NCBI RefSeq assembly: GCF_023910635.1 | Contig: NZ_JAAVVZ010000006.1 | Span: forward strand, 1-64,000 | DNA from: Sphingorhabdus sp. | GTDB taxonomy: Bacteria; Pseudomonadota; Alphaproteobacteria; Sphingomonadales; Sphingomonadaceae | Direction of reading: 5' to 3' | Length of the DNA stretch: 64,000 nt | Shown here: positions 1 through 64,000 of the stretch, piece after piece | Layout of the letters: the number at the start of each line of letters is the position of its first letter | How positions within the stretch are numbered: the stretch's first letter is position 1 | Translations under genes and position numbers: made by a program | Notes under the pieces: generated by a model | Told to the model about the DNA's origin: nothing | The model's database searches: none | What the model saw: only the letters and a program-made list of their open reading frames with translations

Positions 1-344
1 ATGCCCGGTCGAAACCCTGCGCCAATATAATCTCGCACAAAGACGCGAAGATACGAAGAAGGTTTTGGCCCGACCGGCCATAGTATAAAGCTATTTCGGG
101 GATGACGCAGATGTCATCGGGGTTCTAAGTTTACAAACATATACGCAAAACGCGGTATTTCTGTAAACTTACCGCAACGTTGCGACGTTGGCTTACCCGG
201 TCCGAAAGCCGGGGTGAGGTTCAACATATTCAAAGAGCCGGTCCCGCAACAATTGTGGGACTAACGCACAGAATCCCAAAACAAATCCTACATTGCAAGC
301 GAAAGCTATTTCGGGGATGACGCAATTGTCACGGTAATTCTAAT

Positions 345-600
345 TCCTCCCCCACCGGGGGAGGGGGACCGTCGCAGACGGTGGAGGGGCACGTTCAGGG
401 TATCACTACGCCAGAAGGTCAGGATAGCCAGAGCGTGCCCCTCCCCCATGCTTCGCATGGTCCCGCTGTTGCTCCGCAACGCCTACGGCTCCCTTATTCT
501 GGGGAGGATTTGCAACCACCACCCGTCGCCCCAGCGCAGGCTGGGGCCTATCGCGCCTGTCGATCTCGCCAGACACACGTGATAGGCACCAGCCTACGCT
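345..600. repeat. GC-rich imperfect palindromic intergenic repeat, copy 1
   Basis: The stretch contains CCTCCCCCACCGGGGGAGGG and further short inverted repeats such as CGCCCCAGCGCAGGCTGGGG and CACCAGCCTACGCTGGTG. It resembles the GC-rich palindromes seen again at 673-832 and 14281-14432. It holds no supported coding sequence. Confidence 0.6.
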
Positions 601-672
601 GGTGCGACGGTGTTTTTTGCTGAATGGGTTATTCGGCGGATGACGCACCTGCCACCGGAATTCCCTAAATCA

Positions 673-832
673 CCCCTCCCCTTCAGGGGAGGGGAGCGCA
701 GCAGCTCTGTCCCCCGGACAGAGCCAAAAGCCGCGCTGGGTGGGGTCGGTCGGCGTTGCGTAACCCTTTATACCCCACCCCAACCCCGTGGAGGGGGACT
801 GGCCCCTCCACGCCTAAAGGGGAGGGGCTTAA
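673..832. repeat. GC-rich imperfect palindromic intergenic repeat, copy 2
   Basis: About 160 bp begins with CCCCTCCCCTTCAGGGGAGG and ends with the complementary CTAAAGGGGAGGGGCTT. In between are TGGGTGGGGTCGG and its inverse CCCCACCCCAACCCC, so the unit can fold into a long imperfect hairpin. The same building blocks occur in the rpoA-rplQ gap at 14281-14432. It is probably a non-autonomous dispersed repeat. Confidence 0.65.
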
Positions 833-1095
833 TTTCGCAATATGCAACGCAGCAAGATTATTTCGGGGGATGACGCAATTGTCACCGGAATTCGCACCGT
901 AACTCCGAGCGTGCAACAATTTAGTGCACTGTCACCGTAATTCCGTAATTCCGTAATTCCACATGCATATCGAACATTTGATTGATCCACATCCAACATA
1001 TCTGCTTTCTGAGTTAGTATTTTTAATTGTTGTACATCACATTTAAAACTCAAAATCAGTAACGCAACAGTTGCGGCCTCAAATTCTTCTCCGTC

Positions 1096-1353
1096 TTACG
1101 TAACTTTTGCTTTATTAAAAATATAATTTGTTCCATTCTGTCCAAAACGCCGAAATGTTTCCGCCGGGTTTAGCATAGGTGGACTTGTATTTTTGTATAC
1201 CTTCACATAAAATTTATAAGAATCCGATAACGTCATTTTATCTGCCATACTAAGCAATTCGTGTCCGTCCTTACCTTCATAAGAAGCTTGATCGCATGAA
1301 GATAAAAAAATTAATGATATAACTGACATATAATTTAGAATATTTTTCCGCAT
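1096..1353 (-). CDS. Putative small lipoprotein, unknown function
   Basis: This 85-aa ORF begins with a short hydrophobic signal ending in a lipobox-like FLSSC at residues 16-20, which predicts lipidation after cleavage before Cys20. The rest is polar and shows no family I recognise. Its ATG lies inside the 3' end of the upstream ORF (1335-1535), an overlap of 19 bp that suggests translational coupling. The local DNA is much more AT-rich than the neighbouring genes, which suggests acquisition by transfer or decay. It may be the surviving end of a larger accessory locus. I cannot exclude that it is a spurious ORF. Confidence 0.45.
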   Translation of the reverse strand: MRKNILNYMSVISLIFLSSCDQASYEGKDGHELLSMADKMTLSDSYKFYVKVYKNTSPPMLNPAETFRRFGQNGTNYIFNKAKVT

Positions 1354-1535
1354 GGACGACCTGCTTTCTCATATTCAGATGTAAGATTAAACCGATATTG
1401 ATCTGCAAATGATTCATGATCCATAGATTTATGAACTCCATTATTATACGTCGATAATGGCTTTTTGAACGGAGTTGCGAGCGCCTGGCCAACATAACTT
1501 GGTACTGACAGGTTGGAGTAACCGTGACATTGCAC
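1335..1535 (-). pseudogene. Remnant ORF upstream of the small lipoprotein
   Basis: This 66-aa frame starts at a GTG directly after an in-frame TAA. It ends in a polar, aromatic-containing tail (NGVHKSMDHESFADQYRFN) that looks protein-like. Just upstream, another frame reads KCNVTVTPTCQYQ, also protein-like, so a frameshift within an older gene is plausible. The DNA upstream is cut off abruptly by the half-copy of the palindromic element at 1545-1596. I read it as the 3' fragment of a disrupted AT-rich gene. The parent family is not recognised. Confidence 0.35.
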
Positions 1536-1544
1536 TTAATTCCG

Positions 1545-1596
1545 ATATCTTTGCCATTTTGACGCCGCGAAGGTGGATTTAAATGGTCCTGACCTT
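1545..1596 (-). repeat. Truncated half-copy of MITE-like element
   Basis: About 52 bp matches, in reverse orientation, the left inverted repeat plus the inner spacer of the full element at 9959-10060, with one difference noted (ACCATTT versus ACCACTT). Homology stops abruptly at GATATCG, exactly where the full copy continues into its second half. The last codons (R-T-I-stop) of the DUF2721 gene are read from this repeat. Confidence 0.8.
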
Positions 1597-2070
1597 AGGT
1601 TTTGGGGGCGGTGGTAGTTCGAGATATTCCTCCGGCACATAAATGGCATAGGTCGCCAGCCGGATTTCACCGACAAACTGGAACAGGCAAGCCGATAGTA
1701 ACGCGAGGGCCAGCATGAACAACGCCACGGCGACCCAAGCAGCGGGCGTGTTGGTGAGCCCTAACACAAACAGCGCGACAATCATGACGCATACCGAAAT
1801 GGCCGACAGGACCGCAAACAATATCGACGAACCCACGACGCGCATGCGCCTTTCAATGATCCGCAACTCTCGCACGATGCGCTCGTGCGCTATTCCTTCG
1901 GTGTTGGGGTATTGGCGTTGCAAATCGCGTGAGCGGTCTACAATGCGCGCCAGTCGGCCAGTCAGAACATTGAGCAGACTGCCTACCGCGACCAGCAGGA
2001 ACGCTGGCGTCAGTGCCGTCTGCAGAACAGAAATGACAGCGGCAAGATCAGGGCCGAATTCACCTTCCAT
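1579..2070 (-). CDS. DUF2721 family membrane protein
   Basis: This 163-aa protein matches the DUF2721 family in pattern. An N-terminal hydrophobic segment (about residues 10-35) is followed by the charged LTGRLARIVDRSRDLQ stretch and then two close hydrophobic helices (about 100-150), giving about three membrane segments. The function of the family is unknown. The start codon overlaps the 3' end of the upstream acyl-CoA synthetase gene by 11 bp, so the two are probably cotranscribed. The C-terminal residues are encoded by the repeat element at 1545-1596, so the natural stop may have been replaced. Confidence 0.85.
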   Translation of the reverse strand: MEGEFGPDLAAVISVLQTALTPAFLLVAVGSLLNVLTGRLARIVDRSRDLQRQYPNTEGIAHERIVRELRIIERRMRVVGSSILFAVLSAISVCVMIVALFVLGLTNTPAAWVAVALFMLALALLSACLFQFVGEIRLATYAIYVPEEYLELPPPPKPKVRTI

Positions 2071-3616
2071 TTTGCTTCTCTGCCGCCAAAACGCGCAAGT
2101 CGGTTTTCAGCAATTTGCCAATATGACTGCGCGGCATTTCGTCAATGGTGTAAAGCACCGAAATCCGCTGCGTCTTGCCAAGCTGCCCGTTCACACGCGC
2201 AAGAATGGCGTCAGGCGATGCCGCCGCGTCCGTCAACCGCACAAAGCCAACGGGCGTTTCGCCCCATGTTTCCGAAGGCATGCCAACCACAGCAGCCTCG
2301 GTCACTTCGGGCTGCGCCTCCAACAATTCCTCAAGGTCTTTCGGGTAAATGTTGAAGCCACCGGAAATGATCATGTCCTTGGCACGGCCGACAATCGAGA
2401 CGAAGCCATCCGCGTCAACAATGCCAATATCTCCGGTTTTCAGCCAAATATTGCCATCCTCGTCACGCCACTCCATCTCGCGTGTTTTTTCTGGTTGGTT
2501 TTTGTAACCGGACATCATGGTAGGCGACCGGCCGGTAAGCACGCCTTTGGAACCGGCGGGCAGGCGATTGTCATCCTCGTCCAAGACGATCAATTCATGG
2601 CCCGTGACTGGCTGCCCCACGGTATGCAGTTTGTTGGGATGGTGATGGGCCTGCAACATGCACACAACACCCCCTTCGGTCATACCGTAAATCTCGACAA
2701 GGCCGCCCGGCCAACGCTGAAGCACATCCGCCTTCAACTCCGCAGCAAAAGGCGCGCTGGTGCAGAATTTTACGATGAAGCTGCTGAGATCGTAACGATC
2801 AAATTCCGCATGCGTCATCAGCCGCGCATATTGCACTGGCACGAGCATAGTGTGCGTAGTCTGATCGGTCTGCGCATGGTCAAGATAGGCCAGAGCATCA
2901 AATTTCTCCATGATCCGGGCAAAACCGCCATGGCAGATCGTTGGCAGAAATACCGCCAATGTCGTGTTCGAATATAATGGCGTCGAGACCAACGACCGCG
3001 TGTCGCGGTTATAGATTGACTTGAATCCACCTGCCATTTGGTGCCAGCGCATGCCGTGCGAATGGATAATGCCCTTGGGCGTTCCCGTGGTGCCACTCGA
3101 ATAAATGATGTTGAACGGATCAGTCGCGGCGGGCGGCGACGCGTCAAAACGCGCGCCTTCCTCTGCCATCCAGTCGGCCAGTGCCGGATGGTCGCCAACG
3201 GCATTTTCAAGCATGACAATTTTGACATTGCCCAGCGCGACCCCTTCAAGATCAGCCAGTTTCGCAGCATCGACGAACAAATGCATCGCGCCGGAATCTT
3301 TGAACATCGCGGCCAACTGCGCGGGCGTTGCCGATGTGGTCAATGGTGCAGCGCAGCCCCCTGCGCGCACAACGGCAAGATACACCAACGCATAGGGAAT
3401 ATTGCTGGTGCCCAATATGGCAACCGCCTGACCCCGCTGTAGCCCGTCGCGCTGTAGCTGTTCGGCTATCCGCGCTGTTGCTTGCGCAACTTCGCGCCAC
3501 GTCAGTTCGGAACTGCTATCGGCAAGCGCGCGCGCATCAGGCTTTTCTTCGCCCCAAGCGCCAATGAGCGCGCCGAAATCACCAAATGATTTTTCCAGTT
3601 CGCCATCTATAAACAT
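2060..3616 (-). CDS. Acyl-CoA synthetase / AMP-dependent ligase
   Basis: This 518-aa class I adenylate-forming enzyme is predicted to activate a carboxylic acid with ATP to an acyl-AMP and transfer it to CoA. It shows the A3 phosphate loop YSSGTTGTPKG near residue 170, the YGMTEG A5 motif, the TGD A7 aspartate, the SGGFNIYPKDLEE A8 hinge and the final GKLLKTDLR with the A10 lysine. The full family length is present. The substrate (medium or long-chain fatty acid, or aromatic acid) cannot be deduced. It is divergent from gyrB and followed by the overlapping DUF2721 gene. Confidence 0.88.
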   Translation of the reverse strand: MFIDGELEKSFGDFGALIGAWGEEKPDARALADSSSELTWREVAQATARIAEQLQRDGLQRGQAVAILGTSNIPYALVYLAVVRAGGCAAPLTTSATPAQLAAMFKDSGAMHLFVDAAKLADLEGVALGNVKIVMLENAVGDHPALADWMAEEGARFDASPPAATDPFNIIYSSGTTGTPKGIIHSHGMRWHQMAGGFKSIYNRDTRSLVSTPLYSNTTLAVFLPTICHGGFARIMEKFDALAYLDHAQTDQTTHTMLVPVQYARLMTHAEFDRYDLSSFIVKFCTSAPFAAELKADVLQRWPGGLVEIYGMTEGGVVCMLQAHHHPNKLHTVGQPVTGHELIVLDEDDNRLPAGSKGVLTGRSPTMMSGYKNQPEKTREMEWRDEDGNIWLKTGDIGIVDADGFVSIVGRAKDMIISGGFNIYPKDLEELLEAQPEVTEAAVVGMPSETWGETPVGFVRLTDAAASPDAILARVNGQLGKTQRISVLYTIDEMPRSHIGKLLKTDLRVLAAEKQNGR

Positions 3617-3659
3617 GTAAAATCCCGTCTCCCGTTCGCCGGTTGATCTGCAGACTTAG

Positions 3660-6386
<2,727 letters not shown>

Positions 6387-6495
6387 GGTCAGGACCTGGG
6401 TTTTCGGATAATCGCAGCTTTTGGGCAACATATCGCTCGGTCGTTGGCGTGATGAAAAGCTTTGTATATATGCTTTCCCTTATTGGGGAGGCATT

Positions 6496-6861
6496 ATGCA
6501 CAGACGCGGTTTTTTCATGATGGCATGTCTGGCATTGCCCGTGTTGGCGCAGGCTGGCGATAGTCGGGTCGAAATCGGCACTGGCATGGCCAGCTATTAT
6601 GGCGCCGAACTGGGCGGAAGCCGCACGGCGAGCGGCGAGCGTTTTGACCCTGCCGCCATGACCGCTGCCCATCGCACCTTGTCGTTCGGCAGCCGCGTTG
6701 CCGTTACAAACTTGGCCAATGGTCAGGAAGTCGTTGTCCGTATCAACGACCGCGGCCCCTGGGGTAAGTCACGCATCGTGGACGTGTCCTACGCTGCAGC
6801 CAAGCAACTTGGCATGCACCGCACCGGCACTGCTAAAGTGAAGCTTGAACTGCTGGATTAA
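6496..6861 (+). CDS. rlpA: RlpA-like septal/double-psi beta-barrel protein
   Basis: This 121-aa exported protein is an RlpA-like double-psi beta-barrel protein, a family that includes peptidoglycan lytic transglycosylases. It has a short signal peptide (MHRRGFFMMACLALPVLAQA). The DPBB core reads ASYYG, SGERFDP, TAAHRTLSFGS, VRINDRGPW and RIVDVS, which keeps the conserved Asp and His of RlpA. There is no SPOR domain, so septal targeting as in E. coli RlpA is not assured. ATG 6496 is preferred over the longer ORF start at 6421 because GGGGAGG sits just upstream and the signal peptide begins there. It converges with ygfZ. Confidence 0.88.
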   Translation: MHRRGFFMMACLALPVLAQAGDSRVEIGTGMASYYGAELGGSRTASGERFDPAAMTAAHRTLSFGSRVAVTNLANGQEVVVRINDRGPWGKSRIVDVSYAAAKQLGMHRTGTAKVKLELLD

Positions 6862-6871
6862 GGTCTGGACC

Positions 6872-7594
6872 CTAAACAATCGCAGCGCGCTGCCATTCGG
6901 GTAGTTTCAGCGTTTTCATATCGTCCACACGGCGTAACTCCACCGACAGGCCAAGTTCCGGATAGGCGCAGCGTTGACGGCTGATATCGGCCTGTTCCAA
7001 CGGCACGACCACCAGCCGCCGATTAACCTTTTGCCGCCAGTTCATGCGCGCAGTGTTTTCCTGCCCGACATAGCATCCTTTGTTAAACGATACGCCATTA
7101 AGCTCTGCGGCGTTGACCTCAAGCCATAAGCTTTGCTCGCTTCCAAGCTCTGCTACCCCTTCAGTAATGCCCAATGCCAGCCGATGCGCGCGATATTCGG
7201 CGCTGACGTCCACATCATCTGCTGCGGGTGTGCCAATCCACCGTTCGCCCATATTGGGATGACGCGGGTCACCGATGCCATCTGCATTCCAAAAGACCGC
7301 GCAGGCCGGATCAATTGCAATCGCAATCTTGCGCCGTAACCGGTAGATCGAAAGCCGCCGAACAAGCGCTTCTGCCTGCGTGCTCTCACAATCGATGAGC
7401 ACATCCTTGCCATCCGCCCATAACAGAAAATCGAACAACGCCTTGCCTTGGGGGCTCAACAGTCCTGCCCATAAGGGCATCATAGCTGCGGTATCCTGCG
7501 TCACAAGCCCTTGCAGGAATTGCCGCACATCTTCACCAGCTTCGGTGGGGGACAAACGGACGACATGACGGTCATATAGACGGGTGTTTCGCAT
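6872..7594 (-). CDS. ygfZ: Folate-binding protein YgfZ (GcvT-like)
   Basis: This 240-aa YgfZ/IBA57-type protein acts in folate-dependent maintenance or assembly of iron-sulfur enzymes and in tRNA modification in related bacteria. The signature KGCYVGQENTARMNWR is intact, including the conserved cysteine, and the GcvT-like fold is evident from the N-terminal LTP-type region. It is encoded convergently with the RlpA-like gene, with only 10 bp between the stop codons. That gap holds a variant of the GGTCNGGACC motif. It is divergent from pyrC. Confidence 0.9.
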   Translation of the reverse strand: MRNTRLYDRHVVRLSPTEAGEDVRQFLQGLVTQDTAAMMPLWAGLLSPQGKALFDFLLWADGKDVLIDCESTQAEALVRRLSIYRLRRKIAIAIDPACAVFWNADGIGDPRHPNMGERWIGTPAADDVDVSAEYRAHRLALGITEGVAELGSEQSLWLEVNAAELNGVSFNKGCYVGQENTARMNWRQKVNRRLVVVPLEQADISRQRCAYPELGLSVELRRVDDMKTLKLPEWQRAAIV

Positions 7595-7632
7595 AGGTGA
7601 CAGATAGGGGGACGAACGCTTAAAGGGAAGTG

Positions 7633-8676
7633 ATGACCGACCAAATGATTCTATCCATCCGCCGCCCCGATGACTGGCACGTCCATTTGCGCGATAATGC
7701 CGTGATGCGTAGCGTGGTGCCTTATACCGCAGCGCAATTTGCGCGCGCTATTGTCATGCCCAATCTGTCTCCGCCGGTAACGACGGTGGAAGCGGGCGCA
7801 GCCTATCGCGAACGCATTTTGGCCGCTGTGCCCCAAGGGGTCAGCTTTACGCCTTTGATAACGGCCTATCTGACCGACGCGTCGGACGGCGAAGAACTGG
7901 CGCGTGGCTTTACCGAAGGCGTGTTTACCGCCGCGAAATTATACCCCGCCCATGCAACGACCGGAAGCGCGCATGGCGTAACCAACGTCGCCAACATCAT
8001 GCCCGCGCTTGAACATATGGCGCGCATTGGCATGCCATTACTGATTCATGGCGAAGTCACCGATTCACATGTCGACATATTCGACCGGGAGGCGGTGTTC
8101 ATCGAACGAACCCTGTCAAAGCTCGTGCGCGACTTGCCAGAGCTGCGCGTCGTTTTTGAACATATCACCACGGCAGATGCGGTCGCCTTTGTCGATGATG
8201 CCAGCGATAACATCGCCGCCACGATCACGCCGCAGCATTTGCACATCAATCGCAACGCCATGTTCGAAGGTGGCATCCGCCCGCATGCGTATTGCCTGCC
8301 AGTGGCGAAGCGCGAAGTGCACAGGCTTGCCCTGCGCAAGGCCGCGACATCAGGCAGCGCCAAATATTTCCTTGGCACCGACAGCGCGCCGCATGACAAA
8401 TCCGCCAAGGAAAGCGCCTGCGGCTGCGCCGGAATATTCAACGCGCCATTCGCAATGGAAAGCTATGCCGCAGTTTTTGAAGAAGAGGGCGCGCTGGACA
8501 GGCTTGAAGCCTTCGCTTCTGAAAACGGCCCGCGTTTCTACCGCATGCCGCCGAATGAAGATCGCGTGACTTTGGAGCGTGTTGACACACCAGTCCCCAG
8601 TTTGCTTGCGTTGGATGGCGTTTCGGTTGTGCCCTTTCACGCGGGAGAAACTTTGCGCTGGCGATTTACAGCTTAA
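7633..8676 (+). CDS. pyrC: Dihydroorotase (class II)
   Basis: This enzyme of pyrimidine synthesis closes carbamoyl aspartate to dihydroorotate. The 347-aa length matches E. coli PyrC. The metal-binding DDWHVHLRD is near the N-terminus, KLYPAHATT carries the lysine expected to be carboxylated, and HGEVTD, EHITT and FLGTDSAPH supply the other ligands and catalytic Asp. ATG 7633 is chosen over GTG 7630 because AGGGA lies at suitable spacing. The 3' end overlaps the convergent rarD gene by 4 bp. Confidence 0.96.
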
Positions 8677-9569
8677 ATTTTCGCCGCCCGATAGGTTTTG
8701 ATCGCATCCGCGCAAAATATCGCGATACTGATCCAGATCAATATGAAGCATGCCAGCTTGGTCGTGCTCAACGGCTCGCCATAGGCATAGACACCCAATA
8801 AAAACGCAATTGACGGCGCGATATACTGGACGAAGCCAAGGCTGGCATAACTCATCCGCCGCGCCGCCGTTGCAAACATCAACAGCGGGATTGCCGTGAC
8901 TGCGCCTGCCAGGATCAACAGCCCGGATGTGGTAAAATCATCGCCGAACCCGCCAGTGCCAGCCTGCGCATACCAGAACACCGCGCCAAGCGATAAGGGC
9001 GCGAGCAACGTCGTTTCAATGGCGAGACCAGGTACAGAGCCAACGGGCGTTATTTTACGGATAAGGCCGTACAGGCCAAAGCTGAAGGCCAAGGATACCG
9101 AGACCCATAATGTGTCGAGCGCATCGCCGATGAGGATGGCAACGCCAATGGCGGCGACCGCAACAGCGACCATTTGCAGCGGACGAAGCCGCTCACCCAG
9201 AAACAGTCGCCCGAGAAGCACGTTCACCAAGGGATTAAGATAATAACCCAGGCTGGCGGCCAATATGTGGTCGGTGGAAACAGCCCAAATATATATGAGC
9301 CAATTGATCGCAATCAGCGTCGCCGAGGCGAGCAGGTTGCGTAAGTGCGCCTTGTGCCGGAAAATAGCGCCATATTCGTGCAACTGATTGCGAAACGCCA
9401 TGATGACCAGCAGCAAGGGGATCGACCATAAGATCCGCTGCGCCACGATGGCTATTGGCGGCACATGGCTCAAAAGCTTAAAATATACAGGCACGAAGCC
9501 CCAGATCAGATAGGCCGATATCGCATAAGGCAGGCCGCTGGGCTGCTCGGTTTTTTTATCATCCGCCAT
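8673..9569 (-). CDS. rarD: RarD/EamA-family transporter
   Basis: This 298-aa inner-membrane protein has about ten hydrophobic helices and two EamA repeats. The opening [22 protein letters not shown] is typical of RarD, a member of the drug/metabolite transporter superfamily. The transported substrate is not known for most members. The gene name reflects a chloramphenicol phenotype reported in Pseudomonas. It is convergent with pyrC. Confidence 0.88.
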
Positions 9570-9598
9570 GTTTTAAAATCCCCGCCCTCAATTGAGGG

Positions 9599-9820
9599 TC
9601 AGATGATCCCGCCGCCAATCCAGAGGCGAAGGGCGCAAATCGCCATGACCAGCAGACAAAAATTACGGCCGCCATTTTTCTCCGAGATAAGACCGAACAC
9701 CACCCCAACGCCGGCGATCAAGATGATGAACCAGTTCAGCCATCCCAGCAACGGGATGAACCCGATGAAAGCCAGAATAAGGGCAATGAGCCCCAGCAGG
9801 ATCGCGATGATGTTTGCCAT
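9599..9820 (-). CDS. Small conserved membrane protein
   Basis: This 73-aa protein starts at MANIIAILLGLIALILAFIG and is almost entirely hydrophobic, with two or three membrane helices. The ORF track begins 24 codons earlier, but that extension is basic and unrelated in character, so I prefer ATG 9820. No function is assigned. It ends 30 bp upstream of rarD in the same orientation and may be cotranscribed with it. Confidence 0.7.
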   Translation of the reverse strand: MANIIAILLGLIALILAFIGFIPLLGWLNWFIILIAGVGVVFGLISEKNGGRNFCLLVMAICALRLWIGGGII

Positions 9821-9895
9821 GTGCCGACTGTGGCGCGTTTTGGGATGCGTGGCAAGCAAAGGCCGTCGCCACATACTTAATCGCGACAGCAAAAT

Positions 9896-9949
9896 ATGAA
9901 GGTGACAAGAGGCTCAGCCTGATTACAAGCCAAGCCTCTTTGCCTTCAT
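9896..9949 (-). terminator. Long hairpin, possible terminator
   Basis: ATGAAGG-AAGAGGCT pairs with AGCCTCTT-CCTTCAT around an 18-nt loop, giving about 15 base pairs with a small internal loop. On the minus strand the hairpin is followed by ATTTTG. It lies downstream of the 10067-10642 gene, between it and the small membrane protein gene. It could terminate that transcript, or be another mobile palindrome. Confidence 0.55.
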
Positions 9950-9958
9950 GCGTTTCTA

Positions 9959-10060
9959 GGGTCAGGACCACTTAAATCCACCTTCGCGGCGTCAAAATGG
10001 CAAAGATATCGAAGGAAAATGGCCTCAAACCGCGAAGGTGGATTTAAGTGGTCCTAACCC
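9959..10060. mobile_element. MITE-like palindromic element (102 bp)
   Basis: Two 31-bp terminal inverted repeats (9959-9989 and 10030-10060) match at 30 of 31 positions. They contain GGACCACTTAAATCCACC and flank a 40-bp centre. There is no coding capacity. A half copy with the same centre occurs at 1545-1596. The outer ends carry the GGGTYAGGACC motif that recurs alone at several gene ends. The architecture fits a miniature inverted-repeat transposable element or a large palindromic unit. A target-site duplication is not obvious. Confidence 0.8.
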
Positions 10061-10066
10061 CAGGCG

Positions 10067-10636
10067 TTAGCGCCATTGGTCGAGGCCTCTATAGTCGATA
10101 TCCACAACACGGCCCTGCTCGACCGTGCATGTGAACCGTCCCTTGTTATATCCGCGCCCATACGCATTGGCGTCGTAGCGGTTATAGCGGTCGTTGCCAT
10201 AGGCATTGTAGCCGCGACCGCCATCTTGGACGACAACATTGCCTTTCACGCGATAGCCATAACGTGTGCGCTGAATGTCACGGATTTGCGTGACTTCCGA
10301 ACGGCTATAGCCATTTGCCCAGCGTTCAACATTATTAACGCATTGGTTGACCGCATTACGGCTATTTCCGCTGCGATAGGCATTGCCGCGATAGGCATTG
10401 GGATAGCCAGCACGATTATAGTCATAATTGCCACCATCATTATAACGGTCGTTATTGCCAGCGGAGAGCAAAGCGGCCAAACCACCGAGCACAACTGCTC
10501 CGGCAATAATCTCTCCAGCGCTGATTCCGTCACGATGACGGTCATAGCGATCCTGCGCTTGAGCGGGGGCACCCACGCTAACCAAAACTGCCGCAGCAGC
10601 TCCGGCTCCAAGCAAGCTTTTGGTTATGTATTTCAT
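10067..10636 (-). CDS. Secreted glycine/tyrosine/asparagine-rich protein
   Basis: This protein of about 189 aa has a clear signal peptide (KYITKSLLGAGAAAAVLVSVGAPAQAQ). A hydrophobic glycine-rich segment (GEIIAGAVVLGGLAALLSAG) follows, then a low-complexity region rich in Asn, Tyr, Gly and Arg. The C-terminal part, with paired cysteines (NQCVNNVERW and FTCTVEQG), looks like a small folded domain. It is exported; the function is unknown. Two ATGs are possible. The second, 10636, has AGGAG at better spacing than the first at 10642. Confidence 0.75.
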   Translation of the reverse strand: MKYITKSLLGAGAAAAVLVSVGAPAQAQDRYDRHRDGISAGEIIAGAVVLGGLAALLSAGNNDRYNDGGNYDYNRAGYPNAYRGNAYRSGNSRNAVNQCVNNVERWANGYSRSEVTQIRDIQRTRYGYRVKGNVVVQDGGRGYNAYGNDRYNRYDANAYGRGYNKGRFTCTVEQGRVVDIDYRGLDQWR

Positions 10637-10704
10637 CTTCATTCTCCTGGTCGGGCGCAGTCATTTCTGGCCGATGGAGACGAAGTAGCCGATTCGGTTT
10701 GACC

Positions 10705-10731
10705 GGATGCTGAATTGACTTGTCAGCATCC
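10705..10731 (-). terminator. Perfect 9-bp hairpin after prolyl oligopeptidase
   Basis: GGATGCTGA and TCAGCATCC form an uninterrupted stem with a 9-nt loop about 30 bp past the stop of the minus-strand prolyl oligopeptidase gene. There is no long U-run, so termination efficiency is uncertain. Confidence 0.5.
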
Positions 10732-10761
10732 GTTCATCAAAATCAACATTTTTATGAACAA

Positions 10762-12918
10762 TTATGCGGTCAGCTTCAGACCCGTCCATTTTGCGAGGAA
10801 TGCATAAATGTCCGAATATTCGTCGATCACCTTGTCTGTTGGCTTGCCCGACCCGTGGCCCGCACGGCTTTCGATACGGATGATCTTTGGCTTGCTTCCG
10901 GTCTCTGCGGCTTGCAGCGCAGAGATATATTTGAAGCTGTGCCCCGGCACGACGCGATCATCGGTGTCGGCGGTCGAGACGATGACAGCGGGATATTCGA
11001 CGCCCGATTTGATGTTGTGATAGGGCGAATAAGTCATCTGCATTTTGAAATCGGCTTCCTTGCTGGGATAGCCATAATCGTCGACCCAGTAACGACCGGC
11101 GGTAAACCGGTCAAAGCGAACCATGTCCATGACACCCACGGCGGCATGTCCCGCCGCAAATAGATCGGGCCGCTGGTTCAGCGATGCACCGACCAGCAAG
11201 CCACCATTGGAGCGGCCTTCGATTGCAATCTTGCCCTTGGCCGAAATGCCGCTGGCGATCAGATATTCCGCCGCTGCTGCAAAATCGTCAAAGACATTTT
11301 GCTTGTTCATCAGGCGGCCTGCATCATGCCAGGGCTTGCCATATTCCCCGCCGCCACGAATGTTTGCGAGTGCAAATACGCCGCCAGACTGGAGCCATGC
11401 CATCCGCGTTGCCGAATATGTCGGTGTCTGCGAAATGTTGAACCCGCCATAAGAATATAACAATGTCGGCGCGCCTTGGGACAGGTCAAGGTCCTTCTTA
11501 TGCACGATGAACATCGGAATCTTCGTGCCGTCCTTTGATGGGTAAAATATTTGGGAAACGGAGAAATCTTGCGGGTTGAAGCTCAACTTCGGTTGCGCAA
11601 ATGGTGCCGATGTCCCGCTGTTGCTGTCAAATCGGTAGACGGCGCCCGGCTGATTAAAGCTGGAGAAGCCATAAAATGTTTCCGCGTCGCCTGGTGTGCC
11701 GGAAAAGCCGCTAGCCGTACCAATCGCGTTCAGTTCGATTTCCTGAACAGGCTGCCCTGTAAGGTCCGTCATCAGTGCCATCGATTTGGCGTCCTTGATG
11801 TACGACAAGATCATACGATTGCCAACGATTTGCACCCGCGATAGCGTTTCTGCGCGCTCCGGAATAACGTCGGTAAATACGGGCGTGTTCGCTCCAAGGT
11901 CGACGCGCACAACCTTAAGCTTTGGCGCATCCTTGTTGGTGGTGAACCACAATATGTTGCCCATGCCTTCGATAAGGCCCCAGTCATGATCGAGTCCCTT
12001 GACCAAAGGCTGCGCCTTCCAAGTGGGGTTTTTCCCAAGCGGCATCACGTGCAGCTCATATTTCTCATCCGTGCCCGACGAGGTGGTAATTACCACCCAT
12101 TTGCCGTCATGCGTCACCTGCGCGCTGTGCCCATATTCGGGCTTTTCGGGCGTTGCGTAAATCGCTTTGTCTTCCGACTGTGGGGTGCCAATTTTGTGAA
12201 AATAAACCGTCTGATTGTAATTCAACTGCTGAAACGCCGCGCCTTCTTGTGGTTCTGCGAAACGCGAATAGAGAAATCCTTCATTACCAACCCAGCTGAT
12301 ATTCGTGAATTTGGCCCATTTGATTTCGTCGGCCAGAACTTTGCCAGTCGCGGTATCCAGCACCTTGATTGTGCGCCAGTCGGAACCGCCGTCCTGAATG
12401 GCATAAGCGAGCAGCTTGCCATTTTTCGAGGGCACCCAGTCATCCAGCGCCGTCGCGCCATCCTTTGCCCAGCCATTCGGGTCAAGCAACACGCGGTCAG
12501 CACCCCTGAGGCCTTTGCGCACATATAAAACCGACTGGTTTTGCAACCCGTCATTTTTGTTAAAGAAATAATAGCCACCCGCCTTTTCAGGCAGGCCAAA
12601 GCGTTCATAATCGAACAGCTTCTTCATCCGGTCGGCAAGAATTTTCTTGCCCGGTAAAGTCTCCAGATAAGCGTCGGTGACGGCATTTTGTGATTTTACC
12701 CAATTGGCGACTTCGGCATTGACGCGAACATCATCCTCAAGCCAGCGATAGGGGTCTGCCACCTTTACGCCGAACTGTTCATCAACGACGTTGACGGTCT
12801 TGGTCTTCGGATAGGTCAACTCGGCAGTGACGTCGGCGGTTGCCGCGCCCTTGGCTATAGCCACTGAAGAAATTGGCGTCATCATGACCGCAGCCCCAAG
12901 CAAAAATACACTTCGCAT
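10762..12918 (-). CDS. Secreted prolyl oligopeptidase (S9A)
   Basis: This 718-aa serine peptidase of family S9A cleaves short peptides after proline. An N-terminal signal peptide (MRSVFLLGAAVMMTPISSVAIA) predicts a periplasmic or secreted enzyme. The beta-propeller region starts with DPYRWLEDD. The alpha/beta-hydrolase domain has the nucleophile in GRSNGGLL, the acid in STADTDDRVVPGHSFK and the histidine in RAGHGSGKPTDK. The length matches the family. It is a single gene, likely with its own terminator at 10705-10731. Confidence 0.94.
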   Translation of the reverse strand: MRSVFLLGAAVMMTPISSVAIAKGAATADVTAELTYPKTKTVNVVDEQFGVKVADPYRWLEDDVRVNAEVANWVKSQNAVTDAYLETLPGKKILADRMKKLFDYERFGLPEKAGGYYFFNKNDGLQNQSVLYVRKGLRGADRVLLDPNGWAKDGATALDDWVPSKNGKLLAYAIQDGGSDWRTIKVLDTATGKVLADEIKWAKFTNISWVGNEGFLYSRFAEPQEGAAFQQLNYNQTVYFHKIGTPQSEDKAIYATPEKPEYGHSAQVTHDGKWVVITTSSGTDEKYELHVMPLGKNPTWKAQPLVKGLDHDWGLIEGMGNILWFTTNKDAPKLKVVRVDLGANTPVFTDVIPERAETLSRVQIVGNRMILSYIKDAKSMALMTDLTGQPVQEIELNAIGTASGFSGTPGDAETFYGFSSFNQPGAVYRFDSNSGTSAPFAQPKLSFNPQDFSVSQIFYPSKDGTKIPMFIVHKKDLDLSQGAPTLLYSYGGFNISQTPTYSATRMAWLQSGGVFALANIRGGGEYGKPWHDAGRLMNKQNVFDDFAAAAEYLIASGISAKGKIAIEGRSNGGLLVGASLNQRPDLFAAGHAAVGVMDMVRFDRFTAGRYWVDDYGYPSKEADFKMQMTYSPYHNIKSGVEYPAVIVSTADTDDRVVPGHSFKYISALQAAETGSKPKIIRIESRAGHGSGKPTDKVIDEYSDIYAFLAKWTGLKLTA

Positions 12919-13122
12919 AATTTCATTTCCCCAACTCTCGGATATCGTTTGTTAGAACTATAGCGTCGGGCGATGAACGCCAACCATTTCACGTGTCGTC
13001 CACCAGCTTAAATTGCGTCTTCGTCGAAATCATTCGGTTAGTTGACGTTCTGTCGATACAATCGCGATGGTCAAGCGCGCCACAAACAGCATCCCCCATA
13101 CGACCGCCGAAAGGGACATGTT

Positions 13123-13683
13123 ATGAATATTACCAGCGAACAACCTCAGCGTCGACGTCTGAATCCCTGGCGCGTCATTGGCTGGGGCGGCGCCATTGCG
13201 CTGATCCTTGCGCCGTTGGTCGCGATGCAGTTCACCAACGAAGTCGATTGGGACGAAACCGACTTCATTGTCGCAACGATCATCTTTGGAATCGTCGGCG
13301 GCCTCATCGAACTTGCCGTGCGCTTATCATCCAATTGGTATTTCCGTATCGGGGCGATGTTCGCAGTGCTCGCCGGGTTAATGGTCGTTTGGGCCAATTT
13401 AGCCGTTGGCATGATTGGCAATGAAGACAACCCCGTGAATCTATGGTTCGGCGCTGTTCTGTTTATTGCCATTGTGGGCAGCATCGCCTCCCATTTTCGC
13501 GCCAGCATCTTGGCCCCAGCCATGTTCCTTGCCGGCACATTACAAATCGCCATTGGCACCTTTGCCGGGATATTGGGGACTGATATGCGCGGCGGGAGAT
13601 TTACGATCATCCTCTCGGTGACATGGTTCATCGCAAGCTTGTTATTCTGGTGCGCGCGTCAAAGCCGGAACGCCAAAGCTTAA
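13123..13683 (+). CDS. Hypothetical multi-pass membrane protein
   Basis: This 186-aa protein has five or six hydrophobic helices separated by short loops, and a basic N-terminus (QPQRRRLNPWR) expected to be cytoplasmic. I do not recognise the family. ATG 13123 is chosen because GAAAGGGA lies upstream, and the longer ORF start at 13042 reads through polar non-conserved sequence. It converges with rplQ and shares the terminator at 13693-13724. Confidence 0.72.
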   Translation: MNITSEQPQRRRLNPWRVIGWGGAIALILAPLVAMQFTNEVDWDETDFIVATIIFGIVGGLIELAVRLSSNWYFRIGAMFAVLAGLMVVWANLAVGMIGNEDNPVNLWFGAVLFIAIVGSIASHFRASILAPAMFLAGTLQIAIGTFAGILGTDMRGGRFTIILSVTWFIASLLFWCARQSRNAKA

Positions 13684-13692
13684 ACCAAAGAA

Positions 13693-13724
13693 AAAGGGCG
13701 GCACCCTCTCGGATACCGCCCTTT
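13693..13724 (-). terminator. Rho-independent terminator of the ribosomal superoperon
   Basis: AAAGGGCGG and CCGCCCTTT form a 9-bp stem with a 14-nt loop. On the minus strand the stem is followed by TTCTTT after the final U-rich arm, as expected for the rplQ transcript. The hairpin can also serve the convergent plus-strand gene ending at 13683. Confidence 0.85.
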
Positions 13725-13747
13725 CAAATTTCTACGGTGACGCGAGC

Positions 13748-14161
13748 TTACTCGCTGTCGTCCATCACTTCAACCGGACCGCTGTCTTGGCCCTTGGCAT
13801 CGACATTGCGGTCAACAAGCTCAATAACGCCCATTGGTGCCGCGTCCGAACCACGGAAGCCAGCCTTGATCACGCGGCTGTAACCACCGCTACGGTCGGC
13901 GTAGCGTGTTGCCAGCTCGTCAAACAATTTCACCAACTGCGTGTCGTCCATCAAACGGCTCATCGCGAGGCGACGGTTGGACAGGCCACCCTTTTTCGCA
14001 AGCGTGATCAGCTTTTCGATATAGGGACGCAGTTCCTTCGCCTTTGGCAAAGTCGTCTTGATTTGTTCGTGCTTGATCAGCGACGCTGCCATGTTGCGAA
14101 GCATCGCGGTACGGTGCGACGTGGTACGCTGCAGCTTACGGTGGCCAACTTTATGGCGCAT
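13748..14161 (-). CDS. rplQ: 50S ribosomal protein L17
   Basis: The 137-aa large-subunit protein begins [20 protein letters not shown], the family signature, and ends in a short acidic tail after the conserved [18 protein letters not shown]. It is the last gene of the alpha operon. It is separated from rpoA by a 277-bp gap that contains a GC-rich palindromic repeat, instead of the usual short spacer. Confidence 0.97.
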
Positions 14162-14280
14162 ATTTCATTCCTTTCTTGCCGACCCTTCCGGGCAGGAAAC
14201 CGGTTCCCACTTTCCTTGAAGGGATCGGTCGTTCGTAGGGGGGCCGTATCAGGTACCCCGATCCTGGCCCGCTTGAGGGG

Positions 14281-14432
14281 GAAGCCTTTGCCCTTTATTG
14301 CCTCGCCCCTTTAGGGGACAGGCAGCGAGACTTGCGCGTGTAGCGCTAGTCGCAGCGGTGTGGGGCGTTGGAGCGCAGCAATACGCCGACAAGCCCCACC
14401 CCAACCCCTCCCCTAAAAGGAAGGGGCTTGAG
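14281..14432. repeat. GC-rich palindromic repeat between rpoA and rplQ
   Basis: Complementary arms GCCCCTTTAGGGG and CCCCTAAAAGGAAGGGGC flank an inner pair GTGTGGGG and CCCCACCCC. The unit resembles the repeat at 673-832. It lies within the alpha operon transcript, so it would be transcribed as a structured spacer. Confidence 0.65.
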
Positions 14433-14438
14433 TAGGAT

Positions 14439-15500
14439 TTAGCCCAAAAGCTCTTGTTCGAGCTTCTTGGCCATTTCTTCGATATTTTCTGGCGGCCATC
14501 CGGGAATGTCCATGCCAAGGCGTAGGCCCATCGATGACAATACTTCCTTAATCTCGTTCAGCGACTTGCGGCCGAAATTAGGTGTGCGCAACATTTCGGC
14601 TTCGCTTTTCTGAACAAGGTCGCCAATGTAGATGATATTGTCGTTCTTGAGGCAGTTTGCGCTGCGCACGGACAGTTCCAACTCATCGACCTTCTTGAGA
14701 AGGTAACGGTTAAGCTGGTTAGCATCGGATTCTTCGGAAGAAGCCGAAGGTGCAGCCATGCCGATCATCGGCGACGACGCGGCCATCGAATCTTCGAAGT
14801 GTACGAACACTTGCAACTGATCCTGAAGGATGCGGGCGGCATAAGCCACAGCGTCTTCTGGCGTTACGGTACCATCGGTTTCAATGGTCAGCGAAAGCTT
14901 GTCATAGTCCAATTCTTGCCCGATGCGGGCGTTGTCGACCTTATACGCAACCTGACGCACCGGTGAATACAGGCTGTCAACCGGGATCAATCCGATTGGT
15001 GCATCTGCGGGACGGTTGGCGACTGCAGGAACATAGCCCTTGCCGCTGTCGGCAGTGATTTCCATGTTCAACGTGGCGCCATCATCCAAATGGCAGATGA
15101 TGAGGTCAGGGTTCATCACTTGGATGTCGCCCGATACCGCAATATCGCCAGCGGTTACAGCGCCAGGGCCAGTGGCCGAAAGCTGAAGACGCTTGGGGCC
15201 TTCGCCTTCCATCTTCAACGCGACCTGTTTGATATTCAAAACAATGTCCGTGACATCTTCGCGCACGCCAGCAAGCGACGAGAATTCGTGCAAAACATTC
15301 TCGATCTTGATCGACGTGATCGCTGCGCCCTGCAACGATGAAAGCAATACGCGACGCAGCGCGTTGCCGAGCGTCAAGCCAAAGCCACGCTCAAGCGGCT
15401 CAGCAACAAATACGGCCTTACGCTTCGCATCGCTACCTGACTTGAGTTCAAGTGCGTTGGGCTTTTTCAGTTCCTGCCAGTTCTTGATATTGACGGACAT
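14439..15500 (-). CDS. rpoA: RNA polymerase subunit alpha
   Basis: This 353-aa protein has both the N-terminal dimerisation domain ([17 protein letters not shown], the core-assembly motif) and the C-terminal DNA- and activator-binding domain ([35 protein letters not shown]). The listed ORF extends 45 codons upstream, but the family start [14 protein letters not shown] at 15500 is clear. It follows rpsK in the alpha operon. Confidence 0.97.
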
Positions 15501-15600
15501 GGATTTCCCCTTGGGTTTTGCAAAACCGGCAGTTTGGTGCACCGTGCCGGGTCGCGGGTAAAAGAAGGAACGACTGAACAGCCGCCCCTGAAACGAATAC

Positions 15601-15990
15601 TTAGACGCGCCGACGCTTGGAAGGACGAACGCCATTGTGCGGGATCGATGTCACGTCGCGAATCGAGGTGATGGTGAAACCCACCGCCTGCAAAGCGCGC
15701 AGCGCGGATTCACGACCCGAACCCGGCCCCTTCACTTCGACTTCCAACGTGCGAACGCCATGTTCAGCAGCTTTCTTGCCGGCATCTTCTGCGGCAACCT
15801 GCGCTGCGTAAGGGGTCGACTTGCGGCTGCCCTTGAAACCCATGGTCCCTGCCGAAGACCAGCTGATCGCGTTGCCTTGGGCATCGGTGATCGTGATCAT
15901 CGTGTTGTTAAAGCTGGCATTGACGTGCGCGACGCCTGCCGAGATATTTTTGCGCTCCCGCTTTTTAATGCGCTGTGGTTCGCGTGCCAT
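15601..15990 (-). CDS. rpsK: 30S ribosomal protein S11
   Basis: The 129-aa platform protein contains the conserved [19 protein letters not shown] and the C-terminal [16 protein letters not shown]. It lies between rpsM and rpoA in the alpha operon order, on the minus strand. Confidence 0.98.
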
Positions 15991-16064
15991 ATTGAAATCC
16001 TAATCTTACAAAAACCGTTGTGTGCCTCCGGCGGAGAAATAAAATTCAGTCCCCCGGACTGTTT

Positions 16065-16433
16065 TTATTTCTTCTTGCCCGCGATTGCCTTGGACTTGCC
16101 CTTACGGGTGCGCGCATTGGTATGCGTGCGCTGACCACGGACGGGAAGGCCCTTACGATGGCGAAGGCCACGGTAGCAGGCGAGATCCATCAAACGCTTG
16201 ATGTTCATCGATGTGTTACGGCGAAGATCGCCTTCTACGGTGTAGCCCGCATCGATAGTTTCGCGGATTTGCAGAACTTCGGCATCCGAAAGATCCTGCA
16301 CACGACGGCTATGATCAATTCCCAGCTTAGTCGCGATTTCGACGGCTTTGGTGCGGCCGATACCGTGAATGTAGGTAAGCGCAATGATCACGCGCTTGTT
16401 GGTTGGAATGTTAACTCCGGCAATACGTGCCAA
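16065..16433 (-). CDS. rpsM: 30S ribosomal protein S13
   Basis: The 122-aa head protein starts [20 protein letters not shown] and contains the [19 protein letters not shown] tail that contacts tRNA in the P site. It is first in the alpha operon segment here, preceded by a terminator hairpin and the rimK unit. It must therefore have its own promoter or depend on read-through. Confidence 0.98.
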
Positions 16434-16509
16434 TTTATTTACTCCTGCTCCACAGGTGCCCCCGAAAGGACAAACCCTATCTCAACGCTGATGATATCCC
16501 GAAACGCAC

Positions 16510-16543
16510 AAAACCAGCCGACGCATAAATGCGCTGCTGGCTG
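16510..16543 (-). terminator. Terminator hairpin between rimK and rpsM
   Basis: On the minus strand, AGCCAGCAGCGCAT pairs with ATGCGTCGGCTGGT (one bulge), followed by TTTTG. It lies about 70 bp past the rimK stop. It would end the SRPBCC-rimB-rimK transcript before rpsM, marking the three genes as a partly separate unit. Confidence 0.65.
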
Positions 16544-16609
16544 TACCAGAGGTTCGGAATTAGCCGCGCCTTACGGTGAGTCGCGCCGACTGTCAAGGCC
16601 AGAGGCGCG

Positions 16610-17515
16610 CTATCCCTTGCCTTTGGTCTTGGTTTTGCCATCGCTGGCATTTTCTTCGATGAACTCGATGATCTTGCCTGCAATATCCTTACCACTGGCC
16701 TTTTCAATGCCCTCGAGTCCCGGCGAGCTGTTTACTTCCATGATAACCGGGCCGTGATTGGATCGGAGCATATCGACGCCTGCGACATTCAGGCCCATTG
16801 CCCGCGCGGCGCGGACGGCGGTTGACCGCTCCTCAGGCGTAATCTTGATTGATGAAGCGGTACCGCCGCGATGCAGGTTTGACCGAAAATCGCCCTCGGC
16901 GCCCTGACGCTGCATGGAAGCGACGACCTTGTTGCCAATCACAAAGCAACGGATGTCGGTGGCATTGGCCTCTTTGATAAATTCCTGAACCAGGATGTTA
17001 ACATTTGCACCGCGAAACGCCTCGATAACCGACCGCGCCGATTTCTCGGTTTCGCCCAAGACCACGCCAATGCCTTGCGTGCCTTCAAGCAATTTTATGA
17101 CGACGGGCGCACCGCCCACCATCTGGATCACTTCGTCGGTCTGGCGCGGGTCATGGGCAAAGGCGGTCACAGGCAGGCCAAGCCCCTTGCGCGCCAAAAT
17201 CTGTAATGACCGCAATTTGTCCCGCGAACGGCCAATGGCAACACTTTCATTCAGCGACCACACATTCATCATTTCGAACTGGCGCAAAACGGCAAGTCCA
17301 TAAAAGGTAATGGACGCGCCGATACGCGGGATGACCGCGTCATATTTGCCAAGTTTTGCGCCCTGATAATAAGCTTCGGGCCGATGTGAGGTGATATTCA
17401 TCGTCACCCGTAAGGTGTTTAAGATGTCGATCTCGTGGCCGCGCGCTTGCGCCGCTTCAACAAGACGTTGGTGGGAATACAGATTGGCATTTCTTGCCAG
17501 CATTGCGATTTTCAT
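16610..17515 (-). CDS. rimK: RimK: S6-glutamate ligase (ATP-grasp)
   Basis: This 301-aa ATP-grasp enzyme is predicted to add glutamates to the C-terminus of ribosomal protein S6. The N-terminal [18 protein letters not shown] and the ATP-grasp elements [31 protein letters not shown] and the metal-binding [15 protein letters not shown] match the family and its length. The ATG overlaps the stop of the preceding RimB-like gene as ATGA, so the two are translationally coupled. Its position next to adk, secY and the alpha operon is not the standard layout of this cluster. Confidence 0.92.
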
Positions 17516-17988
17516 GTGCCTATGCTTCCTTCATTGGCGGGTTTTCCCAACACCCACCGCCGCCCGCTGTTCACGAGAAAGCCGCGCCTTAACGCCCGCC
17601 GACCAATTAGCAAGGGAAAGGCCATTGATCGTCGGTTCGCCAAGGTGAGCTGCCCGTTCCAGCACAGTTTACCAAAACAAAATTGCGCGGAGATGACATA
17701 GCGGTCTTGTCGTTCACCGTTGGATGACCGCACCATGCGGCGGTCAATAACGGGGGCTTCATACCGCTGGGGTTTTTCACCCGCATTCAGCCGGAACCAG
17801 AATTCGACATAAGGTTTGCCGTCGCGCAAAATGGGCTTAATCCGCGTTGCGTGAATCGAAGATGTCGCAGCACCGGTGTCCATTTTAGCATGCACTTGTG
17901 ACAGGCCAAGACTTGGCACATCAACCATCTCGCACCAGCCTATTTCGATTTTGTTGCCGGATTTCGGACTACGTCCCCCCGTCCGCAA
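17512..17988 (-). CDS. rimB: RimB-like retropepsin-type protease (RimK-associated)
   Basis: This 158-aa protein belongs to the family often annotated as ATP-dependent zinc protease or RimK/LysX-associated aspartic protease. The [12 protein letters not shown] motif gives the DTGA active-site signature of retropepsin-like folds. In Pseudomonas the rimA-rimB-rimK genes act together on S6 glutamylation; here rimA is not seen. The start is a TTG directly after the preceding stop codon, with GGGGA just upstream. An ATG 20 codons later is possible, but the family region begins before it. Confidence 0.82.
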
Positions 17989-18687
17989 TTAACTTTTCCC
18001 CGTTTGAGGCGACTCACTTGCGGAGACATCTTCGTCAGGCTTCGCAGTGCTGACTTCAGACGCTTCGTCAGAGGCTGCCTCCTCAATCGTCTCAATATCG
18101 AGCTTGAAGCTATCTACCTTTGGTATTTCCGTCCCTGCGGGAGCGAAGGGCAACAGCATGTTTTTAAACTGCTCGCCCAGCACCTTATCAACAGCAGGTG
18201 CGATTTCCGATACTTTGTAGCGCATGTAACCACCCACGACATAGGAAAAGCTAACGCGCGTAGCCGCATTGTCCTTAGCAGGCTCCATAGCAACGGTGAG
18301 CGTACCAATCACAGCCTCCGACTGCAGCGGACCGAGCGCGCCTTGCATGCGCAATACTTTGCCCGGCTGCACAAATATAACACGCATATGCTCGACGCTA
18401 CCGACGGTCTTTAACTTGCCATTTTCGTCGGCCTCCTGAAACAGCTCGCAAAAACAACCATTAGCTTGTGCATCAATATAAAAACCCGCACTTGACCCCG
18501 ACCAGCTATGCGCCTTGTTCCAATAGTCCTTCGGTGAAAGGAGGCGTTTCCAGATTTCCGCAGGCGTCGCGTTCACGGTCGCAATATGAACCGAGTTAAA
18601 GCCCGTATCTGACGCAGCTTTAACGTCAGCGAAGGCTGGAGAGGACATTGCCGCGAGAAGGGCGGCGGGAAAGAGAACGCTTTTCAT
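17989..18687 (-). CDS. Exported SRPBCC-fold protein
   Basis: This 232-aa protein begins with a signal peptide (MKSVLFPAALLAAMSSPAFA) and continues with a START/SRPBCC-like ligand-binding fold (NATPAEIWKRLLSPKDYWNK). The last 50 residues are Ser/Glu/Asp-rich and disordered. It is expected in the periplasm. The ligand is unknown. The stop abuts the RimB-like start codon, so the two are coupled in one transcript. That pairs an exported protein with two cytoplasmic ribosome-modifying enzymes, and the reason is not evident. Confidence 0.78.
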   Translation of the reverse strand: MKSVLFPAALLAAMSSPAFADVKAASDTGFNSVHIATVNATPAEIWKRLLSPKDYWNKAHSWSGSSAGFYIDAQANGCFCELFQEADENGKLKTVGSVEHMRVIFVQPGKVLRMQGALGPLQSEAVIGTLTVAMEPAKDNAATRVSFSYVVGGYMRYKVSEIAPAVDKVLGEQFKNMLLPFAPAGTEIPKVDSFKLDIETIEEAASDEASEVSTAKPDEDVSASESPQTGKS

Positions 18688-18807
18688 GCGAAAGGTCTAG
18701 CCCCGATTCTATGGAAATAAAAGTCTCGTTCATTTTGGGTATAATTGCCAATTCCGACTGTACTGCGTGAACGCCCGGGGGCCCTGCTGACACAGAGATG
18801 ACGGGGG

Positions 18808-19452
18808 TCAGTCGATAATAGCGTCGATGGCGTCGGTCACGTCCTCAATCGATGCCATGCCATCAACCCGACTGACCAGGCCACGTGCGTCGTACAGAGG
18901 TAAAATCGGTTCGGTCTTTGCACGATATTCCGCCATGCGGGTCCGCACTGTTTCCTCATTGTCATCTGGACGGCGCTTGAATTCATGCGCACCGCATTTG
19001 TCGCAGGTGCCCGCAACGACCGGTTGCTTGAAAACGTCATGATAGCCATCGCCACAATTCGCGCAGGTGTAGCGGCCAACCACGCGTTCAACCAACGCAT
19101 CTTCGTCAACGACGAGTTCAACAACATGGTCAAGCGTCCGGTTGCGCGCCGAAAGCAAACCATCCAATAACGCTACTTGCGGCGCAGTGCGCGGATATCC
19201 GTCGAAGATGAGGCCCTTATCGGCGGGAATGGCGTCCATATGTTCGCCAAGGATTTCCGCCATCAACTCGTCGGGAAACAATTTCCCGGCCTTCATAATT
19301 TCATCCGCCATTTTGCCGACATCCGAACCAGCCTTAACCGCCGCACGCAGGATGTCGCCCGTCGACAATTGGACCATGCCATATTTCTCTACAAGAAAGG
19401 CAGCCTGTGTGCCCTTACCTGCGCCAGGAGGCCCCAAAAGGATGATATTCAT
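18808..19452 (-). CDS. adk: Adenylate kinase (zinc-binding lid)
   Basis: This 214-aa enzyme converts ATP plus AMP to two ADP. The Walker A is GPPGAGKGTQA and the AMP-binding region contains STGDILRAA and FDGYPRT. The lid has two CxxC pairs (CANC and CDKC), so it should bind zinc, a variant common in this group. The ORF extends 11 codons upstream, but MNIILLGPPG at 19452 is the family start. It follows secY by 36 bp. Confidence 0.97.
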   Translation of the reverse strand: MNIILLGPPGAGKGTQAAFLVEKYGMVQLSTGDILRAAVKAGSDVGKMADEIMKAGKLFPDELMAEILGEHMDAIPADKGLIFDGYPRTAPQVALLDGLLSARNRTLDHVVELVVDEDALVERVVGRYTCANCGDGYHDVFKQPVVAGTCDKCGAHEFKRRPDDNEETVRTRMAEYRAKTEPILPLYDARGLVSRVDGMASIEDVTDAIDAIID

Positions 19453-19488
19453 GAAACGTTTCCCCGATTCGTTTCGATGTCGCACCGT

Positions 19489-20865
19489 TTAGCGGGCGCG
19501 TCCACCCTTCAGCTTCGCCTTTTTCAGCAGGTCACCATATTGATGCGCGAGCAAATGGCTCTGTATCTGCGAGATCGTGTCGATGGTGACATTCACCAGA
19601 ATAAGAAGACTGGTTCCGCCAATGGCAAAGAATTGCTGCTGCCCCGTCTGTGCCATCACATAATCCGGCAGCAAACAAACCAATGTCAGATAGGCTGCGC
19701 CAAGCACCGTGATACGCGTGAGCACATAATCCAGATAAGATTCGGTGTTTTTACCAGGGCGGATACCGGGGATGAAGCCACCGGCCTTTTTAAGATTCTC
19801 CGACGTCTCTTCCGGATTGAACACCACCGCAGTGTAGAAAAAACAGAAGAAGATGATGCCAAGGCCATATAGCAGCAGATAGACAGGTTGCCCATGGGCC
19901 AGATATTGGTTCAGCGAAATCACGAAGTCACCCATGGCGCTTTCGCCCGCAACCTTGTTACCCCCCAATTGCGTGATCGTAATCGGCAAGAGCAGCAGCG
20001 ACGAAGCGAAGATGGGCGGAATAACGCCGGCTGTATTGATTTTCAAAGGAAGGTGGCTGCGGTCCGCCTGCATCATACCGCGCTGCGTTGCGCGCTTGGG
20101 ATATTGAATAAGTACCCGGCGTTGGCCACGCTCCATGAAGCAGATCAACAGCGTCAGGCTTACGAACATCGCGAGGAACCCGACAATGATGAACCCGCTG
20201 ATCGATCCTGTACGGCCGCCTTCCAGCAATTGCGCAAACAAACGCGGCATTTGCGCGACGATACCCGCCATGATGATGAGCGAAATGCCGTTCCCAATAC
20301 CCCGCGACGTGATTTGTTCACCCAGCCACATGAGGAACATAGTGCCGCCGATAAGGCTGATGGTTGCGACAATGCGGAACATCAGGCCGGGTTCGACCAC
20401 GGCGCCAATGCCATTGGCGGCCGCAAGGCTTTCGAGACCGGCGGCAAGGAAATAGCCCTGCACCGCGGTCAGGAACACTGTGCCATAACGCGTATATTGG
20501 TTCAGCTTCTTGCGCCCGCTCTCGCCTTCTTTCTTGATTGCGGCAAGCGTCGGCGACAATGATGCCGCAAGCTGCACCACAATCGAAGCGGTGATATAAG
20601 GCATAACGCCAAGCGCGATGAGGCTCATCCGCTCAAGGCTACCGCCTGAGAAGGTGTTGAAAATGTCGAGAACGCCACCAGCGGCATTATTGGCATATAA
20701 AGCCGCTTGGGCGACAGGATCGACGCCAGGCAATGGCACGAAGCTTAATAAACGGAATATGATGAGCGCGCCTATGGTAAACCAAATGCGGTTCTTCAGC
20801 TCTGTTGCCTGCCCGAACTTCGATAGATTGAGGTTCGAGGCCATTTGGTCGGCCCTAGATGCCAT
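19489..20865 (-). CDS. secY: Protein translocase subunit SecY
   Basis: This 458-aa channel subunit of the Sec translocon has ten membrane helices, with family motifs in PLPGVDP (first loop), the plug region following and the C-terminal GTSLLILVNVTIDTISQI. The ORF track starts 22 codons upstream, but MASRADQMASNLN at 20865 is preceded by AAGGAA and is the usual beginning. It follows rplO in the spc operon, with a stable hairpin in the 170-bp gap. Confidence 0.96.
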   Translation of the reverse strand: MASRADQMASNLNLSKFGQATELKNRIWFTIGALIIFRLLSFVPLPGVDPVAQAALYANNAAGGVLDIFNTFSGGSLERMSLIALGVMPYITASIVVQLAASLSPTLAAIKKEGESGRKKLNQYTRYGTVFLTAVQGYFLAAGLESLAAANGIGAVVEPGLMFRIVATISLIGGTMFLMWLGEQITSRGIGNGISLIIMAGIVAQMPRLFAQLLEGGRTGSISGFIIVGFLAMFVSLTLLICFMERGQRRVLIQYPKRATQRGMMQADRSHLPLKINTAGVIPPIFASSLLLLPITITQLGGNKVAGESAMGDFVISLNQYLAHGQPVYLLLYGLGIIFFCFFYTAVVFNPEETSENLKKAGGFIPGIRPGKNTESYLDYVLTRITVLGAAYLTLVCLLPDYVMAQTGQQQFFAIGGTSLLILVNVTIDTISQIQSHLLAHQYGDLLKKAKLKGGRAR

Positions 20866-20969
20866 GATATTCGTTCCTTGGTTCCGGATTGACGCCGAAC
20901 GCAATTTGCGTGCGCATCGGCTTAATCCCAAATATTACGCCTGACTGTATCCGGACGGCCCCCAGAAAT

Positions 20970-21012
20970 GTCAAACCCCGCCTGCCCATATCGGGAAGCG
21001 GGGCTGGCATGA
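20970..21012 (-). promoter_or_regulatory. Hairpin between rplO and secY
   Basis: CCCCGC and GCGGGG form the core of a hairpin bounded by TGTCA and TGACA. It lies in the rplO-secY gap. It may attenuate expression of secY-adk relative to the ribosomal genes or be a palindromic repeat. No U-run follows. Confidence 0.4.
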
Positions 21013-21037
21013 CAAGAGCGAAGTCGTCGCCTTAGTC

Positions 21038-21574
21038 TTATTTCTTAGCCGCAGCTTCTTTAGCGGCGTTCTTGACGGAAGATTTCTTTGCAGCCGCCTT
21101 TTCCGCAGCCGAAACCTTGGTCAGAACATCAACCTTGCCGCCTGCCTTTTCAACAGCTTCAATCGCTGCCTTTGACGCGCCAGCTACCGAGAAGTTTACC
21201 TTGGCGGTCAGTTCACCCTTTGCGAGCAGACGAACGCCATCTTTACCGCCACGCGCAAGGCCAGCGGCCTTCAATGCAGCATGGTCAACAACAGCCTTGA
21301 TGTCGATTTTCTTGGCGTCGATGAACTTCTGAATCATACCCAGATTTACTTCGGCATGGTCCTTGGCGAAGATATTGTTAAAGCCGCGCTTTGGAATACG
21401 CATGTGAAGTGGCATCTGACCGCCTTCAAATCCGTTGATTGAAACACCCGAACGGCTGGTCTGACCCTTTTGGCCGCGGCCTGAGGTTTTGCCCTTGCCT
21501 GAACCGATACCACGGCCAACGCGCATCCGACGATGGCGTGCGCCTTCGTTATCTTTAATGTCATTCAATTTCAT
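21038..21574 (-). CDS. rplO: 50S ribosomal protein L15
   Basis: The protein of about 178 aa begins [26 protein letters not shown], the L15 signature, with the conserved [10 protein letters not shown]. The C-terminal 30 residues are an Ala/Lys tail ([20 protein letters not shown]) longer than in E. coli L15 (144 aa). A second ATG at 21583 adds MHD and is less likely. It follows rpmD. Confidence 0.95.
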
Positions 21575-21613
21575 GTCGTGCACTCGCTTTCGCTTTAATT
21601 CGCGCTAATGTTA

Positions 21614-21790
21614 TCAGTCCTGAATTTGGACCATATGACGAACTGTGCGGATCATTCCGCGCACTTCGGCAGTGTCTTCGATTTCGACAACGCGGTTCAT
21701 CTTGTCAAGGCCAAGGCCTTTCAAAGTTGCGCGCTGCGAAGCGGGACGACGGATCGGCGAACCGGTCTGCTTAATCTTAATCTTCGCCAT
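21614..21790 (-). CDS. rpmD: 50S ribosomal protein L30
   Basis: This 58-aa gene is absent from the ORF track because of its length. The translation [20 protein letters not shown] continues to [17 protein letters not shown], which is typical of bacterial L30. It lies between rpsE and rplO as in other spc operons, with a start 5 bp after the rpsE stop. Confidence 0.97.
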
Positions 21791-21795
21791 ATCGA

Positions 21796-22506
21796 TTACT
21801 CCGCAATAGCTTCTGCGTCGGCTTCAGCAGTTTTGCTGCCACCGCGACCAAGAAGGTCGGCGATTTTCTTACCGCGACGCTGCGCTACCGACTTGGGGCT
21901 CGTCTGTTCAGACAAAGCCGCAAAAGTAGCACGGATCATGTTATATGGGTTCGACGTGCCGACCGACTTGGTCACAACGTCCGCAACACCAAGGCTTTCG
22001 AAGACGGCACGCATTGGGCCACCTGCGATGATGCCGGTACCCGCAGGTGCCGAACGCAATGTCACCTTGCCCGCGCCGAAATGACCCTTGCCGTCATGGT
22101 GCAAGGTGCGGCCATCTTTCAATGCAACGCGGATCATCGATTTCTTCGCAGCAGCGGTTGCCTTGTTAATGGCTTCTGGCACTTCGCGCGCCTTGCCATG
22201 TCCAAAGCCTACGCGACCCTGGCCATCGCCCACAACTACCAGTGCAGCAAAACCAAAGCGCTTACCGCCCTTAACTGTTTTCGAAACGCGGTTGATGTGG
22301 ACGAGCTTCTCGATCGTGCCATCATCTTCTTCCTGAGCTGGACGACGATCGTTGTTGTTACGACCACGGCCACCGCCGCTACCGCCACCACGATTGTCAC
22401 CGCCGCCACGACCGCCGCGACCGCGACGCTGGCCTTCAGGAGCGGCTGATTCAGGTGCTGCACCATCAGTGACGGGTGCAGTGCTTTCAGTGTTTTCAGC
22501 CATCAT
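21796..22506 (-). CDS. rpsE: 30S ribosomal protein S5 with RGG-rich extension
   Basis: The 236-aa protein has the S5 core from about residue 65 ([31 protein letters not shown]). E. coli S5 has 167 residues, so there is an N-terminal extension of about 60 residues: an acidic and alanine-rich start followed by Arg/Gly repeats ([20 protein letters not shown]). The extension keeps reading frame and GC character, and RGG tracts commonly bind RNA. The start overlaps the rplR stop by one base (TAATG). A second ATG one codon later is equally possible. Confidence 0.95.
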
Positions 22507-22859
22507 TAGAACTCCAATCCGCCTTCGCGCGCTGCATCTGCAAGCGCTTTGACGCGACCGTGAAACAGGAACCCGCCACGATCAAATACCACGCTGGAAA
22601 TGCCAGCCTTCTTGGCAGCTTCGGCTACCCGCTTGCCAACGTCTGCAGCAGCTTCGGTTGTCGAGCCGTTCTTCGCCTTCACGTCCTTGTCGAGGGTCGA
22701 AGCGGACGCAATGGTCGCACCCTTCGAATCGTCAATGACTTGCGCGTAGATGTGACGGCCAGTGCGGTGCACGGAAAGACGCGGACGTCCAGCAACCTGC
22801 GCCCGCAACTTGGAGCGAACGCGCTGACGGCGACGTGCAAAGAGAGACAGTTTTGCCAT
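22506..22859 (-). CDS. rplR: 50S ribosomal protein L18
   Basis: The 117-aa 5S-rRNA-binding protein begins [20 protein letters not shown] and contains [21 protein letters not shown]. It sits between rplF and rpsE with single-base overlaps at both ends, typical of the spc operon here. Confidence 0.98.
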
Positions 22860-23392
22860 TATTTCTTCTTCCCTTCCTTGCGGAAGATATATTCGCCGCG
22901 GTACTTGATGCCCTTGCCCTTATAAGGCTCTGGCTTCCTCCAGCGGCGAATTTCGGCAGCAACCTGCCCAACCTTCTGCTTGTCGATACCTGAAATTTCC
23001 ACCGTGGTGTTATCAGGCGTCTTGATTTCGATGCCGTCCGGGATCGCGAAGTCAACATCATGGCTGTAGCCAAGTTGCAACTTCAACATCTTGCCCTGGC
23101 TGTTGGCACGATAACCAACGCCGGTGATTTCAAGCACCTTGGTAAAGCCCTCAGTCACACCGGTGACCAAATTCTGCACCAGCGTCCGCTGCATGCCCCA
23201 AAAGGCGCGTGCCGCTTTGCTGCCATTCGCAGGCTTCACCAAGAGACCATCATCCTGCATCTCGTAGGAGATCAGGTCGCTCATCGGCATTTTCAGTTCG
23301 CCCTTCGGCCCTTTGACCGACAGCGTGCCCGCTTCCATGCTGGCAGTAACGCCCGCAGGAATGGGGACAGGTTTCTTACCAATGCGGCTCAT
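22859..23392 (-). CDS. rplF: 50S ribosomal protein L6
   Basis: The 177-aa protein starts [18 protein letters not shown] and has the C-terminal [14 protein letters not shown] signature. It is located between rpsH and rplR in the spc operon. Its length equals that of E. coli L6. Confidence 0.98.
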
Positions 23393-23787
23393 TAGAATAC
23401 CTCCGCCAGGATTTCGCCGCCGACATTCTGTGCACGCGCTTCGGCGTCCGACAGAACGCCCTTGGGCGTCGAAACGATGGTGATACCAAGGCCGTTACGG
23501 ATAACCGGAAGCTCTTGGCTTCCTGAATATACGCGGCGACCTGGCTTTGAAACACGGGCGACATGCTGAATTGCAGGCGCGCCTTCGAAATATTTCAGCT
23601 CAATGCGGATGCCCTTATGTGCACCCAAGGCTTCTTCGCTGTAACCACGAATATAGCCTTCACGCTGCAACACATCGAGGACGCGGGTCCGCAGGCTGGA
23701 CGCTGGCGAGACTACAGAGTCTTTCTTCGCCCGCTGGCCGTTGCGGATACGGGTGAGCATATCACCCAAAGGATCGGTCATTGCCAT
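23392..23787 (-). CDS. rpsH: 30S ribosomal protein S8
   Basis: The 131-aa protein begins with [19 protein letters not shown] and ends [20 protein letters not shown], diagnostic for S8. In E. coli S8 also represses the spc operon by binding its mRNA near rplE. Whether this holds here is not visible. Confidence 0.98.
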
Positions 23788-23798
23788 CTATCTTATCC

Positions 23799-24104
23799 TT
23801 ACCAGCTCGACTTCGTAACGCCCGGGATCATGCCCTTATTGGCAAGATTACGCAGTTCGATACGGTTCAGCTTGAATTTACGGTATACGCCGCGAGGACG
23901 CCCGGTGGTTTCGCAACGGTTGCGCACGCGGTGCGGGTTACCATTACGAGGAATTTCAGCCATTTTCAGGCGAGCGATCAAACGCTCGCTATCATCAAGC
24001 GACTGGTCTTTCGCCATCGCCTTAAGCTTCGCGTAGCGACCGGCATATTTCTTAGCCAGCTTCTTACGACGCTCGTTCTTGTTTATGGAGCTCAGTTTAG
24101 CCAT
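23799..24104 (-). CDS. rpsN: 30S ribosomal protein S14
   Basis: The 101-aa protein is the zinc-free (C-minus) form: no CxxC pairs are present, and [16 protein letters not shown] and the final KSSW match the family. It is located between rplE and rpsH. Confidence 0.98.
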
Positions 24105-24688
24105 TATGCAGCCGCCTTTTCATCAGCTTCTTCTACTGGGAACGGGAAGCCGAACAGCTTAAGCAGTTCGCGCGCCTCGTCATCCGAGTTTGCCGAAGTC
24201 GTTACGATCACATCCATTCCGCGCACCACGTCGATGGCGTCATAGCTGATTTCTGGGAAAATGATCTGTTCCTTAAGACCCATGGCGAAGTTGCCACGAC
24301 CATCAAAGCTCTTTGGATTCAGACCGCGGAAATCGCGAATACGTGGCATCGCGATCGTAACCAAACGGTCAAGGAATTCATACATCTGGGCACCGCGCAG
24401 CGTTACTTTCACGCCGATTGGCATGCCTTCACGCAGCTTAAAACCAGCGATCGACTTCTTCGCCTTGGTGACGACCGGCTTTTGACCAGCAATCAGTTCC
24501 ATTTCGGCCAGAGCGGTCGTAACCTTCTTTTTGTCCTGCGACCCTTCGCCCACACCCATGTTGAGCGTGATCTTCTCGATCTTTGGAACAGCAAAGCGGT
24601 TAGCATAACCGAACTTTTCAGTCAGACCCTTTACAACGGTTTCGTCGTAAAGCTTCTTCATGCGAGGCGTGTATTTAGTATCAGCCAC
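24104..24688 (-). CDS. rplE: 50S ribosomal protein L5
   Basis: The 194-aa 5S-rRNA-binding protein contains [20 protein letters not shown] and [20 protein letters not shown]. The C-terminal tail ([11 protein letters not shown]) is slightly extended relative to E. coli L5 (179 aa). Its start overlaps rplX by 8 bp. Confidence 0.98.
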
Positions 24689-25001
24689 TGATCGTCTCCC
24701 CGGACTTCACGGCCACACGGACCTTCTTGCCGTCCTTGGTTTCCACGCGAACGCGTGTTGCCTTGCCGGTCTTGGGATCCGCCAATGCCACATTTGAAAT
24801 GTGCAGCGGAGCTTCGAAGCGGTCGAGACCGCCCTGCGGGTTAGCCTGCGAAGCTTTCCGGTGACGCACAGCGATGTTGACGCCAGAAACGACGACTTTG
24901 CTGTCCTTAGGCATCACGGCGGTTACTTCGCCAGATTTGCCCTTGTCTTTACCGGCAAGCACGACGACCGTGTCACCCTTTTTGATTTTTGCCAGAGCCA
25001 T
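24681..25001 (-). CDS. rplX: 50S ribosomal protein L24
   Basis: The 106-aa assembly-initiator protein shows the KOW motif [19 protein letters not shown] and [18 protein letters not shown]. It lies between rplN and rplE. Confidence 0.98.
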
Positions 25002-25003
25002 TA

Positions 25004-25372
25004 TTATAGCACCTCCGGTGCCAAGCTGATGATTTTCATGTGGTTCTTGGCACGCAGTTCGCGAACAACTGGTCCGAAAATACGTGTGCCAATCGGCTCC
25101 TTATTGTTACCGATAAGCACAGCAGCGTTAGAGTCGAAGCGAATGACCGAGCCATCGGCACGGCGGATGTCTTTGCGGGTGCGAACGATAACGGCCTTAT
25201 GCACGTCACCCTTCTTAACCTTACCACGCGGCGCAGCTTCCTTGATCGACACCACGATGATGTCGCCAACGCCAGCCACGCGACGCTTGGAACCGCCAAG
25301 CACCTTAATGCACTGAACGCGCTTTGCGCCGCTGTTGTCCGCAACATCGAGGTTGGATTGCATCTGAATCAT
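25004..25372 (-). CDS. rplN: 50S ribosomal protein L14
   Basis: The 122-aa protein begins [20 protein letters not shown] and has the expected family length. It is the first gene of the spc segment, directly after rpsQ. Confidence 0.98.
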
Positions 25373-25376
25373 GGGA

Positions 25377-25643
25377 TCAATCCTCCGTTGTTGCTGCGAC
25401 CGGGGCTACAGCGGCATCAGCCACCAAGCGCCAGGTCTTGTTCTTGGAAATCGGCGCACACTCTTCGATGCGGACGACCTGCCCCTCTTTGACGACGTTG
25501 TTTTCGTCATGGGCGTGATACTTCTTTGTGCGACGGATGATCTTGCCGTAAAGCGGGTGCTTCACTTTGCGCTCGACCAGAACGACAATTGTCTTGTCAT
25601 TCTTGTCGGAGACCACGGTCCCGGTGAGAATACGTTTTGGCAT
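25377..25643 (-). CDS. rpsQ: 30S ribosomal protein S17
   Basis: The 88-aa protein starts [20 protein letters not shown] and contains the [19 protein letters not shown] core. The ORF in the track begins 31 codons earlier inside rpmC sequence; ATG 25643 is the family start. It is the last gene of the S10 segment. Confidence 0.97.
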
Positions 25644-25653
25644 GGGTAGCTCC

Positions 25654-25863
25654 TTATGCCGTCTTTGCGGCGGCGCGCTGGCGCTCACCCTGCAGGGTTT
25701 TGATGCGGGCGATGTCACGACGCACTTCACGCACACGTGCCGGCTTTTCCATCTGGCCAGTGGCCGATTGGAAACGCAGGTTAAACGCTTCGCGCTTCAA
25801 TTCGCCGAGCTGAACAGCAAGCTGATCGTCGCTCCTGACGCGGAGATCTTCGGTTTTGCTCAT
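25654..25863 (-). CDS. rpmC: 50S ribosomal protein L29
   Basis: The 69-aa protein near the polypeptide exit has the family pattern [20 protein letters not shown] and [10 protein letters not shown]. It is located between rplP and rpsQ, 1 bp after the rplP stop. Confidence 0.97.
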
Positions 25864-25864
25864 C

Positions 25865-26299
25865 TTATGATGCTCCCAGATGCGAGGTGTCGCCGAGACG
25901 CGCCACGACCTTGGTCTTGATTGGCAGTTTCATGGCTGCACGCTGAAATGCGACAGCTGCGATTGGACCAGGAACACCGTCGAGTTCAAACATGATGCGG
26001 CCAGGTTTAACCTTGGCTGCCCAATATTCGACCGAACCCTTGCCCTTACCCTGACGAACTTCGGCAGGCTTTTTCGTGACTGGCACGTCCGGAAAGATGC
26101 GGATCCACAAACGTCCCTGACGCTTGATATGACGCGTAATCGCGCGGCGGGCCGCTTCGATCTGACGTGCAGTAATCCGCTCTGGCTCAAGCGCCTTCAG
26201 GCCGTAAGAACCGAAGTTCAGGTCAGACCCGCCCTTGGCTTCGCCCTTGATACGTCCCTTAAACTGCTTACGGAACTTTGTTTTCTTTGGTTGCAACAT
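25865..26299 (-). CDS. rplP: 50S ribosomal protein L16
   Basis: The 144-aa protein begins [20 protein letters not shown] and has [20 protein letters not shown]. It organises the tRNA A-site region of the large subunit. It is located after rpsC. Confidence 0.98.
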
Positions 26300-26315
26300 G
26301 TCTAGTTCCTAACCT

Positions 26316-27020
26316 TTAGCGGCGGTCAGACTGCGGACGGACGCCGGAAGTCTGCGCTTCCATCATCAGCCGGTCAGTTGCCATTGGGTCATGACCCAAG
26401 ATTTCGCCTTTGAAGATCCAGCATTTAATGCCGATGATGCCATAAGCAGTCAGCGCTTCAGCTTCGGCATAGTCAATGTTGGCACGAAGGGTATGTGCAG
26501 GCACGCGGCCTTCGCGGTATGATTCAACGCGGGCAATTTCTGCGCCACCCAAACGACCCCCGCAGGTGATCTTGATGCCTTCCGCACCCAAACGCATGGC
26601 AGACTGCATCGCGCGCTTCATGGCGCGACGGAAAGCGATACGGCGGATAAGCTGGTCAGCAATGCCTTGCGCTACGAGCTTTGCGTCAACTTCCGGCTTG
26701 CGGATTTCAACGATGTTCAACGACACTTCAGCGGTGGTGAACTTGTTGATCAGCTTCTTCAGCTTTTCAATGTCTGCACCCTTCTTGCCGATGATCACGC
26801 CAGGACGGGCTGCGTAGATTGAAACGCGGCAGTTCTTGGCAGGACGCTCGATAACGACCTTTGAAATCGCTGCTTGTGGCAGTGTTTCAAAGATGAACTT
26901 GCGGATTTTGATATCTTCCAGAAGCATGCGGCCATATTCCGCACCTTCGGCGTACCAACGGCTATCCCAAGTCCGGTTGATTTGCAGGCGAAGCCCGATT
27001 GGATTTGATTTCTGACCCAT
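26316..27020 (-). CDS. rpsC: 30S ribosomal protein S3
   Basis: The 234-aa protein starts [20 protein letters not shown]. It contains the KH motif [16 protein letters not shown] and the C-terminal domain [20 protein letters not shown]. It is at the mRNA entry site of the small subunit. Confidence 0.98.
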
Positions 27021-27023
27021 GAC

Positions 27024-27404
27024 TTATGCCTCTTCTTGCTGTTCGCGCACAACGATACGCAGACGGCTGAATGGTTTAACGATCCGGCTCGACTTGCCGC
27101 GGCCGCGGGCCATGAAACGCTTCATGGTCAGCGCCTTGCCAACGCTTGCCTCGGCGACGACAAGGCTGTCGACATCAAGATTGTGGTTGTTTTCGGCGTT
27201 GGCGATGGCGGATGCCAGAACCTTGCGCACGTCATCTGCCATTCCCTTGGTGGAGAATTTCAGGATGTTGAGCGCGTCTTCGGCTTTCTTGCCACGGATC
27301 AGCGCGGCAACGAGACCAAGCTTCTGAGCCGAACCACGGATGGTTGTGCCCACTGCCAGTGCTTCGTTGTCGGCGACACGACGGGGTGCGGATGCCTTAC
27401 CCAT
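27024..27404 (-). CDS. rplV: 50S ribosomal protein L22
   Basis: The 126-aa protein has the signature of L22 ([20 protein letters not shown]) and ends in the exit-tunnel loop [18 protein letters not shown]. The mutation-prone loop looks wild type. It lies between rpsS and rpsC. Confidence 0.98.
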
Positions 27405-27679
27405 TAGCGTTTGCCCTTCTTATCTGCGCCATGGCCATGATAAGTGCGCGTTGGAGCGAACTCACCAAGCTTATGACCGACCATGTCCTCATTCACCGAA
27501 ACGGGAATGAACTTATGGCCATTATAGACGCTGAACGTCAGGCCAACGAACTGAGGCAGGATTGTCGAGCGACGCGACCAAGTCTTGATTGGTGCAGCCT
27601 TCGATGCTTCCTGAGCGGTTTCTGCTTTTTTCAACAGATAGAGGTCAACAAACGGACCTTTCCAGACGGAACGAGACAT
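27404..27679 (-). CDS. rpsS: 30S ribosomal protein S19
   Basis: The 91-aa protein begins [20 protein letters not shown] and includes [20 protein letters not shown]. It is located in the S10 segment between rplB and rplV. Confidence 0.98.
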
Positions 27680-27682
27680 GAG

Positions 27683-28519
27683 TTACCTCTTCTTCTTAGC
27701 ATGCCGCGAACGGATGATCATCCGGTCGGTCGACTTGTTGCTGCGGGTACGAGCACCCTTTGTTGGCTTACCCCAAGGTGTAACCGGATGGCGGCCACCT
27801 GAAGTACGACCCTCACCACCACCATGCGGGTGATCGACTGGGTTCTTAGCAACACCGCGCGTCAGCGGGCGAATACCGCGCCAACGGTTACGGCCTGCCT
27901 TAGCAAGTGTCGTGTTCGAGTTGTCAGGGTTCGAAACCGCACCAACTGTGCCCATGCAAGTGCCGAGAATGTAGCGCTGCTCACCTGAGTTCAGGCGAAC
28001 GATAACGCGACCACCGTCACGACCAACGAGTTGCACATATGTGCCCGCCGAACGGGCGATCTGGCCACCCTTGCCGGGCTTCATTTCGATGTTGTGGCAA
28101 ATGGTGCCAACCGGCATCTGGCTCAGCAACATTGCGTTACCAGGCTTAACGTCGGTCTTTTCGCCAGCGACAATAGAATCACCAACGGCGAGACGCTGCG
28201 GCGCAATGATGTAAGCCAATTCACCGTCTTCGTACTTTACAAGCGCGATGAAGGCAGAACGGTTGGGGTCATATTCCAGACGCTCAACCGTTGCAGGCAT
28301 ATCCCATTTACGACGCTTGAAGTCGATCAGACGATATTTCTGCTTGTGACCGCCGCCGATACCGCGCGACGTCACATGACCCTTGTTGTTACGGCCGCCG
28401 GTCTTGCTCTTGCCTTCGGTCAGACCCTTTACAGGACCGCCTTTGTACAAGCTTGACCGGTCAACCAGCACAAGGCCGCGACGGGCGGGGCTAGTTGGTT
28501 TGTAGCTTTTGAGTGCCAT
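27683..28519 (-). CDS. rplB: 50S ribosomal protein L2
   Basis: The 278-aa protein has [20 protein letters not shown] at the start and the [20 protein letters not shown] loop near the peptidyl-transferase centre, which includes the conserved histidine. The standard length is retained. Confidence 0.98.
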
Positions 28520-28529
28520 TATCCTGCCC

Positions 28530-28838
28530 TTAAATACCGGTGGTCACGTCGATGCTCTGGCCTTCGGCCAAAGTTACGATCGCTTTTTTGACATCCGAGC
28601 GCTTGTAGGGCTTGCCCTTCCAACGCTTGGTTTTGCCCTTTTGCACGAGGGTGTTCACGTTCGTGACCTTCACATCGAACAAGGCCTCTACGGCTGCCTT
28701 GATCTGTGGCTTGGTCGAGCTTCCCGTAACCTTGAACACAACAGCGTTATGTTCCGACAGCAGGGTTGCTTTTTCGGTGATGTGCGGGGCAACGATGACG
28801 TCATAATGACGCACGTCGATTGCTTTATCCTTAGCCAT
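28530..28838 (-). CDS. rplW: 50S ribosomal protein L23
   Basis: The 102-aa protein near the polypeptide exit contains [20 protein letters not shown] and [20 protein letters not shown], matching L23. It overlaps the rplD stop by one base. Confidence 0.97.
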
Positions 28839-29479
28839 TAGTTGGCACCTCCCGTAAGGGCGAAGCGTGCTTCCAACTTCTCGACCGCAGCGCGGGTCAA
28901 AACCAGAGTGTCATGCTTCAGGATGTCATAAACATTCGCGCCAACGGCTGGCATCACGTTGATGCCGACCAGATTAGCCGAAGCCAGACGGAAATTGTCG
29001 CTGACGGCGTCGCCATCGATAACCAATGTCGACTTGCCGAAACCGAGCTTGCCAACTTGACCCTTAAGCGCCGCAGTCTTTGCAGCAGCCAGATCAAGAT
29101 TTTCAAGAACGATTAACGAACCCGACTTTGCTTTGCTCGAAAGCGCCATCTTCAGACCCAATGAACGGATCTTCTTGTTCAACGACGGGTTAAAGTCACG
29201 CAGACGGGCACCATGGGCCTTACCACCACCGATGAAGATCGGCGCAGCGCGGTCACCGTGACGGGCAGTACCGCCACCCTTCTGGTTACCAAATTTCTTG
29301 CCGGTGCGTGCAACGTCCGAACGCTCACGGGTAGGACGAGCCGTACCGCGGGCCTTCTCACGCTGCCAGGTGACAACACGGTGCAAAATGTCGGCGCGTG
29401 GCTCAATGCCAAATACGTCGTCATTCAGGTCGATGTCGCCCTTTGCTTTGGCGTCGAGGGTTTGAACCTTGAGCTTCAT
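28838..29479 (-). CDS. rplD: 50S ribosomal protein L4
   Basis: The 213-aa protein has [20 protein letters not shown] and [20 protein letters not shown], the tunnel-lining loop. In E. coli L4 also represses the S10 operon by binding its leader. A matching leader is not evident here. Confidence 0.97.
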
Positions 29480-29482
29480 GGT

Positions 29483-30340
29483 TTAGCCCTCCTTCTTTTC
29501 TTCGCCGGCGTCTGCAGCAGGTGCTTCAACAGCAGCGGCTTCGACAGCGGGTGCAGCTTCAGCGGGGACCTCAATAGAGGGCGCTTCAGCTTCGACGGCT
29601 GGAGTGTCTGCAACGTCCACTTCGGTGTTGATGATGACGTCTTCAGCTATTGGAGCCTCATTGTCATTCTTCAACGCACCGGGGAATGGAGCAGCCTCAG
29701 GGGTGGGAACCTTCACCGCGTCACGAACAAGCAACCAGCCATTCTTCGCACCAGGGACAGAGCCCTTCACGAAAATGAGACCGCGCGCGACATCTGTGCG
29801 GACGATTTCGAGATTCTGCTGTGTACGCTGACGGTCGCCCATGTGGCCGGCCATTTTCTTGTTCTTGAACACCTTGCCCGGATCCTGGCGTTGGCCAGTC
29901 GAACCATGGGCACGGTGGGTAATCGAAACACCATGCGATGCACGCATACCGCCGAAGCCCCAACGCTTCATAGCGCCGGCAAAGCCCTTGCCCTGCGTGT
30001 GGCCAGTAATGTCAACCAATTGGCCGTCAATGAAATGGTCCGCAGAAACGGTGGCACCGACTGGCAACAAGCCATCAGCATTATCAACGCGGAATTCAGC
30101 GACGCGAGCTTTTGGCTCGATTTGTGCTTTAGCGAATTCGCCACGTTGCGGTTTGTTTACATTTTTCGCTTTACGGGCTCCTGCACCAAGGCGGACGGCA
30201 AAATAACCATCGCGTTCCTCGTTACGAGCTCCGACCACTTGGCAGCCTTCCAGCGCCAATACGGTGACAGGAACGTGACGGCCGTCTTCATTGAAGAGGC
30301 GCATCATACCCATCTTTTTCGCGATCACGCCAGTGCGCAT
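29483..30340 (-). CDS. rplC: 50S ribosomal protein L3 with acidic C-terminal extension
   Basis: The 285-aa protein has the L3 core up to the [18 protein letters not shown] region. It then carries an extra tail of about 75 residues rich in Ala, Glu and Val ([18 protein letters not shown]). E. coli L3 is 209 residues. The tail keeps frame and lacks recognisable domains. It is preceded by a 323-bp gap after rpsJ, so it may have its own promoter. Confidence 0.95.
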
Positions 30341-30663
30341 GATCCATACTCCAACTTATGTCAGAGGCCCGGCTGGCACGATTGCCAGGAGGGCGTGACG
30401 CCTAAATCCAGCCCTGAATTCTAAGCATTGCCCCGTCCGGGCTAGGCACCAGTGGCACACCTTAATGCGCAATCTGGTAAGACGGGGAACGCAGCCCGGG
30501 CCAAATTACTCCGAAGAGTGACGCCCGGCGGTATTCCATTGTCCTCAGGGCCGAAGCCCCAATTTCGTAACCCCGACCGTAGCTGGGGCCTCAAGCAGCG
30601 TAGCGCTTGACCTATCTAGACCCCGGATCAAGTCCGGGGCTGCGCGTGCTTAATCCTTGCGGA
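30341..30663 (-). other. rpsJ-rplC intergenic leader (323 bp)
   Basis: No ORF of any credible kind lies here. The region contains the palindrome CCCCGGATCAAGTCCGGGG at 30621-30639 and several shorter GC-rich inverted repeats such as CCCGGGC and GCCCGG with ACGGGG/CCCCGT. In E. coli these genes are adjacent. The gap may be an mRNA leader or a repeat insertion. Nothing in it allows a firm regulatory call. Confidence 0.5.
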
Positions 30664-30975
30664 TTAAGCAAGCTTGATTTCGACATTCACACCAGCAGCA
30701 AGATCGAGCTTCATAAGCGCGTCTACGGTCTGTGGCGTGGGCTGCACAATGTCGAGCAACCTTTTATATGTCCGAACTTCGAACTGCTCGCGCGACTTTT
30801 TGTCGACGTGCGGCCCGCGGTTTACGGTGAACTTTTCGATACGAGTAGGAAGTGGAATTGGCCCACGAATAAGTGCGCCTGTGCGGCGAGCTGTGTCGGC
30901 AATATCGCCAGTCGCCTGATCGAGGACGCGATGGTCAAATGCTTTCAGACGGATGCGAATATTTTGCGTTTCCAT
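30664..30975 (-). CDS. rpsJ: 30S ribosomal protein S10
   Basis: The 103-aa protein starts [20 protein letters not shown] and contains [20 protein letters not shown] and a C-terminal VNVEIKL. The track ORF has six extra codons upstream. It also acts in transcription antitermination (NusE). It lies directly downstream of tuf. Confidence 0.97.
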
Positions 30976-31122
30976 GGTCTCACCAATTTCCAAATTCTAT
31001 CAATATCAAAGAGCCGAAAAACAGCCACTCCGACTTACGCTTTCGAAGCCGGAGCAACTGTTTTAAATTTTTTAAAACCGCCCCGCCCGAATCAAGGATT
31101 CAGGCGGGATGCGAGGCCTATA

Positions 31123-32313
31123 TTACTTCGTGATGGTGCTGACAACCCCAGAACCGACAGTACGTCCGCCTTCGCGAATTGCGAAGCGAAGACCTGGGTC
31201 CATAGCGATTGGTGCAATCAACTTAACAGCGATCGTTACGTTGTCGCCTGGCATAACCATTTCTGTGCCTTCTGGAAGGATCACTTCGCCGGTTACGTCA
31301 GTCGTACGGAAGTAGAACTGTGGACGATAGTTTGCGAAGAATGGCGTGTGACGGCCGCCTTCATCCTTTGAAAGAACATAGATTTCTGCCGAGAACTCAG
31401 TGTGCGGCGTAACCGAACCTGGCTTGCAGAGAACCTGTCCACGCTCAACTTCTTCACGACCTACGCCACGAACAAGCGCACCGATGTTGTCGCCTGCACG
31501 GCCTTCGTCGAGCAGCTTGCGGAACATTTCAACGCCAGTAACGGTCGTCTTCTTAGTGTCCTTGATACCAACGATTTCAACTTCTTCGCCGACCTTGACG
31601 ATACCGGTTTCAACGCGGCCCGTTACAACGGTACCACGACCCGAGATCGAGAACACGTCTTCGACTGGCATCAGGAATGGCTTGTCGATTGGACGCTCTG
31701 GCTGAGGAATAGCTGCATCAACGGCAGCCATCAATGCAAGGACCGATTCCTTACCGATGTTGTCGTCACGGCCTTCAAGCGCAGCAAGCGCCGAACCACG
31801 AACGATGGGAATATCGTCACCTGGGAAATCATACTTCGAAAGAAGCTCACGGATTTCCATTTCGACCAGTTCGAGAATTTCTTCGTCGTCAACCTGGTCA
31901 ACCTTGTTCATGTAAACAACGAGGGCAGGAACGCCAACCTGACGTGCAAGCAAGATGTGCTCGCGAGTCTGTGGCATCGGGCCGTCAGCAGCGTTCACAA
32001 CGAGGATAGCGCCGTCCATCTGCGCCGCACCGGTGATCATGTTCTTAACATAGTCAGCGTGGCCTGGGCAGTCGACGTGGGCGTAGTGACGCGCAGCGGT
32101 TTCATATTCGACGTGTGCGGTCGAAATCGTGATGCCGCGCTCGCGCTCTTCTGGCGCTTTATCGATGTTTGCGAAATCAACGGCGGTCCCGCCATGGGCT
32201 TCGGCCATCACCTTCGTTATCGCTGCGGTCAGCGTGGTCTTACCATGGTCAACGTGACCAATGGTACCGATGTTGCAATGCGGTTTCGTCCGCTCAAATT
32301 TAGCTTTTGCCAT
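31123..32313 (-). CDS. tuf: Elongation factor Tu
   Basis: The 396-aa GTPase delivers aminoacyl-tRNA. G1 is [10 protein letters not shown]3 is [12 protein letters not shown] and G4 is NKVD ([12 protein letters not shown]). Domain II and III motifs follow, and the length is standard. Whether a second copy of tuf exists cannot be seen. It lies between fusA and rpsJ. Confidence 0.98.
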
Positions 32314-32404
32314 TTTCTCAAACCTTCTTTCGATTAGGTAATATTTTGATCAGGTGGGACGACGCCGTCTGAATCAGGCGCCGCCATTAGTCGGCTTTTG
32401 CCTA

Positions 32405-34477
32405 TCAGGCAAGCTTCTCCTTGATTTCGGCTGCAACGTTCGACGGCACTTCATCATAATGATTGAAGAACATCGAATAGTTTGCACGTCCTTGCGTGAA
32501 CGAGCGGAGCTGATTCACATAGCCGAACATGTTGGCCAAAGGCACCATGGACTCGACAACCTGTGCATTACCGCGGCTGTCAGTGCCCTGAATTTGACCA
32601 CGACGTGAGTTCATGTCGCCGATCACATCGCCCAGATATTCTTCGGGAGATACAACTTCGACCTTCATAATTGGTTCAAGCAGCTTGATCCCTGCCTTTT
32701 GCGCAGCTTCACGCATACCAGCACGACCAGCGATTTCGAATGCCAAAGCCGACGAATCGACATCATGATACGCGCCGTCATACAGCGTGATTTCGAAATC
32801 GATGATTGGGAAGCCAATTAACGAGCCCGATAGTGCTGTTTCGCGCATGCCCTTTTCAACCGAGGGGATATATTCCTTTGGAATGTTACCGCCCTTGACT
32901 TCATCCTTAAACACAACGCCCGTGCCACGCTCGCCCGGCTTTACCGTGAACTTGATACGGCCAAACTGACCCGATCCACCCGACTGCTTTTTATGGGTGT
33001 AATCAACGTCAACTTCGCGTGCCAGATATTCGCGATACGCAACCTGCGGCGCGCCGACATTGGCTTCAACCTTGAATTCACGACGCATACGATCAACGAT
33101 GATGTCGAGGTGAAGCTCGCCCATGCCCTTAATGATCGTTTGGCCCGATTCATGGTCAGTCGATACGCGGAACGAAGGATCTTCGGCGGACAGACGATTG
33201 AGCGCGATGCCCATCTTTTCTTGGTCAGCCTTGGTCTTTGGTTCCACCGACAGTTCGATAACTGGCTCAGGAAACTCCATACGCTCCAATATGATCGGGA
33301 AACGTTCGGCACACAACGTGTCGCCAGTGGTCGTTTCCTTCATGCCGGCAAGCGCGATGATGTCGCCTGCAAATGCTTCGTCAACGTCCTTACGTTCGTT
33401 GGCGTGCATTTCGAGCATACGCCCAACCTTTTCCTTCTTATCCTTCACCGAGTTCAGATACGTGCCCTTTAACAGGCTACCCGAATAGATGCGGATGAAG
33501 GTCAGCGAGCCAACGAACGGATCGTTCATGACCTTGAACGCCAGTGCCGAAAACGGCGCATCGTCCGTAGGAGGGCGGCTGTCTGGCTCAAGCGTGTCCA
33601 TATGGACACCCTGCACGTCTTCAATGTCGAGCGGCGAAGGCAGATAATCGACAACGGCGTCGAGCAAAGGCTGAACGCCCTTGTTCTTAAACGCCGAGCC
33701 ACAGCAGACAGGAACGAACGACTGGTTCAGCGTGCCCTTGCGGATCAGCGCCTTCAGCGTGGCCACGTCAGGCTCATTGCCTTCGAGATATGCTTCCATC
33801 GCAACATCGTCTTGCTCAACGGCAAGTTCGATTAGGTCGCTACGATATTTCGCTGCTTCAGCGGCCAAGTCAGCCGGGATATCTTCGTAGAAGAAATCGG
33901 CACCAAGAGATTCATCTTTCCAGATGATCGCGCGGTTGTGCACAAGGTCAACAAGACCCTTCAAATCCGCTTCAAGGCCGATTGGAATGTAAAGCACCGC
34001 TGGACGTGCACCCAGACGATCAATGATCGATTGCACGCAATATTTGAAGTTTGCGCCGGTACGGTCGAGCTTGTTGATGAAGCACATGCGTGGAACGCCA
34101 TATTTGTCGGCCTGACGCCATACGGTTTCCGACTGAGGCTCAACGCCTGCAACGCCGTCGAAACATGCTACTGCGCCATCGAGAACGCGCAGTGAACGCT
34201 CAACTTCAATCGTGAAGTCAACGTGGCCTGGCGTATCAATAATGTTGATGCGGTGGTCATTCCAGAAGCAGGTGGTAGCAGCCGACGTAATCGTGATGCC
34301 ACGCTCTTGCTCTTGCTCCATCCAATCCATGGTGGCGGCGCCATCATGCACTTCGCCGATTTTGTACGACTTACCAGTGTAGAAAAGGATACGCTCGGTG
34401 GTAGTGGTTTTACCGGCGTCGATATGCGCCATGATACCGATGTTGCGATACATATTGAGTGGATGGCTGCGTGCCAT
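32405..34477 (-). CDS. fusA: Elongation factor G
   Basis: The 690-aa translocase begins [20 protein letters not shown] and has the G1 motif [15 protein letters not shown] and the G3 DTPGHVDF. All five domains are present by length, ending with the [15 protein letters not shown] and [12 protein letters not shown] regions typical of alphaproteobacterial EF-G. A repeat-containing gap of 228 bp separates it from rpsG. Confidence 0.98.
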
Positions 34478-34540
34478 ATTCGTTACTCCAGTGCGGGGCT
34501 GCGGTTCGCGCTGCCCTATAGGGAAAGGGGCTGGTTTATG

Positions 34541-34690
34541 CCAGCCCCCGATTTAACTCCCTCTCCCGCAGGCGGGAGAGGATACAAAGACTTGGCAGCT
34601 TGCTGCCTAGTCGGCGTTGGTGAGGGCTCCTGCCCTCTCCGCTGCGACTAACCGCCTTCGGCGTAAAGTCTCGCTGCCTCTCCCGCCTGC
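34541..34690. repeat. Palindromic repeat between rpsG and fusA
   Basis: The stretch has CCTCTCCCGCAGGCGGGAGA near 34560 and its inverted partner CTCTCCCGCCTGCGG near 34680, with a shorter palindrome in the centre (GCAGCTTGCTGC). It is a different family from the copies at 673 and 14281, but the design is similar. It is transcribed as part of the str operon and has no coding content. Confidence 0.65.
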
Positions 34691-34705
34691 GGAAGAGGAT
34701 TATAC

Positions 34706-35176
34706 TTACCAGCGATAGTGTGCGAACGCTCGGTTGGCTTCTGCCATACGGTGCGTATCTTCACGTTTTTTGACAGCATTTCCGCGGTTCGACGCGGCAT
34801 CCATCAGCTCACCGGACAAACGGGCGGCCATGGTGGTTTCGCTGCGGTTACGGGCAGCGCCGATCAACCAACGAATCGCAAGTGCCTGCGCGCGCTCTGG
34901 ACGCACTTCGCAAGGAACCTGATAAGTCGCACCACCCACACGGCGGCTGCGCACTTCGATACCTGGCTTCACGTTATCCAACGCTTCATGGAAGGTCTGG
35001 ATAGGATCTTTCTTGGCACGGGCTTCAACAGTTTCCAAAGCACCATAGACGATACGCTCTGCTGCTGACTTCTTACCGTCCAGCATCAGGTTGTTCATAA
35101 ACTTCGAAAGCACGATATCACCGAATTTGGGATCGGGAAGGATGATGCGCTTTTCGGGACGACGACGACGTGACAT
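34706..35176 (-). CDS. rpsG: 30S ribosomal protein S7
   Basis: The 156-aa head assembly protein starts [20 protein letters not shown] and has [20 protein letters not shown] and [14 protein letters not shown]. In E. coli S7 is the translational regulator of the str operon. It is separated from rpsL by a gap with a long hairpin. Confidence 0.98.
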
Positions 35177-35302
35177 AATTTATTTCCTTTATCTCGCTCG
35201 GCACTGCCTTTCCCTTTTTGGTCATCCTGAACTTGTCAGGGTCCATCGGGAAGGTTGGCGTGCCGTCAAATGGCCAATTAACCTCGTTTCGGGACGCTTG
35301 AG

Positions 35303-35340
35303 ATCCTGAACAAAATCGCCTGAAGCGATTTTTTCAGGAT
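35303..35340 (-). promoter_or_regulatory. Strong hairpin in the rpsL-rpsG gap
   Basis: ATCCTGA plus AAAATCGC pairs with GCGATTTT plus TCAGGAT around a 5-nt loop, giving about 15 base pairs with a 2-nt versus 1-nt internal asymmetry. It could limit read-through from rpsL to rpsG or be a mobile palindrome. The arms start with CATCCTGAA-like sequence that also occurs at 35221-35240. Confidence 0.55.
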
Positions 35341-35359
35341 GCCCCGTCCCCCGGACGGG

Positions 35360-35731
35360 TCACTTCGGACGCTTTGCACCATATTTGGAACGCGATTGCT
35401 TGCGGTCCTTTACACCCTGCGTATCGAGTACGCCGCGAAGCACGTGGTAACGCACACCGGGAAGGTCGCGTACGCGGCCGCCACGGATAAGCACAACGCT
35501 ATGCTCTTGAAGGTTGTGGCCCTCACCTGGGATATAGGAAATAACTTCGCGCTGGTTTGTCAGGCGAATCTTCGCAACCTTACGCAAAGCCGAGTTCGGC
35601 TTTTTCGGGGTCGTTGTGTAAACGCGGGTGCAAACGCCGCGCTTCTGTGGATTTTGGTCCATCGCAGGGACCTTGGACTTGACCTTCTGCGGGGTCCGGC
35701 CCTTGCGAACCAGCTGGTTAATCGTTGGCAT
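35360..35731 (-). CDS. rpsL: 30S ribosomal protein S12
   Basis: The 123-aa decoding-centre protein begins [20 protein letters not shown] and has the [12 protein letters not shown] and [20 protein letters not shown] loops. Lys43 (numbering with Met1) is kept. Position 88, where E. coli has lysine, is arginine (codon CGC at 35468-35470). That substitution is a classical streptomycin-resistance change in other bacteria. The first gene of the ribosomal superoperon, it is followed by a 183-bp gap to rpsG. Confidence 0.98.
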
Positions 35732-35913
35732 ATCTTCACCTTTGTTAAGCGGTTACTTTAGGTGGCAAGGCGTTTTTTGCGGTGGAGGCTCAGCCTTTGA
35801 TCCACCCGACCTGACACATAATGTGCTGCTATTTTGAGTAGTTCCCATGGGCCAAAGAGAATCATCCCTTCAGCTCCGAGAATGCGCGCCATTAGCGCCC
35901 GCTGGCTATCGGG

Positions 35914-36435
35914 TCAAGTAGTGCCGACCCGCTCCGTCAGCACGTCATTTTCGATCCTGATCCGCCACCATAAAAGCGCAGCGTTCAGTATCGAGAATGT
36001 GAATGCCATCGCGGGCGCACCCAAAAGAAGTGGCAACACAGCAATCTCCACAACGACCAAGGCATAATTGGGGTGCTTGATGAAACGATATGGGCCGCGC
36101 CGCACGCGCGGGAAATGTGGCGCGCTGATGATCCGCGTAGTCCACCATCTGCCAATACTCGCCAACGTCCAGAAGCGGAAGGTTTGGCTTGCGATAAATG
36201 CGTTGAGCAAAAGCAGGTTAGGTGCCGGTTCGGGCTTTGCGAACAATAGGATGGCGATTAGCCAACCGCTGTGGAGCACGATAAACAAAGGATAATGCTT
36301 CGCCCCATGCTCACGGCCACCTTCAGCCAGCAAACGGCGGGTGTTCGCGCTGGCATAAGCCAGTTCAGCCAGCCGCTGCAGGATGACATAAGCAAAGACA
36401 ATGAGCGCCCAAACGGGCCAATCGAACACTGTCAT
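35914..36435 (-). CDS. ICMT-family methyltransferase (YpbQ-like)
   Basis: This 173-aa membrane protein is related to isoprenylcysteine carboxyl methyltransferase. The C-terminal motif GPYRFIKHPNYALVVVE is the SAM-binding signature, and there are about four membrane helices. It is downstream of the type III polyketide synthase with a gap of 16 bp. Bacterial pairs of this type O-methylate alkylpyrones or alkylresorcinols made by the synthase, so this job is inferred. ATG 36435 follows AAGGGA; the track ORF begins 20 codons earlier. Confidence 0.82.
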   Translation of the reverse strand: MTVFDWPVWALIVFAYVILQRLAELAYASANTRRLLAEGGREHGAKHYPLFIVLHSGWLIAILLFAKPEPAPNLLLLNAFIASQTFRFWTLASIGRWWTTRIISAPHFPRVRRGPYRFIKHPNYALVVVEIAVLPLLLGAPAMAFTFSILNAALLWWRIRIENDVLTERVGTT

Positions 36436-36451
36436 GACTGATTCCCTTTCA

Positions 36452-37483
36452 TCATGGCTTGAGAAGTCCCATCGCGCCAACAAATCCCGGTCCAAGTGCC
36501 GTTAACAATGTTGGTTTCTCAATTGGTCCGGCAGCAAGCAGAGCCTCCAACACAAACAACACCGTCGGCGAACTCATATTACCATGGTCGCGCAAGACCT
36601 TGCGCGTCGCGGCCAAGTCATGACCCACATAATCGGCCAACGCATCGACCACGCGACCACCGCCCGGGTGACAGGCGGGTTCCGCCATGTCCGCTTTGGT
36701 CAGGCCATGTTTTGCGATAAAATCGTCGCACACGGGCGCAAAATGGCTGTTCACGAAAACAGGAATATCGCGCGCTAGCACCAGATCAAAACCTGTATCG
36801 CCAATCTCCCAGCCCATCATATCGAGCGTATCGGGCCAGACATGGCTCGCAAATGCACCCAATTGCGGCCCTGACCCAGCGCCGATGACCGCAGCGGCAC
36901 AGCCATCGGCAAACAACGCAAGTGCAACCATATCTTTTTTATCCATGCGCGCATGGTCGTAGGCGAGGCTACACAGTTCAAGGCTGACCAGCAGGACCGG
37001 TTTGTCCGGGCACGCACGATACAGATCAGCCGCAACGCCAAGGCCGATGACCCCGCCAGCACAACCATAGCCAAATAAGGGTACGCAGCGTGTATCGGGC
37101 GCGAAACCCATTTTCGATATCATCCGGCTTGGCAGGCTGGGCGTCATCGTCCCCGTGGTCGATACGAAAACAATCTGCCCTATGTCAGAGGCCTGCAAAT
37201 GCGCGCGCGCCAAAGCCTGCATGGCCGCCGCTTCAAAAATCTGGGCGGCGACAGTTTCATAAACGCCGGCGCGCTTTGCCCAGCTTCTGGAGTCAGAATA
37301 ATATTCGGGCGGCATGGCTATATGGCGCTGCGAGATACCCGTGTTGCCCAATATTTCGGCCATGCGCGGAGGCAGGGCCTGCCCTTTGGCCACAGCCAAA
37401 ATCGACAGGACATCATCTTGCGTAATGCGGTGCGGCGGCACGGCGGTGCCAAGCGAAATGAGTTGGGGAAGAATCTGTGGCAT
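36452..37483 (-). CDS. Type III polyketide synthase
   Basis: This 343-aa chalcone-synthase-like enzyme is complete by catalytic residues: the cysteine in PLFGYGCAGGVIGLG, the histidine in EPACHPGGGRVVDAL and the asparagine in LRDHGNMSSPTVLF. It is expected to extend a fatty acyl or aryl starter with malonyl-CoA to an alkylpyrone or alkylresorcinol. The product is not deducible. It is divergent from gltX and coupled to the ICMT-like gene. Family length is normal. Confidence 0.9.
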   Translation of the reverse strand: MPQILPQLISLGTAVPPHRITQDDVLSILAVAKGQALPPRMAEILGNTGISQRHIAMPPEYYSDSRSWAKRAGVYETVAAQIFEAAAMQALARAHLQASDIGQIVFVSTTGTMTPSLPSRMISKMGFAPDTRCVPLFGYGCAGGVIGLGVAADLYRACPDKPVLLVSLELCSLAYDHARMDKKDMVALALFADGCAAAVIGAGSGPQLGAFASHVWPDTLDMMGWEIGDTGFDLVLARDIPVFVNSHFAPVCDDFIAKHGLTKADMAEPACHPGGGRVVDALADYVGHDLAATRKVLRDHGNMSSPTVLFVLEALLAAGPIEKPTLLTALGPGFVGAMGLLKP

Positions 37484-37628
37484 TAACGGTAACGGCTACG
37501 CCCGTTCAAAAGTTTCCGCCAGCCAGACTTTACCCCTAAACGAATTTCCTGCAACACACCGTACAGATGACAAGCGGTGAGCAGCTTGTTAGAGGGCCGC
37601 CGAACCGACATTGAAAGAAGTCACCATC

Positions 37629-39140
37629 ATGAATGCCATCTCCCGTCCTGTCCGCACCAGGGTCGCACCATCCCCCACCGGCGACCCACATGTCGGCACA
37701 GCGTATATTGCGCTCATCAACTATTGCTTTGCGAAGAAGCACGGTGGCGAGTTTCTGTTGCGTATCGAGGATACCGATCAGGCACGGTCCACGCCGCAAT
37801 CGGAAAAGATGATATTAGAATCGCTGCGCTGGTTGGGCCTTAGCTGGGATGAGGGCCCCGATGTTGGCGGCCCGCATGGTCCCTACCGCCAGTCCGAACG
37901 CAGCGCGATTTACACCGCGCATTGCGACCAGTTGTTGGCCGACGGCCATGCGTTCAAATGCTATTGTACGCCAGAAAAGCTCGCGGCCTCACGCGCCGCT
38001 CAGATAGCGGCGAAGCAGCCGCCAAAATATGATGGCACCTGTTTAGCCCTCACCTCTGACGATATCGCAAAGCGCGATAGCGACGGCGTTTCGCACGTTG
38101 TCCGGATGAAAATTCCAACAACGGGCAAGTGCATTGTTCAAGATACGTTGCGCGGCGAAATCGAATTCGAATATGCGGTCGTTGACATGCAAGTGCTGAT
38201 GAAATCGGACGGCCTGCCGACCTACCATCTCGCCAATGTTGTCGACGATCACCTCATGGGTATCACCCACGTCATGCGCGGTGAGGAGTGGATTTCATCC
38301 GCGCCAAAGCATTTGTTGCTCTACCAATATTTCGGTTGGGAACCGCCCGTACTCACGCATTTGCCGTTGCTCCGCAATGCCGACAAATCGAAGCTGTCCA
38401 AGCGTAAAAACCCGACCAGCATCTTATATTATCAACGCGCGGGTTACTTGCCGCAGGCGATGCAGAACTTCCTTGGCCTGTTCATCAAATCGGCCAGCGA
38501 GGAAGATGAAAAAACCTCACTACAGAGGCTGATCGACGAATTTGACGTCCACAATATCTCGCTTGGCGGGCCGGTGTTCGACACGTCCAAGCTGGATTGG
38601 CTCAATGGCCGTTATTTGCGCGAGGAACTCAGCGTTTCGGAATTTCTGGATGCGATAAAGGCATGGGCGCTGAATGACAGTTACCTTACGCCCATCGCTG
38701 AAATGGCGCAGGCGCGGATCACCAAAATGTCGGACCTTGGCGGACTGACCGCGATGTTCTTCATGAACCGGATTGACGGCATGAGCGCAGAGCGGCTGCG
38801 CGATGGTGTGAAGCTGGAACAGGATATGCAACGCGCGGCCTACACCCTTGGTTTGCAACAGTTTGACGGCATGATCGACTGGAACCGGGAAGGCGTTGAA
38901 GCCACGTTGCGCCGAACTGCTGAGGTCTTGGACGCGAAGTTGAAGGACGTTATCCGGCCTTTTTACATCGCCATCACCGGCAGCGCGCAGGGCGTGCCCT
39001 TGTTCGACGCGATCACGCATTTGGGCCGCGACATCATCCGCGAGCGGTTGCGCCATGCGATGGAATTGCTTGGCCCTGCCTCATCAAAAGAAATGAAGGC
39101 CTGGACCGATTTGCTGACCGCGCCGCCAAAGGCCGAATGA
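37629..39140 (+). CDS. gltX: Glutamyl-tRNA synthetase
   Basis: This 503-aa class I enzyme charges tRNA-Glu. The HIGH-type motif is [16 protein letters not shown] and the KMSKS-type motif is [11 protein letters not shown], both typical of GluRS. Alphaproteobacteria often have two gltX genes; a second is not in this window. ATG 37629 is preceded by AGAAG; the track start is a TTG 6 codons earlier. It begins a run of genes that overlap by a few bases. Confidence 0.95.
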
Positions 39141-39826
39141 CCGCATTTTCCTTACCGCAGGATTGGCAGACGGCACTGCAGGCGGCGCTGACCACACCAG
39201 AAACGTTGGCGCTCCAAGGCTTTCTCGACGCCGAACTCGCCGCAGGCAAGACGATTTTCCCGCCGCAGGACGCATGGTTCCGCGCGCTTGAGTTAACGCC
39301 GCTGGACAAAGTGCGCGTCGTCATTTTGGGGCAAGACCCGTATCATGGGCCGGGGCAAGCGCATGGCCTGTGTTTCAGCGTGCCGCCGGGTGTGCGTCCG
39401 CCGCCAAGTCTTTCCAATATTTACAAAGAGTTAGGAAGCAACTTGGGCCTCCCGCGGCCGCCTCATGGCTTTTTGGAGCATTGGGCGCGGCAAGGCGTGT
39501 TGCTGCTCAACAGCGTCCTTACGGTCGAAATGGCCAAGGCCGCTTCGCACAGCAAAAAGGGGTGGGAGCCATTGACGGATGCGATTATTGCGCAAGTGAA
39601 CGACAAGGCAGAGCCAGTCGTTTTCATGCTGTGGGGCGCTTATGCCCACAAAAAGGCGGCGAATGTGGATGCCAGCCGTCACCTGCTGCTCAAGGCCGCG
39701 CATCCATCGCCCTTGTCGGCGCACAACGGTTTTTTGGGCTGCAAACATTTCTCGCAATGCAACGCCTTTTTGGTTAGCAACGGTCTCCCGCCGATTGATT
39801 GGATACTGCCCAATGTCGTTCCATGA
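39137..39826 (+). CDS. ung: Uracil-DNA glycosylase
   Basis: This 229-aa family 1 enzyme removes uracil from DNA. It has the catalytic loop [17 protein letters not shown] (GQDPYH) and the DNA-binding loop [20 protein letters not shown]. It overlaps gltX by 4 bp (ATGA) and galT by 14 bp, so it is cotranscribed. Confidence 0.97.
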
Positions 39827-40847
39827 GCAGCCCCACCGTCGTTTCAACCCATTGAAAGATGAATGGATTTTGGTATCTCCGCATCGCGCCAAAAGGCCGT
39901 GGCAGGGGCAACAGGATACACCCGACACCGCCGTCCGGCCGATGCATGATCCGGATTGTTATTTATGCGCGGGCAATGAACGCGCTGGCGGATTGCGCAA
40001 TCCTGACTACAAAAATGTCTTCGTTTTCGACAATGACTTTGCCGCATTATTGCCCGGCGCAGGGTGCAGAGTAGAAAAAGACAAACCCCTGTTTCGTGCG
40101 GCTCTCGCCAACGGAGCCTGTAGAGTCATTTGCTTTTCGCCGGACCATGGCAAAACCCTGCCCGAAATGTCCGTGGGCGACATCCGCAATGTGGTCGACG
40201 CTTGGGCCGCGCAAGAAGCAGAACTTTCCGCCGTCCATGCTTATGTCCAAATTTTCGAAAATAAGGGCGCGATGATGGGCTGCTCCAGCCCGCATCCGCA
40301 TGGTCAGATTTGGGCGACCGATTATATACCTGCCGAGCCCGCCCGTGAGGATGCAACGCAAGCGGCCTGGTTTGAACAACATCAATCGGCAATGCTGCTA
40401 AGCTATGCCGAACAAGAGGCCAAAGACGGCGCGCGAACGGTGGCACACAATGACCACTGGATCGCGGTCGTGCCCTATTGGGCAAGCTGGCCTTATGAAA
40501 TCCTGCTGCTGCCGCGCTTTGCCGTTCAGCGATTGAACGCCCTCACGCCAGAGCAACGTGATGATCTGGCGGACATCATGAAGGCCGTGACAACGGCCTA
40601 TGACAATCTGTTCCAGACCAGCTTCCCTTATTCGATGGGCTGGCATGGAGCGCCAAGCGCAACACCCGATGCCCCGCATTGGCAGTTGCATGCGCATTTT
40701 TATCCACCCTTGCTGCGCTCGGCCAGTGTGCGTAAGTTCATGGTCGGCTATGAAATGCTGGCCGAGGCACAACGCGACCTGACGCCGGAGACTGCCGCCG
40801 AACATTTGCGCGCCACGGCCAAAATCCATTACCGGAGCAAGCCATGA
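39813..40847 (+). CDS. galT: Galactose-1-phosphate uridylyltransferase
   Basis: This 344-aa Leloir enzyme exchanges UMP between UDP-glucose and galactose-1-phosphate. It contains the zinc-binding CYLC, the catalytic [11 protein letters not shown] and a C-terminal GWHGAP region. ATG 39813 lies within the end of ung. The track ORF began much earlier in a non-homologous frame. galE and galM are not in the window. Confidence 0.95.
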
Positions 40848-42001
40848 ACGTGCAGGACCAAGCGCTGTTTGATCGCGTGACCACCAGTTTTGCGGTGCAG
40901 TTTGGCCACGCCCCCGACCTTGTCGTGCGCGCGCCGGGGCGGGTGAACCTGATCGGCGAACATACCGACTATAATGACGGCTTTGTCCTGCCCTGCGCGA
41001 TTGGCCCAGCGACGATGGTGGCGATTAGCAAGCGCGATGATGACAAGGTCGACGTGGTCGCTGCTGACTTCGACAATGCGCGCGACATGTTCGCGCTGAC
41101 ACCACCCCCAGAACGCAATTTAAGCCAGCCCTGGGCTGATTATGTGCGTGGGATGATCTTCGCCATCCAAAATGCAGGATACGCCCTCAGCGGGGCTAAA
41201 ATCGCCATTGCGGGCAATCTGCCCAAAGGGGCCGGTCTGTCGTCATCGGCCTCGCTTGCGGTAGCGGTGGGCAAGGCCAATTTGGCGCTCAACGGAACCG
41301 ACATCGACAACAGTCGCCTCGCGCAAATCGCGCAAAAAGCGGAATGCGATTTTGTCGGCACCCAATGCGGCATCATGGACCAATTGATTTCGGCGCAGGG
41401 CAAGGCTGGCCATGCGTTGTTGATCGATTGCCGCAGCCTGAAACTGACCGAAGCGCCCATATCCTGCGATGTCGCGATCATGATCGTGCATTCGGGCGTC
41501 ACGCGTGGCTTGGTTGACGGGCATTACAACGCACGGCGGCGGCAATGTGAGGCGGCGGCCGCAGCCATGGGGGTAAAAGCGTTGCGCGACGCGGATCTGG
41601 ACATGCTAGCCGCAGCAGTTCTCGACGCGGTCACAACCGCACGCGCACGCCATGTCATTACCGAAAACCAGCGGACATTGGCCGCAGCCGACGCGCTGGC
41701 CAAAAGCGACCTCGCCGCGCTTGGTATGTTGATGGCGCAAAGCCATGCATCGATGCGCGATGACTTCGAAATCACTGTTCCGGCGATGGATGATTTGGTA
41801 GCGCTCTTGCAAAATGCGATCGGCAATCAAGGGGGCGCACGGATGACAGGTGGAGGATTTGGCGGCGCGGCTGTGGCGATCATGCCGATTGCCCATGTGG
41901 CGGATGTGCAGGCCGCAATTCAGGCGCAATACGTAACGCCCGATGGCCATGCGCCGCTGATCATGATTGAACGTCCCGGCCCTGGTGTCGCCATTTTATG
42001 A
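40844..42001 (+). CDS. galK: Galactokinase
   Basis: This 385-aa GHMP kinase phosphorylates galactose. It contains the substrate motif APGRVNLIGEHTDYNDGFVLP, the ATP loop LPKGAGLSSSASLAVAVG and the C-terminal RMTGGGFGGAAVAI. It overlaps galT and the next gene by 4 bp each. Confidence 0.96.
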   Translation: MNVQDQALFDRVTTSFAVQFGHAPDLVVRAPGRVNLIGEHTDYNDGFVLPCAIGPATMVAISKRDDDKVDVVAADFDNARDMFALTPPPERNLSQPWADYVRGMIFAIQNAGYALSGAKIAIAGNLPKGAGLSSSASLAVAVGKANLALNGTDIDNSRLAQIAQKAECDFVGTQCGIMDQLISAQGKAGHALLIDCRSLKLTEAPISCDVAIMIVHSGVTRGLVDGHYNARRRQCEAAAAAMGVKALRDADLDMLAAAVLDAVTTARARHVITENQRTLAAADALAKSDLAALGMLMAQSHASMRDDFEITVPAMDDLVALLQNAIGNQGGARMTGGGFGGAAVAIMPIAHVADVQAAIQAQYVTPDGHAPLIMIERPGPGVAIL

Positions 42002-42810
42002 AATATGCTTGGATGAAGCAGGCCCTGCGCGAGCCGTTAGTGCATTTCCTTGGCGCAGGATCGGCCTTGTTTCTGCTCATGGGGCAGTTTGGCGGGGAAG
42101 ACAGCCTTGACCGCAGCATCACGATCAATGCGGCAGAAGTTGCGCGGCTCGCGTCGCAATGGGAACAGACATGGCGCAGCCCGCCTAGCCCCCAAATACT
42201 CGACAGCCTGATCCGCGATTATATCAAGGAAGAAATCTATTTCCGGGAGGCCATGCGCATTGGCCTTGACGTCGATGACCCCGTCATCCGCCGCCGTCTG
42301 CGCGCCAAAATGGAGTTTCTGGCAAACGCAGAAATCCAGAATATGGAACCAACCGAAGCCGCGTTGGAAAGCTTTTATGCGGCGAACAAAATCCGTTATG
42401 CCGAAAAGCCGGCCTTCAGTTTCGATCAGCAGTTTTTGGGCGAGGATGAAGACAGCGCCAAAGCATCAATCTTTGCCCTAAACGCCGGAAAGCAAGTGCA
42501 GGCGCAACCGCTGAGCGTATCTGCCAGCATGGACAAGGCCGCGTCAGAAAACATCGCGCGTGAATTTGGCGATGGCTTTGCCGACAGCCTGCGTAATTTA
42601 CCGCAAGGGCGTTGGAGCGGGCCAGTCCAGTCCGGTTTCGGCTGGCATGCCGTGCGCGTCCGCGGCGTTGTTGCGGCGGGGACACCGCCTTTATCCGACA
42701 TTCGCCAGCGCGTGTCCAACGACTGGCGGGCCGAAACGCAGGCCAAGCGCGAAGCTGCTGCCTATCAGGCGCTGCTCGACGGATATGACATTCGCATCGC
42801 CAAGCCGTGA
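41998..42810 (+). CDS. Membrane-anchored PpiC-like peptidyl-prolyl isomerase
   Basis: This 270-aa protein has one N-terminal membrane segment (PLVHFLGAGSALFLLMGQFG) and a periplasmic part. That part holds an SurA/PpiC-like helical N-domain (LDSLIRDYIKEEIYFREA) and a parvulin-like region, with sequences such as GRWSGPVQSGFGWHAVRVRG. It is predicted to aid folding of exported proteins. It overlaps galK and the HupE/UreJ gene by 4 bp. Its pairing with HupE suggests a shared role, but no substrate is known. Confidence 0.8.
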   Translation: MKYAWMKQALREPLVHFLGAGSALFLLMGQFGGEDSLDRSITINAAEVARLASQWEQTWRSPPSPQILDSLIRDYIKEEIYFREAMRIGLDVDDPVIRRRLRAKMEFLANAEIQNMEPTEAALESFYAANKIRYAEKPAFSFDQQFLGEDEDSAKASIFALNAGKQVQAQPLSVSASMDKAASENIAREFGDGFADSLRNLPQGRWSGPVQSGFGWHAVRVRGVVAAGTPPLSDIRQRVSNDWRAETQAKREAAAYQALLDGYDIRIAKP

Positions 42811-43796
42811 TCGTCCGCTTTTTCCTTTTGCTCTTGCTCGCGTCTGGCTTCACGTCGGTTGCCCGCGCCGATGACTTGCAACCGGGCTATCTGGAAATCC
42901 GTGAGCGTGAAGCCGTTAGCCACCAATATAAAATTACATGGAAAGCGCCCATCCGGCCCGGCCTTGCCGCGCGCGTCGTGCCGATATTCCCGCGCGATTG
43001 CGTAGCGACCGAACCTGTTCGCAGCGTTGATGCCGCTGCTTTGCTGGCGCGCTGGGACATTGATTGCAGCGCAAGTTTGGCTGGCCGCTCTGTCCGCTTA
43101 AGCGGTATGGAGAACACCCCAGCCGACGCCTTGCTGCGCTATCAATCCGCTTATGGGATCACGCAGGCCGCGCGGCTGACGCCCGGCAACCCATCCGCTG
43201 TAATCCTGCAAAAGGCAGACCGATGGCAGGTTGCGCGCACCTATTTTGTAACAGGTGTCGAACATATATTGATGGGATATGACCATTTATTGTTTGTGCT
43301 GTGCCTTGTGCTTTTGCTCAACGGTGCATGGCGCGTGGCGGCAACGGTGACGGCTTTCACGATAGCGCATTCGCTGACCTTAGTGGCAACTACACTTGAA
43401 CTTATCAGCGTCCCCGGCCCGCCAGTTGAGGCCGCCATTGCGTTGTCTATTGTTTTCCTCGCCGTGGAAATACTGAAGCGCAAACCCGGTGAACTGCGCT
43501 TGTCAGAGCGTTTTCCATGGGTCGTCGCCTTTCTGTTTGGCTTGCTCCATGGCTTTGGCTTTGCAGGGGCATTGGCCGAAATCGGATTGCCGCAGGGCGA
43601 AGTGCCCATGGCATTGCTGACGTTCAATCTGGGCGTTGAGGCGGGTCAGCTTGTCATCGTCGCCGTGGCGTTATTGGTCTTATGGGGACTGCGCCGCGTG
43701 CATGCGCTTTACGCCGCCCGCGCCCAGATGATAAGCGCTTATGCCATTGGCTCCATCGCCTTTATGTGGTTGCTGCAACGCGTCCTACCGGCTTGA
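42807..43796 (+). CDS. HupE/UreJ family membrane protein
   Basis: This 329-aa protein has a signal peptide (MIVRFFLLLLLASGFTSVARA), a periplasmic N-terminal domain of about 130 residues and then six or so membrane helices. The motifs GVEHILMGYDHLLFVL and FGLLHGFGFAGALAEIGLP are typical of the family, whose members are associated with nickel or other metal transport. The conserved His and Asp residues are present. No hydrogenase or urease gene is nearby, so the substrate is open. It ends the operon. Confidence 0.86.
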   Translation: MIVRFFLLLLLASGFTSVARADDLQPGYLEIREREAVSHQYKITWKAPIRPGLAARVVPIFPRDCVATEPVRSVDAAALLARWDIDCSASLAGRSVRLSGMENTPADALLRYQSAYGITQAARLTPGNPSAVILQKADRWQVARTYFVTGVEHILMGYDHLLFVLCLVLLLNGAWRVAATVTAFTIAHSLTLVATTLELISVPGPPVEAAIALSIVFLAVEILKRKPGELRLSERFPWVVAFLFGLLHGFGFAGALAEIGLPQGEVPMALLTFNLGVEAGQLVIVAVALLVLWGLRRVHALYAARAQMISAYAIGSIAFMWLLQRVLPA

Positions 43797-43941
43797 GCGC
43801 CCAAAAAATACATTGGGTTAGGACCATGAAGGAATTTTCAAACCACAGTGTTTTTACCATATTCTGTGCCTGATAGATATTTGGCACTGCGGAAAATTGT
43901 CAACGCGCTTGCGACCCCTCAAAGGCGCAGGGAATTACAAT

Positions 43942-44634
43942 ATGCCTTTGCCGCCGAGAAAAGCAAAAATCGAAACATCCAACGACAATCGAAAGCGGCA
44001 ACGCCACAAACTTTTTCTCGAAGTTGAAGGCGGGGAACACGGCACCGCGTCAGATGCAGTTTTGGTCCACGACATCTTGGATACAGGCTTGCTTATCGAA
44101 ACCAAATCCGAATTAGGCGTGGGCGAAATCATAGAGGTCAACCTTCCCAATGTCGGCGTGATGGAAGCGGAAATCATGTGGGCCGGTGGGCAAATCTATG
44201 GCTGCAAATTCACGCGAGAACGCACGCAAGCAGCCATCAGCGCGGAGCTACTCGGCGCGCGCTTTACGCTGACCAATTCTGTGGCAGTGGATGCTGTCAC
44301 CGACACGGCAAAAGGCGGCATAATGGGCCATGATGCATCGACCGAGGGCCTATCCTATGCCAGAAAATTGTGGGTCAACGTCGGGATGGTGCTTTCGTTA
44401 GGGACCATGGCCGCCGCTGCGGTTTTTTGTTTGGTTTTCGAACCGGGATCAATGGCCATTATGGATATCGGGGTCAAAAGATGCTTTTGCTTATGGGAGA
44501 TAGGCCCGCCGCCTCTCTTGAAGCATGATCGGTCCGTATTGGTAAAAAATAAGATCAATCGGCACGGCGTAAGAAATGCTTATGTCGACATAGCTGACGC
44601 CGTTACTGGTCCCCCTGCTCACCGCCGGCGTTGA
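43942..44634 (+). CDS. PilZ-domain protein with read-through C-terminus
   Basis: This ORF of about 230 aa has a PilZ-like domain at its start. The RxxxR arginines are present (RKRQR), while the second DxSxxG motif is degenerate (DILDTG). A membrane helix follows near residue 160 (WVNVGMVLSLGTMAAAAVFC). The C-terminal 45-50 residues are read antisense through the end of tadE, which looks complete. That suggests the PilZ gene has lost its natural stop codon. ATG 43942 follows GGGA; the TTG at 43897 is less likely. Confidence 0.65.
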   Translation: MPLPPRKAKIETSNDNRKRQRHKLFLEVEGGEHGTASDAVLVHDILDTGLLIETKSELGVGEIIEVNLPNVGVMEAEIMWAGGQIYGCKFTRERTQAAISAELLGARFTLTNSVAVDAVTDTAKGGIMGHDASTEGLSYARKLWVNVGMVLSLGTMAAAAVFCLVFEPGSMAIMDIGVKRCFCLWEIGPPPLLKHDRSVLVKNKINRHGVRNAYVDIADAVTGPPAHRRR

Positions 44635-44892
44635 AACTGTGCCATTTGTTATGCCGTATAGGCTGCTGGAAACAATCGTCCGGATTTGCGCATCGGTCAT
44701 CGGTGTTGCGCCGATATAGACCGTTGTCGCGCGCGCGCCTGTGTCGATGGCGTGCCGAAGCCCGGCATTGGCCAGCAAGATGAGCCCGAATTGCGCCATT
44801 CCATAAAACAACAACACAACAAGCGGCACCGCCAAGGCAAATTCGGTTGCAGATGCGCCGGAGTCATTTTTGCGATATTTGGACAACAGCAT
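44491..44892 (-). CDS. tadE: TadE-like pseudopilin
   Basis: This 133-aa protein has the typical TadE N-terminus: a basic stretch, then GASATEFALAVPLVVLLFYGMAQFG, with the membrane helix that serves as a pilin-like signal. The remaining 90 residues form the periplasmic part. It starts by TGATG overlap with the upstream TadE-like gene. The 3' end overlaps the convergent PilZ ORF by 144 bp. Confidence 0.85.
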   Translation of the reverse strand: MLLSKYRKNDSGASATEFALAVPLVVLLFYGMAQFGLILLANAGLRHAIDTGARATTVYIGATPMTDAQIRTIVSSSLYGITNGTVSTPAVSRGTSNGVSYVDISISYAVPIDLIFYQYGPIMLQERRRAYLP

Positions 44893-45365
44893 CACTGAAT
44901 CCTTACAGAAGCATCGCCCTCAACCCGAACAAAGCCATTGGCGTCCGTGGTGAGAAAATTGCCATAATTCACAGCGGGCGAAAATTTGCCGCGAATGCGT
45001 ACTTTGACAAATCGGGCGATCTGAGAGCCAGCCGTTGTGCAGGTTGCCGTAAACGTGCTTTGGACGGCATTGTTGCACTCAAGCCAATAGGTCACGGTCA
45101 CGTCGGACACGGCAACATTTGCGGCCGCCGCAGCCTCGGCACGACTTGCGGTATAGTCTGTCTTCACGCGGGAAAAAGCGGTGATCTGCTCCACGGCTCT
45201 GGCGGCGGCAGCCTCTACCCGCAGCTTTTCGGCGAATCCCATCGCAGAATCGATCGCACCCAATAAAAGCAGCAAGCCAACCGGAAAAATCAGCGCCAGC
45301 TCAATAGTGCTTGTCCCGCGGCTATCCTGCCGGGCGGCGTTCAAAACTTTGATGATATGCGCCAT
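44892..45365 (-). CDS. Second TadE-like pseudopilin
   Basis: This 157-aa protein shows GTSTIELALIFPVGLLLLLGAID after a short basic N-terminus, as in TadE/TadF proteins, and a soluble domain with two cysteines. It lies between the TadG-like gene and tadE with tight spacing. ATG 45365 is preferred over the TTG at 45368. Confidence 0.82.
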   Translation of the reverse strand: MAHIIKVLNAARQDSRGTSTIELALIFPVGLLLLLGAIDSAMGFAEKLRVEAAAARAVEQITAFSRVKTDYTASRAEAAAAANVAVSDVTVTYWLECNNAVQSTFTATCTTAGSQIARFVKVRIRGKFSPAVNYGNFLTTDANGFVRVEGDASVRIQ

Positions 45366-45369
45366 CAAA

Positions 45370-46623
45370 TCACCCGACCAACCTTACCTGCGTGCCTTCA
45401 AAGGTATCCGCCGCCGTCCCGACGGGACAGTCGTTGGTAATCTTGGTATTGCCTGTCATGACCACTTTACGCGATACGATCTGCAGGCAATCGGTCGCAA
45501 ATGTGGAGTTTCCGTTCAATGTCACGGTTTGTGAGGGCATGTAAATTGCGCCTAGAAACGACCCCGATGCCCCGCCGTTGAACACGTCATTATAGGATGC
45601 AGGCGCGCTGGGATCTTTGAAAAAGAGGACGCCCTTATATTTGCCGCTTGCCGGAGCCGCCATTTCAATATCCGCGCCACCGTTCATTTTAACCTGTCCA
45701 ATGTCTGTCCCGGTTCCGGTCAAAATGATTGTGACGCCGATGGCGGTGATTTCGGATTGGGCATTGGTTTCAAAATCCCCACTTTTGATATAATAGGTGC
45801 CCGGATTCATGGTCAGCTTGCCGCGCACGTTGATACCAGTGAAACAGCCGGGGTTGATCGTTATATTTTGTTTGTTGCCTACGGTCAGCGAATTGCCGCT
45901 ACACACGGCCGGCGCCTCTGCCGTTGGATCTCCAAGCGCAGCAAACGGGTTTCGTTGCGGGATGGAATAAGGGACAAGCTGCGTCCCATTGGCGTAGTTC
46001 GCACTGGCGGGCACATTCCCCACCGCAGCAACCGGCGACGCCCGCACAAAAGTCGAACCTTCTGCGGTTACGGCGCTACTGCCTGTGGAATTACTCGCGA
46101 CACCGCAACCCAAATCGACGGTCGAGTTGCCCGAAAATGTCACGCCATTTGCGTTCGTATCCTCAAGTGAAATGACGCAATAGTCGCCATTGTTCAGCAC
46201 CGCAGCAATTGCCTCCACTTTAATCAATGGCGGATCTGACAAAAACAAACTCGAAAAGGGAAGCGCTTTACTATAGGTCAAAACAACCTTGACCGCGCGA
46301 GGGTCTCCGGCAAATTTTCCTGCTGTCGGCGCGTTCTCAACTGTAACACCAACCCCGGTAAATGCATCAAGCGTTTTGGCCAGATCATTATTGGCATTAT
46401 CGCTTACGCTCTTGGCCTGTGCCTTGGCATAAGCGCCGTTCAACGCAGCCGAATCGGCACTTCGCTGCAATTGCAGCTTCATTAAAGTCCATTGGATGGT
46501 GTCGGTTCCAAGGCCTGCGAGACCGACAAGCAACGGCATGGAAAGACCCATAAGGATCAATACATTACCCCGTTCATTGGTGCGTAGATTGCGCATGAAG
46601 CCGTCTAACTTACGCATGTTCAT
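45370..46623 (-). CDS. tadG: TadG-like protein (Tad pilus N-terminal domain)
   Basis: This protein of about 417 aa starts with a helix NERGNVLILMGLSMPLLVGLAG, the TadG N-terminal pattern, followed by a large polar exported region with glycine- and asparagine-rich segments. No von Willebrand A motif is evident. The ORF in the track begins 91 codons upstream in a Cys-rich stretch that looks non-coding. The ATG choices 46623 and 46617 are close and neither has a strong ribosome-binding site. The Tad export ATPase and secretin genes are absent here. Confidence 0.8.
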   Translation of the reverse strand: MNMRKLDGFMRNLRTNERGNVLILMGLSMPLLVGLAGLGTDTIQWTLMKLQLQRSADSAALNGAYAKAQAKSVSDNANNDLAKTLDAFTGVGVTVENAPTAGKFAGDPRAVKVVLTYSKALPFSSLFLSDPPLIKVEAIAAVLNNGDYCVISLEDTNANGVTFSGNSTVDLGCGVASNSTGSSAVTAEGSTFVRASPVAAVGNVPASANYANGTQLVPYSIPQRNPFAALGDPTAEAPAVCSGNSLTVGNKQNITINPGCFTGINVRGKLTMNPGTYYIKSGDFETNAQSEITAIGVTIILTGTGTDIGQVKMNGGADIEMAAPASGKYKGVLFFKDPSAPASYNDVFNGGASGSFLGAIYMPSQTVTLNGNSTFATDCLQIVSRKVVMTGNTKITNDCPVGTAADTFEGTQVRLVG

Positions 46624-46767
46624 GTCCCATGATGTCGAAAAATCCCTGCATTTACGCCAGTCTTTATCGCGTAATTTAGTTAACAACTGCTGTGAGAATT
46701 CGGTAAGCAAAAGCTTAAGGGCGCATTGCGTAAAGCGAAGCGACTGACGGGCAGCATAAGGGCGGAC

Positions 46768-48033
46768 ATGGTGATTTTGCAGCAGGGACAGGGATTGATC
46801 GGCATCTTTTTGATCCTGACGCTCGCATGGGCATGCTCCGAAGATCGCGCCGCACGGCCGTCTTGGCGCTGGATTTTCGGCGCGCTTGTCTTGCAAATTG
46901 CGCTCGCGCTGGCGGTGACACGGGTGCCGTTTATCTGGACCCTGGTCGGCTATGCCAACAATGCGGTCGCGGCAGTGGAAAAGGCGACATTGGTCGGATC
47001 AAGTTACATGTTCGGCTATACCGGCGGCGCGCCAATCCCGTTTGTGCTCAAGCCCGGCGTGGAACAGCCCATAATCGTCGCATTTCAGATATTGCCGCTC
47101 ATCATCGTCTTTTCCGCGCTCTCGGCCTTGTTATGGCATTGGGGCATCTTGCGCGCTGCGGTCCGTGGCCTGTCCTGGGCATTGCGCAAGACCCTGGGCG
47201 TCAGCGGCGTCGTCGGGCTGGGCGGCGGCGCGACAATGTTTCTGGGCGTTGTCGAATCCCCCCTTGTCCTGCGGGCGTGGTTTGAACGGATGAGCCGGGC
47301 CGAATTGTTCATGATCATGGTGTTGATCATGGCCACCATCTCCGGCGCTATCCTTGTCCTATATGCCACCACCTTGTCCAAAACCGTGCCGGACGCCGTT
47401 GGCCATATGATTGTCGCCTCGCTCATTTCCTTACCCGCCGCTGTCCTCATCGCGCGGCTGATGGTCCCTGGCGATGGCAGCATGAGCGCAGAAGATGCCG
47501 ACGCTGACCTGAAATATGAAAGCAGCATGGACGCGGTCATCAAAGGTACGATGGAGGGCATCCAATTGGTGCTGGCCGTCATCGCCATCATCATCGTCGT
47601 ATTTGCCTTGGTCAATTTGACCGACCAGTTGCTGGCCTTGCTGCCCCAAGTGGATGCACAGCCGCTCACCCTCAAACGTATTTTTGGCTGGCTGTTCGCG
47701 CCGTTGATGTGGAGCATTGGCATCCCTTGGGACCAAGCACCAGCGGCAGGGGCATTGATGGGCACCAAGACCATCCTCAACGAATATGTTGCCTATCTTG
47801 ATCTCGCCGCCTTGCCCGCCGACAGTTTTGACGCGCGCAGCAAGCTGATCATCACTTATGCCTTATGCGGGGTTGCAAACCTTGCCAGCGTCGGCCTGTT
47901 GGTATCGACCATCGCCACGCTCGCCCCCACACGGCGCGCAGAGGTCTCCGCTCTGGGTATGAAAAGCTGGGTCGCCGGCAATATGGCCTCTGCGATGACG
48001 GGCGCAGTCATTGGCCTTGTCACCTTGGCCTGA
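46768..48033 (+). CDS. CNT-family nucleoside transporter
   Basis: This 421-aa integral membrane protein has about ten helices. The conserved concentrative-nucleoside-transporter elements are visible: QILPLIIVFSALSALLWHWG, the GTKTILNEYVAYLDL stretch and the final YALCGVANLASVGLLVS. It is expected to take up nucleosides coupled to protons or sodium. ATG 46768 follows AAGGGCGG. It is divergent from tadG. Confidence 0.9.
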   Translation: MVILQQGQGLIGIFLILTLAWACSEDRAARPSWRWIFGALVLQIALALAVTRVPFIWTLVGYANNAVAAVEKATLVGSSYMFGYTGGAPIPFVLKPGVEQPIIVAFQILPLIIVFSALSALLWHWGILRAAVRGLSWALRKTLGVSGVVGLGGGATMFLGVVESPLVLRAWFERMSRAELFMIMVLIMATISGAILVLYATTLSKTVPDAVGHMIVASLISLPAAVLIARLMVPGDGSMSAEDADADLKYESSMDAVIKGTMEGIQLVLAVIAIIIVVFALVNLTDQLLALLPQVDAQPLTLKRIFGWLFAPLMWSIGIPWDQAPAAGALMGTKTILNEYVAYLDLAALPADSFDARSKLIITYALCGVANLASVGLLVSTIATLAPTRRAEVSALGMKSWVAGNMASAMTGAVIGLVTLA

Positions 48034-48190
48034 TGCGTATCATAAACTCATGGCGCTTGGTTGGCGGTCGTGCATATAATTTTAATCGGATTGCAATTTG
48101 CTGTCGGGCGTCTTTGCCTTTAAGGCGTTATCCAAGGTCATCGCTGGCGTCCGCCGCTTTACCATCACACCCAATGGATAATATAAGAAT

Positions 48191-48517
48191 ATGTCTTCAT
48201 ATAAAGAGCCGTCGTTTCAAGAACGTGCAGCCTTAGCCAACAAGGCAAAGCTGGACGCGGTTAATAAGCTGCGCGCAAAGCCAAAGCTCGACGAAGCGAC
48301 GCTTGCCGCACGCCGCGCCGCCGCCGAAGCGCGCGAACAGGCGCAAGCAAAAGCACGTGCAGAGAAAATAGCGGCCCGCGAATTGGAAAAGGCCGAGAAG
48401 CTGGAACGTGCGCAAATGTCGGTAGAGCCCGCCGCCCCGACAAAAACCGACGAAGAACGCAAGCTTGAACGCGATGCCAAATATGCAGCGAGAAAAGGCC
48501 GCAAAGGCAAGAAATAG
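48191..48517 (+). CDS. DUF6481 family protein
   Basis: This 108-aa, highly charged protein is dominated by Lys, Ala, Glu and Arg. It forms a long predicted helix or coiled coil (RRAAAEAREQAQAKARAEKI) and ends KGRKGKK. This matches the DUF6481 family of alphaproteobacteria. It may bind nucleic acid, given the basic ends, but no function is known. It follows a 157-bp gap with no other gene. Confidence 0.75.
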   Translation: MSSYKEPSFQERAALANKAKLDAVNKLRAKPKLDEATLAARRAAAEAREQAQAKARAEKIAARELEKAEKLERAQMSVEPAAPTKTDEERKLERDAKYAARKGRKGKK

Positions 48518-48531
48518 CGGGCGCTATAAAA

Positions 48532-49707
48532 TCATGCGGCTTGCTGCTTGATCGTCTCCATCAATGTTTTCATTTTGTCGATGGTATAGAGCATGCTCTG
48601 CATTTTGCTTTTGTCGCCCAGAAGATTGCTAACGCGTGCGTCGATCTTGCTCACTACCTTGGCAGAGACATTATCCTTGGCTTTGTCGCGCATGGCCTCA
48701 AGCTGTCCAAGATAACCGAAGGGCGCTGTGAACGAAACGGTCCCTAGGCCAACCGTTTTGTCGTCACCGCTGTAATGGAAAACCGCGCAGGCTTTAAGGT
48801 TGATCGTATCCCCGTCGATACTGTCAACACCAAGGTAGAGCGTCGCCGTCACATGTCCGCCATAGATGATTTTGATGGGAATAATTTTTCCGCAGGACCC
48901 GGTGTCGGAGCCCTTCATTTCCCGGAGACGTTTGACGACGTTGAGCGGTTGGCGGCCATCATCGGACCATTGCAGCCAGGACGCATATACAAAGCGCTCT
49001 TCAAGCTTGCTTTTATCGAGCCCTTTGGAGGAAAGCCCCGAGGCAACGGACTTCATGTTCGATTTACAATAATCCAGCTCTGTCGTTATCGTTGTCGTCT
49101 GATCGCCATCGGGCGATCCACAGATGTTCGATATGAAGGGAAAAAACTGCAACTGCATTCCCATTTGTATGGTTCGATCATACCCGTCATAGCTGGGCGT
49201 AGCACGCGCATAGCGTTGAAATAACGTTATCCCATTGTCTTTGATGTCATTGAACTTTTCAATCCGTTGCTGCAGCTTTGCTGCTCTGCTCACCAAAAGG
49301 CAGAATTTATCGCGGACCCGCTCATATTTGGCCTCTTGGTCAGAAGTGAGCGCAACCCCTTTTGCCTTGAGCGTATTATACGCAACCTGCGTGGCGCACA
49401 GATTGCTTGCATAGCCGATTTTCTGCGCGGCGGTCGTGTCCGTATAGGTGATCGGGTTTGGCATTGAGTCCACGTTTTTGTAGACATCTCCGCCGCTGCT
49501 AAATGACATATTGTAGACGGTGTCATCGGCGCCTTTGGGATCTTTCACCGCAAAATAGCTTTGATAAGACGCATTCATGCTGTCGACATCGGGCTCATAA
49601 TCGGCATAGGCGCTCGCGTTCGCGTCAATATCCTGCGCAAACAATACTCCGGACGTTCCCATCAGCAATGCAACAGAGGCTGCCTTACATATTTTATACA
49701 TTTTCAT
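48532..49707 (-). CDS. Secreted protein of unknown function
   Basis: This 391-aa protein begins with a signal peptide (KMYKICKAASVALLMGTSGVLFAQ) and has no family I recognise. The mature part has several cysteines, an extended helical segment rich in Lys/Glu near residues 120-165, and a C-terminal helical region (KVVSKIDARVSNLLGDKSKMQ). It lies 108 bp downstream of the lipoprotein-secretin gene in the same orientation, so it may be cotranscribed. I prefer ATG 49707 because AGAGGA lies 8 bp upstream. Confidence 0.75.
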   Translation of the reverse strand: MKMYKICKAASVALLMGTSGVLFAQDIDANASAYADYEPDVDSMNASYQSYFAVKDPKGADDTVYNMSFSSGGDVYKNVDSMPNPITYTDTTAAQKIGYASNLCATQVAYNTLKAKGVALTSDQEAKYERVRDKFCLLVSRAAKLQQRIEKFNDIKDNGITLFQRYARATPSYDGYDRTIQMGMQLQFFPFISNICGSPDGDQTTTITTELDYCKSNMKSVASGLSSKGLDKSKLEERFVYASWLQWSDDGRQPLNVVKRLREMKGSDTGSCGKIIPIKIIYGGHVTATLYLGVDSIDGDTINLKACAVFHYSGDDKTVGLGTVSFTAPFGYLGQLEAMRDKAKDNVSAKVVSKIDARVSNLLGDKSKMQSMLYTIDKMKTLMETIKQQAA

Positions 49708-49815
49708 CAAAAAAATCCTCTAAAACGGCTGTCCGCAATATTGTCATTCGGTGTCGCAATTGACTGATTATGGCGTTGCATGATGCCGGTTTTTGCCGCG
49801 GCGCCGATGCTAAAT

Positions 49816-51270
49816 TCATCCTAATTTCGCAGGCAATAACAGGCTCATAACCGGCGCGGGTGCTTCTGACGGGCGTCGTCCATATTGCGTAGGCGAAAGC
49901 AAAGCTGCTCCAAAAAGCATTTGGCTCCATTCGGCGGGGCTGCGCGTTGAAAGGCCCTGACCATTGGGTGGCCGGACCGTGAGCACGACCAGAACTTCGC
50001 GACGATCGACCGACGTGCCGCGACGTGAAAGCCCCGGAAGAGCCATCGGCGTTACCGAACGGTTGTTGGTGCTGCGCCGATTCAGGGAATCTCCCGATCC
50101 GACCACTATCGCCTTACCATAAGGTAGCTTCACGGACACTTCGACGAGGGTTTTGTCGGTCTCAAGTATACTTGCACCCCGCCCGACATTCACGGCAGAC
50201 TGTCCGGTAATGTTCGACATTTCCAAAACCACGTCTAGATCTACGTCAGTTGGACCAATCCGCTGCGGCGTTACTTCCAACGTCACACCGACATCGCGTT
50301 CAATCGGCTGGCTCCTGTCCGAGAGGGGAACGATCAAGACCGATGCACCTTCGGAGAATTTGGATTTGCGGCCTTCGCGGGCGAGGACGACTGGACTTGC
50401 CTCAAGCGTGACGCGTGAACTGCTGCTCGACGCGAGGTTGAGCGAATAATTGATTGCAGGGGCGGTGACCGTCAGGTTCCCTGTCTGCGTGCTCGCATCA
50501 GCCCCTGCCAGATCATAATTATAATTGAGCAAAGTTCCGCCGAACTGGACAGAAAGCCCATCAAGCAGATTAAGGCCCCTATTTCCCGTTGATGTGCGGT
50601 TTTCACGGATCAGATACGCTTCGATCACCACGCCTTCACCTGCGCCAACCACGGCATCGGGTGCTGTGCTGATTGATGATGGGGCAGTGGCCGGTAATTC
50701 GGTGCGGCTAGCGGACGAAGCTTGTGATGGTACAGGGCGCCAGCTTGTTCCTGCAAACGCCGCATCCAGAAATCCGAGCCCTGCGGTATCTAAGTCCGAC
50801 GCTCGGTCCGCCTGGGCCAAGGCCACACGCGCAAATTCTGGTTCGCCCGCGCGATATGCCAGCAGCGCCAAGGGAACAGCCATTGGCCCCGCTGCACCGC
50901 GCCGTTCAACGGCTTGGGCCATAAGACCCATGGCCTCTCGGATATTGCCAAGCTGGTAGGATGTTACAGATGCCCCCGCGAGCGGTTCCCACAGATCTGG
51001 CGCCAATCTCGCGGCTGTCTGAAAACCGCTCAACGCCATTTCCAGATCACCCCGCGTCACAGACGGCCCACTCAGGAAACCCATAGCAACTTCGTAATGC
51101 GCGGCAGCCGAAAGCGGATTGTGGCGAACGGAAGCAAAGCCGTCCGCTTCGACCGGCCGACCGATCCCCGTCATTGCACCTTTCATGTGCACCGGGGCGC
51201 AGCCTGCGGAAAGCAAAGCCATTAATATCACGAGGTTCAAAGACCATATTGGGTTACGCGTTGCCATCAT
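49816..51270 (-). CDS. Lipoprotein with TPR-like region and secretin domain
   Basis: This 484-aa protein starts with a lipoprotein signal peptide (lipobox LLSAGC, cysteine at residue 24). Residues about 50-160 resemble TPR helices (AAHYEVAMGFLSG, LAPDLWEPLAGASVTSYQLG, RGAAGPMAVPLALLAYRAG). The C-terminal part has the secretin-like pattern: repeating beta strands of the form DVGVTLEVTPQRIG and LDVVLEMSNITG, then LPYGKAIVVGSGDSLNRRS, with LVVLTVRPP at the end. Secretins normally have an N0/N1 array before this. Here that region is replaced by TPR-like sequence. It may form an outer-membrane pore for the Tad-like genes, but the ring-building capacity is unproven. Confidence 0.8.
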   Translation of the reverse strand: MMATRNPIWSLNLVILMALLSAGCAPVHMKGAMTGIGRPVEADGFASVRHNPLSAAAHYEVAMGFLSGPSVTRGDLEMALSGFQTAARLAPDLWEPLAGASVTSYQLGNIREAMGLMAQAVERRGAAGPMAVPLALLAYRAGEPEFARVALAQADRASDLDTAGLGFLDAAFAGTSWRPVPSQASSASRTELPATAPSSISTAPDAVVGAGEGVVIEAYLIRENRTSTGNRGLNLLDGLSVQFGGTLLNYNYDLAGADASTQTGNLTVTAPAINYSLNLASSSSSRVTLEASPVVLAREGRKSKFSEGASVLIVPLSDRSQPIERDVGVTLEVTPQRIGPTDVDLDVVLEMSNITGQSAVNVGRGASILETDKTLVEVSVKLPYGKAIVVGSGDSLNRRSTNNRSVTPMALPGLSRRGTSVDRREVLVVLTVRPPNGQGLSTRSPAEWSQMLFGAALLSPTQYGRRPSEAPAPVMSLLLPAKLG

Positions 51271-51537
51271 GTCCTTTCAAAACCAACATCAGTGCTCAAT
51301 ATATAAAGCGTCCACGACATTCGTTCGGCAGCAAGCGAGATCTGATGCGCCTGTGTCTCGCACAACGGCGCAACGTAAGGCAAATGCACAATTGTCAAAT
51401 CTGGTTCACATTTCCCCGAATGCATGTTGGATGAGATTTGATAACGCGCCGCGTGTCTGAAAATATGGCACACCGATTAGGGCGTTATCTGCCGGGCGAG
51501 GTCGCCCCAAATTTCGCGGTGTCATTTATGAAAAATA

Positions 51538-51613
51538 TGGTGCCGCCTATAGGATTCGAACCTACGACCCCCGCATTACGAATGCGATGCTCTACCAACT
51601 GAGCTAAGGCGGC
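51538..51613 (-). tRNA. tRNA-Thr (anticodon CGT)
   Basis: The minus strand reads GCCGCCTTAGCTCAGTTGG, then a TTCGTAA anticodon loop, GGTTCGAATCC (T arm) and GGCGGCA with CCA encoded in the genome. The acceptor stem GCCGCCT/AGGCGGC is perfect. The anticodon CGT decodes ACG (threonine). No neighbouring gene shares its strand closely. Confidence 0.97.
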
Positions 51614-51680
51614 AACTGGCGTTTGGGCCGTAGCTTCGCATAGCCAAGAGCGCTGGTGAGTTCAAGTGGCCTTTATGCAG

Positions 51681-51718
51681 AATACCCCGACGGCCAAATT
51701 GTGGGCCATCGGGGTATT
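51681..51718 (-). terminator. Terminator of flagellin gene
   Basis: AATACCCCGACGGCC and GGCCATCGGGGTATT form a 15-bp stem with one mismatch and an 8-nt loop, about 50 bp past the flagellin stop. There is no strong U-run. Confidence 0.6.
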
Positions 51719-51765
51719 GCATGCTCCGGCGGGGCTTTCGGAGCGTGCGTTGTTACGCCTTCATC

Positions 51766-52578
51766 TTAACGCAGCAGGTTCAAAACGCCCTGCTGGCTTT
51801 GGTTTGCTTGCGCCAGCATCGCGGTCGAGGCCTGAGCAAGGATCTGTGACGACGCGAGTTTCGTCGATTCTGCCGAGAAGTCTGCGTCTTCGATGCGCGA
51901 TTTTGCTTCCGTCAAATTCATGGCTGTCGATGTCAGATTGTTGACGGTGGCCTCAAGGCGGTTTTGCACGGCACCGATGTTGGCGCGTTGCGCAGCAACA
52001 AGGTCAATGGCCGTATCGAGCAAGTCCAGCGCGGTGCTTGCGCCAGTGTCCGTTGAAAGGTCGATTCCGTCGATAACAAGGCCAGCGTCATCCATCGCCA
52101 CGATTTCGATATCGACAGTTTCACCGGTTTCAACCCCAGTCTGGATGCTGAACGTTTCGTCGTCATCCAGCAACACCGTTCCGTTGAAATCGGTCCGGCC
52201 TGCAATGTCGTTGATCTGGGCAATCAGGGCGTCGGATTCGGCGACGATTGCGTCGCGGTCTGACTCAACCGCAGTGCCGTTCGCAGATTGCACGGCCAGT
52301 TCACGCATGCGGACTAGAATATTGGAAATTTCGCCCATGGCGCCTTCGGCCGTCTGCGCCAGCGAAATGCCGTCATTGGCGTTACGGACAGCTTGGTTCA
52401 GACCGCGCACTTTTGCGTCCATACGGGTGGCGACCGCAAGGCCAGCGGCATCATCTTTAGCGCTATTGATCCGCTTACCCGACGAAAGACGCTCCATCGC
52501 GGTGCTAAGTGTATTGTTCGCCATACGTGAAGCATTTTGGGCGCGCAGCGCGCTGACATTGGTATTGATGACTGTCAT
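51766..52578 (-). CDS. fliC: Flagellin
   Basis: This 270-aa flagellar filament subunit has the conserved N-terminal D0/D1 helix ([36 protein letters not shown]) and C-terminal helix ([39 protein letters not shown]). The central region of about 60 residues is short, so the protein lacks the D2/D3 domains of enterobacterial flagellin. It is preceded by a sigma-28-like promoter and followed by a terminator. It is divergent from fliE. Confidence 0.96.
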
Positions 52579-52642
52579 AATAAATCCTTTTGCTATTCCT
52601 CGTGGTGGGCAGCCCGACAGGGGTGAGCAGCCTCGGCATCAA

Positions 52643-52669
52643 GAAACGGCGTGCCGACCCATCGATTTA
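52643..52669 (-). promoter_or_regulatory. Sigma-28 (FliA)-type promoter of flagellin
   Basis: On the minus strand TAAA, a 15-nt spacer and GCCGTTTC match the FliA pattern TAAA-N15-GCCGATAA at 5 of the key positions, and the -10 element lies about 65 bp upstream of the flagellin start. The positions are -35 at 52666-52669 and -10 at 52643-52650. This fits class III flagellar expression. Confidence 0.65.
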
Positions 52670-52747
52670 ATTACCGGCGTCGGAAATTTGGCGAGAGCAG
52701 CTTCAGACTAGGCCTTATGCCTAAGAAGACTGCGCCTTTCGGCAAAT

Positions 52748-52763
52748 TGGCACATCATTTGCA
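52748..52763 (+). promoter_or_regulatory. Sigma-54-type promoter of fliE operon
   Basis: TGGCACATCATTTGCA matches the -24/-12 consensus TGGCAC-N5-TTGCA exactly, and lies 41 bp before the fliE ATG. It suggests that the fliE-flhB operon is transcribed by RNA polymerase with RpoN and a FleQ/FlbD-type activator, though no such activator gene lies in the window. Confidence 0.85.
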
Positions 52764-52804
52764 AACATCTACGCAAAGGCAATTCCGCCTGCGGACCCAA
52801 ATGC

Positions 52805-53140
52805 ATGTCGACCATCGACCAGAGCCGACTTTTACAGATGCGCTCGTCCATCTTGAACCAGAATGACGCGTTGCGGCGTGCGGCTGGTCGTGATGTACCG
52901 GCCGAAGCGGTGGCATCAACGACGCCCTTTGCACAAACAATGACGGACGCGTTGCAAGTCGTGAACGCGCAGCAGGGCAAGGCCAGTGCGTTGTCGGCAT
53001 CCTATGAACGAGGCGAGACCAATGACATCGTCTCGGTCATGGTCGAACGGCAAAAGGCCTCAATTGGTTTTGAAGCAACGCTTCAGGTCCGCAACAAGCT
53101 GCTGTCCGCCTATCGCGACATCATGAACATGCCGGTATAA
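52805..53140 (+). CDS. fliE: Flagellar hook-basal body protein FliE
   Basis: This 111-aa protein joins the MS ring to the rod. The C-terminal region with VMVERQKASIGFEATLQVRNKLLSAYRDIMNMPV is the FliE signature. It is the first gene of the operon, downstream of the sigma-54-type promoter. Confidence 0.95.
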   Translation: MSTIDQSRLLQMRSSILNQNDALRRAAGRDVPAEAVASTTPFAQTMTDALQVVNAQQGKASALSASYERGETNDIVSVMVERQKASIGFEATLQVRNKLLSAYRDIMNMPV

Positions 53141-53143
53141 CGC

Positions 53144-54799
53144 ATGGCCGATCAACAAATACTCGCCCCCGACGCGTCCATCAACAATGGCCAATTGGCG
53201 CGCAATGTCACGCCGGGCGCTAATTTCGGGTTTGACGGCCTGCGCGGAATGACGCTTCAGCCAGCCGTGCGCAAGGCACTTCCTACGCTGGCCTTGACAG
53301 GTGCGTTGGGGCTGGCGGCGCTGACCTATTTCGCGCTGAGCACGCCTGCACAAGCGCCCTTGTTCCAAGGCCTTGCCGAAGCGGACAAGGCAGCCGTTGC
53401 CGATGCGTTGCAGTCATCGGGTATCAGCTACAGCCTTGACCCCGGCACGGGCGCCATATCCGTAGACGCAGGCAAATTGCACGAGGCGCGAATGTTACTT
53501 GCCGGCCAAGGGCTGCCCAAAGCGCAGCCTACTGGCGACGCCATGATGGCTTCATTGCCCATGGGGTCAAGCCGCGCGGTCGAAGGTGAGACGTTGCGCG
53601 GTGCGCGCGAAGCCGACCTTGCCCGCACGATCGAAGCGATTGATGCGGTAAAAACCGCCCGCGTCCATCTGGCAACGCCAGAGGCAAGCGTATTTGTGCG
53701 CGAAAGCAAAGAACCCGCCGCGTCGGTCATGCTGACGCTTCAGCAAGGACGAAGCCTGTCGGCGGCACAAGTGCGCGCTATCCGCCATCTAGTCGCATCG
53801 TCCGTTCCCAACATGTCCGCCGAGGATGTGTCGATCATAGACCAAAGCGGTGCGTTGCTTTCATCTGATCAGACCAGTGCCGACGACCGGATGTTCCAAC
53901 TGCAAATGCAGATGGAAGAACGCTATCGTGAGGCGGTCATCGCGTTGCTGACGCCCATTGCGGGCCCCGGCAATTTCTCGGTTGAAGTACATGCCGATGT
54001 CGATGCCAGCGAAAGCCAGTCCACCCGCGAAACCTACCCCGAAAATGACCGTGCGTTGCGTAGCGAAGAAGGCAATAAGTCCGTTAGCGGCGCAGCAGAA
54101 GAAGCAGGCGGTATACCCGGCGCGATGGCCAACCAACCGCCGCCTGCAAATGCGGTCGTCAATCAACCTCCAGAAGCCAATGCCGCCGGCACCAGTCCCG
54201 GCCAAAGCGAGGAAACCTACAACCGTAGTTTTGATGTTGGCCGGGAGATTGCGGTCACACATAACCCGCAAGGCGCGTTACGCCGCCTGTCGGTCGCGGT
54301 CGCCCTGCGCGATGGCAAAGGTGCGCAGAAGCGCACGCCTGCAGAGATTGCGGCACTGGAAAATCTGGTAAAGGGTGCCGTCGGCTTTAAGGCCGAACGC
54401 GGCGATGTCGTCGCCATTTCCGCGCGTCCCTTCGTCGAAGAAGCCGAAGTCGTCGTCAATTTCTGGGATGAGCCATGGTTCTTCCCATTGGTGCAGCAAG
54501 TCGGCGCGGTGCTGGGCGCATTGCTTGCCTTTTTCATCATTGGCCGTCCGCTGGTGAAAGCGGTCAAAGCCCGCATGATAGCGTCGAAGGAACTGGCAGA
54601 AACCGAGCAAAAATTGATGCAGGCGGCGGCCAGGCAGCAGGCCTCACGGCCCGCCAATGGAACCGTAACCATCGATATGATTGAATCGGCGCCAAGTTAT
54701 GAAGCGCGCGCAAAGCTTGTACGCGCTTTCGTGCGCCAGGACCCGCAACGCGCCGCGCTCGTCGTCCGTCAAATGTTGGGGAAACCATCCAATGGATGA
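53144..54799 (+). CDS. fliF: Flagellar MS-ring protein FliF
   Basis: This 551-aa protein forms the membrane ring. It has two membrane segments (about residues 45-65 and 445-470), a large periplasmic region with the YscJ-like start LSTPAQAPLFQGLAEADKAA, and a C-terminal cytoplasmic tail that binds FliG. It lies 3 bp after fliE and overlaps fliG by 8 bp. Confidence 0.96.
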   Translation: MADQQILAPDASINNGQLARNVTPGANFGFDGLRGMTLQPAVRKALPTLALTGALGLAALTYFALSTPAQAPLFQGLAEADKAAVADALQSSGISYSLDPGTGAISVDAGKLHEARMLLAGQGLPKAQPTGDAMMASLPMGSSRAVEGETLRGAREADLARTIEAIDAVKTARVHLATPEASVFVRESKEPAASVMLTLQQGRSLSAAQVRAIRHLVASSVPNMSAEDVSIIDQSGALLSSDQTSADDRMFQLQMQMEERYREAVIALLTPIAGPGNFSVEVHADVDASESQSTRETYPENDRALRSEEGNKSVSGAAEEAGGIPGAMANQPPPANAVVNQPPEANAAGTSPGQSEETYNRSFDVGREIAVTHNPQGALRRLSVAVALRDGKGAQKRTPAEIAALENLVKGAVGFKAERGDVVAISARPFVEEAEVVVNFWDEPWFFPLVQQVGAVLGALLAFFIIGRPLVKAVKARMIASKELAETEQKLMQAAARQQASRPANGTVTIDMIESAPSYEARAKLVRAFVRQDPQRAALVVRQMLGKPSNG

Positions 54800-55829
54800 A
54801 GATCTCGATGAAATGACGCCGCCAGAGCCAGCAACACCGCTTGATGGCGGGCTATCTGCGGCAATATTGTTGATGTTGCTGGAAGACGGCGACAGTTCCG
54901 CGGTCTTGCAGCATTTGGACCCTGCGGAAGTCAAATCCTTGGCCAAGGGAATGTTTGAAGCATCATGTGCGACCGAAACCGATGTGGAAAGCGCATTAGA
55001 GGTTTTTGTCAGCAACAACCGTGACCTGTCACAACTCGCCGTTGGCGCGCCCGTCCGCATCCGCGGCATGATGAATATGGCGTTGGGGGATAGCACTGCG
55101 AACCGCATCTGGACGCAAATCGCGCCAGCACAAGCCGCACCGCCATCATTAGAGGCGTTGCAATGGCTGGACACCGCCACGGTTTCGACCCTGGTCGCCA
55201 ATGAACATCCACAACTTGCCGCCATCATCCTGTCGGCTCTGCCAGCCGAGGTTGCCGCAGACGCCGTCGCAGGGCTTGATGAAGCTGTCCAAGCCGATCT
55301 GTTATTTCGCACCGCCACCTTGGGCCCCGTCCCTGCTGCGGCAATATCAGATATTGAGGCCATTCTTGCAAATTATGCCGAAACCAGTGCCAGCAACCCG
55401 CTCATCAACATGGGCGGGCATGGAGACGTCGCAAAAATCTTCAACAATCTGTCCCGCCCGCAAGCCGAAAAGCTTTTGAAGACTATCCGCAAAAAGGACA
55501 AAATTTTGGCCGATGCCATTGAAGAAGGCATGTTCATTTTTGCCGACCTTGCCCAGCTCGACACCAAATCGCTTGGCGCAGTCATGCGCAATGTCGAGGC
55601 GGACCGCCTGGCGCTGGCCATTAAGGGCGCGGACGCCGCCTTGGGCGAGAAGATCCTGAGCACATTGTCTTCACGCGCGGCGCAAACCATCAGCGACGAA
55701 ATCGCCGAAATGGGCCCGGTCAGCCGCGCCGATGTCGAAGAAGCACAAAAGGCTGTGGTCGCCATTGCCAGGGGCATGGCTGCGTCTGGCGAGATCATGC
55801 TGGGAAAGCAGAGCAACGACTATGTCTGA
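54792..55829 (+). CDS. fliG: Flagellar motor switch protein FliG
   Basis: This 345-aa rotor protein has the middle-domain EHPQ motif (NEHPQLAAIILSALPAE) and the C-terminal torque region ending in MGPVSRADVEEAQK. In the torque helix, a segment usually FEDIVLVDDR reads FADLAQLDTK, so some of the classic charged residues differ. ATG 54792 replaces the ORF track start at 54681, which lies in fliF. Confidence 0.94.
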   Translation: MDEDLDEMTPPEPATPLDGGLSAAILLMLLEDGDSSAVLQHLDPAEVKSLAKGMFEASCATETDVESALEVFVSNNRDLSQLAVGAPVRIRGMMNMALGDSTANRIWTQIAPAQAAPPSLEALQWLDTATVSTLVANEHPQLAAIILSALPAEVAADAVAGLDEAVQADLLFRTATLGPVPAAAISDIEAILANYAETSASNPLINMGGHGDVAKIFNNLSRPQAEKLLKTIRKKDKILADAIEEGMFIFADLAQLDTKSLGAVMRNVEADRLALAIKGADAALGEKILSTLSSRAAQTISDEIAEMGPVSRADVEEAQKAVVAIARGMAASGEIMLGKQSNDYV

Positions 55830-56382
55830 GACCGTCAAACTGTCCCTCACAAAATATTTTGGCGAACGCCGGGATTTTCGTCCTCACAAGTTGCAGTTCC
55901 CATTTCCGGCACCCGCAGATGAAGCCGAGGACCACTATGTGCGTGGTCTGGCGGATGGGCAGGAAATGGCGCAGGCGGTGTTTACGATTGAACGCAAACA
56001 GCTTCACGACTTGCTGCTTGCCGCAAATGCGCTGCGGCCGGAAGATAATGCCGAAATCGGCTTCATGCTCGACAATATCATCCGCAGTGTCGTCACGAAA
56101 ATCATTGGTGACCTGCCGATTGACGGCGCTTTTCTAACGCAACAGATCGCCGCCGCCACGGCCGTTTTAACGGAAGCAGACCAGAACCGCAATTTGCACA
56201 TGCACCCGGATGACCTTGCGTTATTGTCCGACGCCGAATTGCCCCTGCCATTTACGGCGGACCCACAATTGCCACGCGGTGCGTTGCGTATTGAATGCTC
56301 CGATGGATGGGTTGAACATGGCCCCGCCTTTGTGCTTGAACGACTGGCGCAAACGCTCGGCGATGGCGGACGCGTCGCATGA
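55822..56382 (+). CDS. fliH: Flagellar export regulator FliH
   Basis: This 186-aa protein is predicted to bind FliI and hold the ATPase near the export gate. The C-terminal end (RGALRIECSDGWVEHGPAFVLERLAQTL) resembles FliH/YscL; the N-terminal half diverges. It is identified mainly by position between fliG and fliI, with overlaps of 8 and 4 bp. Confidence 0.8.
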   Translation: MSETVKLSLTKYFGERRDFRPHKLQFPFPAPADEAEDHYVRGLADGQEMAQAVFTIERKQLHDLLLAANALRPEDNAEIGFMLDNIIRSVVTKIIGDLPIDGAFLTQQIAAATAVLTEADQNRNLHMHPDDLALLSDAELPLPFTADPQLPRGALRIECSDGWVEHGPAFVLERLAQTLGDGGRVA

Positions 56383-57710
56383 CCACGCGGTTGGAAGCGA
56401 TTATGGCGGCGCGGCATGGCGTTGCCGCTCTGTGCGATGCGGACCCGCGCCGCGTTGGCCGTCTGGCTGCGTTGACCGGGCAATATTGTGAAGTCAGCGG
56501 ATTTCCTTATCCGCTTGGCACAGGCACAAGGATGCAGGCAGAAAATGGGGACTTTGCCGAGGGCGAAGTTGTAGGCTTTCAAGGACAGCGCGCTATCATT
56601 CAACCGCTTGGTGATGTCGGTAACATCGCCAGCGGCGCGGCCGTCTATCCCAATGGTCGGCATGACATGATTGAGGTTGGCGAAGAGCTGCTTGGCCGTG
56701 TGATTGATGCAAAAGGCCGTCCACTGGATGGGGGTCTTATGCCGTCATGCAGTGGCCGACAAAAAATTGCCGGTGAAGACAGCAACCCGCTCGACCGGGG
56801 TCGCGTCGTGCGGGCGATGGATACCGGCGTCCGCGCCATAAACGCTTTGCTCACCATTGGCGAAGGGCAGCGTGTGGCGATTGTCGCGGGCTCTGGCGTC
56901 GGCAAATCGGTGCTGATGGGACAAATATTGCAGGGCATTGATGCCGACATCATCGTCATTGGCCTGATCGGCGAACGTGCGCGCGAAGTATCGGATTTCG
57001 TTGAGGGCAAGCTCAACCGCGATATCCGCCACAAATCGGTTGTTGTGGCAGTGACAGCGGATCAGGTGCCGCTGTTGCGCTTGCGTGCGGCCATGCGTGC
57101 AACGGCCATTGCCGAACATTTTGCGCATCAGGGCAAGCGGGTCTTGTTAATGATCGACAGCCTCACGCGCATTGCGCATGCGCAGCGCGAAATCGGTCTC
57201 GCCATTGGGGAGCCGCCAACGATGAAAGGCTACACCCCCTCCTCGCTCGCGCTAATCCCACAACTTGTCGAGCGCGCCGGCGTTGATCGCCGGTCGGGTG
57301 GTTCAATCACGGCCATATATACAGTATTGGCGGACGGTGGGGACTTGGAAGACCCGGTTGTCGACGCCGCACGTGCCATTGTCGACGGCCACATCATCTT
57401 GTCGCGCACGCTTGCCGAAAGCAGCATCTTTCCAGCGATTGATGTCGGCCGGTCGTTGTCCCGGTTGATGCCCGACATTGTTGATCCGGCGCATTTGGCG
57501 GCGGCGGCGCGGTTCCGGCAATTATGGTCAAGCTATGAACAAAATAGCGATCTGGTCATGCTGGGCGCTTATGCGCAAGGTAGCGATGCCGTGCTGGACC
57601 AGGCGATTGCCCAGCGGCCAGCGATGCTGAATTTCATCACGCAACCCATGCAGTCTGTCGTCACATTTGATGATGCCCGCACCGAACTTGTCGATGGGAT
57701 GGGCGCATGA
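56379..57710 (+). CDS. fliI: Flagellum-specific ATPase FliI
   Basis: This 443-aa ATPase is related to the F1 beta subunit and powers export of flagellar proteins. It has the Walker A motif GSGVGKSVLMGQI, the glutamate region GLIGERAREVSDFV and the Walker B segment RVLLMIDSLTRIAHAQREIG. The length is normal. Confidence 0.97.
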   Translation: MTTRLEAIMAARHGVAALCDADPRRVGRLAALTGQYCEVSGFPYPLGTGTRMQAENGDFAEGEVVGFQGQRAIIQPLGDVGNIASGAAVYPNGRHDMIEVGEELLGRVIDAKGRPLDGGLMPSCSGRQKIAGEDSNPLDRGRVVRAMDTGVRAINALLTIGEGQRVAIVAGSGVGKSVLMGQILQGIDADIIVIGLIGERAREVSDFVEGKLNRDIRHKSVVVAVTADQVPLLRLRAAMRATAIAEHFAHQGKRVLLMIDSLTRIAHAQREIGLAIGEPPTMKGYTPSSLALIPQLVERAGVDRRSGGSITAIYTVLADGGDLEDPVVDAARAIVDGHIILSRTLAESSIFPAIDVGRSLSRLMPDIVDPAHLAAAARFRQLWSSYEQNSDLVMLGAYAQGSDAVLDQAIAQRPAMLNFITQPMQSVVTFDDARTELVDGMGA

Positions 57711-58135
57711 CGGCCAATACGCAACGCTGGAAACGCATATTGAAAGTGCGTGCTGTTCAAAGGCATATGGCTGAGTTGCAATTGCACCGATGCGAAAAAG
57801 AGGTGCGCAATCTCGTCGATCTCGGGCACCGCATTTCCGCCATTCGCGCGGCCGCCCAACCGTTGGTCGGCGCACAAAATGGCATGATGCTGCGGTCGGT
57901 ATGCGAACTATCATCGCGTCTCGACACCGCGCAGCGCGCACTTGCCACACCAAGTCGTAATGCGCAGGAAGCACGCAATCGTCAGCAGCACGCCGTTGTC
58001 GCCGCACGGCAGCGCGAAACAGCGATCGAGAAGCTGGCGGCCAACGTCGCCGCGCAAGATGCCAAACATGCCTTGGATCGCCAAAACCGCGCTGCGATTT
58101 TTCGGAAAGCCGCCAAGAGCGAGGGAATGTCATGA
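57707..58135 (+). CDS. fliJ: Flagellar export chaperone FliJ
   Basis: This 142-aa helical protein of the FliJ type is rich in Arg, Gln and Ala, and is expected to form an antiparallel coiled coil. The identification is by position after fliI and by the helix pattern, since FliJ sequence similarity is weak. Confidence 0.75.
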   Translation: MTANTQRWKRILKVRAVQRHMAELQLHRCEKEVRNLVDLGHRISAIRAAAQPLVGAQNGMMLRSVCELSSRLDTAQRALATPSRNAQEARNRQQHAVVAARQRETAIEKLAANVAAQDAKHALDRQNRAAIFRKAAKSEGMS

Positions 58136-59370
58136 ACCCGCTGAGCGCGCCCATGCCGCCTGCCGCCATGACCGTGATGTTCGGTCCAACGCCGACAACA
58201 GGGGTGTTCGAGGATATGTTGAACATTTCAGCCACTCTGGCCGACGCGACGCCCAATGTGTCCGTCGATGTCGTGACACCCGCCACAACGCCGATCTGCG
58301 CGCCTGCCATCACGCTTGTCTTGCCCCCCTTGGCCGAAGTGCAGAACTGGGCCGCGACAGAGGTGTTGCCGCAACCAACTGTGCCGGAAGCACATCACCG
58401 GACGGCGACCATTGTCTTGCCGCAACCAACAGCCCCCGATGCGTTGAACCGGGCCATGACGATTGTCTTGCCGCCACCCACTGCGCCCGAAAATAGTATC
58501 GAAAACGCAGGCACTGTTGCTGCGGAAAAGGCAGAAGCATCGTCGTCCCCGATAGATCCCGCGCTTGTGCCGACACCTACGGTCCACATGCGTCCGCCCG
58601 TCAGCGCACCCGCCCATATGCCTGTTACGCCACTTGCGTCCCAAGTCCGCAAGTTACCTAATACGGCCGAAACGCCAAAGCCATTGGACGCAACGTCGGC
58701 CCAAACGCTGGCCCAATGGCTGCCAAGCACGCCTCAAGGGCCAGTAAAGCGGGCGGACGCGATGCCGACACTGCGGCCGGATACACTTCTCGTACCGTTG
58801 CTAACCCAAGAGAATAAGCCGCAACTGCCCAGCCCCTTGCCTGCGCACAATCTGGGCTTGGTCGATGATCAGCTTTTCAGCTTTGAACCGCAATCTGGCA
58901 TCCGCGCAGCACAGGCTTCGGTCGCACCCACGGTCGCACCTACGGCTCCGCCCACAGACACACCGATCGCGGAGCTTAGGCAGCTTGTTATAACAGCAGA
59001 TGGCGAATGGATCGGCGCGCTCGCACGGGACATTGTCGGCCATGCGGCAAGCGACAACCAACTGGCGTTCACGCTGATCCCTGAACATTTGGGTCAACTG
59101 GATGTCGCTGTGACCACAGACAATGGCAAGGTCGATATCCGGCTTGAGACCAGTACACACGCGGCTGCGCAAGCCATATCAGCGGAGCAGGCCCGGCTGA
59201 TCGAAGATCTGCGCCATGCGGGTCTGAAACTTGGCCAGTTTGATATGTCCAACCGGCAAAACGGAAACGGTCAACAACAGTCCCCACGGCCCGATAGCCA
59301 ACACACAGACAATAACTCCACCCCAGCGCAGGCGTCTGCTTCTTCCAAAGCCCACGGCCGCTTCGCCTGA
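58132..59370 (+). CDS. fliK: Flagellar hook-length control protein FliK
   Basis: This 412-aa protein has a proline- and alanine-rich N-terminal half and a C-terminal FliK domain (LAFTLIPEHLGQLDVAVTTD, SAEQARLIEDLRHAGLKL). Between residues 60 and 125 are successive copies of a 17-residue unit such as VLPQPTAPDALNRAMTI, encoded by a 51-bp tandem repeat. FliK acts as a molecular ruler and as the switch for export specificity. Confidence 0.88.
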   Translation: MNPLSAPMPPAAMTVMFGPTPTTGVFEDMLNISATLADATPNVSVDVVTPATTPICAPAITLVLPPLAEVQNWAATEVLPQPTVPEAHHRTATIVLPQPTAPDALNRAMTIVLPPPTAPENSIENAGTVAAEKAEASSSPIDPALVPTPTVHMRPPVSAPAHMPVTPLASQVRKLPNTAETPKPLDATSAQTLAQWLPSTPQGPVKRADAMPTLRPDTLLVPLLTQENKPQLPSPLPAHNLGLVDDQLFSFEPQSGIRAAQASVAPTVAPTAPPTDTPIAELRQLVITADGEWIGALARDIVGHAASDNQLAFTLIPEHLGQLDVAVTTDNGKVDIRLETSTHAAAQAISAEQARLIEDLRHAGLKLGQFDMSNRQNGNGQQQSPRPDSQHTDNNSTPAQASASSKAHGRFA

Positions 59371-59384
59371 TTGAAAGACAAGAC

Positions 59385-59996
59385 ATGAGCAAGCAAAAAT
59401 CCGCCGATCCCGAAACAAAGCCCAAAAAGGGAAAGAAGAAGTTCATCATTGCATTGGTTGTCGCGCTCGTGCTGATTGGGGCGGGTGCTGCAACCGGGAT
59501 CTATTTGGCCGGTGGCATTACCGGACAGGCCGAAAAGGTTGACCCGCGCCGTCCCAAGCTTGTCGAGCGGAGCACAGAAGCCGAAGAGCCAGCGGCAGAA
59601 GGCGCAGGTGACGCGCCCGTCCTGAAAGAGGGCACAGTCGACGTGAAGAATGACCGCGTGTCTGTGGACCCGCGCAAATATGAGGTGACCTATGTGAACC
59701 TCGACCAAAGTTTCACCGCCAATCTTGCCGATGGCGCAGGCTTTGTGCAGTTAGGCCTGAGCCTATCGACATATTATGACGGCAAAGTCGTCCGGAATAT
59801 CCAACGCCAAAGCGTTCCGATCCGTTCGACCATTTTGATGGTCTTATCGCAACAGGATGCGCAAGCCCTTTCGACACCGCAGGGTAAGAAGATGCTGCAA
59901 CGTGACCTGACCGCAGCCATCAATGACATATTGCGGGAAAAAGAGGGCTTTGGCGGCGTTGATAATGTCTATTTTTCGAATCTGGTTATCCAATGA
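59385..59996 (+). CDS. fliL: Flagellar basal-body protein FliL
   Basis: This 203-aa protein has one membrane helix near residues 20-45 (FIIALVVALVLIGAGAATGIYLAGG) after a Lys-rich cytoplasmic start. The periplasmic domain ends with QQDAQALSTPQGKKMLQRDLTAAIND, the FliL pattern. It is located after fliK with a gap of 14 bp. Confidence 0.93.
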   Translation: MSKQKSADPETKPKKGKKKFIIALVVALVLIGAGAATGIYLAGGITGQAEKVDPRRPKLVERSTEAEEPAAEGAGDAPVLKEGTVDVKNDRVSVDPRKYEVTYVNLDQSFTANLADGAGFVQLGLSLSTYYDGKVVRNIQRQSVPIRSTILMVLSQQDAQALSTPQGKKMLQRDLTAAINDILREKEGFGGVDNVYFSNLVIQ

Positions 59997-60853
59997 GCGC
60001 GTCGCTTCTCTTACGGCCACGGACTGCGGTAGCTGACGATTTTGGCTGGCTGCAAAAGCTTTGCGAAAATCTGGGCGAAGCGATGTGTGACTTTTTGGCG
60101 AGTCACCAGAAGGTTGAAGCCAAGGTTCAATCGGTGGCCGAGGCACGCTATTCCGAATGGTATCCGTCACAGCCTGCGTTCAGCCTGCTGATGCCATTCG
60201 AGCTTGGCAAGGATACAGGCGAGCTGGTGGTGGCGGTCCCTGGTCAGCTCATCAGCCAGATCCTTGATGTGCAATATGGCGGGTTAGGCAAAGTCCCTGA
60301 GCGGCAGGGCTTCAGCACGTCCGAGATGCGGCTTGCGATGCGGCTGAACGCACATTTGCTCCCTTATGTGAATCACGCGCTGCTGGGCGCTATCTCCGAA
60401 GCTGTAAGTGCGCAGCCCGTCCAGACGGATTTGCAGGCATTTAATTTGCCGCAGTATCGCGACAGTATAGTGTTGGCCAAAATTGACGTGGAATGTCCTG
60501 CCCTTGGTTCCAATGCAATCCACGGGTTCATTGGTTACGCCCAGGCCAAGAAAATTGCCATGCGCTTTGCCGACGCTAACCCCAATGGGCTTCCCGCTGA
60601 TCCAGAATGGAAAGACAAAATGCAGAACGCGACCTTGCGCGTTCCGCTGCCTGCGCGCGCCATTTTGACCCAAACCGAAGTGCCGGTGTCACGGCTCTTG
60701 TCGCTTCGGCCGGGAGACATCTTGCCCGTCATGCTGCCCGCCGATGTTCCGCTGTTGGTCGCAGGCCGCCTTTTTGCACGCGGAACAATTGGCGAGGCCA
60801 ATGGCCGCACTGCGGTGAAAATCGAAAATATGGAAGGTTCTGACCATGAGTGA
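59993..60853 (+). CDS. fliM: Flagellar motor switch protein FliM, N-terminally shortened
   Basis: This 286-aa rotor protein contains the FliM middle domain with the GGXG loop (VQYGGLGKVPER) and the C-terminal SpoA-like domain (LSLRPGDILPVMLPADVPLL). E. coli FliM has 334 residues and begins with an EIDALL-type motif that binds phospho-CheY. Here the domain begins only about 15 residues after the start, and no in-frame extension is open upstream. The peptide is therefore absent. It overlaps fliL by 4 bp. Confidence 0.9.
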   Translation: MSASLLLRPRTAVADDFGWLQKLCENLGEAMCDFLASHQKVEAKVQSVAEARYSEWYPSQPAFSLLMPFELGKDTGELVVAVPGQLISQILDVQYGGLGKVPERQGFSTSEMRLAMRLNAHLLPYVNHALLGAISEAVSAQPVQTDLQAFNLPQYRDSIVLAKIDVECPALGSNAIHGFIGYAQAKKIAMRFADANPNGLPADPEWKDKMQNATLRVPLPARAILTQTEVPVSRLLSLRPGDILPVMLPADVPLLVAGRLFARGTIGEANGRTAVKIENMEGSDHE

Positions 60854-61160
60854 TATGACTGAGGCCCCAAACACAAGGCCAGCCGACCGGGCGGTCAAAT
60901 TGGACATGTTGGCCGATATAACCGTACGCGTTACGGTCGAGGTTGGCTCTGCATCACTGACGCTCGCGTCCTTGCTCGAATTGAGCGAAGGCAGCGTGCT
61001 TGAGCTTGACCGGCAAGTGAATGACCCGCTCGACCTGTTCGTCAACGGCACTTTGGTCGCCCGAGGCGAAATCGTCGAGACCAATGGCCGCTTTGGCATT
61101 CGCGTGCTGGACGTTGCCCCGGACGGTGAAGGGCTTGGCGGCATGGAGTCGCGACCGTGA
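60846..61160 (+). CDS. fliN: Flagellar motor switch protein FliN
   Basis: This 104-aa protein has the SpoA domain (LDMLADITVRVTVEVGSASL, LASLLELSEGSVLELDRQVN, DPLDLFVNGTLVARGEIVE), as in FliN. It overlaps fliM by 8 bp and fliO by 4 bp. Confidence 0.95.
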   Translation: MSDMTEAPNTRPADRAVKLDMLADITVRVTVEVGSASLTLASLLELSEGSVLELDRQVNDPLDLFVNGTLVARGEIVETNGRFGIRVLDVAPDGEGLGGMESRP

Positions 61161-61429
61161 TCCTTGAATATTTCGGACGCCTTTTGCTTATCCTGCCGTT
61201 GATTGGCGGCATGGCGTGGGGTTCCTTATGGCTTTGGAAAAAGCTGCAGATCGGACTGCCATTGACCGCGCAATCTGCACGCGCCGTGCGCGTGGTCGAT
61301 GCCGTGTCGTTGGGCGGCAATGGCCGGCTACTGGTCGTGGAATTTGGTCAGGACATCCTTTTGCTTGGCGCATCACGCAGCGGCATAAGCATATTGGCAT
61401 CGACCGATCAGGGCACCCATGATGCTTAG
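61157..61429 (+). CDS. fliO: Flagellar export protein FliO
   Basis: This 90-aa protein has one N-terminal membrane helix ([19 protein letters not shown]) and a small cytoplasmic domain with [20 protein letters not shown], the FliO pattern. It sits between fliN and fliP and overlaps fliP by 11 bp. Confidence 0.88.
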
Positions 61430-62174
61430 GTTTTTAAGCATCTGCATCTGCCTTTTTGTGCTGCTCGCCAGCCAATCCGCCTTTGCCGCGCCAAGCGCGA
61501 TGGGCATGGAAAAGGCGCTTGGCGCGGTAGCCGGAGACGGGCGGCCTTTGTCGCTGTCGCTACAAATTCTCCTGCTGATGGGGTTGCTCACGGTATTGCC
61601 GTCTTTGATCCTGATGATGACCAGTTTCACCCGGATCATCATTGTCCTGTCGATTTTGCGTCAGGCCCTCGGGCTGCAACAAACCCCCCCAAACCAGGTG
61701 CTGGTTGGGCTGGCGTTGTTCCTCAGCATTTTTGTAATGCAGCCGGTGTTGAGTACCATCAACACGCAAGCGCTTGAACCTTATGGCCGCGATGAAGTCA
61801 GTTTTGAACAGGCATTGTCGACGTCGGCCACAGCGATGCATGGCTTTATGATTAAACAGACGCGCAAAACCGATATTGCCTTGTTCAGCGAGATTGCCAG
61901 AGCTGGCAAATTTGCAAAGCCCGCCGACGTGCCCTTTTCGATTCTGCTACCGGCCTTTGTCACCAGCGAGTTGAAAACGGCGTTCCAAATCGGGTTCATG
62001 ATCTTCCTGCCATTCCTGATCATTGACTTGATCGTGGCGTCTGCATTGATGTCGCTGGGCATGGTGATGCTGTCGCCGACGATTATTTCGATGCCGTTCA
62101 AGCTGTTATTATTTGTCCTGGTGGACGGTTGGGCATTGACCATGGGGTCATTGGCCAGCTCATTTGTGATGTAG
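61419..62174 (+). CDS. fliP: Flagellar export gate protein FliP
   Basis: This 251-aa export-gate subunit has an N-terminal cleavable signal ([19 protein letters not shown]) and the conserved [25 protein letters not shown]. Further down it has [24 protein letters not shown]. The length is normal. ATG 61422 would be an alternative start. Confidence 0.97.
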
Positions 62175-62177
62175 CCT

Positions 62178-62447
62178 GTGGACCAGGATTTTTTCATCGA
62201 CGTGGCGCAACGCGCGCTTTGGATATTGGCGCTTGGGGCGGCCCCCATTCTTATTCCCGCGCTGATCGCTGGCGTGGTTTTGGGTATGGTCCAGGCCGCG
62301 ACATCGATTAATGAGCAGACTTTAAGTTTCGTACCAAAGCTTATCATCGTCGCAATTGCGCTGGCGGTTTGCGGGTCAAGCATCATGATCCTGCTGGCCG
62401 ATTTTACACGCGACATATTCGCGCAAATCCCCATGTTGGTGCGATGA
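62178..62447 (+). CDS. fliQ: Flagellar export gate protein FliQ
   Basis: This 89-aa protein has two membrane helices, with the conserved LILPALIAGVVLGMVQAATSIN-like stretch and the following EQTLSFVPKL. The start is GTG at 62178. It overlaps fliR by 4 bp. Confidence 0.96.
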   Translation: MDQDFFIDVAQRALWILALGAAPILIPALIAGVVLGMVQAATSINEQTLSFVPKLIIVAIALAVCGSSIMILLADFTRDIFAQIPMLVR

Positions 62448-63229
62448 TACCCGCTGGCCTGCAAAATGTGGAAGGACAATTGCTGGTCTGGATGGTGGCC
62501 ATGATCCGTCCGGGCGCAGCTTTTGTTGCGGCCCCCATGTTTGGGGCGCAAGCCGTGCCCGTGCAGCTTCGCCTCGTGCTGGCACTGGCTATCGGTATTC
62601 CATCGGCGTCGATGGCCAATATGACATTACCGGCGGCCGGCATCATCTCGGTCCCCGGCTTTTTCATGATCGCCGCAGAGGTGCTGGCGGGTCTGGCGAT
62701 GGGATTTGTTATCCAGATCGCCTTTGCCGCATCCTTAGTGGCTGGTGAGGCGATTAGCAACGCCATGGGCCTTGGCTTTGCCTCAATGGCGGACCCGGCA
62801 AGTGGCCAATCAAGCCCTGCCGTCGGGCAGTTTCTGTCCATGCTCACCATGTTTCTGTTCCTTGCCGCAGACGGCCATTTGGCGTTGATTGCGATTATCG
62901 CCGAAAGTTACCGCACGCTGCCTCCGGGGCAAGCATGGCTATCTTTTTCGGCCATAGGCAGCGTTGTTGAATTTGGCCGCCTGGCCTTTTCCGCTGGCCT
63001 GTCCATTGCCCTGCCTGTCGGATTTGCCTTGGTGCTGGTGCAATTGATCATGGCCATGATTGCGCGATCTGCGCCGACATTAAACCTGTTTGCCGTCGGC
63101 ATGCCTGCCGCATTGCTTGCGGGTATATTATTATTGGGCGTTTCTCTGCCGGTGATGGCCGACATGCTCAGCAATGCACTTCGCCTTGGGCTCGATCAGG
63201 CACAGAGCCTTGGCGGTGGCCGTGGCTGA
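62444..63229 (+). CDS. fliR: Flagellar export gate protein FliR
   Basis: This 261-aa protein has six membrane helices and starts MIPAGLQNVEGQLLVWMVAM. Conserved parts include MIRPGAAFVAAPMFGAQAVP and DPASGQSSPAVGQFLSMLTM. The ORF track begins 25 codons earlier inside fliQ; ATG 62444 is the family start. Confidence 0.95.
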   Translation: MIPAGLQNVEGQLLVWMVAMIRPGAAFVAAPMFGAQAVPVQLRLVLALAIGIPSASMANMTLPAAGIISVPGFFMIAAEVLAGLAMGFVIQIAFAASLVAGEAISNAMGLGFASMADPASGQSSPAVGQFLSMLTMFLFLAADGHLALIAIIAESYRTLPPGQAWLSFSAIGSVVEFGRLAFSAGLSIALPVGFALVLVQLIMAMIARSAPTLNLFAVGMPAALLAGILLLGVSLPVMADMLSNALRLGLDQAQSLGGGRG

Positions 63230-64000
63230 CGCACCCGATAAAGACCAGCAAACCGAAGCGCCAACCCAAAAGCGCAAGGACGATGCAGTCAAAGAAGGCG
63301 ATGTGCTGGCGTCACGGGAACTGGCCACTGCATTGATGATGATCGCGGGCGCCGCATGGGTGATGGGCCTTGGCACGTGGTTTTTCAGCGCGAGCAAGAC
63401 TTTGTTGAAAGGCGGCTTGTCGCTTGACCTTTCTGACCCCGACCATTTCGAGCCACTTGATGCATTGAATGTGGCCGTGGCGCAAATTGCCGTCCCATTT
63501 GCCGCGTTGCTGACACTGACACTGGTCGCTGCCTTTGCCGCGCCTGCGATGCTGGGGTCGCTTGGCATGCGGGGTAAGGCGATGGCACCAAAGGCCAGCC
63601 GCATTAACCCGCTGGCTGGGCTTAAGCGTATGTTCGGAACGCAGGGGCTTATTGAATTGTTCAAGGCAACCGCCAAAGTATGCGTCCTTGGATATGCCGG
63701 TTATTGGATCATTTCGGGCGAGATCGCATCCCTGCCCGGCCTTGCCGCCGCCGATCCGGCTGTCGCGGTCGGCATCATCGGGCAGAAGATGTTATTCACC
63801 ATAGCGATTCTGGCCGCTGGCCTGACGCTGATTGCCTTAGTCGATGTCCCGATCCAATGGTTCCAGCGCAACCGCAAGCTGCGCATGACAAAGCAGCAGT
63901 TGAAGGAAGAAATGCGCCAAAGCGACGGCGCGCCTGAACTGAAGCAAGCGATACGCTTGCGCCAGCAAGAGGTGATGATGTCATCGGCGCGTAAGGGCAT
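63222..64000 (+). CDS. flhB: Flagellar export protein FlhB (partial, 5' part)
   Basis: The reading frame starts at GTG 63222 (VADAPDKDQQTEAPTQKRK), overlapping fliR by 8 bp. It is open to the window end for about 259 codons. It has the basic N-terminus, several membrane helices and the start of the cytoplasmic region (LRMTKQQLKEEMRQSDGAPE). The cleavage motif NPTH is not yet reached. The gene is absent from the ORF track because no stop lies in the window. An alternative start is GTG 63216. Confidence 0.93.
   Translation, partial: MADAPDKDQQTEAPTQKRKDDAVKEGDVLASRELATALMMIAGAAWVMGLGTWFFSASKTLLKGGLSLDLSDPDHFEPLDALNVAVAQIAVPFAALLTLTLVAAFAAPAMLGSLGMRGKAMAPKASRINPLAGLKRMFGTQGLIELFKATAKVCVLGYAGYWIISGEIASLPGLAAADPAVAVGIIGQKMLFTIAILAAGLTLIALVDVPIQWFQRNRKLRMTKQQLKEEMRQSDGAPELKQAIRLRQQEVMMSSARKG

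What the first reader, a model, noticed from the sequence alone, without database searches (positions are those of the whole stretch)
48532..51270. Lipidated TPR-secretin fusion with a secreted partner of unknown function
A lipoprotein carries TPR-like repeats followed by a secretin-like C-domain, an order I do not know from standard secretins, which have N-domains instead. The next gene in the same orientation is an exported protein with no recognised family. Along with the TadE/TadG genes 2 kb away, this may be a minimal or unusual secretion system.
Basis: partly seen in the sequence, partly recalled or inferred. Interest (0 to 1): 0.65.

Follow-up and report, generated by a model that had tools for sequence, protein, structure and literature searches.

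The report
Lipid-anchored TPR-secretin with exported partner
This gene pair encodes a small outer-membrane channel of an apparently unnamed type, in which the helper that normally escorts such channels is built into the channel protein itself, next to an unknown exported protein; relatives occur in bacteria that seem to have no other machine able to use such a channel.

Summary
The 484-aa protein (49816-51270, minus) has a lipobox, a TPR-like helical domain and a divergent but significant secretin domain, with no room for N-domains. The next gene (48532-49707) encodes an exported protein without a known family. Both are under purifying selection, and partner and this type of secretin were found only together: three of 45 genomes of the genus, plus Sphingopyxis panaciterrulae, where the two genes are convergent. 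The Tad link is not supported: TadE/TadG are separated by two opposite-strand genes and are absent around the pair elsewhere.

The protein belongs to a wider group of TPR-secretins in about 5% of sampled Alphaproteobacteria and some other Pseudomonadota. Their secretin domains formed one clade, apart from the GspD- and RcpA-type secretins sampled. Three near-complete genomes with an intact gene have it as their only secretin and lack the T2SS/type IV pilus platform protein. I found no description of this architecture in the open-access library.

Best reading: a self-piloting liposecretin, in which the lipidated TPR domain does the work of PilF/TadD pilotins, forming an outer-membrane channel for its exported neighbour without a dedicated type IV-filament motor. 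Ring formation and transport are inferred, not shown.

The parts
49816..51270 (-). TPR-secretin gene, 484 aa
   Evidence: ORF; Pfam Secretin over cut-off; one of four secretins of the genome; dN/dS 0.09-0.15
51199..51270 (-). Lipoprotein signal peptide ending in the lipobox LLSAGC (Cys24; +2 residue Ala)
   Evidence: Sequence; PROSITE-type lipobox also in the G025, G168 and Sphingopyxis orthologs
50737..51180 (-). TPR-like helical domain, about residues 31-178
   Evidence: Own TPR profile; profile vs consensus TPR proteins in the PDB; AF2 helices and Foldseek
49960..50640 (-). Secretin domain, about residues 211-437 (Pfam core 282-431); the P-LGDIP turn of most relatives is shortened to ALPGLSRRG
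   Evidence: Pfam, PHROG protein IV of M13 E 1.4e-10, profile vs GspD/RcpA/PilQ structures, Foldseek, alignment
49816..49959 (-). C-terminal tail ending LLPAKLG; ends LLPSKLN in both genus orthologs
   Evidence: Alignments
48532..49707 (-). Exported partner protein, 391 aa; mature part probably from about 49632; helix, beta domain, long C-terminal helices in a low-confidence model
   Evidence: ORF; only found with the pair-type secretin; dN/dS 0.06-0.10; no family; AF2 pLDDT 44, no fold match

Best explanation
A self-piloting liposecretin with a dedicated exported partner. [quoted passage not shown] The lipidated N-terminal TPR domain does in cis what the separate TPR-lipoprotein pilotins PilF/PilW/TadD do in trans for PilQ and RcpA: it holds the secretin domain at the membrane while a ring of roughly 12-15 copies assembles. 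The ring makes a gated outer-membrane channel without N0-N3 domains, so it has no ordinary docking surface for a T2SS or pilus platform. The neighbouring exported protein is its cargo or its periplasmic plug or adaptor. Shown here: domain order, lipobox, missing N-domains, secretin homology, pair conservation, one clade in the sampled set, and genomes where this is the only secretin and there is no T2SSF platform protein. Inferred: lipidation, ring, channel, cis-piloting, direction of transport, and partner as cargo.
For: Secretin and TPR homology. Lipobox in all four pair-bearing orthologs. TPR-secretin gap of 15-33 residues in this clade. Pair present or absent together in the genus, kept adjacent in Sphingopyxis at 50%/28% identity despite convergent orientation. 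Partner not found in 401 order genomes or 226 family genomes outside genomes with the pair. TPR-secretins form one side of a fully supported branch against GspD/RcpA-type secretins. In G642, G643 and G672 (99% complete, intact gene) it is the only PF00263 match, with no PF00482 match and either no PF00437 match (G642) or only partial or marginal matches (G643, G672). Exported neighbours recur in other branches: in nine genomes a CxxCDLRY pentapeptide-repeat protein lies directly next to the TPR-secretin. RcpA-TadD precedent: the TPR lipoprotein TadD is needed for RcpA assembly and binds its C-terminal tip (PMC10499894). Liposecretins that reach the outer membrane without pilotins are on record (Viarre 2009, cited in PMC4311626).
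Against: This clade is among the most divergent: 35-bit Pfam score, long branch (1.39), shortened P-LGDIP turn, and a different C-terminal tail from the FLYY-like ends of many relatives. The monomer model is low confidence (pLDDT 53), so the barrel is not modelled reliably. This host does have a T2SS and two Tad systems, so machine-free function is suggested only for distant relatives, not for this genome. The partner has no fold match, and nothing shows that it crosses the outer membrane.
Confidence: 0.5

Rival explanations
1. Satellite secretin: the TPR-secretin forms an outer-membrane pore but borrows the inner-membrane motor of the resident T2SS or one of the two Tad systems, with the partner as a substrate of that machine.
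For: G000, G025 and G168 all hold T2SSF and T2SSE homologs and canonical secretins; a complete gsp locus and two Tad loci lie elsewhere in G000.
Against: No N-domain to dock on a motor; three near-complete genomes with intact TPR-secretins have no T2SSF and no other secretin; no motor genes were recognised in the pair's flanks in the other three genomes.
Confidence: 0.2
2. Envelope scaffold or sensor, not a pore: a lipoprotein whose TPR domain binds the partner, with a degenerate secretin domain that oligomerises but does not open a channel.
For: Strong divergence of the secretin core in this clade; TPR domains are binding scaffolds; in a related branch a histidine kinase/response regulator lies beside the gene.
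Against: Purifying selection on the gene; relatives keep well-scoring secretin cores (about 73-100 bits in Pfam outside this clade).
Confidence: 0.2
3. Part of an orphan Tad-like system with the tadE/tadE/tadG genes nearby.
For: Proximity in this one genome; TPR lipoprotein plus secretin recalls TadD plus RcpA.
Against: Two opposite-strand genes in between; tadE/E/G absent around the pair in the other three genomes; the secretin domain does not group with RcpA-type secretins; two Tad loci already present.
Confidence: 0.04
4. A domesticated filamentous-phage export protein (pIV type).
For: PHROG protein IV of M13 matches residues 213-433 at E 1.4e-10; pIV is an N-domain-poor secretin (7ofh among the Foldseek hits).
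Against: No phage genes recognised around the pair; the group is spread over the phylum with long branches; pIV sequences were not placed on the tree.
Confidence: 0.06

Closest known systems
Liposecretin (HxcQ type, T2SS)
   Same: Secretin with its own lipobox, able to reach the outer membrane without a separate pilotin (from knowledge; Viarre et al. 2009 as cited in PMC4311626)
   Different: HxcQ is a T2SS secretin with N-domains that works with Hxc machinery (knowledge); here there is a TPR domain instead and no gsp genes nearby
RcpA-TadD (Tad secretin and TPR pilotin)
   Same: TPR lipoprotein plus secretin with a reduced periplasmic part; [quoted passage not shown]
   Different: One fused polypeptide here; no VirB9-like N-domain; no Tad genes conserved with it; secretin domain in a separate clade
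PilQ-PilF/PilW and RhcC2-Y4yS
   Same: TPR lipoprotein supporting a secretin; RhcC2-Y4yS reported in PMC4311626
   Different: Two proteins, part of T4P or T3SS; the window protein scores far below every NCBIfam secretin model
pIV of filamentous phage
   Same: Secretin with few periplasmic domains; PHROG match E 1.4e-10
   Different: No TPR, no lipobox, works with phage pI/pXI (knowledge); no phage context recognised here

Membership tests
Secretin superfamily (PF00263) | Secretin domain above the curated cut-off | tested here: met
   35 bits vs 27.5, residues 282-431
Secretin superfamily (PF00263) | Oligomeric double-walled outer-membrane barrel | not testable with these tools
   Monomer model only, pLDDT 53; top Foldseek hits are secretins but at low TM-score
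T2SS GspD (TIGR02517) | Score above the NCBIfam cut-off and N0-N3 domains | tested here: not met
   12.5 bits vs 351; 33-residue gap between TPR and secretin
T2SS GspD (TIGR02517) | Encoded with gsp genes | tested here: not met
   No gsp genes at the pair; the gsp locus with its own GspD is on another contig
Tad secretin RcpA/CpaC | Groups with RcpA-type secretins and lies in a tad cluster | tested here: not met
   Separate clade; tadE/E/G not conserved beside the pair
TPR pilotin (PilF/PilW/TadD) | Lipidated TPR protein | tested here: met
   Lipobox; TPR by profile and model; lipidation itself not tested
TPR pilotin (PilF/PilW/TadD) | Separate protein acting on another secretin | tested here: not met
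   Fused to a secretin domain
Liposecretin | Lipobox on the secretin itself | tested here: met
   Pattern in all four orthologs of the pair clade
Filamentous phage pIV | Phage assembly genes such as pI/Zot nearby | tested here: inconclusive
   None recognised by reading the flanks; no dedicated search for Zot was run
TPR-secretin clade (defined here) | TPR domain, then secretin domain, no N-domain, one clade on the secretin domain | tested here: met

The most novel reading that the evidence does not exclude
An undescribed class of stand-alone outer-membrane secretin, self-piloted by a fused lipidated TPR domain, that moves dedicated exported proteins across the outer membrane without any type IV-filament or T2SS motor, with lineage-specific partner proteins. 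The window carries one variant with its own partner family.
Probability: 0.35. Interest if true: 0.8.

Novelty: new variant of a known kind. Interest (0 to 1): 0.55.

Why it matters
Secretins are known as the outer ring of larger machines: T2SS, T3SS, type IV pili, Tad and filamentous phage. A clade with pilotin and channel in one chain, present as the only secretin in near-complete genomes without the T2SS/T4P platform protein, would show that a secretin can serve as a simple outer-membrane exporter. It would also give a compact model for the open question of what a pilotin does, since the two parts can be cut apart in one gene. It points to two families (the TPR-secretin clade and the exported partner) that the annotation libraries used here do not recognise as such.

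Tried and rejected
Tad linkage: rejected. Mobile island at tRNA-Thr: the tRNA 3' end has no second copy in the window, and no plasmid record holds the partner. The only plasmid hit to the secretin is a distant TPR-secretin in Asticcacaulis. Partner function by fold: the model is poor (pLDDT 44) and the best PDB match has E 0.098, so nothing was read from it. Partner function by sequence: no Pfam match over cut-off, no NCBIfam match over cut-off, no PHROG match, PDB best E 0.72. Promoter and terminator scans gave no more sites than shuffles. L043 (Pyrinomonadaceae) is TPR only, not a TPR-secretin. The literature library covers open-access papers only, so absence of a description is not proof. 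G747 was left out of the 'intact' count because its TPR-secretin is split over two reading frames.

Full report
WHAT IS THERE. On the minus strand, 49816-51270 encodes a 484-aa protein and 48532-49707 a 391-aa protein (ATG at 49707), same strand, 108 bp apart. The first starts with a hydrophobic signal and the lipobox LLSAGC. Its C-terminal half matches Pfam Secretin over the curated cut-off (35 bits vs 27.5) and PHROG protein IV of M13 (E 1.4e-10). The TPR part is weak in the single sequence (Pfam E 0.061; no significant PDB hit alone) but clear by profile: a six-protein alignment led by the window protein matches designed consensus TPR proteins (E 4.5e-29) and, in its other half, GspD, RcpA and PilQ structures. 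That profile includes relatives with clearer TPRs, so it speaks for the family and, by alignment, for this member. The AF2 model (mean pLDDT 53) gives paired helices at pLDDT mostly 67-85, then a beta region, and Foldseek pairs it with secretins and a consensus TPR, with low TM-scores for the secretins.

NO N-DOMAIN. With profiles cut from the family alignment, the TPR part ends 33 residues before the secretin domain. N-domains are about 80 residues, so none fits.

THE PARTNER. The second protein has a signal-peptide-like N-terminus and no match over cut-off in Pfam or NCBIfam, and none of note in PHROGs or the PDB. Its model is poor (pLDDT 44) and has no fold match. It is nevertheless under strong purifying selection: dN/dS 0.06-0.10 against 0.09-0.15 for the secretin (NG86, with dS above 1 for the window comparisons, so rough).

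LINKAGE. In 45 genomes of the genus the partner occurs in three, and these are the genomes with the close secretin ortholog. It was not found elsewhere in 401 order genomes or 226 family genomes. The genome-contig scan named relatives: Sphingorhabdus rigui, a Sphingomonadales MAG, and Sphingopyxis panaciterrulae at 49% identity in the secretin. In Sphingopyxis the partner (28% identical) lies next to the secretin but in convergent orientation. Linkage that survives a change of orientation is better evidence for a shared function than operon order alone. Flanks differ: the two other genus members share neighbours on one side, with a type I secretion locus or a TIG-repeat autotransporter on the other side; the window has a tRNA-Thr and flagellar genes.

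TAD. The tadE/tadE/tadG genes at 44491-46896 are real, but a nucleoside transporter and a DUF6481 gene on the other strand lie between them and the pair, and tblastn finds none of them around the pair in the other genomes. The genome has a complete T2SS locus and two Tad loci, each with its own secretin (genes named by reading the translations). The Tad link looks like coincidence.

THE WIDER FAMILY. TPR-then-secretin proteins were found in 15 of 289 sampled class genomes and 8 of 299 sampled phylum genomes at E <= 1e-32, the window's own genome counted in each; a few of these matches cover the secretin part only. On a tree of the secretin domain alone, 29 TPR-secretins and 37 GspD/RcpA-type secretins fall on two sides of one fully supported branch. 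Caveats: the TPR-secretins were found with profiles that include the TPR part, domain limits came from a TPR-secretin profile, the canonical set is all from one order, several branches are long, and PilQ, SctC and pIV from other phyla are absent. So 'one clade' holds for this sample only.

MACHINE-FREE GENOMES. I asked whether genomes with a TPR-secretin also have motor parts. G642, G643 and G672 (99% complete, intact gene) have the TPR-secretin as their only PF00263 match and no PF00482 platform protein. G642 has no PF00437 ATPase; G643 and G672 have one partial match each in frames of 330 and 356 aa, the size of VirB11-type ATPases (my reading), plus marginal ones. G747 shows the same secretin and platform pattern, but its gene is split and it has a CpaF-like ATPase match with a stop. 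A T3SS was not excluded by a dedicated search. This is the main evidence that the family can work without a type IV-filament motor. It concerns distant relatives: the window's genome has such motors.

OTHER PARTNERS. In nine genomes an exported pentapeptide-repeat protein with a CxxCDLRY motif lies directly beside the TPR-secretin. In the branch with the Asticcacaulis plasmid gene, exported proteins of no known family recur nearby. So exported neighbours seem to be a habit of the family, with different partners in different branches; this was not tested against a background rate.

MECHANISM. TadD and PilF are TPR lipoproteins that help RcpA and PilQ; [quoted passage not shown] RhcC2-Y4yS is a further pair, and that paper notes secretins that are lipoproteins and travel without pilotins (PMC4311626). 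A lipidated TPR domain fused to a secretin is most simply a pilotin in cis. Many relatives end in FLYY-like residues, which could be the peptide bound by the TPR groove; the genus orthologs end in LLPxKL instead. This last point is speculation.

NOVELTY. No paper describing this architecture was found (open-access library only). It is a secretin, so a new variant of a known kind. Interest 0.55: the clade and the motor-free genomes are surprising, but pore, lipidation and transport are untested, and this member is among the most divergent.

Noticed in passing
window 44491-46896 (-): Orphan tadE-tadE-tadG triad, not similar at E 1e-3 to genes of the two Tad loci fetched from the same genome.
   Followed up: partly
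L108-L110, L112, L113, L088-L097: Exported pentapeptide-repeat protein with a CxxCDLRY motif directly beside the TPR-secretin in nine genomes; one copy scanned also carries a solute-binding domain.
   Followed up: partly
L075-L077: Histidine kinase-like gene, in two loci with a response regulator-like gene, beside or close to the TPR-secretin in one branch.
   Followed up: no
L036 11580-15591: Tandem copies of exported proteins sharing GGDITNFNVKNCTQQRMFVCSFDK next to the TPR-secretin in Pacificimonas.
   Followed up: no
L035 1265-8173: 2302-aa TIG-repeat autotransporter directly upstream of the pair in Sphingorhabdus rigui.
   Followed up: no
L024 12118-19962: LapG-like cysteine protease and type I secretion-like genes beside the pair in G025.
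   Followed up: no
L105, L106, L107: TPR-secretins kept in genomes of only 0.6-0.8 Mb, in one case two tandem copies.
   Followed up: no
PDB 8jvb / 9wfd: Best fold match of the model is a secretin of Acidithiobacillus caldus for which no paper was found in the library.
   Followed up: partly
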